A stretch of 47,129 nucleotides of DNA from Bacteroidota bacterium (GTDB lineage Bacteria > Bacteroidota > Bacteroidia > Palsa-965): positions 1 through 47,129 of the forward strand of contig VBWE01000028.1 of NCBI GenBank assembly GCA_006218065.1, written 5' to 3'. Below, piece by piece: positions 1-47,129 of the stretch. Positions within the stretch are counted from its first letter, which is position 1. Each line of letters opens with the position of its first letter. Below the pieces are notes generated by a model that saw only the letters and a list, made by a program, of their open reading frames with translations, was not told the origin of the DNA and ran no database searches. The translations under genes and the position numbers were made by a program.

Positions 1-370
1 ATAAGGATGATGTATTGCTGGCGAGCACACAATCCGCGGAAACTATTTTTTCCAGGTCGGTGAAAATGCGCTGCTTCACTTCCAGGTTTTCGATGACCGC
101 TTCGATCACCAGGCCGCAGTTTTTGAAATCGGCGAGGTTGCCGGTCCAGCTGATGCGCTGCTGAACGGTTTTCGCATCGGCTTCCGTTATCTTTTGTTTC
201 TCGACCAGTTTCGACAAGGTTGCGGCAAGATTGTTTTTCGCTTTTTCGAGCTGCGCGTTATTGTTGTCGTAAACAAAAACGGTATGCCCGGCCGATGCCG
301 CCACCTGCGCAATACCCGCGCCCATCGCGCCCGAACCGATAATACCTACAACAGAGTTTTTGGAAAGCAT
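1..370 (-). CDS. paaH: 3-hydroxyacyl-CoA dehydrogenase, N-terminal part (PaaH/Hbd type), cut by window edge
   Basis: The visible 123 residues are the start of an NAD-dependent 3-hydroxyacyl-CoA dehydrogenase, which oxidises 3-hydroxyacyl-CoA to 3-ketoacyl-CoA in the cytoplasm. The translation, starting at the ATG at 370, has the Rossmann dinucleotide motif GSGAMGAGIAQVAASAG near residues 12-28, an acidic end of beta-2 (VFVYDN), and the family segment LVIEAVIENLEVKQ followed by ASNTSSL, where the window ends. The C-terminal half lies outside the window. It is the third gene of a minus-strand run after paaG and a TfoX-like gene. That context suggests the 3-hydroxyadipyl-CoA dehydrogenase of phenylacetate degradation. 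A 3-hydroxybutyryl-CoA dehydrogenase cannot be excluded from the N-terminus alone. Confidence 0.88.
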   Translation of the reverse strand, partial: MLSKNSVVGIIGSGAMGAGIAQVAASAGHTVFVYDNNNAQLEKAKNNLAATLSKLVEKQKITEADAKTVQQRISWTGNLADFKNCGLVIEAVIENLEVKQRIFTDLEKIVSADCVLASNTSSL

Positions 371-401
371 GCTTTATGAATTACAATACATTACGAAAAT
401 T

Positions 402-476
402 AACCACGGAGACACGGAGGACACAGAGAACCACGGAGACTCTGTGTTCCTCCGTGTTCTCCGTGCCTCTGTGGTT
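402..476. repeat. Imperfect palindrome built of CACGGAG units
   Basis: Between the TfoX-like gene and paaH, repeated blocks such as CCACGGAGACACGGAGG on the left are mirrored by CTCCGTGCCTCTGTGG on the right, so the RNA could fold into a long imperfect hairpin. Spurious reading frames cross it in several frames. From memory, similar CACGGAG palindromes occur in gene junctions of unrelated bacteria. It sits in the 140-nt gap inside the operon, where it could affect expression of the distal gene; that is inference. Confidence 0.8.
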
Positions 477-509
477 GTTTGTGAACCCATACTGAAATAC
501 GAACAGGAT

Positions 510-872
510 TTATTTTTTCTTTTTGGCTTTTGCCGCGGCCGGTTTGGTTTTGGCGGGACTGCTTTTCACGTAATCCAGCGCGGCTTCGGTGAACTGCGGC
601 CATAATTTTTCGTGCGCGGGTTTTACCTGTACCCATTCTTTCATCGGCCGGCCCATGCTTCCCGGGTCGAAAAGTTTCGAGCCTTTCAGCGCGAGTGCGC
701 GGGCATGTTCTTCGCCGGACAATTTGAAAACCATGTCGCCGTCAAAAAAACAGCAGCATAATTTTCCGTTCGTCTTCAGGCTCGGGTGGCCCATCATTTT
801 CGTGAGCAGCACGTCTTTCTTTTTGGTGAACGATGCGGCAATAATTTCCCAGGTTTCTTCGGATTTGCCCAT
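510..872 (-). CDS. TfoX/Sxy N-terminal-domain-like small protein
   Basis: A 120-residue cytoplasmic protein without a signal peptide. The core carries features of the TfoX N-terminal domain family: KMMGHPSLKTNGKLCCCF (about residues 25-42), a hydrophobic VFKLSGEE strand, and LFDPGSMGRPMKEWVQV (about 67-83). The last ~20 residues form a low-complexity Ala/Lys/Pro tail ending in four lysines, possibly nucleic-acid interacting or disordered. The start lies 2 nt after the paaG stop codon, so it is almost certainly co-transcribed and translationally coupled. In gamma-proteobacteria TfoX/Sxy controls competence genes. Stand-alone N-terminal domains in other phyla have no settled role, and none is assigned here. 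Confidence 0.75.
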   Translation of the reverse strand: MGKSEETWEIIAASFTKKKDVLLTKMMGHPSLKTNGKLCCCFFDGDMVFKLSGEEHARALALKGSKLFDPGSMGRPMKEWVQVKPAHEKLWPQFTEAALDYVKSSPAKTKPAAAKAKKKK

Positions 873-874
873 GC

Positions 875-1651
875 TTATTCGCCTTTAAAAACCGGTTTTC
901 TTTTTTCGAGAAATGCTTTTACGCCTTCACGGAAATCACCGGTCCGCGTAGCTTCCACCTGTACAAGCGCTTCCGCTTCGAGTTGTTGCGCAAAAGTATT
1001 TCCCATCGACTGGTTGAGCAGGCGCTTGGTCATGCCGATGGCTTTGGTGGGCATATTACCGAGTGTTTCCGCCAGTGCGAATGCTTCGGCGGCGAGTTTG
1101 TCATCGTCGCACACTTTATAGATCATACCCATTTGCAGGGCTTCGGGTGCATGTACTTTTTCGCCGAGCATCATCAGCGCAGCAGCGCGCTGGAAACCGA
1201 TGAGCCGCGGAAGAAAAAAAGTTCCGCCGCTGTCGGGGATCAAACCGATTTTACTGAAGGCCTGGATAAACGCCGCCGAATTCCCGGCGACCACGATATC
1301 GCAGCTGAGTGCAATATTCGCCCCCGCGCCTGCCGCCACACCGTTCACGGCGCAAACAACCGGTTTTTCGATCGTACGGATGCGTTCGATGATAGCGTTA
1401 TAATGTTCGCGAACGATCACGTCGATGCCCGGGCCGTTCGGATCGATCGCTTCCGAAAGATCCTGTCCCGCGCAGAATGCTTTGCCTTCACCCGTCAGCA
1501 ATATCGCGCGGGCCGAAGGATCGGCAGCGGCTTTGTCGAGCGCGGTCTGCAATTCCAGCGCCATCGGCCGGGTAAAACTGTTGAATTTCTCGGGACGGTT
1601 CAGCCGGATGATAGCTACGTTGCCCTGGTTTTCGGAATGGATTAAGCTCAT
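875..1651 (-). CDS. paaG: Enoyl-CoA hydratase/isomerase, PaaG type
   Basis: A crotonase-fold protein of 258 residues, close to the usual 262 of PaaG, which isomerises ring-1,2-epoxyphenylacetyl-CoA to the oxepin in aerobic phenylacetate degradation. Visible family signatures are RLNRPEKFNSFT near the N-terminus, the oxyanion-hole segment GKAFCAGQDLSE, GVAAGAGANIALSCDI, and the PaaG-like stretch AFSKIGLIPDSGGTFFLPRL. The frame opens at 1675, but the ATG at 1651 is preferred: a -7 promoter box lies at 1677-1684, so transcription should begin downstream of 1675, and the protein from 1651 begins directly at the family N-terminus. It leads the operon with the TfoX-like gene and paaH. Substrate specificity is inferred from the sequence pattern and the paaH neighbour. 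Confidence 0.9.
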   Translation of the reverse strand: MSLIHSENQGNVAIIRLNRPEKFNSFTRPMALELQTALDKAAADPSARAILLTGEGKAFCAGQDLSEAIDPNGPGIDVIVREHYNAIIERIRTIEKPVVCAVNGVAAGAGANIALSCDIVVAGNSAAFIQAFSKIGLIPDSGGTFFLPRLIGFQRAAALMMLGEKVHAPEALQMGMIYKVCDDDKLAAEAFALAETLGNMPTKAIGMTKRLLNQSMGNTFAQQLEAEALVQVEATRTGDFREGVKAFLEKRKPVFKGE

Positions 1652-1676
1652 AAGCAGTGCTTTGGAATAATGCATT

Positions 1677-1684
1677 CAAAGTTA
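1677..1684 (-). promoter_or_regulatory. Bacteroidota -7 box for the paaG operon
   Basis: The minus strand reads TAACTTTG, an exact match to the phylum's -7 consensus TAnnTTTG. No convincing -33 TTTG is present at the expected spacing, because repeat element A ends at about that point. Confidence 0.55.
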
Positions 1685-1705
1685 ACCGAAAAGCTTTTAG
1701 AATTT

Positions 1706-1910
1706 GTTTAAAATTCCTCCGCAGAACCGTTTTACAGGAAAACTGTTGCTGCATGTCGGAATAGATCCAGCGGCAGGAGGCAGTAGCAGTGGCAGTCTTG
1801 GTATTACAGGAATGTCGTCAAGATTTACCTGCTCCAGGTTTAACCGGGTTGACTGCTACTGCCACTGCTGACTGCCGCTTAAAAGGATCTATTCCAAAGG
1901 AATTTTAAAC
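1706..1910. repeat. Palindromic intergenic element, copy A
   Basis: A 205-bp non-coding element. Its ends are a perfect 13-bp inverted repeat, GTTTAAAATTCCT (1706-1718) and AGGAATTTTAAAC (1898-1910). Inside are further mirrored arms: GGAATAGATCC near 1758 against GGATCTATTCC at 1885-1895, and repeated CAGTAGCAGTGGCAGT against GACTGCTACTGCCACTGC. Its reverse complement aligns over most of its length with copy C (39112-39335) and more loosely with copy B (13907-14143). It lies between paaG and a 57-residue gene. No coding capacity is credible. It resembles a non-autonomous palindromic (MITE/REP-like) element. Confidence 0.85.
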
Positions 1911-1916
1911 AGTCTC

Positions 1917-2090
1917 TTATTCCGGGTCAGTTCTTTTATCCATGAAAAACAAGATGAAAACAGAGATGATCGGAAGCACGAAACCGACGGCGTACCATTT
2001 CCAGAAATTTCTTCCCTGGGCTTTGGCGTAAAAGCCGGAGATCATCGGCACACAGGTGAGCACGGAAATAAGGAAAGCGAGGACCGGCAT
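1917..2090 (-). CDS. Small two-helix membrane protein, 57 residues
   Basis: A short gene from ATG at 2090 to TAA at 1917. The protein starts MPVLAFLISVLTCVPMISGF, continues with a polar linker (residues about 21-32, YAKAQGRNFWKW), then a second hydrophobic helix (about 33-50), and ends with the charged tail DKRTDPE. The design of two transmembrane helices joined by a short positively charged loop, with a hydrophilic C-terminus, and the good amino-acid composition argue for a real gene. I do not recognise a family. It is bracketed by element A, which ends 6 nt beyond its stop, and by an isolated pair of the same element's termini at 2104-2134, 13 nt upstream of its start. Confidence 0.6.
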   Translation of the reverse strand: MPVLAFLISVLTCVPMISGFYAKAQGRNFWKWYAVGFVLPIISVFILFFMDKRTDPE

Positions 2091-2103
2091 CTTTTTAAGG
2101 CTT

Positions 2104-2134
2104 GTTCAAAATTCCGGTGGCCGGAATTTTAAAC
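2104..2134. repeat. Terminus-only copy of the palindromic element
   Basis: A 31-bp hairpin consisting of GTTCAAAATTCCGG, a 3-nt loop and CCGGAATTTTAAAC. The arms match with one mismatch. The outer sequences are the same as the termini of element A (GTTTAAAATTCC and GGAATTTTAAAC), so this looks like two element ends joined without the interior. Confidence 0.65.
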
Positions 2135-2340
2135 CATTTATGCAACAAATGTACTGAGCAATAAGTTCGTCCGTATCCGTAAATTTTTCCTGTTCCGAAA
2201 ATTTCGGCAAGGCAGTTTTTTCACAGATAAAAGGCTGCCGGACATAGACATTTTTGCTGTTTTGGACGAGTTCCGGCTCCCGGGCGGGCGGATAAGCTTA
2301 TTTTTAACCAATGAATATCCCTTTGGGGCAATGAAACTGA

Positions 2341-2438
2341 ATTTCGAACTCCGAATGATGAATTTCGAATGCCGAAGTACTGCATTAAATTCATGCACTT
2401 CATCATTCGAAATTCGGAGTTCGGCATTCGGAGTTCGA
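2341..2438. repeat. Imperfect palindrome of TTCGAANTCCGAATG-type units
   Basis: Left blocks such as CGAACTCCGAATG and ATTTCGAATGCCGAA are mirrored by CATTCGAAATTCGGAG, TTCGGCATTCGGAGTTCG on the right. This lies in the 385-bp gap before the histidine kinase gene. The rest of the gap (2135-2340) shows no gene I can support. Sequences of this kind generate spurious peptides in all frames. Confidence 0.75.
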
Positions 2439-2475
2439 CATTATTTCAAGCGTCTTGAAGTTACCGAATAAAAAT

Positions 2476-3558
2476 ATGCGCATACCCTGGCTGAAATGGA
2501 TTTTACTTGGGCTGGTTACGGTCTTGTTTCTCTTTTTCCCTTTCCTGCTCAACGAATTTCATAAGCCGTCTATCGTACCCGGCCCTCACGTTCCTGCGAA
2601 TTTCATGCCGCCGCCCGAGCATCGCATTCCTTACCCGTGGGTGAATATTTACCGGCCCGAGCTGCAAAACCTGCTGCTGATCATTTTCTTTTACCTGAAT
2701 TACCTCTGGCTGATTCCGAAATTTCTCGCCAAAGGAGATGCTAAAAAATACGCGCTGGCCTGCGGACTCACGGTCCTGCTTTTCGTGGTGCTCACCTGGG
2801 CGATGCATAACTTCCTGGATCACCTCAATCACATGCACGCCATTAACCTGCTGCGGCGTTTTCCCGGGTTGTTCGTCAGTTATTTTCTCGTCACGGGAAT
2901 CAGCATCGGGCTCGGGCTTTACGAGGACTGGCGGAAAACCCAGTCGGAACGGGAGACTTTACAAAAAGCCGCGCTCGAATCGGAACTGAGTTTCCTGAAA
3001 TCGCAGGTAAGTCCGCATTTTCTTTTCAATACGCTCAACAACATTTACTCACTCTCTGTAACCAAATCGGAGCATGCTCCCGATGCCGTGCTGAAACTAT
3101 CCGGCCTGATGCGGTATATGCTTTACGATGCGAGTGAAAAAAATGTCCCGGTCGAAAAAGAGCTGCAATATCTCGCCGATTATATCGAGCTGCAGAAATT
3201 GCGCCTGACTGAAAAAGTAAAAATCGCATACGAAGTAAAAGGCCAGCCCGGCACAAGTGAAATCAGCCCGCTGCTGCTGATTCCTTTCGTTGAAAACGCC
3301 TTCAAGCACGGCATTTCGTATTCCGGCGAAAGCACGATCCATATCAGCATTTCCTGCTCGTCTTCAGAACTGAGCCTGCATGTGCTCAACCCGGTTGCGG
3401 CAACCGCCGGTGATCAGAAAGACAAAAGTTCGGGCGTGGGTCTCGCCAACGTAAAAAAAAGACTCGCCCTGCTCTATCCCGGGAAATACAAACTGGACAT
3501 CAGCAACGACGGGCGGCATTTTTCAGTAGCATTACATTTACAACTTGGCAAATCATGA
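2476..3558 (+). CDS. LytS/YehU-type membrane sensor histidine kinase
   Basis: A 360-residue inner-membrane histidine kinase of the His_kinase (LytS/YehU, PF06580) class. Four hydrophobic segments lie in the first ~150 residues. A short linker helix leads to the phosphoacceptor region SQVSPHFLFNTLNN, with the reactive His at about residue 181. The ATP-binding N box is PLLLIPFVENAFKHG and the glycine box is SGVGLANVKKRL. No extracellular ligand domain is obvious, so sensing probably occurs through the membrane helices. The frame is open from a TTG at 2455, but the first ATG is at 2476 and starts cleanly at the first membrane segment. The stop overlaps the start of the response-regulator gene (ATGA), so the two proteins form a coupled two-component pair. 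The signal is unknown. Confidence 0.93.
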   Translation: MRIPWLKWILLGLVTVLFLFFPFLLNEFHKPSIVPGPHVPANFMPPPEHRIPYPWVNIYRPELQNLLLIIFFYLNYLWLIPKFLAKGDAKKYALACGLTVLLFVVLTWAMHNFLDHLNHMHAINLLRRFPGLFVSYFLVTGISIGLGLYEDWRKTQSERETLQKAALESELSFLKSQVSPHFLFNTLNNIYSLSVTKSEHAPDAVLKLSGLMRYMLYDASEKNVPVEKELQYLADYIELQKLRLTEKVKIAYEVKGQPGTSEISPLLLIPFVENAFKHGISYSGESTIHISISCSSSELSLHVLNPVAATAGDQKDKSSGVGLANVKKRLALLYPGKYKLDISNDGRHFSVALHLQLGKS

Positions 3559-4259
3559 ATTGTATTATCGTTGACGACGAACCGCTGGCGCTGGCCCTGC
3601 TTGAACAATACCTGCAGAAAGTTCCTTTTCTCAAACTCGCAGGAAAATGCAGCAGCGCAGCGGAAGCGCTCGACGTGCTGCAGAAAGAGCGCATCGACCT
3701 CATGTTCGTCGATATCCAGATGCCCGACCTTACCGGCCTGCAACTGGTCAAAAGTCTGCCGAACAAACCGCTCGTCGTTTTTACTACGGCTTACCAGCAG
3801 CATGCGATCGAAGGTTTTGAGATCGACGCGCTGGATTACCTCGTCAAACCTTTTCCGTTCGATCGTTTCCTGAAAGCGGCAAACAAAGCGCAGGAACAGT
3901 TCCTGCTCCGCAGGCAGGTGGCTTCCGCCATGGCTTCGGTGGAAGAAGATGTGCTTTTCGTGAAAACCGAATACCAGGTGGTACGCGTCAATATTCCCGA
4001 GATCCAGTTCATCGAAGGACTGAAAGATTATATCAAGATCTGGAACGGTCCGAAACCGGTTCTTACCCTGCAGAGTTTGCGCGCCATCGAAGAAAAATTG
4101 CCCTCTCATTTCATGCGTGTGCACAAATCGTTTATTGTCAATCTCAAAAAAATAGATTCCGTGCAGCGTAATTTCATCGTCATCGGCCAGCGGGAAATCC
4201 CCGTAGGCAATACATTCCGCGAGGCTTTCATGGCGTATATTGAAAAGCGGAATATTTGA
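3555..4259 (+). CDS. LytTR-family response regulator
   Basis: A 234-residue DNA-binding response regulator. The receiver domain has the acidic pair (VDDEP), the phosphoacceptor Asp in FVDIQMPD (about residue 53), the Thr/Ala switch in FTTAYQQHAIEGFE and the Lys of DYLVKPF. The C-terminal ~100 residues are a LytTR DNA-binding domain: VKTEYQVVRVNIPEIQFIEG, then ALRAIEEKLPSHFMRVHKSFIVNLKKID and the closing VGNTFREAF. Its start overlaps the kinase stop, so it is the cognate partner. LytTR regulators bind short direct repeats near target promoters. No target can be named, although the secreted-protein gene beginning at 4361 is the next gene on the same strand. Confidence 0.93.
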   Translation: MNCIIVDDEPLALALLEQYLQKVPFLKLAGKCSSAAEALDVLQKERIDLMFVDIQMPDLTGLQLVKSLPNKPLVVFTTAYQQHAIEGFEIDALDYLVKPFPFDRFLKAANKAQEQFLLRRQVASAMASVEEDVLFVKTEYQVVRVNIPEIQFIEGLKDYIKIWNGPKPVLTLQSLRAIEEKLPSHFMRVHKSFIVNLKKIDSVQRNFIVIGQREIPVGNTFREAFMAYIEKRNI

Positions 4260-4360
4260 CAGGGAATAAATCTTCGTTCGCAGACAAATACGCCGGGTAA
4301 AGCGATTATTCCCGGGCTGGTTTCCCTGGCAAAGTAATTTGCAGTCAAAACACCAGCACT

Positions 4361-5536
4361 ATGCGAATCCTTCTCCGCTCATTTTTACTTCTCCTGCTCT
4401 GCTCACCTGTTTCCGCGCAGCAATATCCCGAACGGAATGCCGCAGCGTCCGCCGATTATGATGCAAAACTGAAAGCCGGCGACAAAGGCATCGCGGTGGG
4501 GAACGACGGCATGCAGCGCGTGGTAAAAATCCTGCAGCGCACCGACAGTCTTTACCAGGCCGCGCCGCCCGACATCACCGAATGGGAACTGAAAAACCGC
4601 CCGAATTCCGCCAAATGGTACAAAGCAAATTCCATTTACCCGTATTATGATCTTCCTGCTTTCAAAAGCAAAGCCGGGAAATACGAAGGCGACGTAAAAC
4701 ATCTCCTGCTTTGTTTTGCGCAGAAATATAAATTCCGCCTCGACATTGTCACCGGTCAGAAAACCTGGCCCACATATTTCCTGAAAGACGAAGCAGAGAA
4801 ACAAAGTCTGCTTAAAAAGCTGGAAGAATTGTACACCATCCTGCAAGGCATGGGAGAACTGCCGAATACATTTCTCTCGTTCGAAAGCAATCCCCGCATG
4901 TGGTTTTTAATTGCGAGAGATCGCGAAGAATACGTGAACTGCCTCGCGCTGGTAAAAGATCCGGATAAAGGACGTATCGTGGATATGTATCTCAAGGAAA
5001 TTGAAAAATCGAAAACGGCGGCTCAAAACTTTACCGGAGGGACGGATGGCCTTTATAATGCAGGTTCCTTCGAGTGGATGTATCGCGCCCTTTCTCCGTC
5101 CCGCCGGACCGAATTCATCAAAACGCAGACCGGCTGGAACGACGATGCGGAAATTGTAGCGAAACTCAATAAAGCGCTCGACGATCTGAAAACAGTCTGC
5201 GCTCCCAAAGTCAGCCTGCTGAAAATGTCGGACGATCTTTTTAAATACCGGGACGCAGCCAGTGAAGCGGTGATGAAAAATCACCTCAAGAATCCGCCGA
5301 CGCTGAAGATTATGAAAACCGGCATGTCGGACAACGACTGGCTGATCGCCAAAAACGATTACGGCATCCCGCTTTACCGCTACAAACGCGGGCAGATGTG
5401 GGTGAAAAACTCGGCCGACGATCACGGTTACTGCAAAGGTTTGTATTTCGTGGTGCGGCAGGACTACAGCGGCGGCGGAACATACGGCGCGTCGCACGTG
5501 AACAATTATATTGAAGAACTGTACGGTTGTCCCTGA
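4361..5536 (+). CDS. Secreted protein of unknown function
   Basis: A 391-residue exported protein with an N-terminal signal peptide (MRILLRSFLLLLLCSPVSAQ, cleavage probably after AQ). The mature part is mixed alpha/beta and rich in Lys and aromatic residues, with segments such as WELKNRPNSAKWYKANSIYP and KNDYGIPLYRYKRGQMWVK. The C-terminal stretch contains a Gly-rich SGGGTYG and three Cys residues spread over the chain. No T9SS sorting domain, lipobox or membrane anchor is visible, so it is probably periplasmic. I do not recognise the family. A TAATTTG sequence at 4335-4341 resembles a -7 promoter box. A palindromic element begins directly after the stop codon. Confidence 0.8.
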   Translation: MRILLRSFLLLLLCSPVSAQQYPERNAAASADYDAKLKAGDKGIAVGNDGMQRVVKILQRTDSLYQAAPPDITEWELKNRPNSAKWYKANSIYPYYDLPAFKSKAGKYEGDVKHLLLCFAQKYKFRLDIVTGQKTWPTYFLKDEAEKQSLLKKLEELYTILQGMGELPNTFLSFESNPRMWFLIARDREEYVNCLALVKDPDKGRIVDMYLKEIEKSKTAAQNFTGGTDGLYNAGSFEWMYRALSPSRRTEFIKTQTGWNDDAEIVAKLNKALDDLKTVCAPKVSLLKMSDDLFKYRDAASEAVMKNHLKNPPTLKIMKTGMSDNDWLIAKNDYGIPLYRYKRGQMWVKNSADDHGYCKGLYFVVRQDYSGGGTYGASHVNNYIEELYGCP

Positions 5537-5742
5537 GAGGCTGTTAGGAATTTGTTTTTCGAGGTTTCAGGAGTGTATTTTTTGTCCGGTCAACCTGCCT
5601 GCGCGTAGCCGCTACGGCGGAGGCAGGGGCGCTTTTTGAGTAAGTAGTTGGTAAGTAGTTGGATACTACAGGCGAAAAAAGCAACGAAGAGCGGGCAAAA
5701 AAGGCGCCCTGAAAGCCGGAAGGATAATTTCCTAACAGGCTC
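5537..5742. repeat. Second type of long palindromic intergenic element
   Basis: A 206-bp imperfect palindrome. Its ends are GAGGCTGTTAGGAA (5537-5550) and TTCCTAACAGGCTC (5729-5742), mirrored with one mismatch. The next inner arms are TTTCAGGAGTGTATTTTTTG and the complementary CAAAAAAGGCGCCCTGAAA. The core has CCTGCCTGCGCGTAGCCGC facing CTACGGCGGAGGCAGG. An 11-nt direct repeat (GTAAGTAGTTG, twice) lies near 5640-5660. It is unrelated in sequence to elements A-C but has the same size and architecture. The remaining gap up to 5833 holds only a possible promoter (TAATTTG near 5809). Confidence 0.8.
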
Positions 5743-5833
5743 TGAACGTTGGCAGATAAAACTCCCGGGCTGGTCGATTCCTGTTCCCGGGCAGATTAAA
5801 CGATTGTAATTTGTACATGTCATAAATATAGCC

Positions 5834-7174
5834 ATGAAGAAAGCGTTATTATTCCTGTTGCCGCTCGTTTTTGTGATTACCGAAACCCAGGCGCAGATAT
5901 CATTCACACAAACCGATTCGCTGGTTGCCACACCGAACAGCAACGATACGATCGGCGCTTTTGCACGGATTTTCTATCATCAGCCGCGGAATAAATTTTA
6001 CGTTGTTTATGCGGCGCGCCAGTATAACTCGGCTGACCCGGCGGGCCTTCTCCGGAAATTCGCCTGGGTGGAATACGATACCAATCTTTCGCCTACCGGG
6101 AACAGCGGCTACCTGCCCGGTTTTAATTCCGCCGGCGATTTCGCCATGCTGATGATCGACAGCACGTATTATCACCTGACGGTGTTTAGTCCCGGCGATT
6201 ACCTGCTTTCCAAATACGATGACGATTTCATCCTGCTGGATACTTTGCAGCTTCGGATCGACTCCTGCGATTCAAATATCGACCAGTTGCTGAATTATAC
6301 GAATGGCCGGCTGATTATCGGGGCCATGCAGGAAACCACGGACTGCCCGCCCATCAATCCGCCGCAAAGCTCGATGCAGCCGCATGCACATATTTTCCAG
6401 TATGATCTCAATTTTAACCAACTGACTGCGCCGGTCGTTCTATCACCCGTTAATTTTTGCTGGGGAAGCAGCATGATTTTTGACGGGGCCTATTATTATC
6501 ACGTGGCGCATGAAAATTTTACCACCCGGGATTTGTACTCCTACAAATTCGATTCGAATTTCAACTATGTATCGCAAACTTTGTTATCGGGTGACGGGCA
6601 ATGGGCGCAGGGTGTGCTTTGGGATGCGCCTTATTACTACGTAGCTTACCATACCGGCGATCATAATCGCGGGAATATACTGCTCGGTGTTTTTGATGTC
6701 AACTGGAATAATGTGTACACGCAGAGCATTACCACCTACCCGCTTGTCGTAAACGGGTTTAATGCGAACCGCCCTTTCCTGCTGAAACTCGGTAACATGC
6801 TTTACATTTCATATGATGTCGAATCATACATCAACGCACCGCCGCCGATCAACCAGAAAGACTGGCAGTCGCATGTAAAAGCGTACCAGGTAAGCATAGG
6901 AACAGGTCTCGCGGAGAAAATTTCCGAAGAATCCGTTTTCGATATTTTCCCGAATCCCGCAAATGATTTTGTGAATTTTGTTCAGCGCGCCGGTTCTTTT
7001 TCGGAGCCGCGTAACCTGGCTGTTTTTGACATACAGGGAAACAAGGTGCGGTCGCTCACGATCCGGGGCGATCGCACCGGGCTTTTTACAGGCGATATGG
7101 CGAAAGGAATTTACTTTTATGAAGTAACCGGCCCGCAGGGAGTGATTGCCCGCGGACGTTTTTGCAAAAACTAA
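5834..7174 (+). CDS. Secreted T9SS cargo protein with type A sorting domain
   Basis: A 446-residue protein with a signal peptide (MKKALLFLLPLVFVITETQAQ) and a C-terminal T9SS type A sorting domain of about 80 residues: FDIFPNPANDFVNF, LAVFDIQGNKVRSL, and GIYFYEVTGPQG near the end. The body (residues about 25-350) is rich in Tyr, Asp and beta-strand-like repeats such as YYHVAHENFTTRDLYSYKFD and QGVLWDAPYYYVAYHTGDH. This suggests a beta-propeller-like fold, but no enzyme motif is recognised. It is expected to cross the outer membrane via T9SS and to be anchored or released at the surface. The next gene starts 6 nt downstream, so it heads a three-gene unit. Confidence 0.85.
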   Translation: MKKALLFLLPLVFVITETQAQISFTQTDSLVATPNSNDTIGAFARIFYHQPRNKFYVVYAARQYNSADPAGLLRKFAWVEYDTNLSPTGNSGYLPGFNSAGDFAMLMIDSTYYHLTVFSPGDYLLSKYDDDFILLDTLQLRIDSCDSNIDQLLNYTNGRLIIGAMQETTDCPPINPPQSSMQPHAHIFQYDLNFNQLTAPVVLSPVNFCWGSSMIFDGAYYYHVAHENFTTRDLYSYKFDSNFNYVSQTLLSGDGQWAQGVLWDAPYYYVAYHTGDHNRGNILLGVFDVNWNNVYTQSITTYPLVVNGFNANRPFLLKLGNMLYISYDVESYINAPPPINQKDWQSHVKAYQVSIGTGLAEKISEESVFDIFPNPANDFVNFVQRAGSFSEPRNLAVFDIQGNKVRSLTIRGDRTGLFTGDMAKGIYFYEVTGPQGVIARGRFCKN

Positions 7175-7180
7175 CCCGAT

Positions 7181-7579
7181 ATGAAAAAGAAAACTTACTT
7201 CCACCTTCCGTTTTTCGCTTTGCTGGTTTTACTGACCGGCAGCGCTTTTGCACAAACGGCAACCACCGTTCATTTTTCTGTGAGCCAGGCGCCTTGCGCG
7301 ACGGCCGTGCAGCAGGAAGAATCCGCTTTGTCGGTAACTGTTTTCCCGAATCCTGCGCGAAACGATTTCCGGGTCACGCTCGAATCGCCGGCGAATATCG
7401 GTAAAGTGGAATGCTCGCTCTGGAATGTACTGGGCGAACAGGTGATTTATAACACGATGCAGGTGAGCGCGCGGAAACTTACCGTTCCTTTTGATGTCCG
7501 GGGACTGGCGCCGGGCACGTACTTCCTGCGCATAACAACGGGCTCGGCCAGCAGCACGGAGCGCATTGTACTGAATTAA
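7181..7579 (+). CDS. Minimal T9SS protein: signal peptide plus sorting domain
   Basis: A 132-residue protein. Residues 1-25 are a signal peptide ending SAFAQ. The T9SS type A sorting domain begins at about residue 48 (LSVTVFPNPARNDFRV), continues through CSLWNVLGEQV, and ends GLAPGTYFLRITTGSASSTERIVLN. Only about 22 residues (TATTVHFSVSQAPCATAVQQ and two more) lie between them, so there is essentially no cargo. The start is 6 nt after the preceding T9SS gene and the stop is 12 nt before the next secreted-protein gene, which has no visible sorting domain. It could be a small surface peptide, or a relic of a larger cargo gene. Confidence 0.8.
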   Translation: MKKKTYFHLPFFALLVLLTGSAFAQTATTVHFSVSQAPCATAVQQEESALSVTVFPNPARNDFRVTLESPANIGKVECSLWNVLGEQVIYNTMQVSARKLTVPFDVRGLAPGTYFLRITTGSASSTERIVLN

Positions 7580-7591
7580 AAAACGACGACG

Positions 7592-9337
7592 ATGAAAAAA
7601 ACAGCCATACTGATTCCCGCTTTATTTCTCGGCGCCATGCTGCACGGTCAGAATATCATTACCGTTTGCGGCGGCGATTCGGTCATGCTCGTGCTCGATC
7701 AGCCATTTAACGGTACTATTACCTGGCAGCAGAGCAACGACAATATCAACTGGACGAACCTGGCGAGTTCCAATAACGATACGCTGTACATCGTGGCGAA
7801 CAATACGCCGGATTATTTCCGCGCAGGTGTGCAGGAAGCCGTGAACTGCCCGGTTTATTATTCCGCATCCACGCAGATCAACAACAACGGAACGTGGAGC
7901 GCGGGTGTTTCGGTTGCTTATGTAAATCCGCAGACGCATGGAACATACACCATGTACTCCGCGTCGAAGCTCCGCGTTTCGTGGACTGCTCCCGGTTCTT
8001 ATGCGGTTGATCATTACGAAGTGATCGCGACGGAATCCATCAAAGGAACATCGGAAGTTTCATCCACGCCTGCTGCGCAGCTTTCGGATACGCTCGAACT
8101 GCTTAAATCGGCGACCGCATACAGGATCAATGTCCGCGCCTGTGCAGATGCTTCCTGCAGCAGTTACCTCGCCTGCGCAGCCAACGAAACACAAAGCACT
8201 ACCTGGGAAGAATACTGGCAGGTGCAGGGAACCGACAGCGGTTTTGATGATGCCAGTCACCTCATCAGTGATGCGAATACGCTGAACTATGCTTTTGTTT
8301 ACGGGAGCAGTTGGGCGCCTCCCGGGTACCAGGATAAGATCCGTTATTATTATAACCCGCTTGCGGCCAATGAAAAAGGGGCCAAGCCCGCAATAACCAC
8401 GCAGGCCGGTGTAACGGGCAATCTTCCGTCGGTAACCACATTCAGTGCAAATACCGGCACCGGTTTCCTGTCGAATTCGATGCAATGCCCGACCAACGAT
8501 AACGCGATCAACTTTATCGGGCAAACGATCGCCGTACCGTTTAACGGGCAAGTACGCATGTTCATGGAATCTACCGGTGATGACAATCATTCCCGGATTT
8601 ATTCCATCGACAGCCAGGACGGGTATATCGGGAAAGATTTCGACAGCAGTGGCGATTCGGCCTGCAACTGCCAGGGCGGTGATTTTGTTTTCGGCGCCAA
8701 CTGCTCGCTCGATACCGTGCTGGGGATCGCTTCCGACGCCAATTTTTCACAGAACCAGAAAATCAGTGACGTGCGCCAGTTTAAAATCGGCTACCCGATG
8801 GGGAACGACTGGCTGTGGAACGGATCGTCGAATTCGTTTATGGTTTGCACGGTCGATCTCACCGACCTCAACGGACCGAATACGTACCGGATGACGCAGG
8901 CTTTCGCACATTACGACAGCCTGACGCAGAACTGGACGATAGAATACAACGGATCGTACCCGAAAATGTTCGACGGCATGCAGGCCCCGTCTATCGTGCA
9001 CATGGGTGGTAACCGGTACAAAATATATTTTTCATACAACTGGGTTTTGAAAAATCAGCAGCTCAGTTTTACCACGAAAGAAGTCCGCGTGGTTTACGGT
9101 TACGACAAAAACGGTGTGATCTATTTCGATGACTGGGAAACTGTAGCGCAGGGAAGAAATGTGAATTTCCTCTGGGCGAATAATATTCTCCTCCTCCAGC
9201 CGCACGAAACCCAGTTCGACGATTTTCACATGTTCGCTCCCACCGGCGACCCGGATTTCCAGGTGATGTACACCAACGTAGGCATTCCGCCGGCTATGAT
9301 GCCGTTTGTGAACTATTGCCTGCTGCTGAATCCGTGA
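7592..9337 (+). CDS. Secreted Ig/Fn3-containing protein without visible sorting domain
   Basis: A 581-residue exported protein with a signal peptide (MKKTAILIPALFLGAMLHGQ). Residues about 22-95 look like an immunoglobulin-like module (ITWQQSNDNINWTNL, with VTVCGG-type start and a later Cys). Residues about 115-200 look like a fibronectin type III module (LRVSWTAPGSYAVDHYEVIAT and AYRINVRACAD). The long C-terminal part includes FDGMQAPSIVHMGGNRYKIY and WNGSSNSFMVCTVDL, suggestive of a beta-propeller of the glycosidase or sialidase kind, but no catalytic set can be named. The C-terminus (MMPFVNYCLLLNP) does not resemble a T9SS type A domain. It is probably co-transcribed with the two T9SS genes upstream. 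A purine-rich repeat tract follows directly. Confidence 0.8.
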   Translation: MKKTAILIPALFLGAMLHGQNIITVCGGDSVMLVLDQPFNGTITWQQSNDNINWTNLASSNNDTLYIVANNTPDYFRAGVQEAVNCPVYYSASTQINNNGTWSAGVSVAYVNPQTHGTYTMYSASKLRVSWTAPGSYAVDHYEVIATESIKGTSEVSSTPAAQLSDTLELLKSATAYRINVRACADASCSSYLACAANETQSTTWEEYWQVQGTDSGFDDASHLISDANTLNYAFVYGSSWAPPGYQDKIRYYYNPLAANEKGAKPAITTQAGVTGNLPSVTTFSANTGTGFLSNSMQCPTNDNAINFIGQTIAVPFNGQVRMFMESTGDDNHSRIYSIDSQDGYIGKDFDSSGDSACNCQGGDFVFGANCSLDTVLGIASDANFSQNQKISDVRQFKIGYPMGNDWLWNGSSNSFMVCTVDLTDLNGPNTYRMTQAFAHYDSLTQNWTIEYNGSYPKMFDGMQAPSIVHMGGNRYKIYFSYNWVLKNQQLSFTTKEVRVVYGYDKNGVIYFDDWETVAQGRNVNFLWANNILLLQPHETQFDDFHMFAPTGDPDFQVMYTNVGIPPAMMPFVNYCLLLNP

Positions 9338-9345
9338 TTTAAAAA

Positions 9346-9427
9346 ACAAAGGACAAATAGCAAAGGGCAAAAGCAAAAGGCAAAGGCAAAAGCAAAGAGC
9401 AAAAGGCAAAGGGTAGAAAAACAAAGA
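9346..9427. repeat. A-rich CAAAGGCAAAAG-type tandem tract
   Basis: About 80 bp of degenerate direct repeats of CAAAGG / CAAAAGG / GCAAAAG units on the plus strand, lying between two plus-strand genes. There is no coding content. It is a strongly strand-asymmetric purine tract and could mark a replication-slippage product. Confidence 0.8.
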
Positions 9428-9442
9428 ACGAAGATATTTATC

Positions 9443-10546
9443 ATGAACAGAACCGTATTTCTCTTTTGTATCTTATTTGGTTTCGCCGCTGCGCGTGCTT
9501 CTGCGCAATTGCCTCCCGCGGCGCAGGCCTTATATGACTCGGCATGGGCGCAGGATTCTTTAATTGTACAATATGCCATAAACAACGGCGCGCAGATCAT
9601 AGCTACACCCGATAGCAATTCATTTTATGTGCAGTGGTTTCCTGTGGGTTCAACGCCCAATGCGACTCCTCTTGTCGTCAGCCTGCACGGGTCGGACGGC
9701 TACGCGTTTCACGAATTTTTCAGCTGGCATGCCCGGGCCCAGCTGCACGGATGCGGAGTGATCGCGCTGCAGTGGTACCGTCCGGATCATAGTTTCCCGT
9801 ATGATTATTTTCCCGATGATACGCTTTACAGGTATATTGATTCGGCGTTGACCGGTATCAGTTATCCTTCGGGCAAAGCGCTTCTGCACGGTTTCAGCCG
9901 CGGTTCCGCACGATCATACGCAGTCGTATTCAACGATATTCAAAGCGGGAAAAATTATTTTTGCACCACCATATCCAATGCAGGCGGGGCGGAACTGACT
10001 TATCCCCTGTACACGCAAATTGATACCGGCCTGTATGGCCCGAACGTTTTTGCAGGCAAGCGCTGGAATTTGTTTTGCGGAGGACAGGACACCAACCCCA
10101 CGCAGTCAGGCTGCATCGGGATGACGAATACGCAGGCCTGGCTGCAGGGACAGGGAGCGACAGTGGATATATTTATCCAGGATTCTGCGCTCGGGCATAA
10201 CGGGTTCCAGTTGCAGTCGAGTTTTGCTTATAAAGATTCCATACTGGATAATTACCTTTCCTGTTATGCCGGAACATTATCCGCCGGGGAGGAACTGCAC
10301 AAAACAGCGATCAGCGTTTTCCCGAATCCTTTTGCTGATGAAACACGGATCCGTTCCGAACTCTTTTTGAAAAACGCGACCCTGTCGGTTTATAATGCGC
10401 TCGGGCAGGAAATAAAACGCATAAAAAATATTTCGGGACAAGAAATTAAACTGCGGCGCAATAATTTACCGGCGGGTATCTACTGGATTCGGCTGGCAGA
10501 AGACAATCAGGCCGGCAGCGTCGTCAGGTTGATCATAAGCGATTGA
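9443..10546 (+). CDS. Secreted alpha/beta-hydrolase with T9SS type A sorting domain
   Basis: A 367-residue protein with a signal peptide (about residues 1-21, ending ASAQ). Residues about 70-265 form an alpha/beta-hydrolase-like domain: PLVVSLHGSDG (oxyanion-hole strand/loop), the nucleophile elbow LLHGFSRGSAR with Ser at about residue 152, and a late DSALGHNGFQ that fits the catalytic His. The acid residue is not certain. The last ~80 residues are a T9SS type A sorting domain (ISVFPNPFADETRI, LSVYNALGQEIKRI, LPAGIYWIRLAEDN). It is therefore predicted to be a cell-surface or released esterase/peptidase-like hydrolase. The substrate cannot be read from the sequence. It is followed tail-to-tail by the minus-strand TPR protein, whose stop lies 9 nt away. 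Confidence 0.85.
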   Translation: MNRTVFLFCILFGFAAARASAQLPPAAQALYDSAWAQDSLIVQYAINNGAQIIATPDSNSFYVQWFPVGSTPNATPLVVSLHGSDGYAFHEFFSWHARAQLHGCGVIALQWYRPDHSFPYDYFPDDTLYRYIDSALTGISYPSGKALLHGFSRGSARSYAVVFNDIQSGKNYFCTTISNAGGAELTYPLYTQIDTGLYGPNVFAGKRWNLFCGGQDTNPTQSGCIGMTNTQAWLQGQGATVDIFIQDSALGHNGFQLQSSFAYKDSILDNYLSCYAGTLSAGEELHKTAISVFPNPFADETRIRSELFLKNATLSVYNALGQEIKRIKNISGQEIKLRRNNLPAGIYWIRLAEDNQAGSVVRLIISD

Positions 10547-10555
10547 GATTCCCGA

Positions 10556-12799
10556 TCAATTCCCCGTGAAGCTGGAAAAATGTCCGCACTCACGGAGCAC
10601 TTCTTTATAATATGCCGTATTCCGGTAATCGGATGAAAGCAGGCTGAAATAGTGTTCGTAGTTTTCATTTTTTACGTCACCGTAATCGCTGCTGATGTAA
10701 TACAGGTTCTGCTCGCATTTCGCGGCCATGAAACAGCATTTTGCGGCAAACTCCTTATTGTTCGCCAGCAGCCTTGCTTTTTCATAGTACTTCATCGCTT
10801 CGGAACAATCCATGTGCGCACTGTTGATCGTTTTTTGATCGCTGGTAACATAGGCTCCGTGATTGCGTCCCTCTTCCAGCGCATACCAGCTGTTTCCGTA
10901 ATACGACATGTTGTACAGTCCGTTCGCATATTGAAAACAATACTCCGCCTGCTTCGGTCCCGAAATATTCGCCTGCGTTTTAAGCCGTTCCATTTTTTTG
11001 GTAAAATCCAGCCGCGTCATTTTAACCTGCTGCGCAGGATCGTTGTAATCGCAATCGTGGCAATCGTTGATGTGAATGACGAACGGATCAGCCGGAAGAC
11101 TGCTGTTCGCGCCTTTCGAGAACCACTGCATGGCGCTTTTATAATTGAGTTCCGCAAAAGCGTCAATTCCTTTTTGCTCGTATAATTGCGCGAGCTTAAT
11201 ACTGTATTTATCGGCCAGGTATTCTTCGAAAGGCGACTTGTCGGGCTGCTCGAGGAAGCTGATCATTTCATCTACCGGGTAATTACCATCATCCGTAGAA
11301 AAATAATCGAAACGGCCCGAAGCGGAAAGCGACTGGCAGATCGCTGCCTTGGCTGTCTCGGATTGATTGGAATACATTTCGGACAGTTTGCCCATGATGT
11401 GCATGAGTGCGGCGATCACGCTTTTTCCTGCGCCCGGGTGCAGTTCATCAAGCGTATGTATTTTCGCGAACAGGTTTGTTTCCTGCACTTTCGAAATCCC
11501 GGAAAGCTGGTCCACATCCTGCACGATGCGCATGATTTTTACCTGGTCGCGCATGATGGAATCGGCTGGCGCTGTTTTTTCCGCTTTGGCATACCAGTTT
11601 TCGGCGTCCGTATAATCGCCTTCCAGGTAAGCGATATAGCCTGCGGAAAATTCCCATATCTGCGGGCAATGCAGCCCGCCGCCGCGAAGCGCATCCAGTA
11701 TCCTGCGGCGTGTGGCAGAAAAACTCGATTTGTCTCCGCCTGAAGCCTGGGTGATCTGCTGCATTTCGCGAACGAGCAAAACGTCGAGGTACCTGGACGA
11801 AGGTTCCAGTTTATAAACCTGCCCGATCGCTTCGCCGGGATTTGCACCGTCGCTCATTTTATCCAGCGCGATCATCACGGCGCGTTCGTGGTTGTTTTTG
11901 CAGAAATTGTAATTATCATCCGCAAACCCGTTCGCCCCGATTCCCGAGCAGAATTTGTAGCTCAGCGCATAAATGCCCCATTCGCCCTGCGGATAATATT
12001 TATCGAAGAGCATGGCGAAAATGTAACGCGCTTCATCGTACCGTTTCAGTTCTTTCAGCGCACCGCCTTTGGCCGAAAGCGCCCTGCGCGCGACCGTAGT
12101 CACACTTTTGCTTTGCCCGAAATACGTATCGTAATATTTCACACAGTCCGCCGGCTTTCCCGCATAACGCGCCAGCCGGAGCAACTGGAAAGCATACCGT
12201 TCGCGCAGGAATTCGTTTTTGGTTTTTTTGATCATTTGCTCCGCTTCTTTCTCCAGCAGCAGCATGGCGGCGGTATCGCGGACAGGCTGTACCCAGTCCT
12301 GGTAGGCGCCGGTCATCGCATGCGCTTCGCAGCGGCGTGCAAAAACAAGGTATTCCGCTGCGCGCGAATCGCGGCTGCCGGCTAAATACTGCGCGGCCGT
12401 ATTTTCTGCAAGTTCCTTTTTCTGCGGCGTTTTTTTCTTCAGCACCGTTTTAGCCAGTTCCTCGAGATCAGCCTGCGACGCACCGTACACGAGCAAATCC
12501 ACATGTACATCGGACGGAATATTCTTCATGTACGCCTTCCACTCAGCCACGGTTTCGTCGCGATAGATATCACCGTGATCGGTTGGCGGATCGCCGTCGT
12601 AAAAGCGTCCGTAGGCGGTATAATAAAACGGCTTGTAAAAATTATCGCAGGCCATTTCCTGGTTATACATGGTTTCCCCGGAGGTTTCCCATTCCCAATC
12701 CCATCCGCCGCAGGCTTCGGCCACTTGTATCGCCGCAGGCAGCAGCGCCAGGCTAACGCAGCTCAGCCAGAACAGCTTCCAGTTCTTTTTCCGTTTCAT
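10556..12799 (-). CDS. Large exported TPR-like repeat protein
   Basis: A 747-residue protein. The N-terminus carries a basic stretch and a hydrophobic signal (LFWLSCVSLALLPAAIQVAEA), followed by the Trp-rich CGGWDWEWE. The rest is mostly alpha-helical with TPR-like hairpins, for example AEYLVFARRCEAHAMTGAYQDW, YTDAENWYAKAEKTAP and FAELNYKSAMQWFSKGAN. A Cys/His cluster (HINDCHDCDY) lies at about residue 580. It is probably periplasmic or outer-membrane-associated, acting as a protein-interaction scaffold. It overlaps the upstream lipoprotein gene by 47 bp in another frame, so the two are translationally linked and probably act together. No enzymatic motif is seen and the family role is unknown to me. 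Confidence 0.8.
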   Translation of the reverse strand: MKRKKNWKLFWLSCVSLALLPAAIQVAEACGGWDWEWETSGETMYNQEMACDNFYKPFYYTAYGRFYDGDPPTDHGDIYRDETVAEWKAYMKNIPSDVHVDLLVYGASQADLEELAKTVLKKKTPQKKELAENTAAQYLAGSRDSRAAEYLVFARRCEAHAMTGAYQDWVQPVRDTAAMLLLEKEAEQMIKKTKNEFLRERYAFQLLRLARYAGKPADCVKYYDTYFGQSKSVTTVARRALSAKGGALKELKRYDEARYIFAMLFDKYYPQGEWGIYALSYKFCSGIGANGFADDNYNFCKNNHERAVMIALDKMSDGANPGEAIGQVYKLEPSSRYLDVLLVREMQQITQASGGDKSSFSATRRRILDALRGGGLHCPQIWEFSAGYIAYLEGDYTDAENWYAKAEKTAPADSIMRDQVKIMRIVQDVDQLSGISKVQETNLFAKIHTLDELHPGAGKSVIAALMHIMGKLSEMYSNQSETAKAAICQSLSASGRFDYFSTDDGNYPVDEMISFLEQPDKSPFEEYLADKYSIKLAQLYEQKGIDAFAELNYKSAMQWFSKGANSSLPADPFVIHINDCHDCDYNDPAQQVKMTRLDFTKKMERLKTQANISGPKQAEYCFQYANGLYNMSYYGNSWYALEEGRNHGAYVTSDQKTINSAHMDCSEAMKYYEKARLLANNKEFAAKCCFMAAKCEQNLYYISSDYGDVKNENYEHYFSLLSSDYRNTAYYKEVLRECGHFSSFTGN

Positions 12800-13826
12800 C
12801 GGTAAATTGTTTTTGATCCAGGTCGAAAAAAATCACGCGCAGGTTTCGTTCACGAATATACGGCGCAATCTGCGCAGCCGCCGCACGGCAGTTTTCCAGG
12901 GAAACCGGCTCGAGCCGGAGCAGGTCGCCGGCCTGCAGGTCATGCCCTTCTATCCGCTGCGGCTGCAGCACACGCGCACGGTATGCGCCGATCCGTTCCA
13001 CATTTTTCAGCGCAGCAAACTGTTTTTCATCCATATTATTCAGCAGCCCGGCGGTTTTCCCGTTCCGCTGCACCACCGTCCACGAAAACCAGGGCAGCGC
13101 AAGGTCGAGCGCAAGCGGGTAACGGTCGAAGTTCACGAGGTAATTCCCCGCAACCGCCGGATCGTAAATGGAATTTTTGGTTTTCGGATCGGACAGGTCG
13201 CCCATGTTGTAAAACATAAGCGTGCCACGGTCTGCCGGCGGTACGCCGGTTTTTTCGAAATACTTGACCTGGTGCAGCCGGATCGTTACTGAAAGTTTTT
13301 TCTGCTTCGCATGAAGACTGTCAGCCACATTTTTCACCAGGGCGAAATAACGTTCCTTCGTGCTTTCGCTCCAGTCGCAATCGAGTTGTATTTCGGGCCA
13401 GGGTGGGTTGCCGGCTTTCGTCATGAGTTGCGCCACGCGGGTAAAAATCCGCGCACCGAGCGCCCGCACCGCGGTATCGGGCATTTCACGCAGCGCTTCG
13501 TTCGTGACGTAAACAACGGGAACAAGCGTATCCGCCGCAGGCTGCTGCCTGAATACAATATCCGAAACCGGGAACGCATCCGCCCGTTCGCTGTTCCATT
13601 CCACGTCAAAAAAACGGAGGTACATCCGCCCGCCCGCTATTTTCCGCACGCGCTCCGTGATGTCCGGCGGCAGATCATAAACCGTTTTCCAGTAATAAAA
13701 CGAAGGCTGCACCTGCCGCAGAACCGGTTTTTCTTCGCTGCAGGCCGTCCAGCAAAAAAAACAGGCAAGCAGAACAGAATTTGCCCGGCGGAAATTTTTG
13801 AAAACAGTATGCAGCCCGTGGTTCAT
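12753..13826 (-). CDS. Putative lipoprotein with TIM-barrel-like domain
   Basis: A 357-residue protein. Residues about 15-35 are a hydrophobic export signal with a lipobox-like WTAC-SEE (an earlier LLAC is an alternative). The mature domain begins PSFYYWKTVYDLP and has strand-rich motifs, MYLRFFDVEW, PEIQLDCDWSESTKERYF and LSVTIRLHQVKYF, typical of a beta/alpha barrel of the glycosidase-like (DUF3142-type) kind. The segment LDCDW carries two Asp residues that could be catalytic or ligand-binding. Its 3' end overlaps the start of the TPR gene by 47 bp. Membership in a particular enzyme family is inference; the export signal and gene overlap are seen directly. Confidence 0.75.
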   Translation of the reverse strand: MNHGLHTVFKNFRRANSVLLACFFCWTACSEEKPVLRQVQPSFYYWKTVYDLPPDITERVRKIAGGRMYLRFFDVEWNSERADAFPVSDIVFRQQPAADTLVPVVYVTNEALREMPDTAVRALGARIFTRVAQLMTKAGNPPWPEIQLDCDWSESTKERYFALVKNVADSLHAKQKKLSVTIRLHQVKYFEKTGVPPADRGTLMFYNMGDLSDPKTKNSIYDPAVAGNYLVNFDRYPLALDLALPWFSWTVVQRNGKTAGLLNNMDEKQFAALKNVERIGAYRARVLQPQRIEGHDLQAGDLLRLEPVSLENCRAAAAQIAPYIRERNLRVIFFDLDQKQFTDETEKELEAVLAELR

Positions 13827-13836
13827 GATCGCTTTA

Positions 13837-13844
13837 CAAAAGTA
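13837..13844 (-). promoter_or_regulatory. -7 box for the lipoprotein/TPR gene pair
   Basis: The minus strand reads TACTTTTG, an exact TAnnTTTG match, 11 nt upstream of the start codon at 13826. That implies a very short 5' leader. A partial -33 (CTTT) lies 19 nt further upstream. Confidence 0.5.
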
Positions 13845-13906
13845 AAGTATCGCCCTGCCCGAAAAAGGGAAAACTGATAAGTGTCGGGAAACGAATGGGA
13901 AATGTA

Positions 13907-14143
13907 TAAAATTCCTCAGGAGATCGTTTTACACGAAAGTCTTTTTATACTTCGGAACAGATCCGTTTCGAGCGGCAGTCGGCAGCGGCAGGAGGCAGTC
14001 AACGTAATGCGCTTCGCTTGTTGCCTGGATTTTCCAGGAGCATTGTTGTAATACAAAGACTGCTACTGCCGCTGCCGACTGCCGCTCGAACTATTCCGAT
14101 GTAACCGATCCTGATTTTGTAAAAGGTACACAGAGGAATTTTA
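13907..14143. repeat. Palindromic intergenic element, copy B
   Basis: A 237-bp element with ends TAAAATTCCTC (13907-13917) and GAGGAATTTTA (14133-14143), perfectly mirrored. Inner arms CGGCAGTCGGCAGCGGCAG and CTGCCGCTGCCGACTGCCG mirror each other. The core has CCTGGATTTTCCAGG (a hairpin in itself) followed by GCATTGTTGTAATACAAAG, which is nearly identical to copy C. The right end contributes the stop codon (TAA, 14141-14143) of the neighbouring minus-strand gene. It fills most of the 314-bp gap between the lipoprotein gene and that gene. Confidence 0.85.
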
Positions 14144-14515
14144 CATGAACTGCTTCAGCCACGCTATCGCTTCTTCTTCGTTGGAAAACATCCGTATCGG
14201 TGTAGCCGGTTTAAAAACACTCACATACAGGTTGATCGTAAACTGGATAAACGAACTGGATGAAACGACCGCCGTCGCAAGCCGGGTTTTCGACTTTTCG
14301 GAAGAGTATTGCTGGGCTTTTCGCGAAACCGTATAATCGTCTGTCGAGTCTAAAAGCACCGGGACCCGTTTGCCTTCGGTGAGCCGTTCGCAGGCCTCGA
14401 AATAAATGATGGCGTCTTCGAGATCGACGATAACATCGGCTTTCGGTTTTACACGCAGGATACCGTCGTCGCCGTAAACAATAGAGTACTTGGAAGTCAA
14501 CGCTTCTTTTGCCAT
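14141..14515 (-). CDS. STAS/SEC14-like small cytoplasmic protein
   Basis: A 124-residue soluble protein without a signal peptide. The pattern of strands and helices (YSIVYGDDGILRVKPKAD, VPVLLDSTDDYTVS, PIRMFSNEEEAIAWLKQFM) fits the alpha/beta STAS/SEC14-like fold found in many small Bacteroidota proteins. In such proteins the central VPVLLDST strand ends near a helix N-terminus that can carry a regulatory Ser/Thr. No partner kinase or anti-sigma factor is adjacent. The stop codon lies inside the terminus of palindromic element B, so element insertion may have set or trimmed the C-terminus. The 5' leader is about 80 nt and contains a hairpin. Confidence 0.7.
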   Translation of the reverse strand: MAKEALTSKYSIVYGDDGILRVKPKADVIVDLEDAIIYFEACERLTEGKRVPVLLDSTDDYTVSRKAQQYSSEKSKTRLATAVVSSSSFIQFTINLYVSVFKPATPIRMFSNEEEAIAWLKQFM

Positions 14516-14545
14516 GGGATGTTGTTATTTAAAACAATATCAGGC

Positions 14546-14609
14546 TACTGGTGCGGTCAAGAAGCGTGTGTGGGAGATGAACCGCCAGTAACTAATAAGA
14601 ACAAAGGTA
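14546..14609 (-). promoter_or_regulatory. -7 box and 5'-leader hairpin of the STAS-like gene
   Basis: The minus strand has an exact -7 box TACCTTTG at 14602-14609. Within the predicted 5' leader, ACCGCCAGTA (14581-14590) is mirrored by TACTGGTGCGGT (14546-14557) with a one-base bulge, giving a stable hairpin that ends about 30 nt before the start codon. Function unknown. The rest of the 252-bp gap shows a TAAATTTG box (14753-14760) for the plus-strand peptidase gene and nothing else. Confidence 0.45.
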
Positions 14610-14767
14610 GATCATTCCCGGAAAAAAGAACTACTGTTCGTAACAATAACAGGGTGTTCAAAAAAAATGCCACAACAGTTTAGAAACTATGCCGCACATC
14701 AGAACATGCCTCCGCTAGTGTAGATAATGGCTCCCGGGCTTGTTTTGCCGGTTAAATTTGAATCAAT

Positions 14768-16426
14768 ATGAAAAAACAGCTGCTGTTATTGATAAACCTG
14801 CTGGTCATCCTGATCAGTGTGCCCATGTACGCAACCGTGCAGGACAGTACATTTTATTACACGATAAAAGCGGTACCGAAGAAGGATCGTACCGATATTG
14901 AAGTTTCGCTCCGCTGTACGATCCACAAAGACAGCATGCTTACTGTTTTTCTGCCGGGTGATTACTACGGCGTGCAGGACCTGCATAAATATGTAAGTTC
15001 TTTTGAAGCTGATGGCGGAAGCAAACTGCAACCGGTAAGCGACAAGCTCAAACGCCTGGTCGCCCCGGACAATACCGGCGAAGTGCGTGTGAAATATATT
15101 CTTTCCTACAATCCTGCCGAGCTGGAGGATTATACTTTTGGTCCGAATACCGGGCCGGGACATTTTCACCTTGCTTTCTGCCAGTGGATGCTTCGCCCGG
15201 CGAACCCGGAAATAAGTTACCCGTGGAAAATAGAGATCGGTTCTCCTGTAAAAGGATGGCATTATTATTCCTCGCTTTCCGGGGATCCAATGCAGACAGA
15301 GGCACGAAAAAGCTATTATGATCTCATCTCCTATGCGCTCGGGGGCGGATCCCAGTTCGCAAAAACATTCCGGGTGAAAGACAAACCGGTACATGTATTC
15401 ATCAGGGGAAATTTCAGCATCACCAAAGAAGATATTTTCAGCAGCGTGGAAAAAATCGTGAACTGCCAGCGCAGCTTGTTCAACGATTATGATTTTCCGT
15501 TTTTCAACATCACCATCCTGGAGAAAGGCGACAATATTGCAGGCACCTGTGTACCGAATATGTTCGTTTGTTTTGTCAAACCGGGGATTACAAGAGAAGA
15601 GTTGTACTACATTCTTTCCCACGAGATGTTTCACGTCTGGCTCGGTCAGAAAATCTACTTCCCGAATCCTCCCGGCGAGCCTATCAACAGGTTCCAGTGG
15701 GTTCTCGAGGGACTCACGGATTATTGCGCCCGGAAAATACTGCTTGAAGAAAAACTGGTAAGCCGTTCCTATTTCATTGAAACGGTTAACAGGGACCTGG
15801 TCAATATTGCCGATAATCCTTACCGTAATGCGGCTTTCTCAAAACTGTGCGGCATGGCGGATTCCGGCAGGTACGGGCAGGCGGCCAGCAAACTGCAATA
15901 TTACCGGGGCGCGCTTATTTCGCTGGGCTGGGAAAAACGGATGGATCCGGCGAAAAACATTTTCCATTTGATGAACGACCTGTACCAATTGGCCAAGCCG
16001 GGCGAAGGAATAGTGGAACCGGCGAAATTTTTCGAACTCGGGACAAAATACGGATTGGATATCCAGGCTGATTTTGAAAAATATATTCTCCGGGGAGAAA
16101 CGATTGTTCCTTCGGCCGATGCTTTCGGCAGCGACTATACACTCGCTGAAAAACGAATTCCTTCGTTCAGCTTGGGTTTCAACCGCGACCTGTCGTCCAA
16201 AAACGGGAAACTGTCGGGCGTAGATGAAAATGGTCCCGCCTGGCGGGCCGGGGCGCGCGAAGGCATGGTATTCGTTTCTACCCGGAATACCAACCGTTTC
16301 GGCAACAACTGGTCGTCCGTAGAACCCATGGAACTTACCGTAAAAATAGACGGGGAGGAAAAAGTATTCCGTTACTTTCCGCACGGCAGCGATATGACGC
16401 TTCAGTTATATTCGCCAAAGCAGTAG
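14768..16426 (+). CDS. M61-like zinc metallopeptidase with C-terminal PDZ-like region
   Basis: A 552-residue exported protein (signal peptide about residues 1-22). An N-terminal beta-rich region precedes a gluzincin catalytic domain with the zinc motif HEMFH (His285, Glu286, His289) and a third ligand/active-site region WVLEGLTDYCARK (Glu314). This matches the layout of M61 glycyl-aminopeptidase relatives. Near the C-terminus, LSGVDENGPAWRAGAREGMVFV resembles the carboxylate-binding and alpha-helical part of a PDZ domain, the usual companion of M61 peptidases. It probably acts in the periplasm as an aminopeptidase or on cell-envelope peptides. It ends convergently against the thioredoxin-fold gene. 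Confidence 0.85.
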   Translation: MKKQLLLLINLLVILISVPMYATVQDSTFYYTIKAVPKKDRTDIEVSLRCTIHKDSMLTVFLPGDYYGVQDLHKYVSSFEADGGSKLQPVSDKLKRLVAPDNTGEVRVKYILSYNPAELEDYTFGPNTGPGHFHLAFCQWMLRPANPEISYPWKIEIGSPVKGWHYYSSLSGDPMQTEARKSYYDLISYALGGGSQFAKTFRVKDKPVHVFIRGNFSITKEDIFSSVEKIVNCQRSLFNDYDFPFFNITILEKGDNIAGTCVPNMFVCFVKPGITREELYYILSHEMFHVWLGQKIYFPNPPGEPINRFQWVLEGLTDYCARKILLEEKLVSRSYFIETVNRDLVNIADNPYRNAAFSKLCGMADSGRYGQAASKLQYYRGALISLGWEKRMDPAKNIFHLMNDLYQLAKPGEGIVEPAKFFELGTKYGLDIQADFEKYILRGETIVPSADAFGSDYTLAEKRIPSFSLGFNRDLSSKNGKLSGVDENGPAWRAGAREGMVFVSTRNTNRFGNNWSSVEPMELTVKIDGEEKVFRYFPHGSDMTLQLYSPKQ

Positions 16427-16438
16427 TAAAACAGGTTG

Positions 16439-16490
16439 CGCAGATTATTTAATATCTGTTTCCCATCTGTGCTAATCTGCGTAATCTGCG
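16439..16490. repeat. Inverted/direct repeat of CGCAGATTA units
   Basis: CGCAGATTA (16439-16447) is mirrored by two consecutive TAATCTGCG copies (16473-16481 and 16482-16490). It lies between convergent genes and could fold in the RNA of both, so it may serve as a transcript-end structure, although no T-tract follows. It belongs to a sequence class distinct from the other palindromes in this window. Confidence 0.7.
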
Positions 16491-16498
16491 GCTGAATT

Positions 16499-17680
16499 CT
16501 ACCGTTTCGTGCGAATAAGCTGCAGCAGGCTTTCAGTGGAACTGACATCTTCACCGGTCGCTTTTCCCGCGTCGATGGCTTTTTTGGCCCAGGTTTCTGC
16601 GTCTTTGTAATTATCGGTGGCGTATAAAAGCGCCGCGTAGGTATCGAGGTACATGTATTCGGGCTTGGTCTGGACTACGTTACTCATCCACACGACTGCG
16701 GTTCCGAGTATGCGTTTGTCCTTGCACTCTTCATACAATGTCCAGGCCGCTTCGTTTACCGGGTTTTCCTTTCCGTCGTATCCCGATTTCTTAATCATTT
16801 CGCTGACCTGGTCGGCGTAGCTGTTCCAGTTTTTCTGCGCTTTAAAGAAATTCATACTCAGGCCGCGCTTGTACTCTTCCTGGTTTGCCGTAAGGTGTTT
16901 ATCCACCATCGCGAGTACTTCTTTAAGCTTACTTTGATCGCCCGACTTGTTCGCCTGGCCCGCCTTAAAATAAATAACGCTTACGATGCTGTTTTCCACT
17001 TCTTCCCTGCCGTATTTTTCTGCAAGCTGTGCCGAATGTTTCAGCAGCATATCGCCGCACCCGGCCATGGACGAACTGAAACGCCACATCACGCCCCAGG
17101 CCAGTTCGGAAGTTTTGTCGGTTTGTGCGTTGAGAAAATCAAGCACTGTTTTTTCCTCCGTTTTGGTCTTGCTCGTTTTATCAAACATCTTCACGTAAAA
17201 ATCGGGGAAGCCGGGTTCGAGGGAACTGGCATTGTAAGCGGCAAAATTATCGGGCGAAGAAGCGAGCGCTTTTTCCAGTGTGGCTAAATAATCCGCCGGC
17301 TCCTGGTAACCTTTCGAAACGTAAACCAGTTTTCCCTGCGGGTTGAAAATGAGAAAAGTCGGGAAACTGTTCACATGATATTTCATCGACAGTTTGCGCC
17401 CATCCGCTTCTTTTTCCATTTCCATTTTCACGGGATAGAAATTGCCGCGGATATACCCGGCGACTTTCGGATCCGGGAAGGTTTTTTTATCCATCACCTT
17501 GCACCAGCCGCACCAGTCGGTATAGGCATCCACCAGGATGAACTTATTCTGCTCACCCGCAGCTTTAACGGAAGCAGACCAGGCTTCTTTATGGAACTCC
17601 AGTTCTTCCTGTGCGTTGACTTGAACAGTGGCGAACATCATCCCCAGGAAAAGGGCGGGACGGAAAAAGCGATTCATCAT
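16499..17680 (-). CDS. Exported thioredoxin-fold protein with CGWC active site and helical C-terminal region
   Basis: A 393-residue protein with a signal peptide (residues about 1-23, ending VNAQ). Residues about 25-140 are a thioredoxin fold with the redox motif DWCGWCK (Cys57 and Cys60), the cis-Pro segment NSFPTFLIFNPQGKLVY, and an intact beta-sheet pattern, as in the DsbD-gamma/thioredoxin_7 group. Residues about 150-390 are alpha-helical with TPR-like pairs ending TYAALLYATDNYKDAETWAKKAIDAG. It is predicted to act in periplasmic disulfide reduction or isomerisation, with the helical part binding a partner. An ATG one codon downstream (17677) is an equally good start. Confidence 0.9.
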   Translation of the reverse strand: MMNRFFRPALFLGMMFATVQVNAQEELEFHKEAWSASVKAAGEQNKFILVDAYTDWCGWCKVMDKKTFPDPKVAGYIRGNFYPVKMEMEKEADGRKLSMKYHVNSFPTFLIFNPQGKLVYVSKGYQEPADYLATLEKALASSPDNFAAYNASSLEPGFPDFYVKMFDKTSKTKTEEKTVLDFLNAQTDKTSELAWGVMWRFSSSMAGCGDMLLKHSAQLAEKYGREEVENSIVSVIYFKAGQANKSGDQSKLKEVLAMVDKHLTANQEEYKRGLSMNFFKAQKNWNSYADQVSEMIKKSGYDGKENPVNEAAWTLYEECKDKRILGTAVVWMSNVVQTKPEYMYLDTYAALLYATDNYKDAETWAKKAIDAGKATGEDVSSTESLLQLIRTKR

Positions 17681-17696
17681 GTTTTCAGGTTTTAAA

Positions 17697-17704
17697 CAAA
17701 TATA
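17697..17704 (-). promoter_or_regulatory. -7 box for the thioredoxin-fold gene
   Basis: TATATTTG on the minus strand matches TAnnTTTG exactly, 17 nt upstream of the start at 17680. The -33 region is weak. Confidence 0.5.
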
Positions 17705-17798
17705 AGGAACTGCCGGCAGTTGGCAGTATCAATAATGGGAACGCATTAAAGCCCGTTTTTCCCATCGACTTAATTTTAAACACAGCGGATTAGTATCA

Positions 17799-17829
17799 TT
17801 TGGCAGGTTCATCTTTTCCCTTAATTTTG
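17799..17829 (+). promoter_or_regulatory. Consensus Bacteroidota promoter for the Cys/His-rich protein gene
   Basis: TTTG (17799-17802), a 19-nt spacer and TAATTTTG (17822-17829) give a perfect match to the -33/-7 consensus. The predicted start of transcription is near 17836, about 16 nt before the start codon. Confidence 0.8.
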
Positions 17830-17851
17830 TGGCCATCAACCAGAAAAACGT

Positions 17852-18343
17852 ATGAGTCACGGCCATAATTCTCTCAATGAAATGCCTTCGGGCTTTCCGA
17901 ACTGGGCAATCACCATTGCCGGTTCTCTTTTTGTAGCGGTGTTTTTTCTTTTCGCAGGAATCTCCTGGCGCGGCCCGGGACACTGCAAGGAAGCCTGCGC
18001 TACGGAATGCCACGGCGGCCACGGGGCCGCGCACGGCAAGAAAGACGCCTGCTGTGCAGGAGATGCCAAAGCCCACGGCGATCACAAGTGTGATGAAAAA
18101 TGCATGAAAGACGGCAAGTGCATGCACACCGCCGAAGGCAACCACAAATGCGACGAGAAATGCATGAAGGACGGTAAGTGTACCCATCATCATGGCGAAG
18201 CCGCCGCCTGCAGCCACAAATGTGATGAAACCTGCATGAAAGATGGCAAATGCACCCACAAATGCGATGAGTCCTGCAAAAAAGAAGCCGCCGCATCCGG
18301 GGAAGCCGGGACTGAAAAGAAAAAAGAAGAAGCCCACCACTGA
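17852..18343 (+). CDS. Membrane-anchored Cys/His-rich repeat protein, probable metal binder
   Basis: A 163-residue protein. A short polar N-terminus is followed by one transmembrane helix (about residues 18-38, WAITIAGSLFVAVFFLFAG). The rest is hydrophilic with 17 Cys and many His residues. The unit HKCDEKCMKDGKC occurs at about 78-90 and 98-110, again as HKCDETCMKDGKC at 122-134, and is truncated as HKCDESC at 136-142. His-rich linkers (HGGHGAAHGKK, THHHGEAA) lie between, and the tail is Lys/Glu/His. Each unit offers three Cys plus a His, consistent with soft-metal (Cu, Zn, Ni, Cd) binding. No named family is recognised. The gene has its own consensus promoter and a strong terminator, so it is a single-gene unit. 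Confidence 0.85.
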   Translation: MSHGHNSLNEMPSGFPNWAITIAGSLFVAVFFLFAGISWRGPGHCKEACATECHGGHGAAHGKKDACCAGDAKAHGDHKCDEKCMKDGKCMHTAEGNHKCDEKCMKDGKCTHHHGEAAACSHKCDETCMKDGKCTHKCDESCKKEAAASGEAGTEKKKEEAHH

Positions 18344-18365
18344 TTTGTAAAAAGCTAAATATCAG

Positions 18366-18398
18366 CCGGTAACGATGAAAATTGTTACCGGTTTTTTT
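18366..18398 (+). terminator. Intrinsic terminator of the Cys/His-rich protein gene
   Basis: Perfect 8-bp stem CCGGTAAC / GTTACCGG (18366-18373, 18384-18391) with a 10-nt loop, followed by a run of seven T. Confidence 0.9.
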
Positions 18399-18442
18399 AT
18401 TAACGGATCTAGGAGCCCGGGCGTTTTTCGAAGCAAAATCCG

Positions 18443-18450
18443 TATCTTTG
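18443..18450 (+). promoter_or_regulatory. -7 box upstream of tig
   Basis: TATCTTTG matches TAnnTTTG exactly. The tig start codon is 40 nt downstream. The -33 element is not convincing. Confidence 0.55.
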
Positions 18451-18489
18451 CCGTCCTGTTTTTCAATTACTTAACGCTAATACAAGGTC

Positions 18490-19827
18490 ATGAACATTAC
18501 GAAAGAACAGATCGACGAATTGAACGCGGTCGTGAAAGTGAAACTGGGTCCCGAAGATTACCAGGACCGGGTGGATAAGTCAATCAAGGATTACCAGAAA
18601 CGCGTACAGATGCCGGGCTTCCGTCCCGGGAAAGTACCCGTAGGCATGGTGAAAAAAATGTACGGCAAGTCGATCCTCGCGGAAGAACTGAACAAACTGC
18701 TGAGTGATACGCTTTACAAATACATCAACGAAGAAAAGCTGGAAGTGCTGGGCAACCCGCTTCCGAAAGAAAGCCAGTCGGAACTCAATCTCGATACTAC
18801 GGAATTTGAATTCGAATACGACCTGGCCCTCGCTCCGCAGTTTTCGCTGGAGCTGAGCCCTTCCATCAAATACACCGAGAACAAAATCCGCATCGACGAC
18901 AAGATGATCGACAATTACGTGAACGATCTCGGCCGCCGCTACGGCAATATTGCGCAGGGTGAAAGCGTGGAAGAAGGCGACCTGCTGTACGGCGATTTCG
19001 TGGAACTCGACGAAGCCGGGAACATCAAACCGGGCGGCATTTACAAATCATCCACGCTTTTCCTCGACAAACCTGCCAAGGATTTCCAGCAGCAGATTAT
19101 CGGCGCGAAGCCGGAGGACAAATTCGTGCTTGAACCCAACCAGGTTTCCGACAGCCCCGAGGATCTCGCCCAGAAACTCGGCATCACCAAAGAAGAAGCG
19201 ATGGACCTGAAGGCGAAACTTCAGTTCACTATTAAAAATATCAGCCGCCTGCATCCCGCGGAAATCACGCAGGAACTTTTTGATAAAGTGTACGGTCCGG
19301 GCGTGGTAAACAACGTCGAAGAATTCCGCGGACGTATCGCCGCCGAACTGGAAAAAATGTTCGTCCGCGATACTGAGCAGCGCCTGCACTCGGAAATCGT
19401 GAACGACCTGATCAGCCGTGCCAACCTGGCGCTTCCCGACAGTTTCCTGAAACGCTGGCTGATGGCCGTGAACAAGGAACCGCTTACCGAAGAGCAGGTG
19501 GAAGCCGAATACCCGATGTATGCCCGCCAGCTCCGCTGGCAGCTTATCGAAAACAAGCTGATCAAGGAAAACGGGCTCAATGTTTCGCAGCAGGAAGTGG
19601 AAGAACACGTGAAAGAGCTGCTTCGCCAGAATTACAAAAAATACTACCCGGAAAAAGAACCGGAAGACGGCGAACTCACGCTCTCAGCCCAGAATATCCT
19701 GAAAAAAGAGGACGAGGCGAAAAAAATAGTTGAAAACCTGTACCACGAAAAACTGATGATGCTCTATCGTATGAAATGCAGTATTGAAACGAAGGAGGTG
19801 TCATACGAAGAGTTTGCAGGGAAGTAA
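18490..19827 (+). CDS. tig: Trigger factor (ribosome-associated chaperone)
   Basis: A 445-residue protein of normal length for the family. The N-terminal ribosome-binding domain has the conserved loop MPGFRPGKVPVGMVKKMYGK (about residues 39-58; the usual signature is GFRxGKxP). The middle part corresponds to the peptidyl-prolyl isomerase region (about 150-240, LLYGDFVELDEAGNIKPGG), somewhat divergent as is common in Bacteroidota. The C-terminal helical arms follow (SRLHPAEITQELFDKVYG to the end). It binds nascent chains at the ribosome exit tunnel. It lies upstream of clpP and clpX, the classic tig-clpP-clpX order, but 280 bp with its own promoter and a palindrome separate it from clpP. Confidence 0.97.
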   Translation: MNITKEQIDELNAVVKVKLGPEDYQDRVDKSIKDYQKRVQMPGFRPGKVPVGMVKKMYGKSILAEELNKLLSDTLYKYINEEKLEVLGNPLPKESQSELNLDTTEFEFEYDLALAPQFSLELSPSIKYTENKIRIDDKMIDNYVNDLGRRYGNIAQGESVEEGDLLYGDFVELDEAGNIKPGGIYKSSTLFLDKPAKDFQQQIIGAKPEDKFVLEPNQVSDSPEDLAQKLGITKEEAMDLKAKLQFTIKNISRLHPAEITQELFDKVYGPGVVNNVEEFRGRIAAELEKMFVRDTEQRLHSEIVNDLISRANLALPDSFLKRWLMAVNKEPLTEEQVEAEYPMYARQLRWQLIENKLIKENGLNVSQQEVEEHVKELLRQNYKKYYPEKEPEDGELTLSAQNILKKEDEAKKIVENLYHEKLMMLYRMKCSIETKEVSYEEFAGK

Positions 19828-19840
19828 GACGAATGAAAAA

Positions 19841-19996
19841 CAGATTTGAGATAGGAGACTTGAGATATGAGACCTTTTCATTACCTGCCAACCGACTTTA
19901 CACTTTACTTGTCAGGCCGAGCGGCTCCCCACAGCTATCGGGACGAGACCTGGCTGCAATACAGTCTCAAATCTCAAGTCTCCTATCTCAAGTCTG
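19841..19996. repeat. Long inverted repeat of GATTTGAGATAGGAGACTTG units
   Basis: About 33 nt at 19841-19873 are mirrored, with a few mismatches, by 19964-19996. The arms are made of short units (GATTTGAG, ATAGGAGACTTGAGATA and their complements CAAGTCTCCTATCTCAAG). The 90-nt middle carries no gene. This is yet another family of junction palindrome, between tig and clpP. Confidence 0.8.
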
Positions 19997-20053
19997 AACC
20001 AATTTTAACCCAAAACCCGGACAGTCTGTCAGCAAATACGAAACGGCACCGTT

Positions 20054-20084
20054 CTTGAACAATCGGGATGAACCATTAACTTTA
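20054..20084 (+). promoter_or_regulatory. Promoter of clpP
   Basis: CTTG (20054-20057), a 19-nt spacer and TAACTTTA (20077-20084) fit the -33/-7 pattern with one mismatch in each box. The start codon of clpP is 24 nt beyond the -7 box. Confidence 0.6.
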
Positions 20085-20107
20085 CATCTACTTCAAAACA
20101 AAAACGT

Positions 20108-20788
20108 ATGTTCGATCAAAACGAATTCCGCAAATACGCGACAAAGCACCAGGGCATCAGCAGCCTGACGTATGACACGTACATGTCTGCCGTTACCAAA
20201 TCGATGACCCCGATGATCATCGAGGAACGCCAGCTTCACGGCACGGCCATTTCGGTATTTGACCGCCTGATGATGGACCGCATCATTTTCATGGGCACTG
20301 CCATTTACGACCAGATCGCGAATATCATCCAGGCGCAGCTCCTGTTCCTCGAATCGGCCGATCCGAAGAAAGACATCCAGATTTACATCAATTCGCCCGG
20401 CGGATCTGTTTATGCAGGTCTCGGCATTTACGATACGATGCAGATCGTGCAGCCGAACATCGCTACTATCTGTACCGGCATGGCCGCCTCGATGGGTGCG
20501 GTGCTCATGTGCGCCGGTGAAAAAGGAAAACGTACCGCCCTTTCGCATGCGCGGATCATGATTCACCAGCCGCTCGGCGGAGCCGAAGGACAGGCGTCGG
20601 ATATCGAAATCACCGCGCGTGAAATCGGTAAACTGAAAAAAGAACTGTATGACATCATCGCGTTCCACAGCGGCCAGACCTACGAAAAAGTATGGCAGGA
20701 CAGCGACCGCGATTACTGGATGACCGCACAGGAATCGAAAGACTACGGGATGATCGACGAAATCCTCACCAACCGCACCGCTAAATAA
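20108..20788 (+). CDS. clpP: ATP-dependent Clp protease, proteolytic subunit
   Basis: A 226-residue serine peptidase that forms the tetradecameric proteolytic chamber used by ClpX. The catalytic Ser is in [11 protein letters not shown] (about Ser128), the His is in [11 protein letters not shown] (about His153), and the Asp is in the QDSDRDYWM segment. The family motif [20 protein letters not shown] is intact. The N-terminal ~30 residues are longer than in E. coli, as is usual in this phylum. It is followed by clpX after 62 bp containing an intrinsic terminator. Confidence 0.97.
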
Positions 20789-20805
20789 GTTTTTATGCAT
20801 CGATT

Positions 20806-20833
20806 ACCGCTCCGGGAAACCGGGGCGGTTTTT
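20806..20833 (+). terminator. Intrinsic terminator between clpP and clpX
   Basis: Stem ACCGCTCCGG / CCGGGGCGGT (20806-20815, 20820-20829; one G-U pair) with a GAAA tetraloop and a run of five T. It ends 17 nt before the clpX start codon, leaving no room for a separate clpX promoter, so clpX must be expressed by read-through or from a promoter inside clpP. Confidence 0.85.
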
Positions 20834-20850
20834 CAAAAAAACGAATTCCG

Positions 20851-22098
20851 ATGGCCGTCAAAGAAACCAATATCCGCTGCTCATTCTGCGGACGCGACAA
20901 ACAGGATACACTCGTTTTAATTGCCGGTCTCAGCGGGCATATCTGCGACCAGTGTATCGTGCAGGCGCACCGCATTGTGAAAGAGGAACAGGATGCGCGC
21001 AAGAACCAGAGCATCAGTTCGGCGCTTACTTTGCTCAAGCCTTCGGAAATTAAAAAACACCTCGACGAATTCGTGATCGGCCAGGACGACGCCAAAAAAG
21101 TCTTGTCTGTCGCCGTTTACAACCACTACAAACGCATCGGGCAGAAAGCGCCCAAAAAAGGTGCGGAAGATGTGGAGATTGAAAAATCGAACATCATCAT
21201 GGTCGGGCAAACCGGCACGGGGAAAACCCTGCTGGCCCGCACCATCGCCAAATTGCTCAACGTTCCTTTCTGCATTGCCGACGCCACCGTACTTACGGAA
21301 GCCGGTTACGTGGGCGAAGACGTGGAAAGTATCCTCGTCCGCCTGCTGCAGTCAGCCGACTATGACGTAGCCTCTGCAGAACGCGGCATCGTTTTCATCG
21401 ACGAGATCGATAAGATCGCGCGCAAGAGCGACAACCCGTCCATCACGCGCGACGTTTCGGGCGAAGGCGTGCAGCAGGCCCTGCTGAAACTGCTCGAAGG
21501 TTCAACGGTCAACGTTCCCCCGCAGGGAGGCCGCAAGCACCCGGAACAGAAAATGATCCAGGTGGACACGCGCAATATCCTGTTCATCTGCGGCGGCGCT
21601 TTCGACGGTATCGATAAAATCATCGGCCGCCGCATGCGCACGCAAACCATCGGCTATTCCGCCGGCCAGGAAAATGCGAAAATCGACCGCGACAATTTAC
21701 TGCAGTACATCGTGCCGCAGGACCTGCGCAGCTTCGGGCTGATCCCGGAACTGATCGGGCGGCTGCCGGTACTCACCTACCTCGATCCGCTCGACCGCGA
21801 AGCTTTACGCCGCATTTTAACGGAGCCGAAAAACTCGCTCATGAAACAGTATGTCCGCCTTTTCGATATGGACAACGTGAAACTGAGCATCGCCGAAGAC
21901 GTGTACGAACATATCGTGAACAAAGCGATGGAGTACAAACTCGGCGCACGCGGCCTGCGCTCCATCTGCGAAGCGATCATGATCGACGCGATGTTCGAAA
22001 TTCCTTCGGAATCGAAAATCAAAACGCTGCACATCACGCTGGATTATGCTAAGGAGAAACTGGGCAAGGCGAAGATGGATAAGCTGAAGGTGGCGTAG
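20851..22098 (+). CDS. clpX: ATP-dependent Clp protease, ATP-binding subunit ClpX
   Basis: A 415-residue AAA+ unfoldase that recognises and feeds substrates to ClpP. The N-terminal C4 zinc-binding domain is CSFCGRDKQ...HICDQC. Walker A is [13 protein letters not shown], Walker B is [13 protein letters not shown], the RKH-like pore region is RKHPEQK, the sensor/arginine region is [12 protein letters not shown], and sensor 2 is [12 protein letters not shown]. All are intact and the length is typical. The next gene, on the opposite strand, ends 9 nt after its stop. Confidence 0.98.
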
Positions 22099-22107
22099 CG
22101 AGGCCGG

Positions 22108-23286
22108 TTACCTGCACTTTACAAAACGCGTTTGCACCTGTCGTCCTTCGTCTGTGCAGAGACGCAGAAAATAAACACCTTCTTCCAGGTTTCCGACTGC
22201 AATACGGTTACAGTCCGGTCGCTCTTCGGTCCTCACAAGACTTCCCATAGTATTGTACAGTTCCAGCCTTGCGCCTGCATGTGTGGGCAGACCGGATCCG
22301 CTGATCTGTAAATACTCTTTTACCGGGTTTGGAAAAACGGTGATGCTGCGTACATGATCGCCGGCCGAAAAAATGCCCTCCGGCGTAAGCTGTTTTTTAA
22401 GAATATCGCCGGCCAGGTTATTGAAAGCATAACAGGCGGCAGATGAATCGATAAAAATGCCATTGAGCTCTGTGGTACCGGTGTTTTCACTTGTCCAGTT
22501 CTGCCCGTAATCCGGCGACCATTTCACAGTACTAACGGCATCGGCGGCAGCAACATAAGAACCAAAGCTGGCCAGATATTGCGCCGGAAAAGCGAGTGCC
22601 TGCTGAAAACTGATTCCGCCGTCGTATGTTCTCGAAACCTGTGTGATGATATCGCTGCTGTACCCGGTATCACGCGCAGTAAAACTGATAAGAGAAAGGA
22701 AAGGCGAACTGTTGTTGAAAGGGCCCCAGGTATTGCCGCCGTTCACTGTTTTAACCAGCTGGTTACCGTTGCCCACGTAACCCACAGCAGTGTCGGCGAA
22801 ACACATCCCGGAAGCATTGGTGAGGTTGCCTGTAATTATACCCTGGCTGGCGCCGTAATTGTTAAAACTGCGCAGCCTTCCGCCATTCAGCAGAAAAAAT
22901 CCGCTACTGTCGGTAAGCGCTCGCAAGCCCTGCACCGAATAACAGAGTTCGATGGTGTGGGAAGTATAGGTTGCAAAACCATTGGTGGTATAAAGCAGTT
23001 GCGCTGCGGTTCCGGCAATGGCAATATAACCTTCCTGCGTATTGCGCATGCATATCTTGCTCAGATTAGGAAAAGGCATGGGTTGTTCGGTCCAGTTCAG
23101 TCCGCCATCGGTACTGTGCAGCACGAAGGAATTTCCGCTGATCCTTGAGCCGATAACATAGATATCGTCGTTGCCTGGAAAATCGGCATCAGCATAGGTT
23201 TTATCGGAATCATGATAAACAACATTCCATTGCGCAGAAAGGCGACCGGCAGCGAGAAGAGCGAAGAAAAACATAAAATTTTTCAT
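22108..23286 (-). CDS. T9SS cargo protein with Ycf48/BNR-like beta-propeller
   Basis: A 392-residue exported protein (signal peptide MKNFMFFFALLAAGRLSAQ). The body carries repeated propeller-type Asp/Gly/Trp motifs: HSTDGGLNWTEQPM, TVNGGNTWGPF, TYDGGISFQQAL and SPDYGQNWTSEN, the pattern of Ycf48/BNR repeat proteins. The last ~80 residues are a T9SS type A sorting domain (ITVFPNPVKEYLQI, LELYNTMGSLVRTE, LEEGVYFLRLCTDEG). It is predicted to be on the cell surface. It diverges from the helical-repeat gene beginning at 23422, an arrangement repeated by the next pair of genes. Confidence 0.88.
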   Translation of the reverse strand: MKNFMFFFALLAAGRLSAQWNVVYHDSDKTYADADFPGNDDIYVIGSRISGNSFVLHSTDGGLNWTEQPMPFPNLSKICMRNTQEGYIAIAGTAAQLLYTTNGFATYTSHTIELCYSVQGLRALTDSSGFFLLNGGRLRSFNNYGASQGIITGNLTNASGMCFADTAVGYVGNGNQLVKTVNGGNTWGPFNNSSPFLSLISFTARDTGYSSDIITQVSRTYDGGISFQQALAFPAQYLASFGSYVAAADAVSTVKWSPDYGQNWTSENTGTTELNGIFIDSSAACYAFNNLAGDILKKQLTPEGIFSAGDHVRSITVFPNPVKEYLQISGSGLPTHAGARLELYNTMGSLVRTEERPDCNRIAVGNLEEGVYFLRLCTDEGRQVQTRFVKCR

Positions 23287-23314
23287 AGACTGTTTGATTT
23301 GGTTTGTACAAAAC

Positions 23315-23322
23315 CAAAGGTA
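23315..23322 (-). promoter_or_regulatory. -7 box for the Ycf48-like T9SS gene
   Basis: TACCTTTG on the minus strand, an exact TAnnTTTG match, 28 nt upstream of the start at 23286. For the divergent plus-strand gene, TTTGTAATTTTAC near 23401 is a weaker candidate. Confidence 0.5.
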
Positions 23323-23421
23323 CAGGTACCTCGGCGCCGGTTAAAACCAAATTGCAGCGCATTCCCGGAAGTTCAAAAAGAGGATTTTCGGCCCGCCTTC
23401 TTTGTAATTTTACAAAAGCGC

Positions 23422-24744
23422 ATGAAAAACAAAATCAACGAGGAATTGGTCCTGCTGATCCGGTCGATGAGCCCGGCGGAAAAACGCGGCTTCAGTCTTT
23501 ACAGCGCCAAATACCGTGCGAAAGAGCGGGGTGAGAAAAACTACCTCGAACTTTACCGCCGCATGGCGCAGCTGGGCGAAGGCGAAGCCATACCGCGTGT
23601 GCAGGAAGACACAGCCGATTACCTCATCGGTCTATTAACCGAATCCTTGTTGTTCCAGCGCCGCAGTTCGGCAGAAACGGAAATGCGGGCGCAGTTGGCA
23701 GCCGCCACCTTACTCCACCGGCGCGGGCTGGAAAAAAGAGCCGCACGGATTTTTGAAAAACTATATATATCCGGACTCGAATCCTGCGCCTATGAATTCG
23801 GACTCGACCTGCTGCAGACGCAGATACAACTGTTTTCGAGCATCGACCTGCTGGATGAACTGCGTGAACTGATGGTACGTCGCAATGCTTTGCTCGACCG
23901 GCTGATCAAGCACCGCCGGTACGATGATATCATGCTGGATCTTTTTCGCACACTCAGTGAAAACAATACCGGCAAAATAAAAAACATCATCCGCTCGCCC
24001 CTGCTCCGCCGCACCAGCAACGATCTGCGGACGGAAGTACAGCGGCTGCACCTGCTGGCCCATGCACACCTCTGCATCGGCGAAACAACCAAAGGCGGAA
24101 AATACCATCTGCAGCTGAAGAAAATTTTTGAAGATCACCCGGCTTACCTCCGTGTCCGCGTTCACCTGTACCTGGTAATCGTGCTCAATACCGGCATCAT
24201 GGCTTACCAGTCGGAAAACACGGAACGTTTACTGGAGTCGATTGAATCGCTGGAGACCTTGCCTCAGCGTATTCCGGGTTTCATCACCGGTATTGATCGT
24301 GACCGCATTACACGTTATGTACTGGATATGCGCCTGCGTTATGCGTTGTTGAATAACGAAGCGGAAACGGGTTTAAAGCTGCTGCCCGGGATCCGGAATT
24401 GCCTGCGGCAGGATAAAAAAACAGAACCGTACCGGGTCAATTACCTGCGTTACAATACGGCACTTTGCCTTTTCCGCCGGCAGCGTTTCCGTGAAGCGCT
24501 GGGCTGGCTGCAGCCGGTTATTGACGACCGCCGCAAAGGTTACTATAACCAGAAAACATATGGGCTGGCCTACCTTCTGCGTATTGCCTGTCACCTGCAA
24601 CTTCAACATGAAGAAACCGCCGAACCGCTGATCCGTTCATTCCGGCGAAACAGGTTTTTTGAACCGCTGCGTAAAAACGAACAGTTCCGACGGCTGCTTT
24701 CGGGAATGCCGGGAAACCTGCAAAGTAAAGACTGGCTGCTCTGA
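23422..24744 (+). CDS. Cytoplasmic helical-repeat protein, paralogue 1
   Basis: A 440-residue, Leu- and Arg-rich, almost wholly alpha-helical protein without export signal. The frame is open from 23212, but the ATG at 23422 is preferred: the upstream residues are unlike a protein N-terminus, and from here the protein begins MKNKINEELVLLIRSMSPAEKRGFSLYSAKY, the same kind of opening as its paralogue at 26015. TPR-like helix pairs continue to the C-terminus (KGYYNQKTYGLAYLLRIACH). I know related Bacteroidota proteins that start with a similar S(L/M)(S/T)xxEKRxF motif, but no function is established. It is divergent from a T9SS gene and ends against another, separated by a perfect bidirectional terminator. 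Confidence 0.75.
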   Translation: MKNKINEELVLLIRSMSPAEKRGFSLYSAKYRAKERGEKNYLELYRRMAQLGEGEAIPRVQEDTADYLIGLLTESLLFQRRSSAETEMRAQLAAATLLHRRGLEKRAARIFEKLYISGLESCAYEFGLDLLQTQIQLFSSIDLLDELRELMVRRNALLDRLIKHRRYDDIMLDLFRTLSENNTGKIKNIIRSPLLRRTSNDLRTEVQRLHLLAHAHLCIGETTKGGKYHLQLKKIFEDHPAYLRVRVHLYLVIVLNTGIMAYQSENTERLLESIESLETLPQRIPGFITGIDRDRITRYVLDMRLRYALLNNEAETGLKLLPGIRNCLRQDKKTEPYRVNYLRYNTALCLFRRQRFREALGWLQPVIDDRRKGYYNQKTYGLAYLLRIACHLQLQHEETAEPLIRSFRRNRFFEPLRKNEQFRRLLSGMPGNLQSKDWLL

Positions 24745-24750
24745 GGAGAA

Positions 24751-24798
24751 GTGTGAATAAAAAAGGTTCGGACAAGTCCGAACCTTTTTTATTCACAC
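24751..24798. terminator. Bidirectional intrinsic terminator
   Basis: A perfect 23-bp inverted repeat (24751-24773 and 24776-24798) with a 2-nt spacer. Its core GGTTCGGAC / GTCCGAACC is flanked by A6 and T6, so it works on both strands for the convergent genes 23422-24744 and 24816-25871. Confidence 0.95.
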
Positions 24799-24815
24799 CC
24801 CGCTCTTCCCTCCGC

Positions 24816-25871
24816 TCATTTTTTAATGATCAGCCGCAGCAAAGTCTGCCGTTCTTGTTTTTCATTCAGCAGTTCCAGGAAATACATCCCGTTTTCCAGC
24901 TGCGCAGTATTTAATTCCAGTTTATTTTCATGTGCATGTACCGCGATGCTTTCCACCAGGCGGCCCGTGATGTCGCGGACCAGGATGATGCCGGGAGGTA
25001 ACATACTTTCGCCTATGATCGTCGCGCTTTCACCGGCGGGGTTCGGATAGATGCTGAAACTCCCGGCCGTTCTTTCATAAATGCCGACTGTAAAACTGTA
25101 CACGTTCGACATAAAAGTACAGCCGTTCGCATCGGTGACTTCCACAGTGTAATTTCCTGTTACTGCCGGCGTGTACGAAACCGAGGTTGCGCCCGGAATG
25201 CTGTTCCCGTTGAGATACCACTGGTACGTAACTCCCGAAGGTATACTGCAGACGAGCATATTGCCCTGCATGGTGATCGCAGGCGCAAGTACCGGCGAAA
25301 ACTGGAACGGGATGGTTACGCCGAGCGATTGCACAAAGTTCGGGCAGAGCGACGGCGCGCCCGACATGGTAAAATTACCGGTGGACGTTACCACGAGCGT
25401 ATCATCATTCGCGCCGGGAATCGGGGAACCGTTGTCGTACCATTGCAGCAGCGTATCATACGGCATACCGGCGATGAGCAGCACGGTATCGCCTGGACAG
25501 TGATGCGGCACACCGTTTGAGTCGATTGTTCCCGGGTCGCCGTCCGTGATCACGAAAGGCGGAAGAAAAGCCCAGCCGTCCACAAGCACCTGCGGCGAAG
25601 TTCCGCTGCAGGTATCCTGCGTAACCGCTACGCTGAAATAATAACCCGCATCGTTAAACGCATCAACCACCAGGTACTGATTCGTTTCACCGGGAATCGC
25701 GTTCGTGCCTTTGTACCACTGGTAGGTTTGAAAAGATTGTGTCCACAGAGTATCCGAAGTTTGCGGGCACAAAATCAAATTATTCGGCGTGACGGTCGGA
25801 TAAAGCACGCATTGTGCGCCGGATATTGCAAAAGGCAACATCAGCAGCAGTGTCATTTTCAGGTTTTTCAT
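24816..25871 (-). CDS. T9SS cargo protein with Ig-like (PKD-type) modules
   Basis: A 351-residue exported protein. The start at 25871 gives a standard signal peptide (MKNLKMTLLLMLPFAISGAQ); the frame opens 11 codons upstream, but that would bury the signal. The body has several Ig-like modules with the typical YQWY motif: FQTYQWYKGTNAIPGE, LLQWYDNGSPIPGAND and VTYQWYLNGNSIPGAT, each followed by a strand and often a Cys. The C-terminal ~80 residues are a T9SS type A sorting domain (FSIYPNPAGESATI, ILVRDITGRLVESI, ENGMYFLELLNEKQ). This is an adhesin-like surface protein. It diverges from the helical-repeat paralogue at 26015. Confidence 0.88.
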   Translation of the reverse strand: MKNLKMTLLLMLPFAISGAQCVLYPTVTPNNLILCPQTSDTLWTQSFQTYQWYKGTNAIPGETNQYLVVDAFNDAGYYFSVAVTQDTCSGTSPQVLVDGWAFLPPFVITDGDPGTIDSNGVPHHCPGDTVLLIAGMPYDTLLQWYDNGSPIPGANDDTLVVTSTGNFTMSGAPSLCPNFVQSLGVTIPFQFSPVLAPAITMQGNMLVCSIPSGVTYQWYLNGNSIPGATSVSYTPAVTGNYTVEVTDANGCTFMSNVYSFTVGIYERTAGSFSIYPNPAGESATIIGESMLPPGIILVRDITGRLVESIAVHAHENKLELNTAQLENGMYFLELLNEKQERQTLLRLIIKK

Positions 25872-26014
25872 GTTCGTGTTTGCTTGCTGCAAAAATCCGG
25901 TCATTCCCGTAAACAGGCAAAAAGAACGGTTAAAAACATTAGGCTTATAAAATGAATTACTGAACTAATAATATTATTTTTACTGGTATTTGTTTAAAAT
26001 AACAATAGCCTTAT

Positions 26015-27574
26015 ATGAAAGAAAACGAGTACCTCTTTCACTTCATAAAATCGCTGGGCAAAGGGGAAAAACGGCGCTTTGTTTCCGAATCGCTCCGGGC
26101 CGGCGGGAAAAGCGACAGCGGTTATCTCGGACTTTACCGCTGGTACGAACGCAGGAAATCGGCAGCGAACCCGGATGCGGGCGAGCTTCGCCGGATGAAT
26201 CTGAACGCCAACCGGCTCGCGGTGCAAAAAAATTATCTTTTCGGAAGGTTGCTCGACAGCCTGCTTTCGGACGACGTGAATATTTCGGGCGAATCGCGGA
26301 TCAGGCTGCTGATCAGCAAATCGGAAATCCTGTTCAACCGCGGACTGGTGAAAGCTTCGGTACGCCTGCTGGATATCGCGGAGAAATCGGCGAGGGCGCA
26401 GTTTGCTTATTACCAGCTGCTCGATATTCTCGAACGGCGGAATGCGTATCATATCCGCTACGCCGAAACGGATGCGGCCATGCGCGTGGCCCGGGAGAAA
26501 AAAGAAATACTGGCCGTCGCGGAAAATATTATCGATTATCAGCAACTGAGCCAGCAGGTATTCGCGCTTGCCCGCAGCACCGACATCGCGCAAGCCGAAT
26601 CCCAGGAAAAACAATTAAAAAAAATCCTGCACCATCCTTTGCTTTCCGATGAGCGGAAAGCATTGTCGCCGGGCGCGAAATTCAATATGTACCACACGCT
26701 TTGTCACCTGGCCAGCATGCTGCAGGACCACCGGCTGAAAATACGCGTAAACCGGCGGCACCTCGAAATTTTCCTGGAAGAGCCGGAGATGACGAAAAAT
26801 GAACTGGACTATTACATCACGCTGCTTTTCAACAGTACGGTTGAACTGCTGCACCACGGAAACCGCGACGATTTCCGTTACGCCGAATCGCACTGGACAC
26901 ATTTCCGGGAACGTTTCGGGAAAGCGATGACGCCTTCGCGCGGGCAGCGGCTGCGGTTTTACAGGATCGAGCTGGACCTGCGGCTGGCCATACAAACCGG
27001 GAGCATGGATAAACTTCCCGCGCTTTTGCCGGCCGTTGAAAAACAACTGCACGTGGAGCATGTGTACAGCGTTATTTTCCGCGAGAGCATGCCGTTTTAC
27101 ATCGCCCTCGCGCATACCTCCGCCGGCCGGTACAAAGCCGCGCTGCGTTCCCTGATCGACGTATTCTCAAACCCGGGTATCGCTTTCCGCCGGTATCCTT
27201 TCCTGCTCAAAAGTTTTATACTGCGGCTGATGATCCATTATGATGAAGGACATGAAGAAGTGGTCAGCGATCTTTCCGCTGAACTGCGCAGTTTTATCAC
27301 AGCGCAGCAAAGGCTGGAACGTCCCGAAGGCGCAGCCGTATTCCTTTTCGGATCGTTCGGAAGACCGCTGAAACCGGGTGAACGGAAAAAGATTTTTGAA
27401 CAGGCGCTGCGCGAAATATGGAAACGGATCGCGGTTTATAAAGACTGGCATTTCCTGAACAACCATATTTTTTTCATCGGCTGGATGCGCAGCAGGGCTG
27501 CCGGAATAAGCTGGGGCGACGCGATCCGGGAAACGGTGACGCAGGCGGGGAAGTTGATGGATAAGGTTGGGTAG
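26015..27574 (+). CDS. Cytoplasmic helical-repeat protein, paralogue 2
   Basis: A 519-residue, Arg/Leu-rich alpha-helical protein without export signal. It opens MKENEYLFHFIKSLGKGEKRRFVSES and has YLGLYRWYERR soon after, corresponding to the opening and to NYLELYRRM of paralogue 1 at 23422. The remainder consists of helix pairs (LVKASVRLLDIAEKSARAQFAYY, KALSPGAKFNMYHTLCHLASM). As with paralogue 1, its gene diverges from a T9SS sorting-domain gene across a short AT-rich region (25872-26014). The function is unknown. The repeated pairing suggests a regulatory or accessory role for the surface protein, which is inference. Confidence 0.75.
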   Translation: MKENEYLFHFIKSLGKGEKRRFVSESLRAGGKSDSGYLGLYRWYERRKSAANPDAGELRRMNLNANRLAVQKNYLFGRLLDSLLSDDVNISGESRIRLLISKSEILFNRGLVKASVRLLDIAEKSARAQFAYYQLLDILERRNAYHIRYAETDAAMRVAREKKEILAVAENIIDYQQLSQQVFALARSTDIAQAESQEKQLKKILHHPLLSDERKALSPGAKFNMYHTLCHLASMLQDHRLKIRVNRRHLEIFLEEPEMTKNELDYYITLLFNSTVELLHHGNRDDFRYAESHWTHFRERFGKAMTPSRGQRLRFYRIELDLRLAIQTGSMDKLPALLPAVEKQLHVEHVYSVIFRESMPFYIALAHTSAGRYKAALRSLIDVFSNPGIAFRRYPFLLKSFILRLMIHYDEGHEEVVSDLSAELRSFITAQQRLERPEGAAVFLFGSFGRPLKPGERKKIFEQALREIWKRIAVYKDWHFLNNHIFFIGWMRSRAAGISWGDAIRETVTQAGKLMDKVG

Positions 27575-27581
27575 TGTATTC

Positions 27582-28082
27582 TTATCTTCTGTTCCACTCC
27601 TGGAACGTAAATGCAGCGAGATGTTTTTCATCCGCCGCATGTGCTTCCGTCCATTTCAGTTGCCACGCTGCCGTATCGAGATCGGGAAAAAAAGCATCAC
27701 CTTCGAATGTCGCGTGAACGCGTGTCAGGTAAATGTTGTCATATAAAGGCATAAACTGCCGGTAAATTTCGCCGCCGCCGATGATAAACAATTCGGTTTC
27801 CCCCTGCGCTTTGGCAAAAGCAACTGCCGCTTCGATGGAATTGACCACGGTTGCGCCGGGCGCGTTATAATTGGGCTGCCGGGTAACCACGATATTCGTG
27901 CGGTCGGGAAGCGGGCGGAATTTATCGGGAATGGATTCGTAATTCTTGCGGCCGGTAACCACGCAATGCCCGGTGGTTTTTTCTTTGAAAAATTTCATAT
28001 CGGCAGGCAATCGCCAGATCAGGCGGTTATCCTTACCGATCACGTTATTTTCAGCAGCAGCGACGATGGCCGATATTTTCAC
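27582..28082 (-). CDS. folA: Dihydrofolate reductase
   Basis: A 166-residue enzyme that reduces dihydrofolate with NADPH. The N-terminus is classical: ISAIVAAAENNVIGKDNRLIWRLPADMKFFKEKTTG, including the Met20-loop-like IGKDNRLIWRLP and the Asp27-equivalent acid in LPADM. VVTGRKNYESIP and the cofactor-binding ELFIIGGGEIYRQF follow, then the C-terminal TRVHATFEGDAFFP. Length and motifs are normal. It functions with thyA, which regenerates its substrate by thymidylate synthesis, but a TPR/beta-barrel gene on the same strand separates the two. Confidence 0.97.
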   Translation of the reverse strand: MKISAIVAAAENNVIGKDNRLIWRLPADMKFFKEKTTGHCVVTGRKNYESIPDKFRPLPDRTNIVVTRQPNYNAPGATVVNSIEAAVAFAKAQGETELFIIGGGEIYRQFMPLYDNIYLTRVHATFEGDAFFPDLDTAAWQLKWTEAHAADEKHLAAFTFQEWNRR

Positions 28083-28130
28083 AGGAAAATTTTGAACGAA
28101 ATTACGCTTTTGGTTCTTTCGTCCTGTCGC

Positions 28131-29885
28131 TTAATACGACCAATATTTTTTGTGCGTGGCCAGCCCGATGGTAAACCCCGCGCGCATGATAACGCCTACG
28201 CGGTTCGGTTTGCGCGATTCGAGCAAAGGATGCGCATAAAGCAGGTTGTCGTTGTCGTAATAGGAATCCGTTACTTCGAACTGGTAATACGCTGCACCGA
28301 ATCCCATGAACATATCGGCCATAAAATGATTCTTGATCAGCAGCATGCCGTAATTGAACATCAGTTCGTACGATTTTTCCGAAGCATGGTAATAATCCGA
28401 GCCTGACAGGAAAGTGCTTTCATTAGTGAACATGGAATAAATCGGTTCCGGCTCCCGGTTCACGAATCCGAAAAGCGGCCCCATGTAAAAACCTTCGCTG
28501 CTGCTGTTTCCGGCTCCGAGTTTTAATGCGACATGCGCTTTATAACCGTCCCACTTCACACCGAAATCGCTGGTCTCGATACCGCGGAAAGTCATGTCTT
28601 CCATCAGCACGTGGTTCCGGTTTATTTTTTTGTACGAAAATTCCACGGCCATTTTTTCCGAGAGCGTAATGCCCAGCACGCCACCGTAATCGCGGTAGTG
28701 ACCGAAGCGGCAAAGCATCGGGCCGGGATAAATACCGGCATAAAGGCCCAGCGCACGATCGGCCACCCGTTCTCTTTTTTTCCTGCGGCGTTCTTCGTCT
28801 TCCTCTTTTTTCCGGCAATCGCGGGCTTTGCTTTTGGCTTCGCCCGATTTCAATCCTTCCCTGAACCCGTTGTATAAATTCGCGATCGTTTCCCATTCGC
28901 TGCAACCGATATAACCCGGCTGTTTATTCATCAAACGATCGAGCGCAAGCACACCGGTTGTTTTGTCACTGTTCTTCGCAGCCAGTTCAGCGGCATCCAG
29001 GAGATACTGTTTTTTATTATCCGCGTAACCGCCGGAAATAGCAGCCGAATAAAACGCCAGCGCTTTCTCATCGTCTTTCAGTTTGGCCAGCACGGGCGCC
29101 GCTTCGCCGCGATGGTATTCGCCTGAGGCAAGCGAGGGGTTTTTCTCCAGTGTTTTCTGGATACGGTCGTAACCGGTTTTATGCGTCGGGTAATTATTCT
29201 CTTTGATACTGCGCTGGTACGAAGTATCGAGCCGCGACAGGATATTCAGCTGCATCAGCGCGAGATCGAGGACTTCTTTATCCCAGGTATTTTGTTTCTT
29301 CTTAACCTCCAGGATTTTGTTGACCGAGATGTACCTGTACCAATCCGTTGTCGATGACGAATTCAGCGACTTGCGCGCCCAGATCAGCGACTCGTCGTCT
29401 TTGGACAGGTTGGCGCAGATTTCACTCATACCGGTATAATATTCAGAAACGGTAGGCGCAAAATTTTCATACTTGATGGAATAGTTTTTCCCGTCGTACT
29501 TATAACTCATCGGAAATTTATCCGAAGAAAAATATTCATAATCAGGCTCGATCGGTTTCAGCACATCATACGCCTCCCTGTTGCGGCCCATCATCCCGTA
29601 AATAAAACCGAGTTCGTACTGCAAATTTAAACGGAAATAGCGTTGCACTTTCTGCTCTTCGGCGCTGCCTGAATTTTTCACATCATCGAGCAAGAGCGTG
29701 GCCTCCGCAATATCTTTTTTCATGCGGTCGATATCAGCCTGTATGACCAAACCGGGCCTGAGACTGTCCTCGAAATCGCGCATGGCGTTGTAAATCTTAA
29801 CGGCTTTTTCCAGTTTTTCCGCGGTAGTCTGCGAATAAACGTGCGAAGCGGCGAGGACAAAAAGGGAGAGCAGGATTTTTTTCAT
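28131..29885 (-). CDS. Exported TPR protein with C-terminal beta-barrel-like domain
   Basis: A 584-residue protein with a signal peptide (MKKILLSLFVLAASHVYSQ). Residues about 20-370 are TPR-like helices (EEQKVQRYFRLNLQYELGFIYGMMGRNREAY, LAKLKDDEKALAFYSAAISGGYAD). A highly basic junction (KEEDEERRRKKRERVAD) follows at about 365-380. The last ~200 residues alternate in the amphipathic way of an outer-membrane barrel or DUF3575-like domain (LGLYAGIYPGPMLCRFGHY, HVALKLGAGNSSSEGFYMGPLFGFV, MRAGFTIGLATHKKYW). Probably an outer-membrane-associated protein. Its position between thyA and folA on the same strand suggests shared transcription, not shared function. Confidence 0.75.
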   Translation of the reverse strand: MKKILLSLFVLAASHVYSQTTAEKLEKAVKIYNAMRDFEDSLRPGLVIQADIDRMKKDIAEATLLLDDVKNSGSAEEQKVQRYFRLNLQYELGFIYGMMGRNREAYDVLKPIEPDYEYFSSDKFPMSYKYDGKNYSIKYENFAPTVSEYYTGMSEICANLSKDDESLIWARKSLNSSSTTDWYRYISVNKILEVKKKQNTWDKEVLDLALMQLNILSRLDTSYQRSIKENNYPTHKTGYDRIQKTLEKNPSLASGEYHRGEAAPVLAKLKDDEKALAFYSAAISGGYADNKKQYLLDAAELAAKNSDKTTGVLALDRLMNKQPGYIGCSEWETIANLYNGFREGLKSGEAKSKARDCRKKEEDEERRRKKRERVADRALGLYAGIYPGPMLCRFGHYRDYGGVLGITLSEKMAVEFSYKKINRNHVLMEDMTFRGIETSDFGVKWDGYKAHVALKLGAGNSSSEGFYMGPLFGFVNREPEPIYSMFTNESTFLSGSDYYHASEKSYELMFNYGMLLIKNHFMADMFMGFGAAYYQFEVTDSYYDNDNLLYAHPLLESRKPNRVGVIMRAGFTIGLATHKKYWSY

Positions 29886-29978
29886 GTGCTGTTTACCGGC
29901 AGCGAAATTTTCTGCCGGAATTCCTTGCAGTAAAAGTACGGAGGGAAAAACGTCCGGGTACTACGGCAAACACCGTAA

Positions 29979-30773
29979 TTATACGGCCACTGCTGCTTTG
30001 ATATGCGGATGCGGATCGTAGCCTTCGAGCGTGAAATCTTCGAAACGGAAACCGAAAATATCCTTCACTTCCGGGTTGATCTTCATCACCGGGAGTTTCC
30101 GGAAATCGCGGCTCAGCTGGAGGTTGGTTTGCTCGATGTGGTTGGAGTACAGGTGCGCATCGCCAAGCGTATGTACAAAATCGCCCGGCTGCAGACCGCA
30201 AACCTGCGCCATCATCATGGTAAGCAACGCATACGAAGCGATGTTGAAAGGAACGCCGAGAAAAATATCGGCGCTGCGCTGGTACAACTGGCAGCTCAGC
30301 TTCCCACCGGCCACATAAAACTGGAAAAAGGCGTGGCAGGGCGGCAATTTCATTTTATCGATTTCGCCCACGTTCCAGGCGCTCACGATCATGCGCCGCG
30401 AATCGGGATTGTTTTTGATTTGATTTACCACCTGCGTGATCTGATCGATATGCCGCCCGTCGGATGCGGGCCACGAACGCCACTGCGAACCGTAAACCGG
30501 CCCGAGGTTACCGTTTTCGTCGGCCCATTCATCCCAGATCGTTACGCCGTTTTCCTTCAGGTAGGCAATATTCGTTTCACCTTTCAGGAACCAGAGCAGT
30601 TCGTGAATGATGGAACGCAGGTGTACTTTTTTGGTGGTAAGGATGGGAAAACCTTCAGCGAGATCAAAACGCATCTGGTATCCGAAAACGCTGACGGTTC
30701 CTGTGCCGGTGCGGTCTGTTTTTTTCGCCCCGTGTTCCAGCACATGCCGCATGAGATCGTGGTATTGTTTCAT
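29979..30773 (-). CDS. thyA: Thymidylate synthase
   Basis: A 264-residue enzyme converting dUMP to dTMP with methylene-tetrahydrofolate. Motifs: [19 protein letters not shown] (phosphate-binding Arg in the N-terminal loop), [27 protein letters not shown], the catalytic Cys in [31 protein letters not shown], and the C-terminal [14 protein letters not shown]. The frame is open to 30830, but the first family residue is Met at 30773 ([15 protein letters not shown]). Length matches the E. coli enzyme (264). The downstream genes on this strand are the TPR/barrel protein and folA. Confidence 0.98.
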
Positions 30774-30803
30774 GGAATACAAAATTAAGTAAATAGTCCA
30801 AAT

Positions 30804-30872
30804 GGGCGATTCAGTGAATCGCCCGTACATGGTATGAAATTTTGTAAGGCGATCCGCCTCTGGCGGATCGCC
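30804..30872. repeat. Two adjacent short palindromes (GGGCGATTC and GGCGATCCGCC types)
   Basis: GGGCGATTC-AGT-GAATCGCCC (30804-30824) and GGCGATCCGCC-TCT-GGCGGATCGCC (30848-30872) are two perfect hairpins with 3-nt loops, 23 nt apart, between the GNAT gene and thyA. The shared GGCGAT start suggests a paired arrangement. There is no T-tract, so they are not typical intrinsic terminators. Confidence 0.85.
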
Positions 30873-30878
30873 TACAAT

Positions 30879-31421
30879 TCATTTTGCCTGCATGCGGCTC
30901 TTTTTAAAAATAAAGACCGCCATCCCTTCCTGCATTTCCTGCCGGATTTTCGTGAAGCCGTTTTTCAGCAGCACTTTCTGCGAGGCGATATGCTCAACAG
31001 GCGTATACGCTGTAATCGTTTTCACCGCTTCGTTGCCGAAAGCCCATTCCAAAATGCCCGCAGCGGCTTCGCTGGTCAAACCTTTCGACCAGTAGCGTTT
31101 GCAGATGTGATAACCGAGCGTGATGTTTCCTTTTTCATCGGGCGGCCCGGCAAAACCGATACCTCCGATGGCGATCTGCTCTGCAGTCAGTACGATTTCC
31201 CAGGCGCTGTACCAGGGATAATCCTGCGGATTCTGTTCGAGTTTCCGGGCGAAAACCGGCATCGCTTCGTCGATTTCTTTTTGATACAGCGGTTCGATGA
31301 ACTGCCGGTACGGCTTTAAACCGAGCGATCGCACGAGTTGGTCACGGTCGGTAACGTATAATTGCATGCACGGAATATCGAGTGCAACCAATTCCAGTTG
31401 CTTTGTTTGAATACGGATCAT
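30879..31421 (-). CDS. GNAT-family N-acetyltransferase
   Basis: A 180-residue acetyltransferase of the RimJ/RimL-like GNAT group, which transfers acetyl from acetyl-CoA to an amino group. Visible features are the start IQTKQLELVALD, the central strand WEIVLTAEQIAIGGIGFAGPPDEKGNITLGYHI, the acetyl-CoA-binding turn YWSKGLTSEAAAGILEWAF, and the C-terminal AYTPVEHIASQKVLLKNGFTKI, in which the Asn/Ser/Lys pattern is typical. The substrate (small amine, antibiotic or ribosomal protein N-terminus) cannot be told. Confidence 0.9.
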   Translation of the reverse strand: MIRIQTKQLELVALDIPCMQLYVTDRDQLVRSLGLKPYRQFIEPLYQKEIDEAMPVFARKLEQNPQDYPWYSAWEIVLTAEQIAIGGIGFAGPPDEKGNITLGYHICKRYWSKGLTSEAAAGILEWAFGNEAVKTITAYTPVEHIASQKVLLKNGFTKIRQEMQEGMAVFIFKKSRMQAK

Positions 31422-31430
31422 TTTTTTGAA

Positions 31431-31512
31431 TTGCTTAGTTAAGAGAACAGAAGTTCAGCGGCGACGGAATGTCGCGCGGTCAACTGCGGCGCGGGACGCA
31501 GGAACTAAGCAA
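31431..31512. repeat. 82-bp element with 10-bp terminal inverted repeats
   Basis: TTGCTTAGTT (31431-31440) and AACTAAGCAA (31503-31512) are perfectly mirrored around a GC-rich 62-nt interior with several CGCG/GGCG blocks. It begins 10 nt upstream of the GNAT start codon, so it would lie in that gene's 5' region. The DNA from 31513 to 31591 shows nothing I can support. Confidence 0.6.
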
Positions 31513-31591
31513 TAACAGGCATTAAAATTTTCAGAGGCGTTTAAACTTGGCGTAAAGATAATGAATCGCGCGAAGACGATCTCATCTTGTT

Positions 31592-31622
31592 TTTGCACTT
31601 CCAAAAAATCCCCGTATCATTG
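31592..31622 (+). promoter_or_regulatory. Promoter of the phhA leader
   Basis: TTTG (31592-31595), a 19-nt spacer and TATCATTG (31615-31622) match the Bacteroidota -33/-7 pattern with one mismatch (consensus TAnnTTTG). The predicted transcription start is near 31627-31630, only a few nt before the ATG of the leader frame at 31632, so the leader peptide would be translated from an almost leaderless end. Confidence 0.7.
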
Positions 31623-31631
31623 TAATCTCAA

Positions 31632-31709
31632 ATGAATACGCAACACAACAATTATTACAACTACTATCCTGTTCCCCTGGAACCGGCCGGTACTGCTTTG
31701 TTGCGATAA
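31632..31709 (+). CDS. Candidate tyrosine-rich leader peptide of phhA
   Basis: A 25-codon frame, ATG to TAA. Residues 6-12 are NNYYNYY, i.e. Tyr codons TAT-TAC, one Asn codon, then TAC-TAT. No Phe codon is present. The frame starts just after a near-consensus promoter and ends 23 nt before a strong terminator placed directly ahead of phhA, the layout of an amino-acid-sensing leader peptide. The DNA GGAACCGG at 31679-31686, 12 nt after the last Tyr codon, can pair perfectly with CCGGTTCC (31738-31745), the 5' arm of the terminator. A competing 5-bp hairpin GTTCC-CCT-GGAAC (31671-31683) could sequester it when translation is unhindered. Since the downstream enzyme makes tyrosine, stalling at Tyr codons would switch it on. 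This is inferred from sequence only. Confidence 0.6.
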   Translation: MNTQHNNYYNYYPVPLEPAGTALLR

Positions 31710-31732
31710 AACGATACATACAAAGTTTCACC

Positions 31733-31768
31733 GAAGCCCGGTTCCGATGGAACCGGGCTTCTTTTTTT
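31733..31768 (+). terminator. Attenuator terminator directly upstream of phhA
   Basis: A perfect 13-bp stem, GAAGCCCGGTTCC (31733-31745) and GGAACCGGGCTTC (31749-31761), with a 3-nt loop and seven T (31762-31768). It ends 7 nt before the phhA start codon and has no gene before it other than the leader frame, so it must be read through for phhA to be expressed. Confidence 0.92.
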
Positions 31769-31775
31769 ACGCGAC

Positions 31776-32519
31776 ATGAAAACACCTGCACAGGAGTACG
31801 ACAAGTACACCAACGACGACCACGATGTGTGGCGCATCCTTTTCGAACGGCAAACCGCGAACCTGCGCGATAAAGTGTGGAGTCGCTTTTATGCATGCCT
31901 GGAGCTGACGGATATTAATTCGTACGGGGTCCCGGATTTCAGGCAACTGAACCCGCGACTGACCGGGCTGACCGGCTGGGATATCCGCGTGGTGAAAGGC
32001 ATCATCCCGGTGGATGAATTCATCCGTTTGCTGTATCGCCGCCATTTCTGCTCCAGCACCTGGCTCCGCCGCCGCGACCAGCTGGATTATCTCGAAGAGC
32101 CGGATATGTTCCATGATACGTTCGGGCATATCCCGCTGCTGGCCGACAAACAGTACGCGGATTTCGTGTACCGCTTCGCGGAGCTCGGCATGAAACACAT
32201 CCACGATGAAAAAGCGCTGGTCCTGCTCGATCGTTTTTACTGGTTCACGATCGAATTCGGGCTGATGAAGGAAAACGGGGCGCTGCGCATTTATGGCGCG
32301 GGACTGATCTCTTCGTTCGGTGAGGCGAATCACGTTTACACCGACGCGATTGAACTGCGGCCTTTCGATGTGCAGGAAATCATGCAAACGCCTTTCCGGA
32401 ACGACCAGGTGCAGAACCTGTATTTCGTGGTGCAGGATATGCGCGACTTGTGGGCAAGCATCGATGAGGCGGAGAAAATCATCGAATGCATACTGATCGG
32501 CAAAAAAGAGAAGGTTTAG
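31776..32519 (+). CDS. phhA: Phenylalanine 4-hydroxylase
   Basis: A 247-residue iron- and pterin-dependent aromatic amino acid hydroxylase converting phenylalanine to tyrosine. The catalytic domain has the iron ligands His113 and His118 in EPDMFHDTFGHIPLL and Glu160 in FYWFTIEFGL, plus the pterin/substrate region LTGLTGWDIRVVKG and the later GAGLISSFGEANHVY. Bacterial enzymes lack the regulatory ACT domain, and this one does too. It is at the short end for the family but complete. The start at 31776 follows the attenuator terminator by 7 nt. It is a single-gene unit, so the leader likely governs this enzyme alone. Confidence 0.95.
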   Translation: MKTPAQEYDKYTNDDHDVWRILFERQTANLRDKVWSRFYACLELTDINSYGVPDFRQLNPRLTGLTGWDIRVVKGIIPVDEFIRLLYRRHFCSSTWLRRRDQLDYLEEPDMFHDTFGHIPLLADKQYADFVYRFAELGMKHIHDEKALVLLDRFYWFTIEFGLMKENGALRIYGAGLISSFGEANHVYTDAIELRPFDVQEIMQTPFRNDQVQNLYFVVQDMRDLWASIDEAEKIIECILIGKKEKV

Positions 32520-32553
32520 ATAGTAATACTTTTAAAAACGCAAACTCTGCGCA

Positions 32554-32589
32554 CCACCGTCCTCCCTGAAGGAGAGGAAAGAGGTGGGG
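32554..32589. repeat. Short palindrome CCACC..CCTCC / GGAGAGG..GGTGG
   Basis: CCACCGTCCTCC and GGAGAGGAAAGAGGTGG form an imperfect hairpin around CTGAA, in the 109-bp gap between phhA and the convergent gene. It may act as a transcript-end structure, but no T-tract is present. Confidence 0.55.
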
Positions 32590-32628
32590 TCTGCGGCGAA
32601 AAGCCTGGGAGGATTACGGATTACCCGC

Positions 32629-33576
32629 TCAAAATTCTTTTATTCCCATACCTGCTTCCGGGTCCAGCGGAGAATCCGGGAATGGTTCGTAGGCCAGCAG
32701 GTATGGCGGAATACCCGCTTTTTCGAGAATGGGTTTCGGCAGTTTTTCTCCCCAGAGCTGATCGTACAGCGGGACTTTATCGCTTTCAAAAACACGGTCG
32801 CCGGGATTGATGATCGGGTACAGGTAACTTCCCCTGGTCCATTTTTCCTTGGTCGCGATAATCACGGAAAAACGGTCGCTGGCCATATCGCGGTGAAAAA
32901 TATAAATATCGGAATACGGAAAATAGTTGAGCAGGATCTGCCGGAAGTACAGCATATTGAACGGTTCGCTGTACAGCACCGGGTGCCCGGCAGGCGTGAG
33001 ATACAATTCGAGCGGATGCCGGTACATCACGTGGGGAACTTCCGGCTCATGGTACGCTTCCGGTTTTTTAACGTGTTCCATGAAACGGTTGTACAATTCC
33101 GTGTACAGTTCATCGAGAAAATTCGGCGGCGGTAAAGCATCCACATACGCGCAGCTGAGCTGGGGAGGATCTTTCGCTTTCCGTTTCGAGTACAGCGGGG
33201 GCCCGAGGCTGTGCAGGCGACCGAAGGCGGACCAGTCGGCATCATCTCCCCCGCGCAACTGCCGCCCGCCTTCGTACGGATAACAATACATTTTTTCGGG
33301 ATCGCTTTTGCGCAGCCAGAACAGCAGGAAACGCATTTCGGGATATTCCTGGGTCATGCGCATGGCCAGCGAATGTCCTTCGAAAATATCGCCGCGGGTA
33401 TTTTTCTCGCAAACCAGCTGGAACATCCGTTCGGTTTCATTCTCCGCCCATAAAGCCGGGTCGACGGTATCGAGTTCGGCCCACAAAGGACGCTGGAGAA
33501 TTTTTTCGCTGACCCAGCCGGCATCAGCAGAAAACAGGAGCAGCCAGGTTTTATTTTCGATCTTTTGAATGTTCAT
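32629..33576 (-). CDS. Hypothetical cytoplasmic protein
   Basis: A 315-residue protein with no signal peptide or membrane segment. It starts MNIQKIENKTWLLLFSADAGW and is rich in aromatic residues and prolines: PLELYLTPAGHPVLYSEPF, YFPYSDIYIFHRDMASDRFSVIIATKEKWTRG, PPYLLAYEPFPDSPLDPEAG. I do not recognise a domain. The regular mixture of strands and helices suggests a folded globular enzyme or binding protein. Its start is head-to-head with the secreted YD-repeat-like gene, with only about 20 bp between the start codons, so the two promoters must overlap coding sequence. Confidence 0.7.
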   Translation of the reverse strand: MNIQKIENKTWLLLFSADAGWVSEKILQRPLWAELDTVDPALWAENETERMFQLVCEKNTRGDIFEGHSLAMRMTQEYPEMRFLLFWLRKSDPEKMYCYPYEGGRQLRGGDDADWSAFGRLHSLGPPLYSKRKAKDPPQLSCAYVDALPPPNFLDELYTELYNRFMEHVKKPEAYHEPEVPHVMYRHPLELYLTPAGHPVLYSEPFNMLYFRQILLNYFPYSDIYIFHRDMASDRFSVIIATKEKWTRGSYLYPIINPGDRVFESDKVPLYDQLWGEKLPKPILEKAGIPPYLLAYEPFPDSPLDPEAGMGIKEF

Positions 33577-33598
33577 ACCTTTAAAAAAACGATTGCCG

Positions 33599-34306
33599 AT
33601 GCTTGGCTATTTAAAGCAATTTACAAAACCCGCCTGCCTTTTCCTGCTTTTGGCCTGGCCATTTTATCAACAGGCGCAGGAAGCCCCGGAATGGGACAAC
33701 AACGGGAACATAAACCTTGCGCTGAAACTTGGATATGATTCCGTTGTCGTTCATATATATTACCATGATTCGCTCTTTGAAAATAATTCTTCGCACAAAA
33801 ACGAACGGCCGAAGGATACCGTATTCTTCAACCTGCTCCCGGTAAAACGCGACACTATAAAAATTGCAGGGAATGACAAATTGAAAATCACAAGAGATCA
33901 TGCCGGCCGCATTATTTACTCGGGCGATTCAACCGCAGTCTTCGGCGGCTACACTACATATACGTATGACCAGGAAGGGCGGCTCCTGATCAAAAAACAT
34001 TGCTGGGAAAAAGGCTGCATCGCCTGGAAACATGCGTATGACGATAAAGGACGGCTGATCCTGAAAACAACCCGGACGCGACCCGATATGGTGACCGATA
34101 CTTTTTCCTGGGCATACAACCAGGCAGATCAGTTGATCGATTACCGGATGTATTATGAAAACAAACTGACCGGGCGCAGGCGTTATACTTACCGGGCCGA
34201 CGGGTTGATGCACAGTGTTATCCAGGCAGGCTGGTATTATGAAATCAGCCCTGCCAATGAAGTTTACCGGATGGAACTCAGCTATTACAAAAGGAAAAAG
34301 AAGTAG
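33599..34306 (+). CDS. Exported YD-repeat (RHS-like) small protein
   Basis: A 235-residue protein. The ATG at 33599 is preferred over 33569 because it gives a compact signal peptide (about 25 residues, CLFLLLAWPFYQQAQ) and does not overlap the divergent gene. From about residue 100 the chain shows degenerate YD-type units: YTYDQEGRLLIKKHCW, HAYDDKGRLILKTTR, WAYNQADQLIDYRMYY and YTYRADGLMHSVI, i.e. aromatic-Tyr-Asp/Asn-x-x-Gly-x-Leu. Such repeats build RHS-like beta shells, but here there are only about four and no toxin domain. Function unknown. It ends convergently 9 nt before the nucleoside transporter. Confidence 0.7.
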   Translation: MLGYLKQFTKPACLFLLLAWPFYQQAQEAPEWDNNGNINLALKLGYDSVVVHIYYHDSLFENNSSHKNERPKDTVFFNLLPVKRDTIKIAGNDKLKITRDHAGRIIYSGDSTAVFGGYTTYTYDQEGRLLIKKHCWEKGCIAWKHAYDDKGRLILKTTRTRPDMVTDTFSWAYNQADQLIDYRMYYENKLTGRRRYTYRADGLMHSVIQAGWYYEISPANEVYRMELSYYKRKKK

Positions 34307-34315
34307 CTGAAGTTT

Positions 34316-35581
34316 TTATATCAGCATCCCCGCGATCGTCGCCGAGAGATACGACGCCAGTGTGCCGCACAGGAGCGCTTTCATGCCGAGTTTCGCAAGA
34401 TCGGCCCTGCGTTCGGGCGCCAGCGCACCGATTCCGCCGATCTGCATGCCCACGCTGCTGAAGTTCGCGAAACCGCAGATGGCCACGCTCACGATCATCA
34501 ACCCTTTTTCGGTAACGACCGGGACACTGTGGTTGGTCAGGTTTTTAAACGCGAGGAATTCGTTCACCGTCAGTTTCTGCCCGAGCAGTGTCGCCACGCT
34601 GCCCACATCCTGCGAAGGAACGCCCATGGACCAGGCCATCGGGTAAAATACTTTCCCGAAAATCCAGTCGAGCGTAAGGTCGAAGCCCGGATCGAACCAG
34701 TGACCGACATGCACGAGTATCCAGTTCAGCAAAGCGATGAGCGCGATAAAACCGATGAGCATGGCGATTACGTTCATCGCGATTTTAAAACCGTCGGCAG
34801 CGCCGTGGCTGATGGCGTCGATCAGGTTGATATACGTGCTTTTTACTTCGAGCTTCACATTGCCCATTGTTTGCGACTGTTCCGTTTCCGGGAAGACGAT
34901 CTTGGAAATCACGAGCGCGCCGGGAGCAGCCATTAAACTGGCCGCAAGCAGTTTCGGCGCCAGGTCGAATCCCGCGGCAGCGCCCATGCTCACGTAAACC
35001 ACGAGAATGCCACCCGCAATGCAGGCTAAGCTTCCCGACATGGAAGCGAGCAGTTCGCTTTTCGTCATGCCGGCGAGGTACGGACGGATCATCACCTGCG
35101 CTTCCACCTGCCCGACAAAGGCGCTGGCTACGTTGCTCAACGCTTCTGCGCCGCTCACGCGCATCACGAAATTCATGGCGCGGGCAATCACGGCCACAAT
35201 GCGCTGCATGATGCCGAAATGGTAAAATATCGCCACGATCACGCAAACGAGAATGATGGTTGCCGTGATGTTGAACGCGAATACAAAGGCGCCGGGAGCC
35301 GTATAGTTCTGCGGATTTCCGTCAAAACCCATATTCGCGATTCCGCCGTAAACGAAATTAGCGCCCTCTTTCGCGAAGTGTTCGATCTTCTCCATGCCTT
35401 TGCCGAGGTACTGGAAGAATTTGGTAACGGGAGGAACCTTGAGCACCAGCACGGCAATAACGATCTGCAGGAGCACGCCGCTGATGACTAAACGGATGTT
35501 GATGGCTTTACGATTGTTCGACGCGAGGAATGCGATTCCAAAAATCAGTACGATGCCGATCAGGCCGGTGAAACGATCCAT
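34316..35581 (-). CDS. Concentrative nucleoside transporter (NupC/CNT family)
   Basis: A 421-residue inner-membrane transporter with about ten hydrophobic segments. Family motifs are GMEKIEHFAKEGANFVYGG, AFVFAFNITATIILVCVIVAIFYHFGIMQRIVAVIA, the substrate-binding GQVEAQVMIRPYLAGMTKSELLASMSGSLACIAGGILVVYV, and the C-terminal GVPSQDVGSVATLLGQKLTVNEFLAF ... ICGFANFSSVGMQIGGIGALAPERR. CNT proteins import nucleosides with H+ or Na+. The ion and nucleoside preference is not predicted. It is the third-to-last gene of a minus-strand run with the bifunctional-nuclease and etf genes, but separated by a palindrome. Confidence 0.95.
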   Translation of the reverse strand: MDRFTGLIGIVLIFGIAFLASNNRKAINIRLVISGVLLQIVIAVLVLKVPPVTKFFQYLGKGMEKIEHFAKEGANFVYGGIANMGFDGNPQNYTAPGAFVFAFNITATIILVCVIVAIFYHFGIMQRIVAVIARAMNFVMRVSGAEALSNVASAFVGQVEAQVMIRPYLAGMTKSELLASMSGSLACIAGGILVVYVSMGAAAGFDLAPKLLAASLMAAPGALVISKIVFPETEQSQTMGNVKLEVKSTYINLIDAISHGAADGFKIAMNVIAMLIGFIALIALLNWILVHVGHWFDPGFDLTLDWIFGKVFYPMAWSMGVPSQDVGSVATLLGQKLTVNEFLAFKNLTNHSVPVVTEKGLMIVSVAICGFANFSSVGMQIGGIGALAPERRADLAKLGMKALLCGTLASYLSATIAGMLI

Positions 35582-35610
35582 AAAATTGGCGTACTAAAAA
35601 AAATTTACTG

Positions 35611-35677
35611 ATTACGTCACTCTGAGCGTCTGTCCGCCGTACAACCTTGGAAGGCGGGCAGTCGAAGAGTGCGTAAT
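35611..35677. repeat. Palindrome of GTCACTCTGAGCG / TCGAAGAGTG type
   Basis: ATTACGTCACTCT (35611-35623) faces AGAGTGCGTAAT (35666-35677), with inner TGTCCGCC facing GGCGGGCA. It lies between the DUF151 gene and the nucleoside transporter on the minus strand. From memory, CACTCTGAGC...TCGAAGAGTG-like palindromes recur at Bacteroidota gene junctions. Confidence 0.7.
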
Positions 35678-35679
35678 AC

Positions 35680-36294
35680 TTATGCCGACTTCCGCTTGTT
35701 CAGTTCGTCGCGGATACGCGATGCTTTTTCGTAGTCCTCGTCGTCAAGCGCATTTTTGAGCATGTCTTCGAGTTCTTTCACCGACTTGCGGCCGATATCC
35801 GCCAGGGATGATCCTGCAGCGGTTTTCACATCGGCAAGATCGCTTTCTTCTTCTTTTTCTTCACCTTCGATCGCTTTATCTTCATCATCCAGCACAATTC
35901 CTGCAGAAGAAAGAATGAACTCGTACGTATATATCGGGCAGTCGAACCGGACGGCAAGAGCAATCGCATCCGAAGTACGCGCATCGATTTCCACTTCTTT
36001 TTCATCGCCGTTGCAGATCAGCTTGGCGAAGAAAATACCTTCCACCAGGTTGTAAATGATCACTTCGTTGATGGTGATTGCGAATGCTTCGGCAAAATTC
36101 TTGAACAGGTCGTGGGTCAGCGGGCGGCTCGGCGTCATCTTTTCGAGTTCGATGGCGATAGCCTGCGCTTCAAAACCGCCGATAATGATCGGGAGGCGGC
36201 GTTTGCCTTTCGATTCGCCCAAAACAAGAGCATAAGCGCCTGTTTGTGTCTGGCTGTAGGAAAGACCGACGATCTCGAGTTTAATTTTTTTCAT
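35680..36294 (-). CDS. Bifunctional nuclease family (DUF151) protein with UVR motif
   Basis: A 204-residue cytoplasmic protein. Residues about 1-140 are the bifunctional nuclease (BFN/DUF151) domain: KLEIVGLSYSQTQTGAYALVLGE, RLPIIIGGFEAQAIAIELE, LTHDLFKNFAEAF and the characteristic DARTSDAIALAVRFDCPIY. An acidic linker (EGEEKEEESD) leads to a C-terminal UVR (UvrB/UvrC-type) motif (LEDMLKNALDDEDYEKASRIRDELNKRK). This domain pairing is common in Bacteroidota. The nuclease activity was described for plant/archaeal relatives and is not certain here. It is in the same orientation as etfA upstream (52-bp gap). Confidence 0.93.
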   Translation of the reverse strand: MKKIKLEIVGLSYSQTQTGAYALVLGESKGKRRLPIIIGGFEAQAIAIELEKMTPSRPLTHDLFKNFAEAFAITINEVIIYNLVEGIFFAKLICNGDEKEVEIDARTSDAIALAVRFDCPIYTYEFILSSAGIVLDDEDKAIEGEEKEEESDLADVKTAAGSSLADIGRKSVKELEDMLKNALDDEDYEKASRIRDELNKRKSA

Positions 36295-36346
36295 TACACT
36301 TATTCCGGGAGAGGCGTGCTGTTTCGAAGATACGAATTTATGCGGC

Positions 36347-37327
36347 TCAGTTTTGAGCGGCCTTGAACTTTTTCATGGCCTCGGTCAGCGCAGGCAGTAT
36401 TTCAAACGCATTGCCGATTACCCCGTAATCCGCCGCCTTGAAAAAAGGCGCTTCGGGATCGCTGTTGATCACGACGATGGTTTTGCTTCCGTTAACACCC
36501 GCAAGATGCTGGATCGCACCGGAAATACCGATGGCAATATACAGGTTGGGACGGATCGTGATGCCGGTTTGTCCTACGTGTTCGTGGTGCGGGCGCCAGC
36601 CCATGTCGGCAATCGGGCGCGAACAGGCCGTTGCAGCGCCGAGTACTTTGGCGAGTTCTTCCACTATGCCCCAGTTTTCCGGTCCTTTCATGCCGCGGCC
36701 TGCAGAAACGACGAGTTCCGCCTCGGGCAGGTTGAGCGTGGACGAAGCCTGCCGGGTTTCTTTCACCGTAATTTTCGGCGTAACGGCATCGAGGTTCACG
36801 GCAAAGTCCGCCACTTCGCAGGTTCCTTCACCGAGCTGAACCGGGAAGGAATTCGGAAGCAGCGTAATGATTTTCTTTTCGGAATGCATCGCGTAAACCG
36901 CGGTCGCTTTCCCGGAAAACGCATTTTTGCGCACGGAAAAGTTTCCGCCGTCGATCGCCGGGTAGTCCACGGCGCCTGCTACGATGCCTGCTTTCAGGCG
37001 CACGGCAAGACGTGGTGCGACGGCTTTGCTTACCACGTCGTGCGAAAAAACGATCACGGTCGCATTTTCGGCGAGAGCCGCCTGTTCAACAGCTGCGGCA
37101 AGCGCCTGCCCGTCGGCTGAACTGATTTTATCGTGGCTGATCACCAGCGTTTTTTTCGCGCCGGCGCGGCCGAGATCCTGCAGGATGGCCTGGTCGTGTT
37201 TGCCGCTAACCACTGCCGTAACGGTTGTGCCGAGCTTTCCTGCAATATGGTTGCCGTAGTTCACCGCTTCGAGCGATGCTTTACGGATTTTGCCTTTGGA
37301 AACTTCTGTATATACGAGGACTGACAT
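36347..37327 (-). CDS. etfA: Electron transfer flavoprotein, alpha subunit
   Basis: A 326-residue subunit that binds FAD and accepts electrons from acyl-CoA dehydrogenases. The N-terminal domain begins VLVYTEVSKGKIRKASLEAVNYG. The FAD-binding C-terminal domain is intact: LVVSAGRGMKGPENWGIVEELAKVLGAA, SRPIADMGWRPHHEHVGQTG, LYIAIGISGAIQHLAGVNGSKTIVVINSDPEAPFFKAADYGVIGN. It follows etfB on the same strand (25-bp gap), forming the usual etfBA operon, which supports beta-oxidation and complements the paa-type genes elsewhere in the window. Confidence 0.97.
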   Translation of the reverse strand: MSVLVYTEVSKGKIRKASLEAVNYGNHIAGKLGTTVTAVVSGKHDQAILQDLGRAGAKKTLVISHDKISSADGQALAAAVEQAALAENATVIVFSHDVVSKAVAPRLAVRLKAGIVAGAVDYPAIDGGNFSVRKNAFSGKATAVYAMHSEKKIITLLPNSFPVQLGEGTCEVADFAVNLDAVTPKITVKETRQASSTLNLPEAELVVSAGRGMKGPENWGIVEELAKVLGAATACSRPIADMGWRPHHEHVGQTGITIRPNLYIAIGISGAIQHLAGVNGSKTIVVINSDPEAPFFKAADYGVIGNAFEILPALTEAMKKFKAAQN

Positions 37328-37352
37328 ATTCGGGAGATTTTTTTGTGGCTGA

Positions 37353-38093
37353 TCAGATGACTTTGGCTTCGCTGTGCAGGAGTTCGACGAGTTGCTGCAT
37401 GTTGGCAGCGTCGATCATTTTGCAGGCTTTGCGTCCTTCGGCAGGCTGGTACGATTCGGCTGAAGTGAGTTTGGATGCGTTGCTTACGGGAACAACGGCA
37501 AGCGGTTTGGTCCGCGCCGCCATAATGCCGCGCATATTCGGGATACGCGCTTCGGCCATGCCTTTCTGTGCGCTGATGACGAGCGGCAGCGGGCATTCCA
37601 CCACCTGCGTTCCGCCGTCGATATCCTGTTCGACGGTTGCGGTATTGTTTGCCACATCCAGTTTGGTTGCCAGCGAAACAAAAGGCCAGCCGAGCATTTC
37701 GGCCAGCATGCCGCCCACCAGCGAACCGTTGTAGCTGATCGTTTCTTTTCCGACGAGCACGAGATCGTATGCTTTGTCTTTGGCATACGCGGCTACCTGT
37801 TCGGCCACGAAATAGGCGTCGCCGGGTTCCGCATCGATACGTACTGCGTCATCGGCGCCGATGGCCAGCGCCTTGCGGATAGTCGCTTCGCTGTCGGCCG
37901 CGCCGGCATGGATCACCGTTACGCTTCCGCCCTGCGCTTCCCTGAGCTCGAGCGCGCGCACCAGCGCATACCATTCATCATACGGGTTGATGATGAACTG
38001 GACGCCTTGCTTGTTAAACTCTTTGTTATCGCTGGTAAAAGCAATTTTGGTCGTGGTGTCGGGCACGTTACTGATGCAGACGAGTATTTTCAT
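37353..38093 (-). CDS. etfB: Electron transfer flavoprotein, beta subunit
   Basis: A 246-residue partner of EtfA. The start Met at 38093 gives the family N-terminus MKILVCISNVPDTTTKIAF; the frame is open further upstream, but those residues overlap the promoter. Other motifs: INPYDEWYALVRALELRE, VTVIHAGAADSEATIRKALAIGADDAVRI, YDLVLVGKETISYNGSLVGGMLAEMLGWP and the ETF-beta signature VECPLPLVISAQKGMAEARIP. It forms a heterodimer with EtfA and binds AMP structurally. It has its own excellent promoter. Confidence 0.97.
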   Translation of the reverse strand: MKILVCISNVPDTTTKIAFTSDNKEFNKQGVQFIINPYDEWYALVRALELREAQGGSVTVIHAGAADSEATIRKALAIGADDAVRIDAEPGDAYFVAEQVAAYAKDKAYDLVLVGKETISYNGSLVGGMLAEMLGWPFVSLATKLDVANNTATVEQDIDGGTQVVECPLPLVISAQKGMAEARIPNMRGIMAARTKPLAVVPVSNASKLTSAESYQPAEGRKACKMIDAANMQQLVELLHSEAKVI

Positions 38094-38132
38094 GATGAAA
38101 GGTGTAGCGAATTTTATTTTTTTAACGAAGCG

Positions 38133-38162
38133 CAAATTTAGGAAAAAAGACCTTGCGGCAAA
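38133..38162 (-). promoter_or_regulatory. Consensus promoter of etfBA
   Basis: On the minus strand, TTTG (38162-38159), an 18-nt spacer and TAAATTTG (38140-38133) match both consensus boxes exactly. Transcription should start about 33 nt before the etfB start codon. This placement also rules out the upstream in-frame start positions for etfB. Confidence 0.85.
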
Positions 38163-38329
38163 ACGGTGAAATCTTGTATTTTCGGGCTGTAATTCGTTCC
38201 GTTTGGCATCCTTGCTCGTGCGCAGACCTTCCCCGTGATCGCAGGCAGCAAAATAAGGTTCCGGCAGAACACTATCCGGATGAACAACCACTTAGTGATT
38301 TAGCTGCTTATCATCATGACTATTCTATC

Positions 38330-39100
38330 ATGGCAGAACTACCCAGGGCGGAAGAATATCGTCACCTGATTGAAGAAAATTTTTCAGGGAAAACGATCGC
38401 CATCGTGCAGGTGGACGAGGTCGTGCTTCTGCGTGAAAACTCGAGGGAAAAACTGCGCAGCATGCTTATCGGGAAAAAAATGGGGCCGGTTTTTCGTTAC
38501 GGGAAAATGCTTTTTGCTTCGCTGGGAAAAAACAAAGGGTTCATTCTTTTTCATTTCGGCCCGGAAGGTTTCCCGGTGGTGGGCGGCGACGGCACGCTGA
38601 GCCCGAAATGCGTATTCAGCATGGGTTTCACCGACGGATCCTTTCTCTGGGTAATCAACGAAAGACGCATCGGGGAAATCGGCTGGGTGAAGGACAAGGA
38701 AGATTTTATCCGCCGCAGAAAATACGGTCCCGATGCGCTGGTGATCACCGAAAAACAATTCCTGAACAACATCAGGCGGCGACGTTCCTGCATCAAAGCG
38801 CTGCTGAATAACCAGAACATCGTTGCGGGCATCGGGAATGCCTATGCGGATGAAATTCTTTTTCGTTCCGGGCTTCATCCGCAGCTTCCGATGAACATGA
38901 TTTCTACCGAATCGCTCCGGAAAGTATATAAAAATATCCGCGAAGTCATGTCCGAAGCGCTTACGCCGGAAGGTTCCGCCGGCCATTTTTTTGTACGCAA
39001 CCGCAAAGCGGGAATCCCCTGCCCTGCCTGCCATACGCCACTCACGCAAAAATATGTACAGAGCAGGTCCAGTTATTTCTGCCCGAATTGCCAGCCGTGA
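38330..39100 (+). CDS. Fpg/Nei-family DNA glycosylase, divergent N-terminus
   Basis: A 256-residue protein of the formamidopyrimidine-DNA glycosylase fold. The helix-two-turn-helix domain is intact (IVAGIGNAYADEILFRSGLHP), as is the C-terminal zinc finger (CPACHTPLTQKYVQSRSSYFCPNC). The DNA-binding Arg pair is in NERRIGEIGW, and the catalytic-type Lys is probably in FRYGKMLFASL. The start at 38330 gives MAELPRAEEYR, whereas the family almost always begins MPELPEVE: the N-terminal Pro nucleophile is Ala and Glu6 is Arg. The HLGMSG loop is HFGPEG. It may be an altered-specificity or reduced-activity glycosylase. The upstream frame to 38153 does not supply a better N-terminus. Confidence 0.85.
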   Translation: MAELPRAEEYRHLIEENFSGKTIAIVQVDEVVLLRENSREKLRSMLIGKKMGPVFRYGKMLFASLGKNKGFILFHFGPEGFPVVGGDGTLSPKCVFSMGFTDGSFLWVINERRIGEIGWVKDKEDFIRRRKYGPDALVITEKQFLNNIRRRRSCIKALLNNQNIVAGIGNAYADEILFRSGLHPQLPMNMISTESLRKVYKNIREVMSEALTPEGSAGHFFVRNRKAGIPCPACHTPLTQKYVQSRSSYFCPNCQP

Positions 39101-39111
39101 AAAACAGGCTA

Positions 39112-39335
39112 TTTAAAACTCCTCCGCGTACCTGTTACAAAACTCAGAACTGTGGAGGTCGGAATAGTGTTTACTAAGCGGCAGTTGGCAGTCAACGTAG
39201 TGCGCTTCGCATGTCGCCTGGATTTTCCAGGAACATTGCTGTAATACAAATCCTGCTCCTGCCTCCTGCCGCTGGATCTACTCCGACGTATAGCAACAGT
39301 TTTCCTGTAAAACGGCTCACCGGAGGAGTTTTAAA
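39112..39335. repeat. Palindromic intergenic element, copy C
   Basis: A 224-bp element. The ends TTTAAAACTCCTCCG (39112-39126) and CGGAGGAGTTTTAAA (39321-39335) are a perfect 15-bp inverted repeat. Inner features shared with copies A and B include GGCAGTCAAC, the hairpin CCTGGATTTTCCAGG, CATTGCTGTAATACAAA, CTGCCTCCTGCCGC and GGATCTACTCCGAC. Its right part is almost identical to the reverse complement of copy A's left part, including GCAACAGTTTTCCTGTAAAA. It ends 6 nt before the pdhB start codon. Confidence 0.88.
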
Positions 39336-39341
39336 CAAGAA

Positions 39342-40271
39342 ATGCGCCGCGACCCGAACGTTTTTCTTATCGGCGAAGAAGTTGCCGAATATAACGGCGC
39401 TTATAAAGTAAGCCAGGGCATGCTCGACGAATTCGGTCCGAAACGTGTCATCGATACACCCATCGCCGAACTTGGTTTTGCCGGGATAGCTACCGGTGCG
39501 GCGATGAACGGGCTCCGCCCGGTTGTCGAATTCATGACGTTCAATTTCTCGCTCGTGGCCATCGACCAGGTGATCAACTCGGCTGCAAAAATGCTCAGCA
39601 TGTCGGGCGGACAATTCCAGATGCCCATGGTGTTCCGTGGTCCAACCGGGAATGCCGGCCAGCTCGGCGCACAGCATTCGCAGGCTTTCGAAAACTGGTA
39701 TGCGAACTGTCCCGGCCTTAAAGTGGTTGTTCCCGCCAATCCATATGATGCCAAAGGACTGCTCAAATCGTCCATCCGCGATAACGATCCCGTAATCTTC
39801 ATGGAAAGCGAACTCATGTACGGCGACAAAGGCGAAGTGCCCGAAGGCGAGTACCTGCTCCCGATCGGCGTGGCCGAAGTGAAGCGCGAAGGCAAAGACG
39901 TTACGATCGTTTCCTTCGGAAAAATCCTCAAAGTAGCGCAGGCCGCTGCCATCGAACTGGAAAAAGAAGGCATCAGCGCCGAGATCATCGACCTGCGCAC
40001 CGTTCGCCCGATCGATTACGCAACCGTTATCGCTTCGGTGAAAAAAACAAACCGCCTGGTTATCGTCGAAGAAGCCTGGCCGCTCGCGTCCATTTCTTCG
40101 GAGATCACCTACATGGTACAGAAACACGCGTTTGATTACCTCGATGCGCCGGTTCGCCGTATCGTTTCCGCCGATGTTCCGTTGCCCTACGCGCCCACGC
40201 TCATCCAGGCCGCTCTGCCGAACGTGGAAAAAACAGTCCGCGCAATAAAAGATGTGCTTTACGTAAGCTGA
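39342..40271 (+). CDS. pdhB: Pyruvate dehydrogenase E1 component, beta subunit (N-terminally short)
   Basis: The beta subunit of the pyruvate dehydrogenase E1, which works with the alpha subunit and thiamine diphosphate. Conserved blocks: MRRDPNVFLIGEEVAEYNGAYKVSQGM, IDTPIAELGFAGIATGAAMNGLRPVVEFMTFNFSLVAIDQVINSAAK, FRGPTGNAGQLGAQHSQAFENWYA, and the C-terminal SADVPLPYAPTLIQAALPN. It is 309 residues long. The family usually starts about 17 residues earlier (MREIQFREAL...), and those codons are absent: palindromic element C ends just before MRRD. The reading frame is open into the element but no start codon exists there. So the present gene is either truncated and possibly inactive, expressed from the internal Met, or joined wrongly in assembly. 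A terminator follows. Confidence 0.9.
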   Translation: MRRDPNVFLIGEEVAEYNGAYKVSQGMLDEFGPKRVIDTPIAELGFAGIATGAAMNGLRPVVEFMTFNFSLVAIDQVINSAAKMLSMSGGQFQMPMVFRGPTGNAGQLGAQHSQAFENWYANCPGLKVVVPANPYDAKGLLKSSIRDNDPVIFMESELMYGDKGEVPEGEYLLPIGVAEVKREGKDVTIVSFGKILKVAQAAAIELEKEGISAEIIDLRTVRPIDYATVIASVKKTNRLVIVEEAWPLASISSEITYMVQKHAFDYLDAPVRRIVSADVPLPYAPTLIQAALPNVEKTVRAIKDVLYVS

Positions 40272-40290
40272 TAAAATAACCACATAAAAA

Positions 40291-40322
40291 AGCCGCTGCA
40301 TATAAACCGCAGCGGCTTTTTT
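40291..40322. terminator. Intrinsic terminator after pdhB
   Basis: Stem AGCCGCTGC / GCAGCGGCT (40291-40299, 40309-40317), preceded by A6 and followed by a T run, so it could also work on the minus strand. Confidence 0.92.
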
Positions 40323-40578
40323 ATTGGTATCTATTCGGTCAGAACAGCGAAATAAAACGCTCAACGCCAAACACACTCCTGATGGCTATCGGGAGAACAA
40401 GGTTCATCGGAGAAATTCCTTGATAATTGATCATTGTGCGTTTGACATTGTGCGTTCCTTGTCCGGAAGAAACACGTACCTTTTCATTCCCGGATTCCGG
40501 TGAAGGCGTAAGATCAGCATTATAAAACATAGGAAGCCCAAAATCCGGACGCTACTTTTACAAGAAAACCAAACGTGC
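40323..40578. other. Gene-free gap with a CATTGTGCGTT direct repeat
   Basis: No credible gene. CATTGTGCGTT occurs twice (40432-40442 and 40446-40456). TTGATAATTGATCATTG overlaps the first copy, and CTATCGGGA also occurs in the tig-clpP palindrome. A 63-codon minus-strand frame here is made of repeat-derived sequence and is not believed. Confidence 0.6.
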
Positions 40579-41634
40579 ATGAGAAAAAACTACCTCGCTC
40601 TTATTTTGTTTTCGGGATTATTCAGCCTCAGCCTGGATGCCCAAACCTATTATCCCCTGCTCGACAGCACAGTTAACCGCTGGTCGTATGCTACGCAAAT
40701 GTTAGGCGTGAATTCACCCGATCCTGATCGGACGGTCAACTGCGGACTTCCGATAAATGCCTTCCCGTTTTCGGATCCGAAAGAGTACACGACTACCGAT
40801 ACGATCATCGATTCGCTCACCTATAAAATACTGTTGCATGAAGAGTATCTTTCGCCCTGCCTCCTGGGTTTTATCCGGGAAGACACCGCAGCCCGGCGTG
40901 TTTATTTCCGCTCCTTCCAGGACACTGCCGAATACCTGCTGTATGATTTCAGCCTGCAGCCGGGAAATACCATATACCTGGATTTTCCTTTAAGCAGCGC
41001 CTACCAGCCGGGAACATACCTGCTCGATTCTATCGTGAACGTATCGGTAACGGCAGGCGTTCGCCGGAAATTTTTCTTCAGCTGCAGTTCGTTTCCGTTT
41101 CAATATCCGTTTACCTGGATTGAAAGCGCCGGCGCGCAAACAGCGCTGGTTTATACGGAAACCTACCTGTCTGTCATCGGTACTATTTTTTCTTCCTGCC
41201 CGGGCGGACATCACGAGATGTCGGAATTCCTGGCCTGCTTCAGTCACCTGAACATGGTTTATTTCGATACCTGTGCATTGAATGCGGTCATGCAGAATAT
41301 CAGCAACGGGGGATACGTAACCGACTCCTGCAGTTATTATTATTTCACGGGTTCGGTCAACGACCGTGAAAAAACGGTAACGCTGAGCCTGCAGCCCAAC
41401 CCGGCGTCGGATGAAGTTTTGCTCGAACTCGAACTGCAGGTTTCTTCGGAAATCACGATCTGCATTTTTGATGCGGCCGGGCGGCGGGTGGGGGAACCGG
41501 TTTCGCTCGGTAAAATTCCCGCAGGAAAAACACGCAAAAAAATCGAAACGGGTTCGTTTACCCCGGGTATTTATTTCATCTCATGCCGTTCCGAAAACGC
41601 AACCACGTACAGCAAACTTGTTATTCAGCATTAA
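40579..41634 (+). CDS. T9SS cargo protein with type A sorting domain
   Basis: A 351-residue exported protein (signal peptide MRKNYLALILFSGLFSLSLDAQ). The body is Tyr/Ser/Cys rich, with several Cys residues likely in disulfides (NCGLPINAF, FFSCSSFPFQYPF, FSSCPGGHHEMSEFLACF, FDTCALNAV). The C-terminal ~80 residues form a T9SS type A sorting domain (LSLQPNPASDEVLL, ICIFDAAGRRVGEP, FTPGIYFISCRSENATTYSKLVIQ). No enzyme motif is recognised. It is a single-gene unit between two terminators and is predicted to be surface-exposed. Confidence 0.85.
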   Translation: MRKNYLALILFSGLFSLSLDAQTYYPLLDSTVNRWSYATQMLGVNSPDPDRTVNCGLPINAFPFSDPKEYTTTDTIIDSLTYKILLHEEYLSPCLLGFIREDTAARRVYFRSFQDTAEYLLYDFSLQPGNTIYLDFPLSSAYQPGTYLLDSIVNVSVTAGVRRKFFFSCSSFPFQYPFTWIESAGAQTALVYTETYLSVIGTIFSSCPGGHHEMSEFLACFSHLNMVYFDTCALNAVMQNISNGGYVTDSCSYYYFTGSVNDREKTVTLSLQPNPASDEVLLELELQVSSEITICIFDAAGRRVGEPVSLGKIPAGKTRKKIETGSFTPGIYFISCRSENATTYSKLVIQH

Positions 41635-41668
41635 ACCCCTGTAAGTATATTCTGAAACGATATAGATT

Positions 41669-41697
41669 CCTCTTCCTTATAAACAAGGAAGGGGTTT
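41669..41697 (+). terminator. Intrinsic terminator after the 40579-41634 gene
   Basis: Stem CCTCTTCCTT (41669-41678) / AAGGAAGGGG (41685-41694; one G-U pair), followed by a T-rich run. Confidence 0.85.
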
Positions 41698-41764
41698 TTA
41701 TTTTTATTGCCGGATAATCAATTATTTGAGAATCCGTTGATAACTTTTTCATGGTTAAAACACA

Positions 41765-41792
41765 TTGTCGCAACATTCATGGTTTATCTTTC
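41765..41792 (+). promoter_or_regulatory. Candidate promoter of the tail-collar gene cluster
   Basis: TTG (41765-41767), a 17-nt spacer and TATCTTTC (41785-41792) resemble the -33/-7 consensus with one mismatch in each. The start codon is 48 nt downstream. Confidence 0.5.
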
Positions 41793-41840
41793 CCGTTCAA
41801 AACCTTATTGAACAACTAACCAAATAACATCCAAACCTTT

Positions 41841-42419
41841 ATGTCAACAGAACCATTTATCGGGGAAGTGAAGCTGCTCGGCTTTCAGTTCCCTCCACGT
41901 GGTTATTCCCTCTGCCAGGGTCAGACGATGTCCATTGCCGAATACACGGCCTTGTTCTCTTTGATTGGTACTACCTATGGCGGAAACGGAACGACTACTT
42001 TCAATCTGCCTGATCTGCAGGGACGTGTTCCCATCGGCCAGGGAGCAGGCCTTGGATTACCCGATTACTCACTGGGTGAATCCGCCGGTTCACCAAACGT
42101 TACCCTGCTGACTTCAAATTTACCGGCACACATCCATACGGTAAACTCAATGAAGGTGACCCTGAAAGTGAACAATACAATCGCTGACAGTGGTACAGCC
42201 CTGAGTGGTTATCCCGGAACTTCCGGCACCAACGTATGGGCTGAATCTGCAACAGCAGGCGCTTTCATAACAGCAGGCGCTTTCATGGCAGCCGACGAAG
42301 CGGTCGTTTCCGGTTCTACCGATATTACCGGCTCAAACATGCCCGTAGGAATCGAGAACCCTTACCTCGTGATGAACTATTCCATCGCTATCGAAGGGAT
42401 TTTCCCGAGCCGCAACTAA
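41841..42419 (+). CDS. Phage tail-collar-domain protein (MdpB-like), copy 1
   Basis: A 192-residue protein with the tail-collar/microcystin-dependent-protein pattern: EPFIGEVKLLGFQFPPRGYSLCQGQTMSI, TALFSLIGTTYGGNGTTTFNLPDLQGRVPIGQGAG, LLTSNLPAHIHTV, and the ending NPYLVMNYSIAIEGIFPSRN. Such proteins resemble phage tail fibre tips but are common as chromosomal tandem genes in Bacteroidota, without other phage genes. No signal peptide is present. A short duplicated segment (TAGAF twice at about residues 137-148) is seen. It lies 50 bp before a second copy. The physiological role is not established. Confidence 0.92.
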   Translation: MSTEPFIGEVKLLGFQFPPRGYSLCQGQTMSIAEYTALFSLIGTTYGGNGTTTFNLPDLQGRVPIGQGAGLGLPDYSLGESAGSPNVTLLTSNLPAHIHTVNSMKVTLKVNNTIADSGTALSGYPGTSGTNVWAESATAGAFITAGAFMAADEAVVSGSTDITGSNMPVGIENPYLVMNYSIAIEGIFPSRN

Positions 42420-42469
42420 ACTAATCAACCAATTTTTCTATTAACACAACTCATTAAAAACACGATATC

Positions 42470-42944
42470 ATGTCAACAGAACCATTTATCGGCGAAGTAA
42501 AACTTCTCGCTTTCCAGTTTGCACCCAAGAGCTATATGCAGTGCAACGGGCAGATTCTTGCCATCGCATCAAACACCGCACTTTTCTCCCTGCTCGGAAC
42601 CACGTACGGCGGAAACGGCAGCACTACATTCGCTCTTCCCGACCTGCGCGGCCGTATGCCGATCGGGCAAGGAACCGGACCGGGACTTCCTTCTCATTCC
42701 ATGGGTGAAGCATCCGGTACGACCAGCATAAACCTGCTCACTTCCAATATGCCGGCCCACGTGCACACGGTGAACAACGTACGTGTAGCACTGAAAGTGA
42801 ACAGTGCAATCGCTGACAGCGGTACGGCCGCGGATGGCTATCCCGGAACTTCCGGCACCAACGTATGGGCTGAATCTGCAACAGCAGGCGCTTTCATTGA
42901 ATTATTCTATCGCGATCTACGGTATCTTCCCGAGCCGTAACTAA
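42470..42944 (+). pseudogene. Tail-collar-domain gene, copy 2, with internal deletion and frameshift
   Basis: The first ~143 residues parallel copy 1 (EPFIGEVKLLAFQFAPKSYMQCNGQ, FSLLGTTYGGNGSTTFALPDLRGRMPIGQGTG, LLTSNMPAHVHTV, NVWAESATAGAFI). After GAFI the sequence jumps to DNA coding for NYSIAIYGIFPSRN, the C-terminus of the family, but in another frame, from 42900 to the TAA at 42942-42944. About 35 residues present in copy 1 are missing. As it stands the frame ends ELFYRDLRYLPEP at 42940. Either a genuine deletion, or an assembly error at a segment nearly identical between the two copies. The lost part includes the sheet-forming C-terminal region. Confidence 0.8.
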
Positions 42945-42960
42945 TTTTAATTGTTCAGAA

Positions 42961-42994
42961 AGGAAACACGATCTTCGTCGTGTTTCCTTTTTTT
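42961..42994 (+). terminator. Intrinsic terminator before the binding-fold gene
   Basis: Perfect 11-bp stem AGGAAACACGA (42961-42971) / TCGTGTTTCCT (42978-42988) with loop TCTTCG and a T run to 42994. The next start codon is at 43009, so there is no space for a new promoter in between. Confidence 0.92.
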
Positions 42995-43008
42995 ATTATT
43001 AACCGCTT

Positions 43009-44160
43009 ATGCAGAAAATCGGCATCCTGTTACCACGGTCTTCCTATTACAATTCCATTGGCTTTGATATGTTTGAAGGCCTCCGCGCAGGGCTCGACAA
43101 ATCGGGTCATGGGGATGTAAAAATCGTCACCGAAAACATCGGCTTCGGTGCAGATCGCCAGCAGGTTTATCGTTCCGCCGAGAAACTATTGCTCGAGGAA
43201 AATGCAGGCATTATCCTGGCATATGTCGGTCACCGCACCGCGCAAATGCTGCGCCCGCTTTTTATGTCGGCCAACCGCCTGCTGATCGTGCTTGATGCAG
43301 GCGCCAACCTTCCGCAGGAATGGCCGGTTTCACCAAACATGCTTTATCATTCGCTTCATAATTCACTCGGTGCATATTTGGCCGGCCGCCGCGCATTTCA
43401 TGACGGGTTTGTAAAAGGGGGAATGGTCAGCAATTATTATGATGGCGGGTACCTGCATATCGTGGGCATCACCAACGGATTTGCAGATTCCGGCGGGGCA
43501 ATCTGTTTCAATCATGCAACCGGTCATACACCCGGCGAGTTCAAACTCGATCCGCTTGCCGATCATCTGAAACAATACCCGGATGCCTGCCTGCTTCCTG
43601 TTTTCAGCGGTGATTTTAACGAGTGGTTTTTCCGCGACATGAAAGCGCTGTTCCCGGAAAAATTACCGCCGATGTATGTGCCGCCTTTCGCTTTTGAAGA
43701 AATGATGCTGTCGAATGCAGTTTACCCGGGCGATACCGTTCGTGGAATTGCAGCCTGGTCGAAAGACCTGGAGAATGCAGCAAACAAAACGTTCACCGCT
43801 GCAATAACCGAAGCCGGCCGGGAAGCAAACCTCTTCTCGCTGCTCGGATGGGAAGGCGCCTTTCTTGCCGTCGAAGCTTTGGCAAAAATGAAAGAGCATA
43901 AAAACAACGCGCGATCGGCCGGCGATCAGTTAAAGGCATTCCGTTTTCAATCGCCCCGCGGAGAAATTTATTTCGCATCCGAAACCAATACCACCTTGTC
44001 GCCGATGTATGAAGCGCACCTGGAAGATGACGGCACCGGTCATTGCCGGTTAAAAATTACGGGTGATGCAAAGGAAGTTGCAGAAGCCTATTCGGCAATG
44101 ACGGCGGCTTCGCTGGACAATGCGATTTCCGGGTGGTTTAACAGCTATACCTGCAACTGA
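43009..44160 (+). CDS. Periplasmic-binding-protein-fold protein without signal peptide
   Basis: A 383-residue protein resembling type I periplasmic binding proteins (branched-chain amino-acid receptor class): IGILLPRSSYYNSIGFDMFEGLRAGL at the start, an alternating strand/helix pattern (KIVTENIGFGADRQQVYRSAEKLLLEENAGIILAYVGHRTA), then ANRLLIVLDAGANLP and the second lobe VKGGMVSNYYDGGYLHIVGITNGF. The Gly-rich N-terminal strand is typical, but there is no signal peptide or lipobox, which is unusual. Its last base is shared with the ATG of the next gene (TGATG), so it is translationally coupled to the formyltransferase. It may bind a small ligand in the cytoplasm for that enzyme; that is inference. 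Confidence 0.75.
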   Translation: MQKIGILLPRSSYYNSIGFDMFEGLRAGLDKSGHGDVKIVTENIGFGADRQQVYRSAEKLLLEENAGIILAYVGHRTAQMLRPLFMSANRLLIVLDAGANLPQEWPVSPNMLYHSLHNSLGAYLAGRRAFHDGFVKGGMVSNYYDGGYLHIVGITNGFADSGGAICFNHATGHTPGEFKLDPLADHLKQYPDACLLPVFSGDFNEWFFRDMKALFPEKLPPMYVPPFAFEEMMLSNAVYPGDTVRGIAAWSKDLENAANKTFTAAITEAGREANLFSLLGWEGAFLAVEALAKMKEHKNNARSAGDQLKAFRFQSPRGEIYFASETNTTLSPMYEAHLEDDGTGHCRLKITGDAKEVAEAYSAMTAASLDNAISGWFNSYTCN

Positions 44161-45101
44161 TGAGTAGTCCGCGCATCGGTTTGCTCTGCGGAGGGCCGTT
44201 TGCTTTTCAAAGCATTACCATCCTCGCGCTGGAAAAATACCTGGCCGGGATCGCCATCGGCTCGAGCGATATGCAAACGGTCGGCCTGCTCTCTTCCGAA
44301 TGCGAAAGACTGGGTATGCCATTCCTGGAAATTGCTTCCAAAAATGAAACCGGCCTGCTTGGGGACTGGATAGAAAAGGTGAACCCGGATTATATATTCT
44401 GCATTTGTTTTCCCTATAAAATCCCTGCGGAACTGCTCCGGAAAAAGCCCGAACGGTTTATCAATTTTCATACCGGGCCGCTGCCGGCGTATCGCGGACC
44501 GATGCCGATTTTTGAGGTCATTCGCAGGGGAGAGAAAAATTCGGCGATCAGCGTTCACCTGATGGAAGAAGGATTTGATACCGGCGCTGTGATCTACGAA
44601 GAAACGGTGCCGCTGGATGTGGGAGAAACGTTCACATCGCTTGCTATTAAACTTTCTGAACGAACTGCCATTACCGTACTCAATATGGCGCAAATGCTCG
44701 AGTTCGGCACCAGCATTCCGCGTACTGACCAGGATCCTTCCGAAGCGAATTTTTATCCTTATCCCACCGAAAAAGAAATTACCATTGACTGGAATTCGAT
44801 GCAGGCAGAAAGCATCATTTCACTCATCAATGCAAGTTACCCCTGGTCGGGGGGAGCCATCACCGGCTTCGACGATGAAACGATCCGCATAACCCAAGTA
44901 AAACCTTTACCCTTTCCATCCACAAGCCCGGCTGAACCAGGAACAGTACTAAGAAAAACAGCGGAACAAGGTTTGGAGATTTCCTGCCTGGGCGGATTAA
45001 GCATCCTGGCCTTGTCGTTCGGGAGCGACCGGGGTAACCTGGGCATGGAATATCTCGAATCAGTTGGACTGGAAACAGGAAAGAGATTTTCATCACTTTG
45101 A
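44160..45101 (+). CDS. Formyltransferase-family protein (methionyl-tRNA formyltransferase-like)
   Basis: A 313-residue protein of the GART/Fmt-like formyltransferase fold. The catalytic triad region is present: Asn102 and His104 in RFINFHTGPLPAYRGPMPIFE, and Asp140 in MEEGFDTGAVIYEE. The C-terminal part (IDWNSMQAESIISLINASYPWSGGAITGFDDETIRITQVK) resembles the Fmt_C domain. The N-terminus (SPRIGLLCGGPFAFQSITILALE) lacks the usual Fmt start, suggesting a sugar-, amine- or peptide-formylating paralogue and not the housekeeping Fmt. It needs N10-formyl-tetrahydrofolate. It overlaps the binding-fold gene by one base and sits after the tail-collar genes. The substrate is unknown. Confidence 0.85.
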   Translation: MSSPRIGLLCGGPFAFQSITILALEKYLAGIAIGSSDMQTVGLLSSECERLGMPFLEIASKNETGLLGDWIEKVNPDYIFCICFPYKIPAELLRKKPERFINFHTGPLPAYRGPMPIFEVIRRGEKNSAISVHLMEEGFDTGAVIYEETVPLDVGETFTSLAIKLSERTAITVLNMAQMLEFGTSIPRTDQDPSEANFYPYPTEKEITIDWNSMQAESIISLINASYPWSGGAITGFDDETIRITQVKPLPFPSTSPAEPGTVLRKTAEQGLEISCLGGLSILALSFGSDRGNLGMEYLESVGLETGKRFSSL

Positions 45102-45313
45102 TTCAACATTCTGGAAACAAATACATTACAATCGGCACAAATGCATAAAATCAACTCTTTTCATGATATTTTCTCCATTTTAAATGCGGATAGCCGTAAT
45201 TCAACCACTATTTACACTTGTTCGTCGAAAAGGTTTTACCGTCGCCTGAAAAAATTTAACTTGCATCGAAATTTTTAAAAAACACTCAACCCAGTCCGAA
45301 TCCTCTTTATCTT
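45102..45313. other. AT-rich gap before the adhesin
   Basis: No gene or terminator hairpin seen. TTTAACTTG near 45257 weakly resembles a -7 box. The composition is markedly AT-rich compared with neighbouring genes, as expected for a promoter region of a long secreted-protein gene. Confidence 0.4.
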
Positions 45314-47129
45314 ATGAGAAAACTGCTTCTTTTTCTGCTTCTGATCGCGCCGTGCTTAATTCCTGCACAAACCCAGTTCTGGAGTGATACATTTGAAGAT
45401 GCCGGGGCTCCGTCATCCGGCACCCGGACACCTTCTGTAACTTTCTATGCGACTAATGAGCGTTATTTCGAGCGGGTCACACCTGCCCAGGTTAATACGA
45501 CCAACGTTTACTCCGGTTATGAAAACCTCAAATTCTGGGGAGGTCAATATTTCCGGGCTGACCAGTCTTACCTTCAGAGGCCTTTTTGCAATCGGCAATT
45601 CTGCAAACTTTGACCATTTCCCGGGATCTTCTCCGATCGATTATATGATTGTGGAATACCGTATCGACGGCGGCCCGTGGACCAGCACCCTGCGTTTTTT
45701 CCCTAATATTGCCAATAACGGTTCAGGTGCGCTTGCACTTGAAACCACAGGCGATTCACTGGCGGCAGGCGAAGGCGCCGCACTCAATGGAACTTTTACA
45801 GAATTTACGGGAACAATTTCCGGCACAGGAACCTTACTTGATCTGCGTTTCAAATGCGAGGCCAACGGAACTTCATTTGAGGAAGTGGCTGGTGATAATT
45901 TCCGGCTCTACCATACGCCGGCCTGCTCCAACCCGGTTATTACCACTCAACCTTCCAATGCCTCAGTCTGCGTCGGAGGCAATACTACATTTACGATTGC
46001 TGCAACCGGGGCTACTTCTTACCAGTGGCAGTTGAATACCGGTTCGGGCTTTAACAACATGGTTAACGGAGCGCCGTATTCGGGTGTAACCACACAAACA
46101 TTAACCATCACCGGGGCTACTGCGGGCATGAACGGTTATCTCTATCGTTGCATTGCAACAAACGGAGCATGTAATACAACTTCCAACCAGGCGACACTCA
46201 CCGTTTCCAATCCGGCGCTTACTCCCAACTCGCAACTGAACGTGGCCTGCTTTGGCGGTTCAAACGGTTCGGCAACTGTATCGCCGGCCAGTGGCGGCAT
46301 TGCACCATACACTTACAACTGGACACCCGGCAACCCGACAGGTGATGGAACAATATCCGTAAGCGGACTTATCGCCGGAACATGGACCTGTACCGCTACC
46401 GACAACATCGGATGTTCCACAACAGCTACCTTTAATATCACGCAACCTACAGCGCTTGTTCTTAATGCTGCTTCGCAAACAAACATTGCCTGCTTCGGCG
46501 GTTCGACCGGTGCTGCTTCCGTGAATGCTGCTACTGGTGGCGCCGGCGGATATACCTACAACTGGACGCCGGGCAACCCGACAGGCGACGGAACGGTTTC
46601 CGTTACAGGACTCACGGCTGGTACATGGACTTGTACGGTTACTGATGCCATGCGTAGCTACACGAACGTTCAACATTACACAAGCTTCTGCACTGGTTGT
46701 CTCTGCTGCTTCGCAAACAAACATTGCCTGCAACGGCGGTGCGACAGGCGCAGCTTCCGTGAACGCGGCAACAGGCGGCGCAGGCGGATATACCTACAAC
46801 TGGACGCCCGGCAACCCGACAGGCGACGGTACAGTTTCTGTCACAGGACTCACGGCTGGTACATGGACTTGTACAGTTACCGATGCAAACTCCTGCGTGG
46901 CTACACAAACATTTAACATCACGCAACCCACAGCAATCTCATTGACTGCTGCTTCGCAAACAAACATTGCCTGCAACGGCGGTGCAACCGGCGCAGCTTC
47001 CGTAAACGCAGCAACAGGCGGCGCAGGCGGATATACCTACAACTGGACGCCCGGCAACCCCACTGGCGATGGAACGGTTTCCGTTACAGGACTCACGGCT
47101 GGTACATGGACTTGTACGGTTACTGATGC
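45314..47129 (+). pseudogene. SprB-repeat surface adhesin, frameshifted, cut by window edge
   Basis: The start of a large secreted adhesin. Signal peptide MRKLLLFLLLIAPCLIPAQ, then FWSDTFEDAGAPSSGTRTPS, typical of an exported beta-rich N-terminal domain. The domain continues in another frame (VNISGLTSLTFRGLFAIGNS, DYMIVEYRIDGGPW, FEEVAGDNFRLYHT) to an Ig-like module (PVITTQPSNASVCVGGNTTF) and SprB-type repeats. The first frame change is at the GGGG at about 45537-45540. The second is at about 46647-46652, where a repeat junction is 5 nt shorter than its sister. After it the frame is open again to 47129. So the gene is either broken or mis-assembled. SprB-repeat proteins act in adhesion and, in gliding species, motility, and are T9SS exported. 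The C-terminus is outside the window. Confidence 0.8.
46238..47129 (+). repeat. Tandem SprB-type repeats of 243 bp
   Basis: Units of 243 bp (81 codons) start near 46238, 46481, 46719 and 46962; the third begins 5 nt early. Each codes for a module with NIACFGGS/NIACNGGA, then YTYNWTPGNPTGDGTVSVTG and AGTWTCTVTDA. The last three units are far more alike than the first, indicating recent amplification. Confidence 0.9.

Follow-up and report, generated by a model that had tools for sequence, protein, structure and literature searches.

A Candidate Tyrosine-Sensing Transcription Attenuator Upstream of the Phenylalanine Hydroxylase Gene phhA in Bacteroidota

The phhA Gene and Its Leader Region

The window, by which we mean the whole stretch of DNA that was analyzed, comprises 47,129 nt of contig VBWE01000028.1 from a Bacteroidota bacterium of the Palsa-965 lineage (assembly GCA_006218065.1). 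Among its genes is phhA, whose product has bacterial phenylalanine-4-hydroxylases as its nearest solved structures and retains the HD..GH and EFGL motifs; its scores against the NCBIfam phenylalanine 4-monooxygenase models fall below the cut-offs of those models. The gene is preceded by a short open reading frame rich in tyrosine codons and by an intrinsic terminator (Table 1), the sole combination of leader and terminator of this kind found on the plus strand of the window.

Table 1. Features of the phhA locus, in window coordinates
Feature	Position	Strand	Description and basis
Bacteroidota-type promoter	31592-31622	+	-33 element TTTG (31592-31595), 19-nt spacer, -7 box TATCATTG (31615-31622)
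Leader peptide gene	31632-31709	+	Encodes MNTQHNNYYNYYPVPLEPAGTALLR, then stop; predicted 5' UTR of about 5 nt
P1 outer helix, 5' arm	31639-31645	+	CGCAACA; within the leader start, shortly before the Tyr codons; minimum-energy fold
Tyrosine control codons Tyr8, Tyr9, Tyr11 and Tyr12	31653-31667	+	Sequence; Tyr runs conserved in relatives
Anti-antiterminator hairpin (1:2)	31671-31683	+	5 bp, GTTCC-CCT-GGAAC; fold; real though weaker support across the family
Strand 2, antiterminator 5' strand	31679-31686	+	GGAACCGG; pairs with strand 3; covariation
P1 outer helix, 3' arm	31699-31705	+	TGTTGCG; minimum-energy fold; family swap test
Strand 3, terminator 5' arm	31733-31745	+	31738-31745 also pairs with strand 2
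Strand 4 and T tract of intrinsic terminator	31749-31761 and 31762-31768	+	Sequence; covariation in relatives
phhA	31776-32519	+	Short-type phenylalanine 4-hydroxylase, 247 aa, regulated gene; Pfam PF00351, E 5e-41

A preliminary description of the locus had called the promoter near-consensus. A promoter is indeed present, but it is better described as being of the Bacteroidota type, its -7 box matching TAnnTTTG at five of six positions (one mismatch). With the position of the -7 box relative to the start (-12 to -5) taken from a published study (PMC9723704), transcription is predicted to begin at about 31627, some 5 nt before the leader ATG. The tyrosine leader, the terminator, the complementary arms and the 5-bp hairpin of the preliminary description were all confirmed at their coordinates. 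The terminator stem consists of 13 perfect pairs and is followed by seven T and then by 7 nt to the phhA ATG, and strand 2 (GGAACCGG) is the exact complement of CCGGTTCC within the 5' arm of the terminator. Overlooked in that description was P1, a 7-bp helix within the minimum-energy fold. None of 200 shuffled sequences was as stable as the fold of the leader (z -5.2). In computed folds of the window's element, masking a ribosome on Tyr8 or Tyr12 gave -24.5 kcal/mol with 2:3 pairing, and placing the ribosome at the stop codon gave a weaker value.

Conservation, Covariation, and Spacing among Relatives

We carried out the alignment of upstream regions of related phhA genes that had been proposed as a check on the preliminary description, and found that the tyrosine codons are kept and that both the antiterminator and the terminator show compensatory changes. 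After correction for orientation and duplicates, a leader ORF with a tyrosine run is present at 59 of about 128 distinct Bacteroidota short-type phhA loci, and 54 elements with both a Tyr-run leader and a terminator were analyzed (two of them, L094 and L095, being near-duplicates). A strict rule, which called for a terminator and for a leader ORF containing three or more Tyr within five codons, was satisfied by 49 of 131 real short-type loci, a conservative count given that 13 loci were scored in the wrong orientation, versus none of 1310 Markov shuffles of the same loci. The next-commonest amino acid run with a terminator occurred at 10 loci at most, and none of the 20 long-type (~590 aa) phhA loci satisfied the rule. 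The tyrosine codons are retained across the Flavobacteriales, Saprospiraceae/Lewinella, Chitinophagales, Cytophagales and the window's own order, which is small (12 genomes compared, with five other phhA genes) and in which Tyr-run leaders precede phhA at L083, L084, L086, L085 (the same locus as L061) and L087. Cultivable carriers of the element include Planktosalinus lacus and Marivirga sericea. Among 52 leaders the tyrosine run exists in 39 DNA versions, with TAT and TAC mixed, and it is therefore the meaning of the codons that is kept. The preliminary description had regarded the frequency of asparagine codons as a weak point. Asparagine accounts for ~9% of the residues in the leaders but is not conserved as a run in the relatives, and we rejected it as a co-regulator. 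A simple DNA pattern for the tyrosine codons, searched across a set of 12 genomes, gave no more matches than its reversed control and so does not show a wider tyrosine regulon.

A covariance model of the element was built from 40 phhA leaders. The phhA leader was its best match in 17 of 17 whole genomes, all of which are represented in the training set. When the model was applied to 100 loci lying nearly all outside that set, it gave 18 matches at E of 0.1 or less; 17 of these precede phhA in the coding orientation and one matches the opposite strand, and the 20 long-type loci yielded none. Some of the additional matches of the model revealed leaders overlooked by the simple rule, such as those of L101/G067 and of L119, which has a GTG start.

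The pairing between strands 2 and 3 covaries from one species to the next. Native pairs had an energy of -11.3 kcal/mol versus -8.5 kcal/mol for swapped pairs, a difference reached by none of 5000 permutations, and 23 of the 24 divergent arms, those without the common GGTTC, paired better with their own leader. Examples of covarying arms are TCGGTTC with GAACTGA, CTGGTTC with GAACTAG, CCGTTTC with GAAACGG and GTTCCCG with CGGGAAC. In a plain MAFFT alignment, 18 cells of the antiterminator were changed on both sides (8.5 expected), as were 43 cells of the terminator (11.5 expected; 40 relatives). P1 behaved likewise in the swap test (native -8.5 versus swapped -5.8 kcal/mol, z -9.6, 0 of 5000) and was individually significant at p<0.05 in 25 of 50 sequences; across the family, the leader start or the Tyr codons have their partner in the stretch immediately 3' of strand 2. 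The 1:2 hairpin is weakly conserved, with a swap z of -4.3 and a mean shuffle z of -0.7. The preliminary description had cast this hairpin as the sole anti-antiterminator, a candidate that we set aside for P1 together with 1:2. We also note that a GTAGTnnTrTG-like motif recurs 3' of strand 2 in phhA leaders, where it fits the 3' arm of P1.

The distance from the last tyrosine codon to strand 2 has a median of 12 nt (interquartile range 11-14), which fits the reach of a ribosome stalled on the tyrosine codons. In 45 of 50 sequences, a ribosome positioned on the stop codon would have strand 2 within its footprint. The earlier worry that the spacing is unlike that of trp is thereby mostly removed, since in most relatives strand 2 abuts or overlaps the stop codon, but the window's group differs: with the leader stop coming 20-30 nt after strand 2 in the window and in its closest relatives, a ribosome that has reached the stop would leave that strand exposed. 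In this group it is likely that P1 and the 1:2 hairpin keep strand 2 from strand 3. With P1 included, the predicted layout is of the classical trp/phe type.

The proposal that translation of the leader begins almost at the end of the transcript is supported, with the 5' end predicted, by the conserved proximity of the -7 box to the leader ATG in relatives. Of 49 relatives in which the -7 box is clear, 35 have a 5' UTR predicted from sequence to be shorter than 10 nt, the median being 4 nt. Near-leaderless initiation would thus be a shared trait of phhA leaders, and an unusual one, because 5' UTRs of such a length make up only ~3.7% of those mapped in Bacteroides thetaiotaomicron (PMC7366714).

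In a group of loci from one family whose genomes contain tyrA (L098, L099, L104, L105, L106 and L111), the phhA leaders mix tyrosine and histidine codons, for example MNPTPRTYVHHSYHFLQ. Most of these leaders have a different yet complementary arm, GGGATAGG with CCTATTCC.

A Model for Tyrosine Sensing and Its Alternatives

We propose that phhA is controlled by a ribosome-mediated transcription attenuator that senses tyrosine, a reading to which we assign a probability of about 0.88. A cluster of codons for the product, a terminator, a covarying antiterminator, a sequestering helix and a spacing that fits the ribosome are all present, and the attenuator interpretation put forward in the preliminary description is supported, at the level of sequence, by the conservation of the tyrosine run, the covariation, the spacing and the gene content. 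Transcription would begin roughly 5 nt ahead of the leader ATG, giving a nearly leaderless transcript on which the ribosome would load. When charged tRNA-Tyr is ample, we infer that the ribosome would pass the tyrosine codons, strand 2 would be covered or folded into P1 and the 1:2 hairpin, and strands 3 and 4 would form the terminator, leaving phhA untranscribed and yielding only a leader RNA of about 140 nt. When charged tRNA-Tyr is scarce, the ribosome would stall on Tyr8 to Tyr12 and occlude the 5' arm of P1 and the strand containing the tyrosine codons. Strand 2 would then be free to pair with strand 3, no terminator would form, and phhA would be made. PhhA would in turn convert phenylalanine to tyrosine.

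Could the leader peptide instead be a nascent-chain sensor resembling TnaC, in which free tyrosine acts together with a specific peptide and the supply of Tyr-tRNA is not what is read? A threonine precedes the first tyrosine in 29 of 54 elements and the sequence NTYYYY recurs, as such a sensor might display, but no residues are conserved outside the tyrosine run, the number of tyrosines varies from 3 to 6, and other operons employ this layout with codons for Phe, His or Ile/Val instead. Moreover, arrest of the TnaC kind normally induces a catabolic gene, yet it is the catabolic hmgA-hpd-phhA clusters that are without the leader. We consider this explanation very unlikely. Riboswitch or T-box control, in which tyrosine would be read by something other than a leader peptide, has a precedent in the T-box control of tyrosine genes in other bacteria (PMC1262725). 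The window, however, contains no match to an Rfam family at gathering scores, and the leader is short, with the codons and the alternative helices as its only strong conserved features; the probability of such a device is accordingly minute.

The remaining alternatives concern the hairpin. Were the window considered by itself, an ORF with four tyrosine codons next to one hairpin could be a coincidence, the hairpin being a plain terminator or processing site and the ORF incidental. Conservation and covariation across the phylum make this extremely improbable, as does the location of the promoter directly before the leader, an arrangement in which a plain terminator would cut off phhA itself. 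Control of translation, with the leader or the hairpin determining whether the phhA start codon is accessible, is suggested by a terminator stem that ends only 14 nt before the ATG in the window; among relatives, however, the distance from terminator to ATG ranges from 5 to ~280 nt with the T tract kept, and we regard translational control as highly improbable.

Several features of the phhA element are shared with the enterobacterial pheA/pheST and trp attenuators, namely a run of end-product codons, a 2:3 antiterminator, a 3:4 intrinsic terminator, a helix involving the control-codon strand and a ribosome-sized spacing. It differs from them in its tyrosine codons, its phenylalanine hydroxylase target, its Bacteroidota promoter, its predicted 5' UTR of a few nucleotides, and in having the strand that pairs with the tyrosine region just 3' of the antiterminator strand. 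Like the leaderless trpL of Sinorhizobium meliloti (PMC7298713), the phhA leader ORF is predicted to begin at the 5' end of the transcript, but trpL has tryptophan codons, acts on trpE(G) and belongs to the Alphaproteobacteria. The T-box on tyrosine genes of Firmicutes also senses the supply of tyrosine and chooses between terminator and antiterminator, but it does so by binding uncharged tRNA directly, with no leader peptide. Closer at hand, in the same phylum, leader-peptide attenuation has been inferred from the transcriptome of Flavobacterium psychrophilum upstream of amino acid operons, including 5' elements of pheA and hisG; the passage concerned mentions neither phhA nor tyrosine (PMC9723704). 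No tyrosine leader peptide or attenuated phenylalanine hydroxylase is described in the open-access literature that we searched. Judged from its sequence, the phhA element is very probably real and, measured against that literature, represents a new tyrosine class of ribosome-mediated transcription attenuators.

Tyrosine Supply and Related Leaders

A catabolic role is often assumed for PhhA in bacteria. In the genome that contains the window, which is 99.98% complete, TyrA (prephenate/arogenate dehydrogenase, PF02153) is absent, the same search being positive in 14 of 14 control genomes, and prephenate dehydratase (PheA, PF00800) is present. PhhA is therefore the only recognized route to tyrosine in this organism. 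Phenylalanine hydroxylases with an anabolic role are on record for Dyella, Legionella and Echinicola (PMC7311316). More broadly, tyrA is missing from 38 of 45 genomes with the leader versus 16 of 43 without it (Fisher p 8e-6), a figure that ignores descent and comes from a tally that undercounts leaders, since L101/G067 and the GTG-start L119 do carry them; at least one of the 16 tyrA-less genomes tallied as lacking a recognized leader (L101/G067) accordingly has one. An independent-pairs test on the PhhA tree, in which there were too few contrasts, gave a median p of 1. Meanwhile, none of 11 short phhA loci near the tyrosine-degradation genes hmgA or hpd has the leader. At L026, L036, L063, L011, L092 and L110, phhA lies downstream of hpd and hmgA and has no tyrosine leader, an arrangement that suggests a catabolic version of the gene.

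If the attenuator reading is correct, it would add to the known attenuators the tyrosine class that has been missing, and much of the Bacteroidota would use PhhA for biosynthesis. The leader would then offer a regulatory criterion for telling anabolic phhA apart from the catabolic copies in hmgA-hpd-phhA clusters. It would also suggest an attenuator design used throughout the phylum with the codons swapped.

The design appears with other codons as well. Outside the window, pheA of the same genome (L186, G000:C18:38712-39245) has in front of it a Phe-rich leader, MQNKRNYFFFYFIGTRRGTI, followed by a strong terminator, which together form a probable phenylalanine attenuator. In other genomes, lower-scoring matches of the tyrosine model proved to be leaders that share this layout and precede other amino acid genes, the downstream genes being identified by reading their protein sequences: Ile/Val leaders before the branched-chain aminotransferase gene (ilvE), a His-run leader before hisG (L238, L246 and L243 for these leaders), and mixed Phe and Tyr leaders with a terminator before DAHP synthase/chorismate mutase (L239, L240 and L241, in G355, G412 and G287; for example MIHAQGRFYFYFYFSPLRRVGPCYAM). 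The mixed leaders look as if they sense both products. In each case the codon run matches the product, which amounts to a natural specificity control.

We lean, with some reserve, toward a joint reading of these results. One reusable, almost leaderless attenuator would serve as a general amino acid feedback device in Bacteroidota, its codon run swapped according to the target (Tyr for phhA, Phe for pheA, Phe and Tyr for DAHP synthase, His for hisG and Ile/Val for ilvE), and the tyrosine class would mark lineages that are without prephenate dehydrogenase and, like animals, obtain their tyrosine from phenylalanine.

Finally, we note that in one genome (L188, G004) a single pheA is preceded by two Phe-rich leader ORFs in tandem, at -283 and -167, with a terminator after each.
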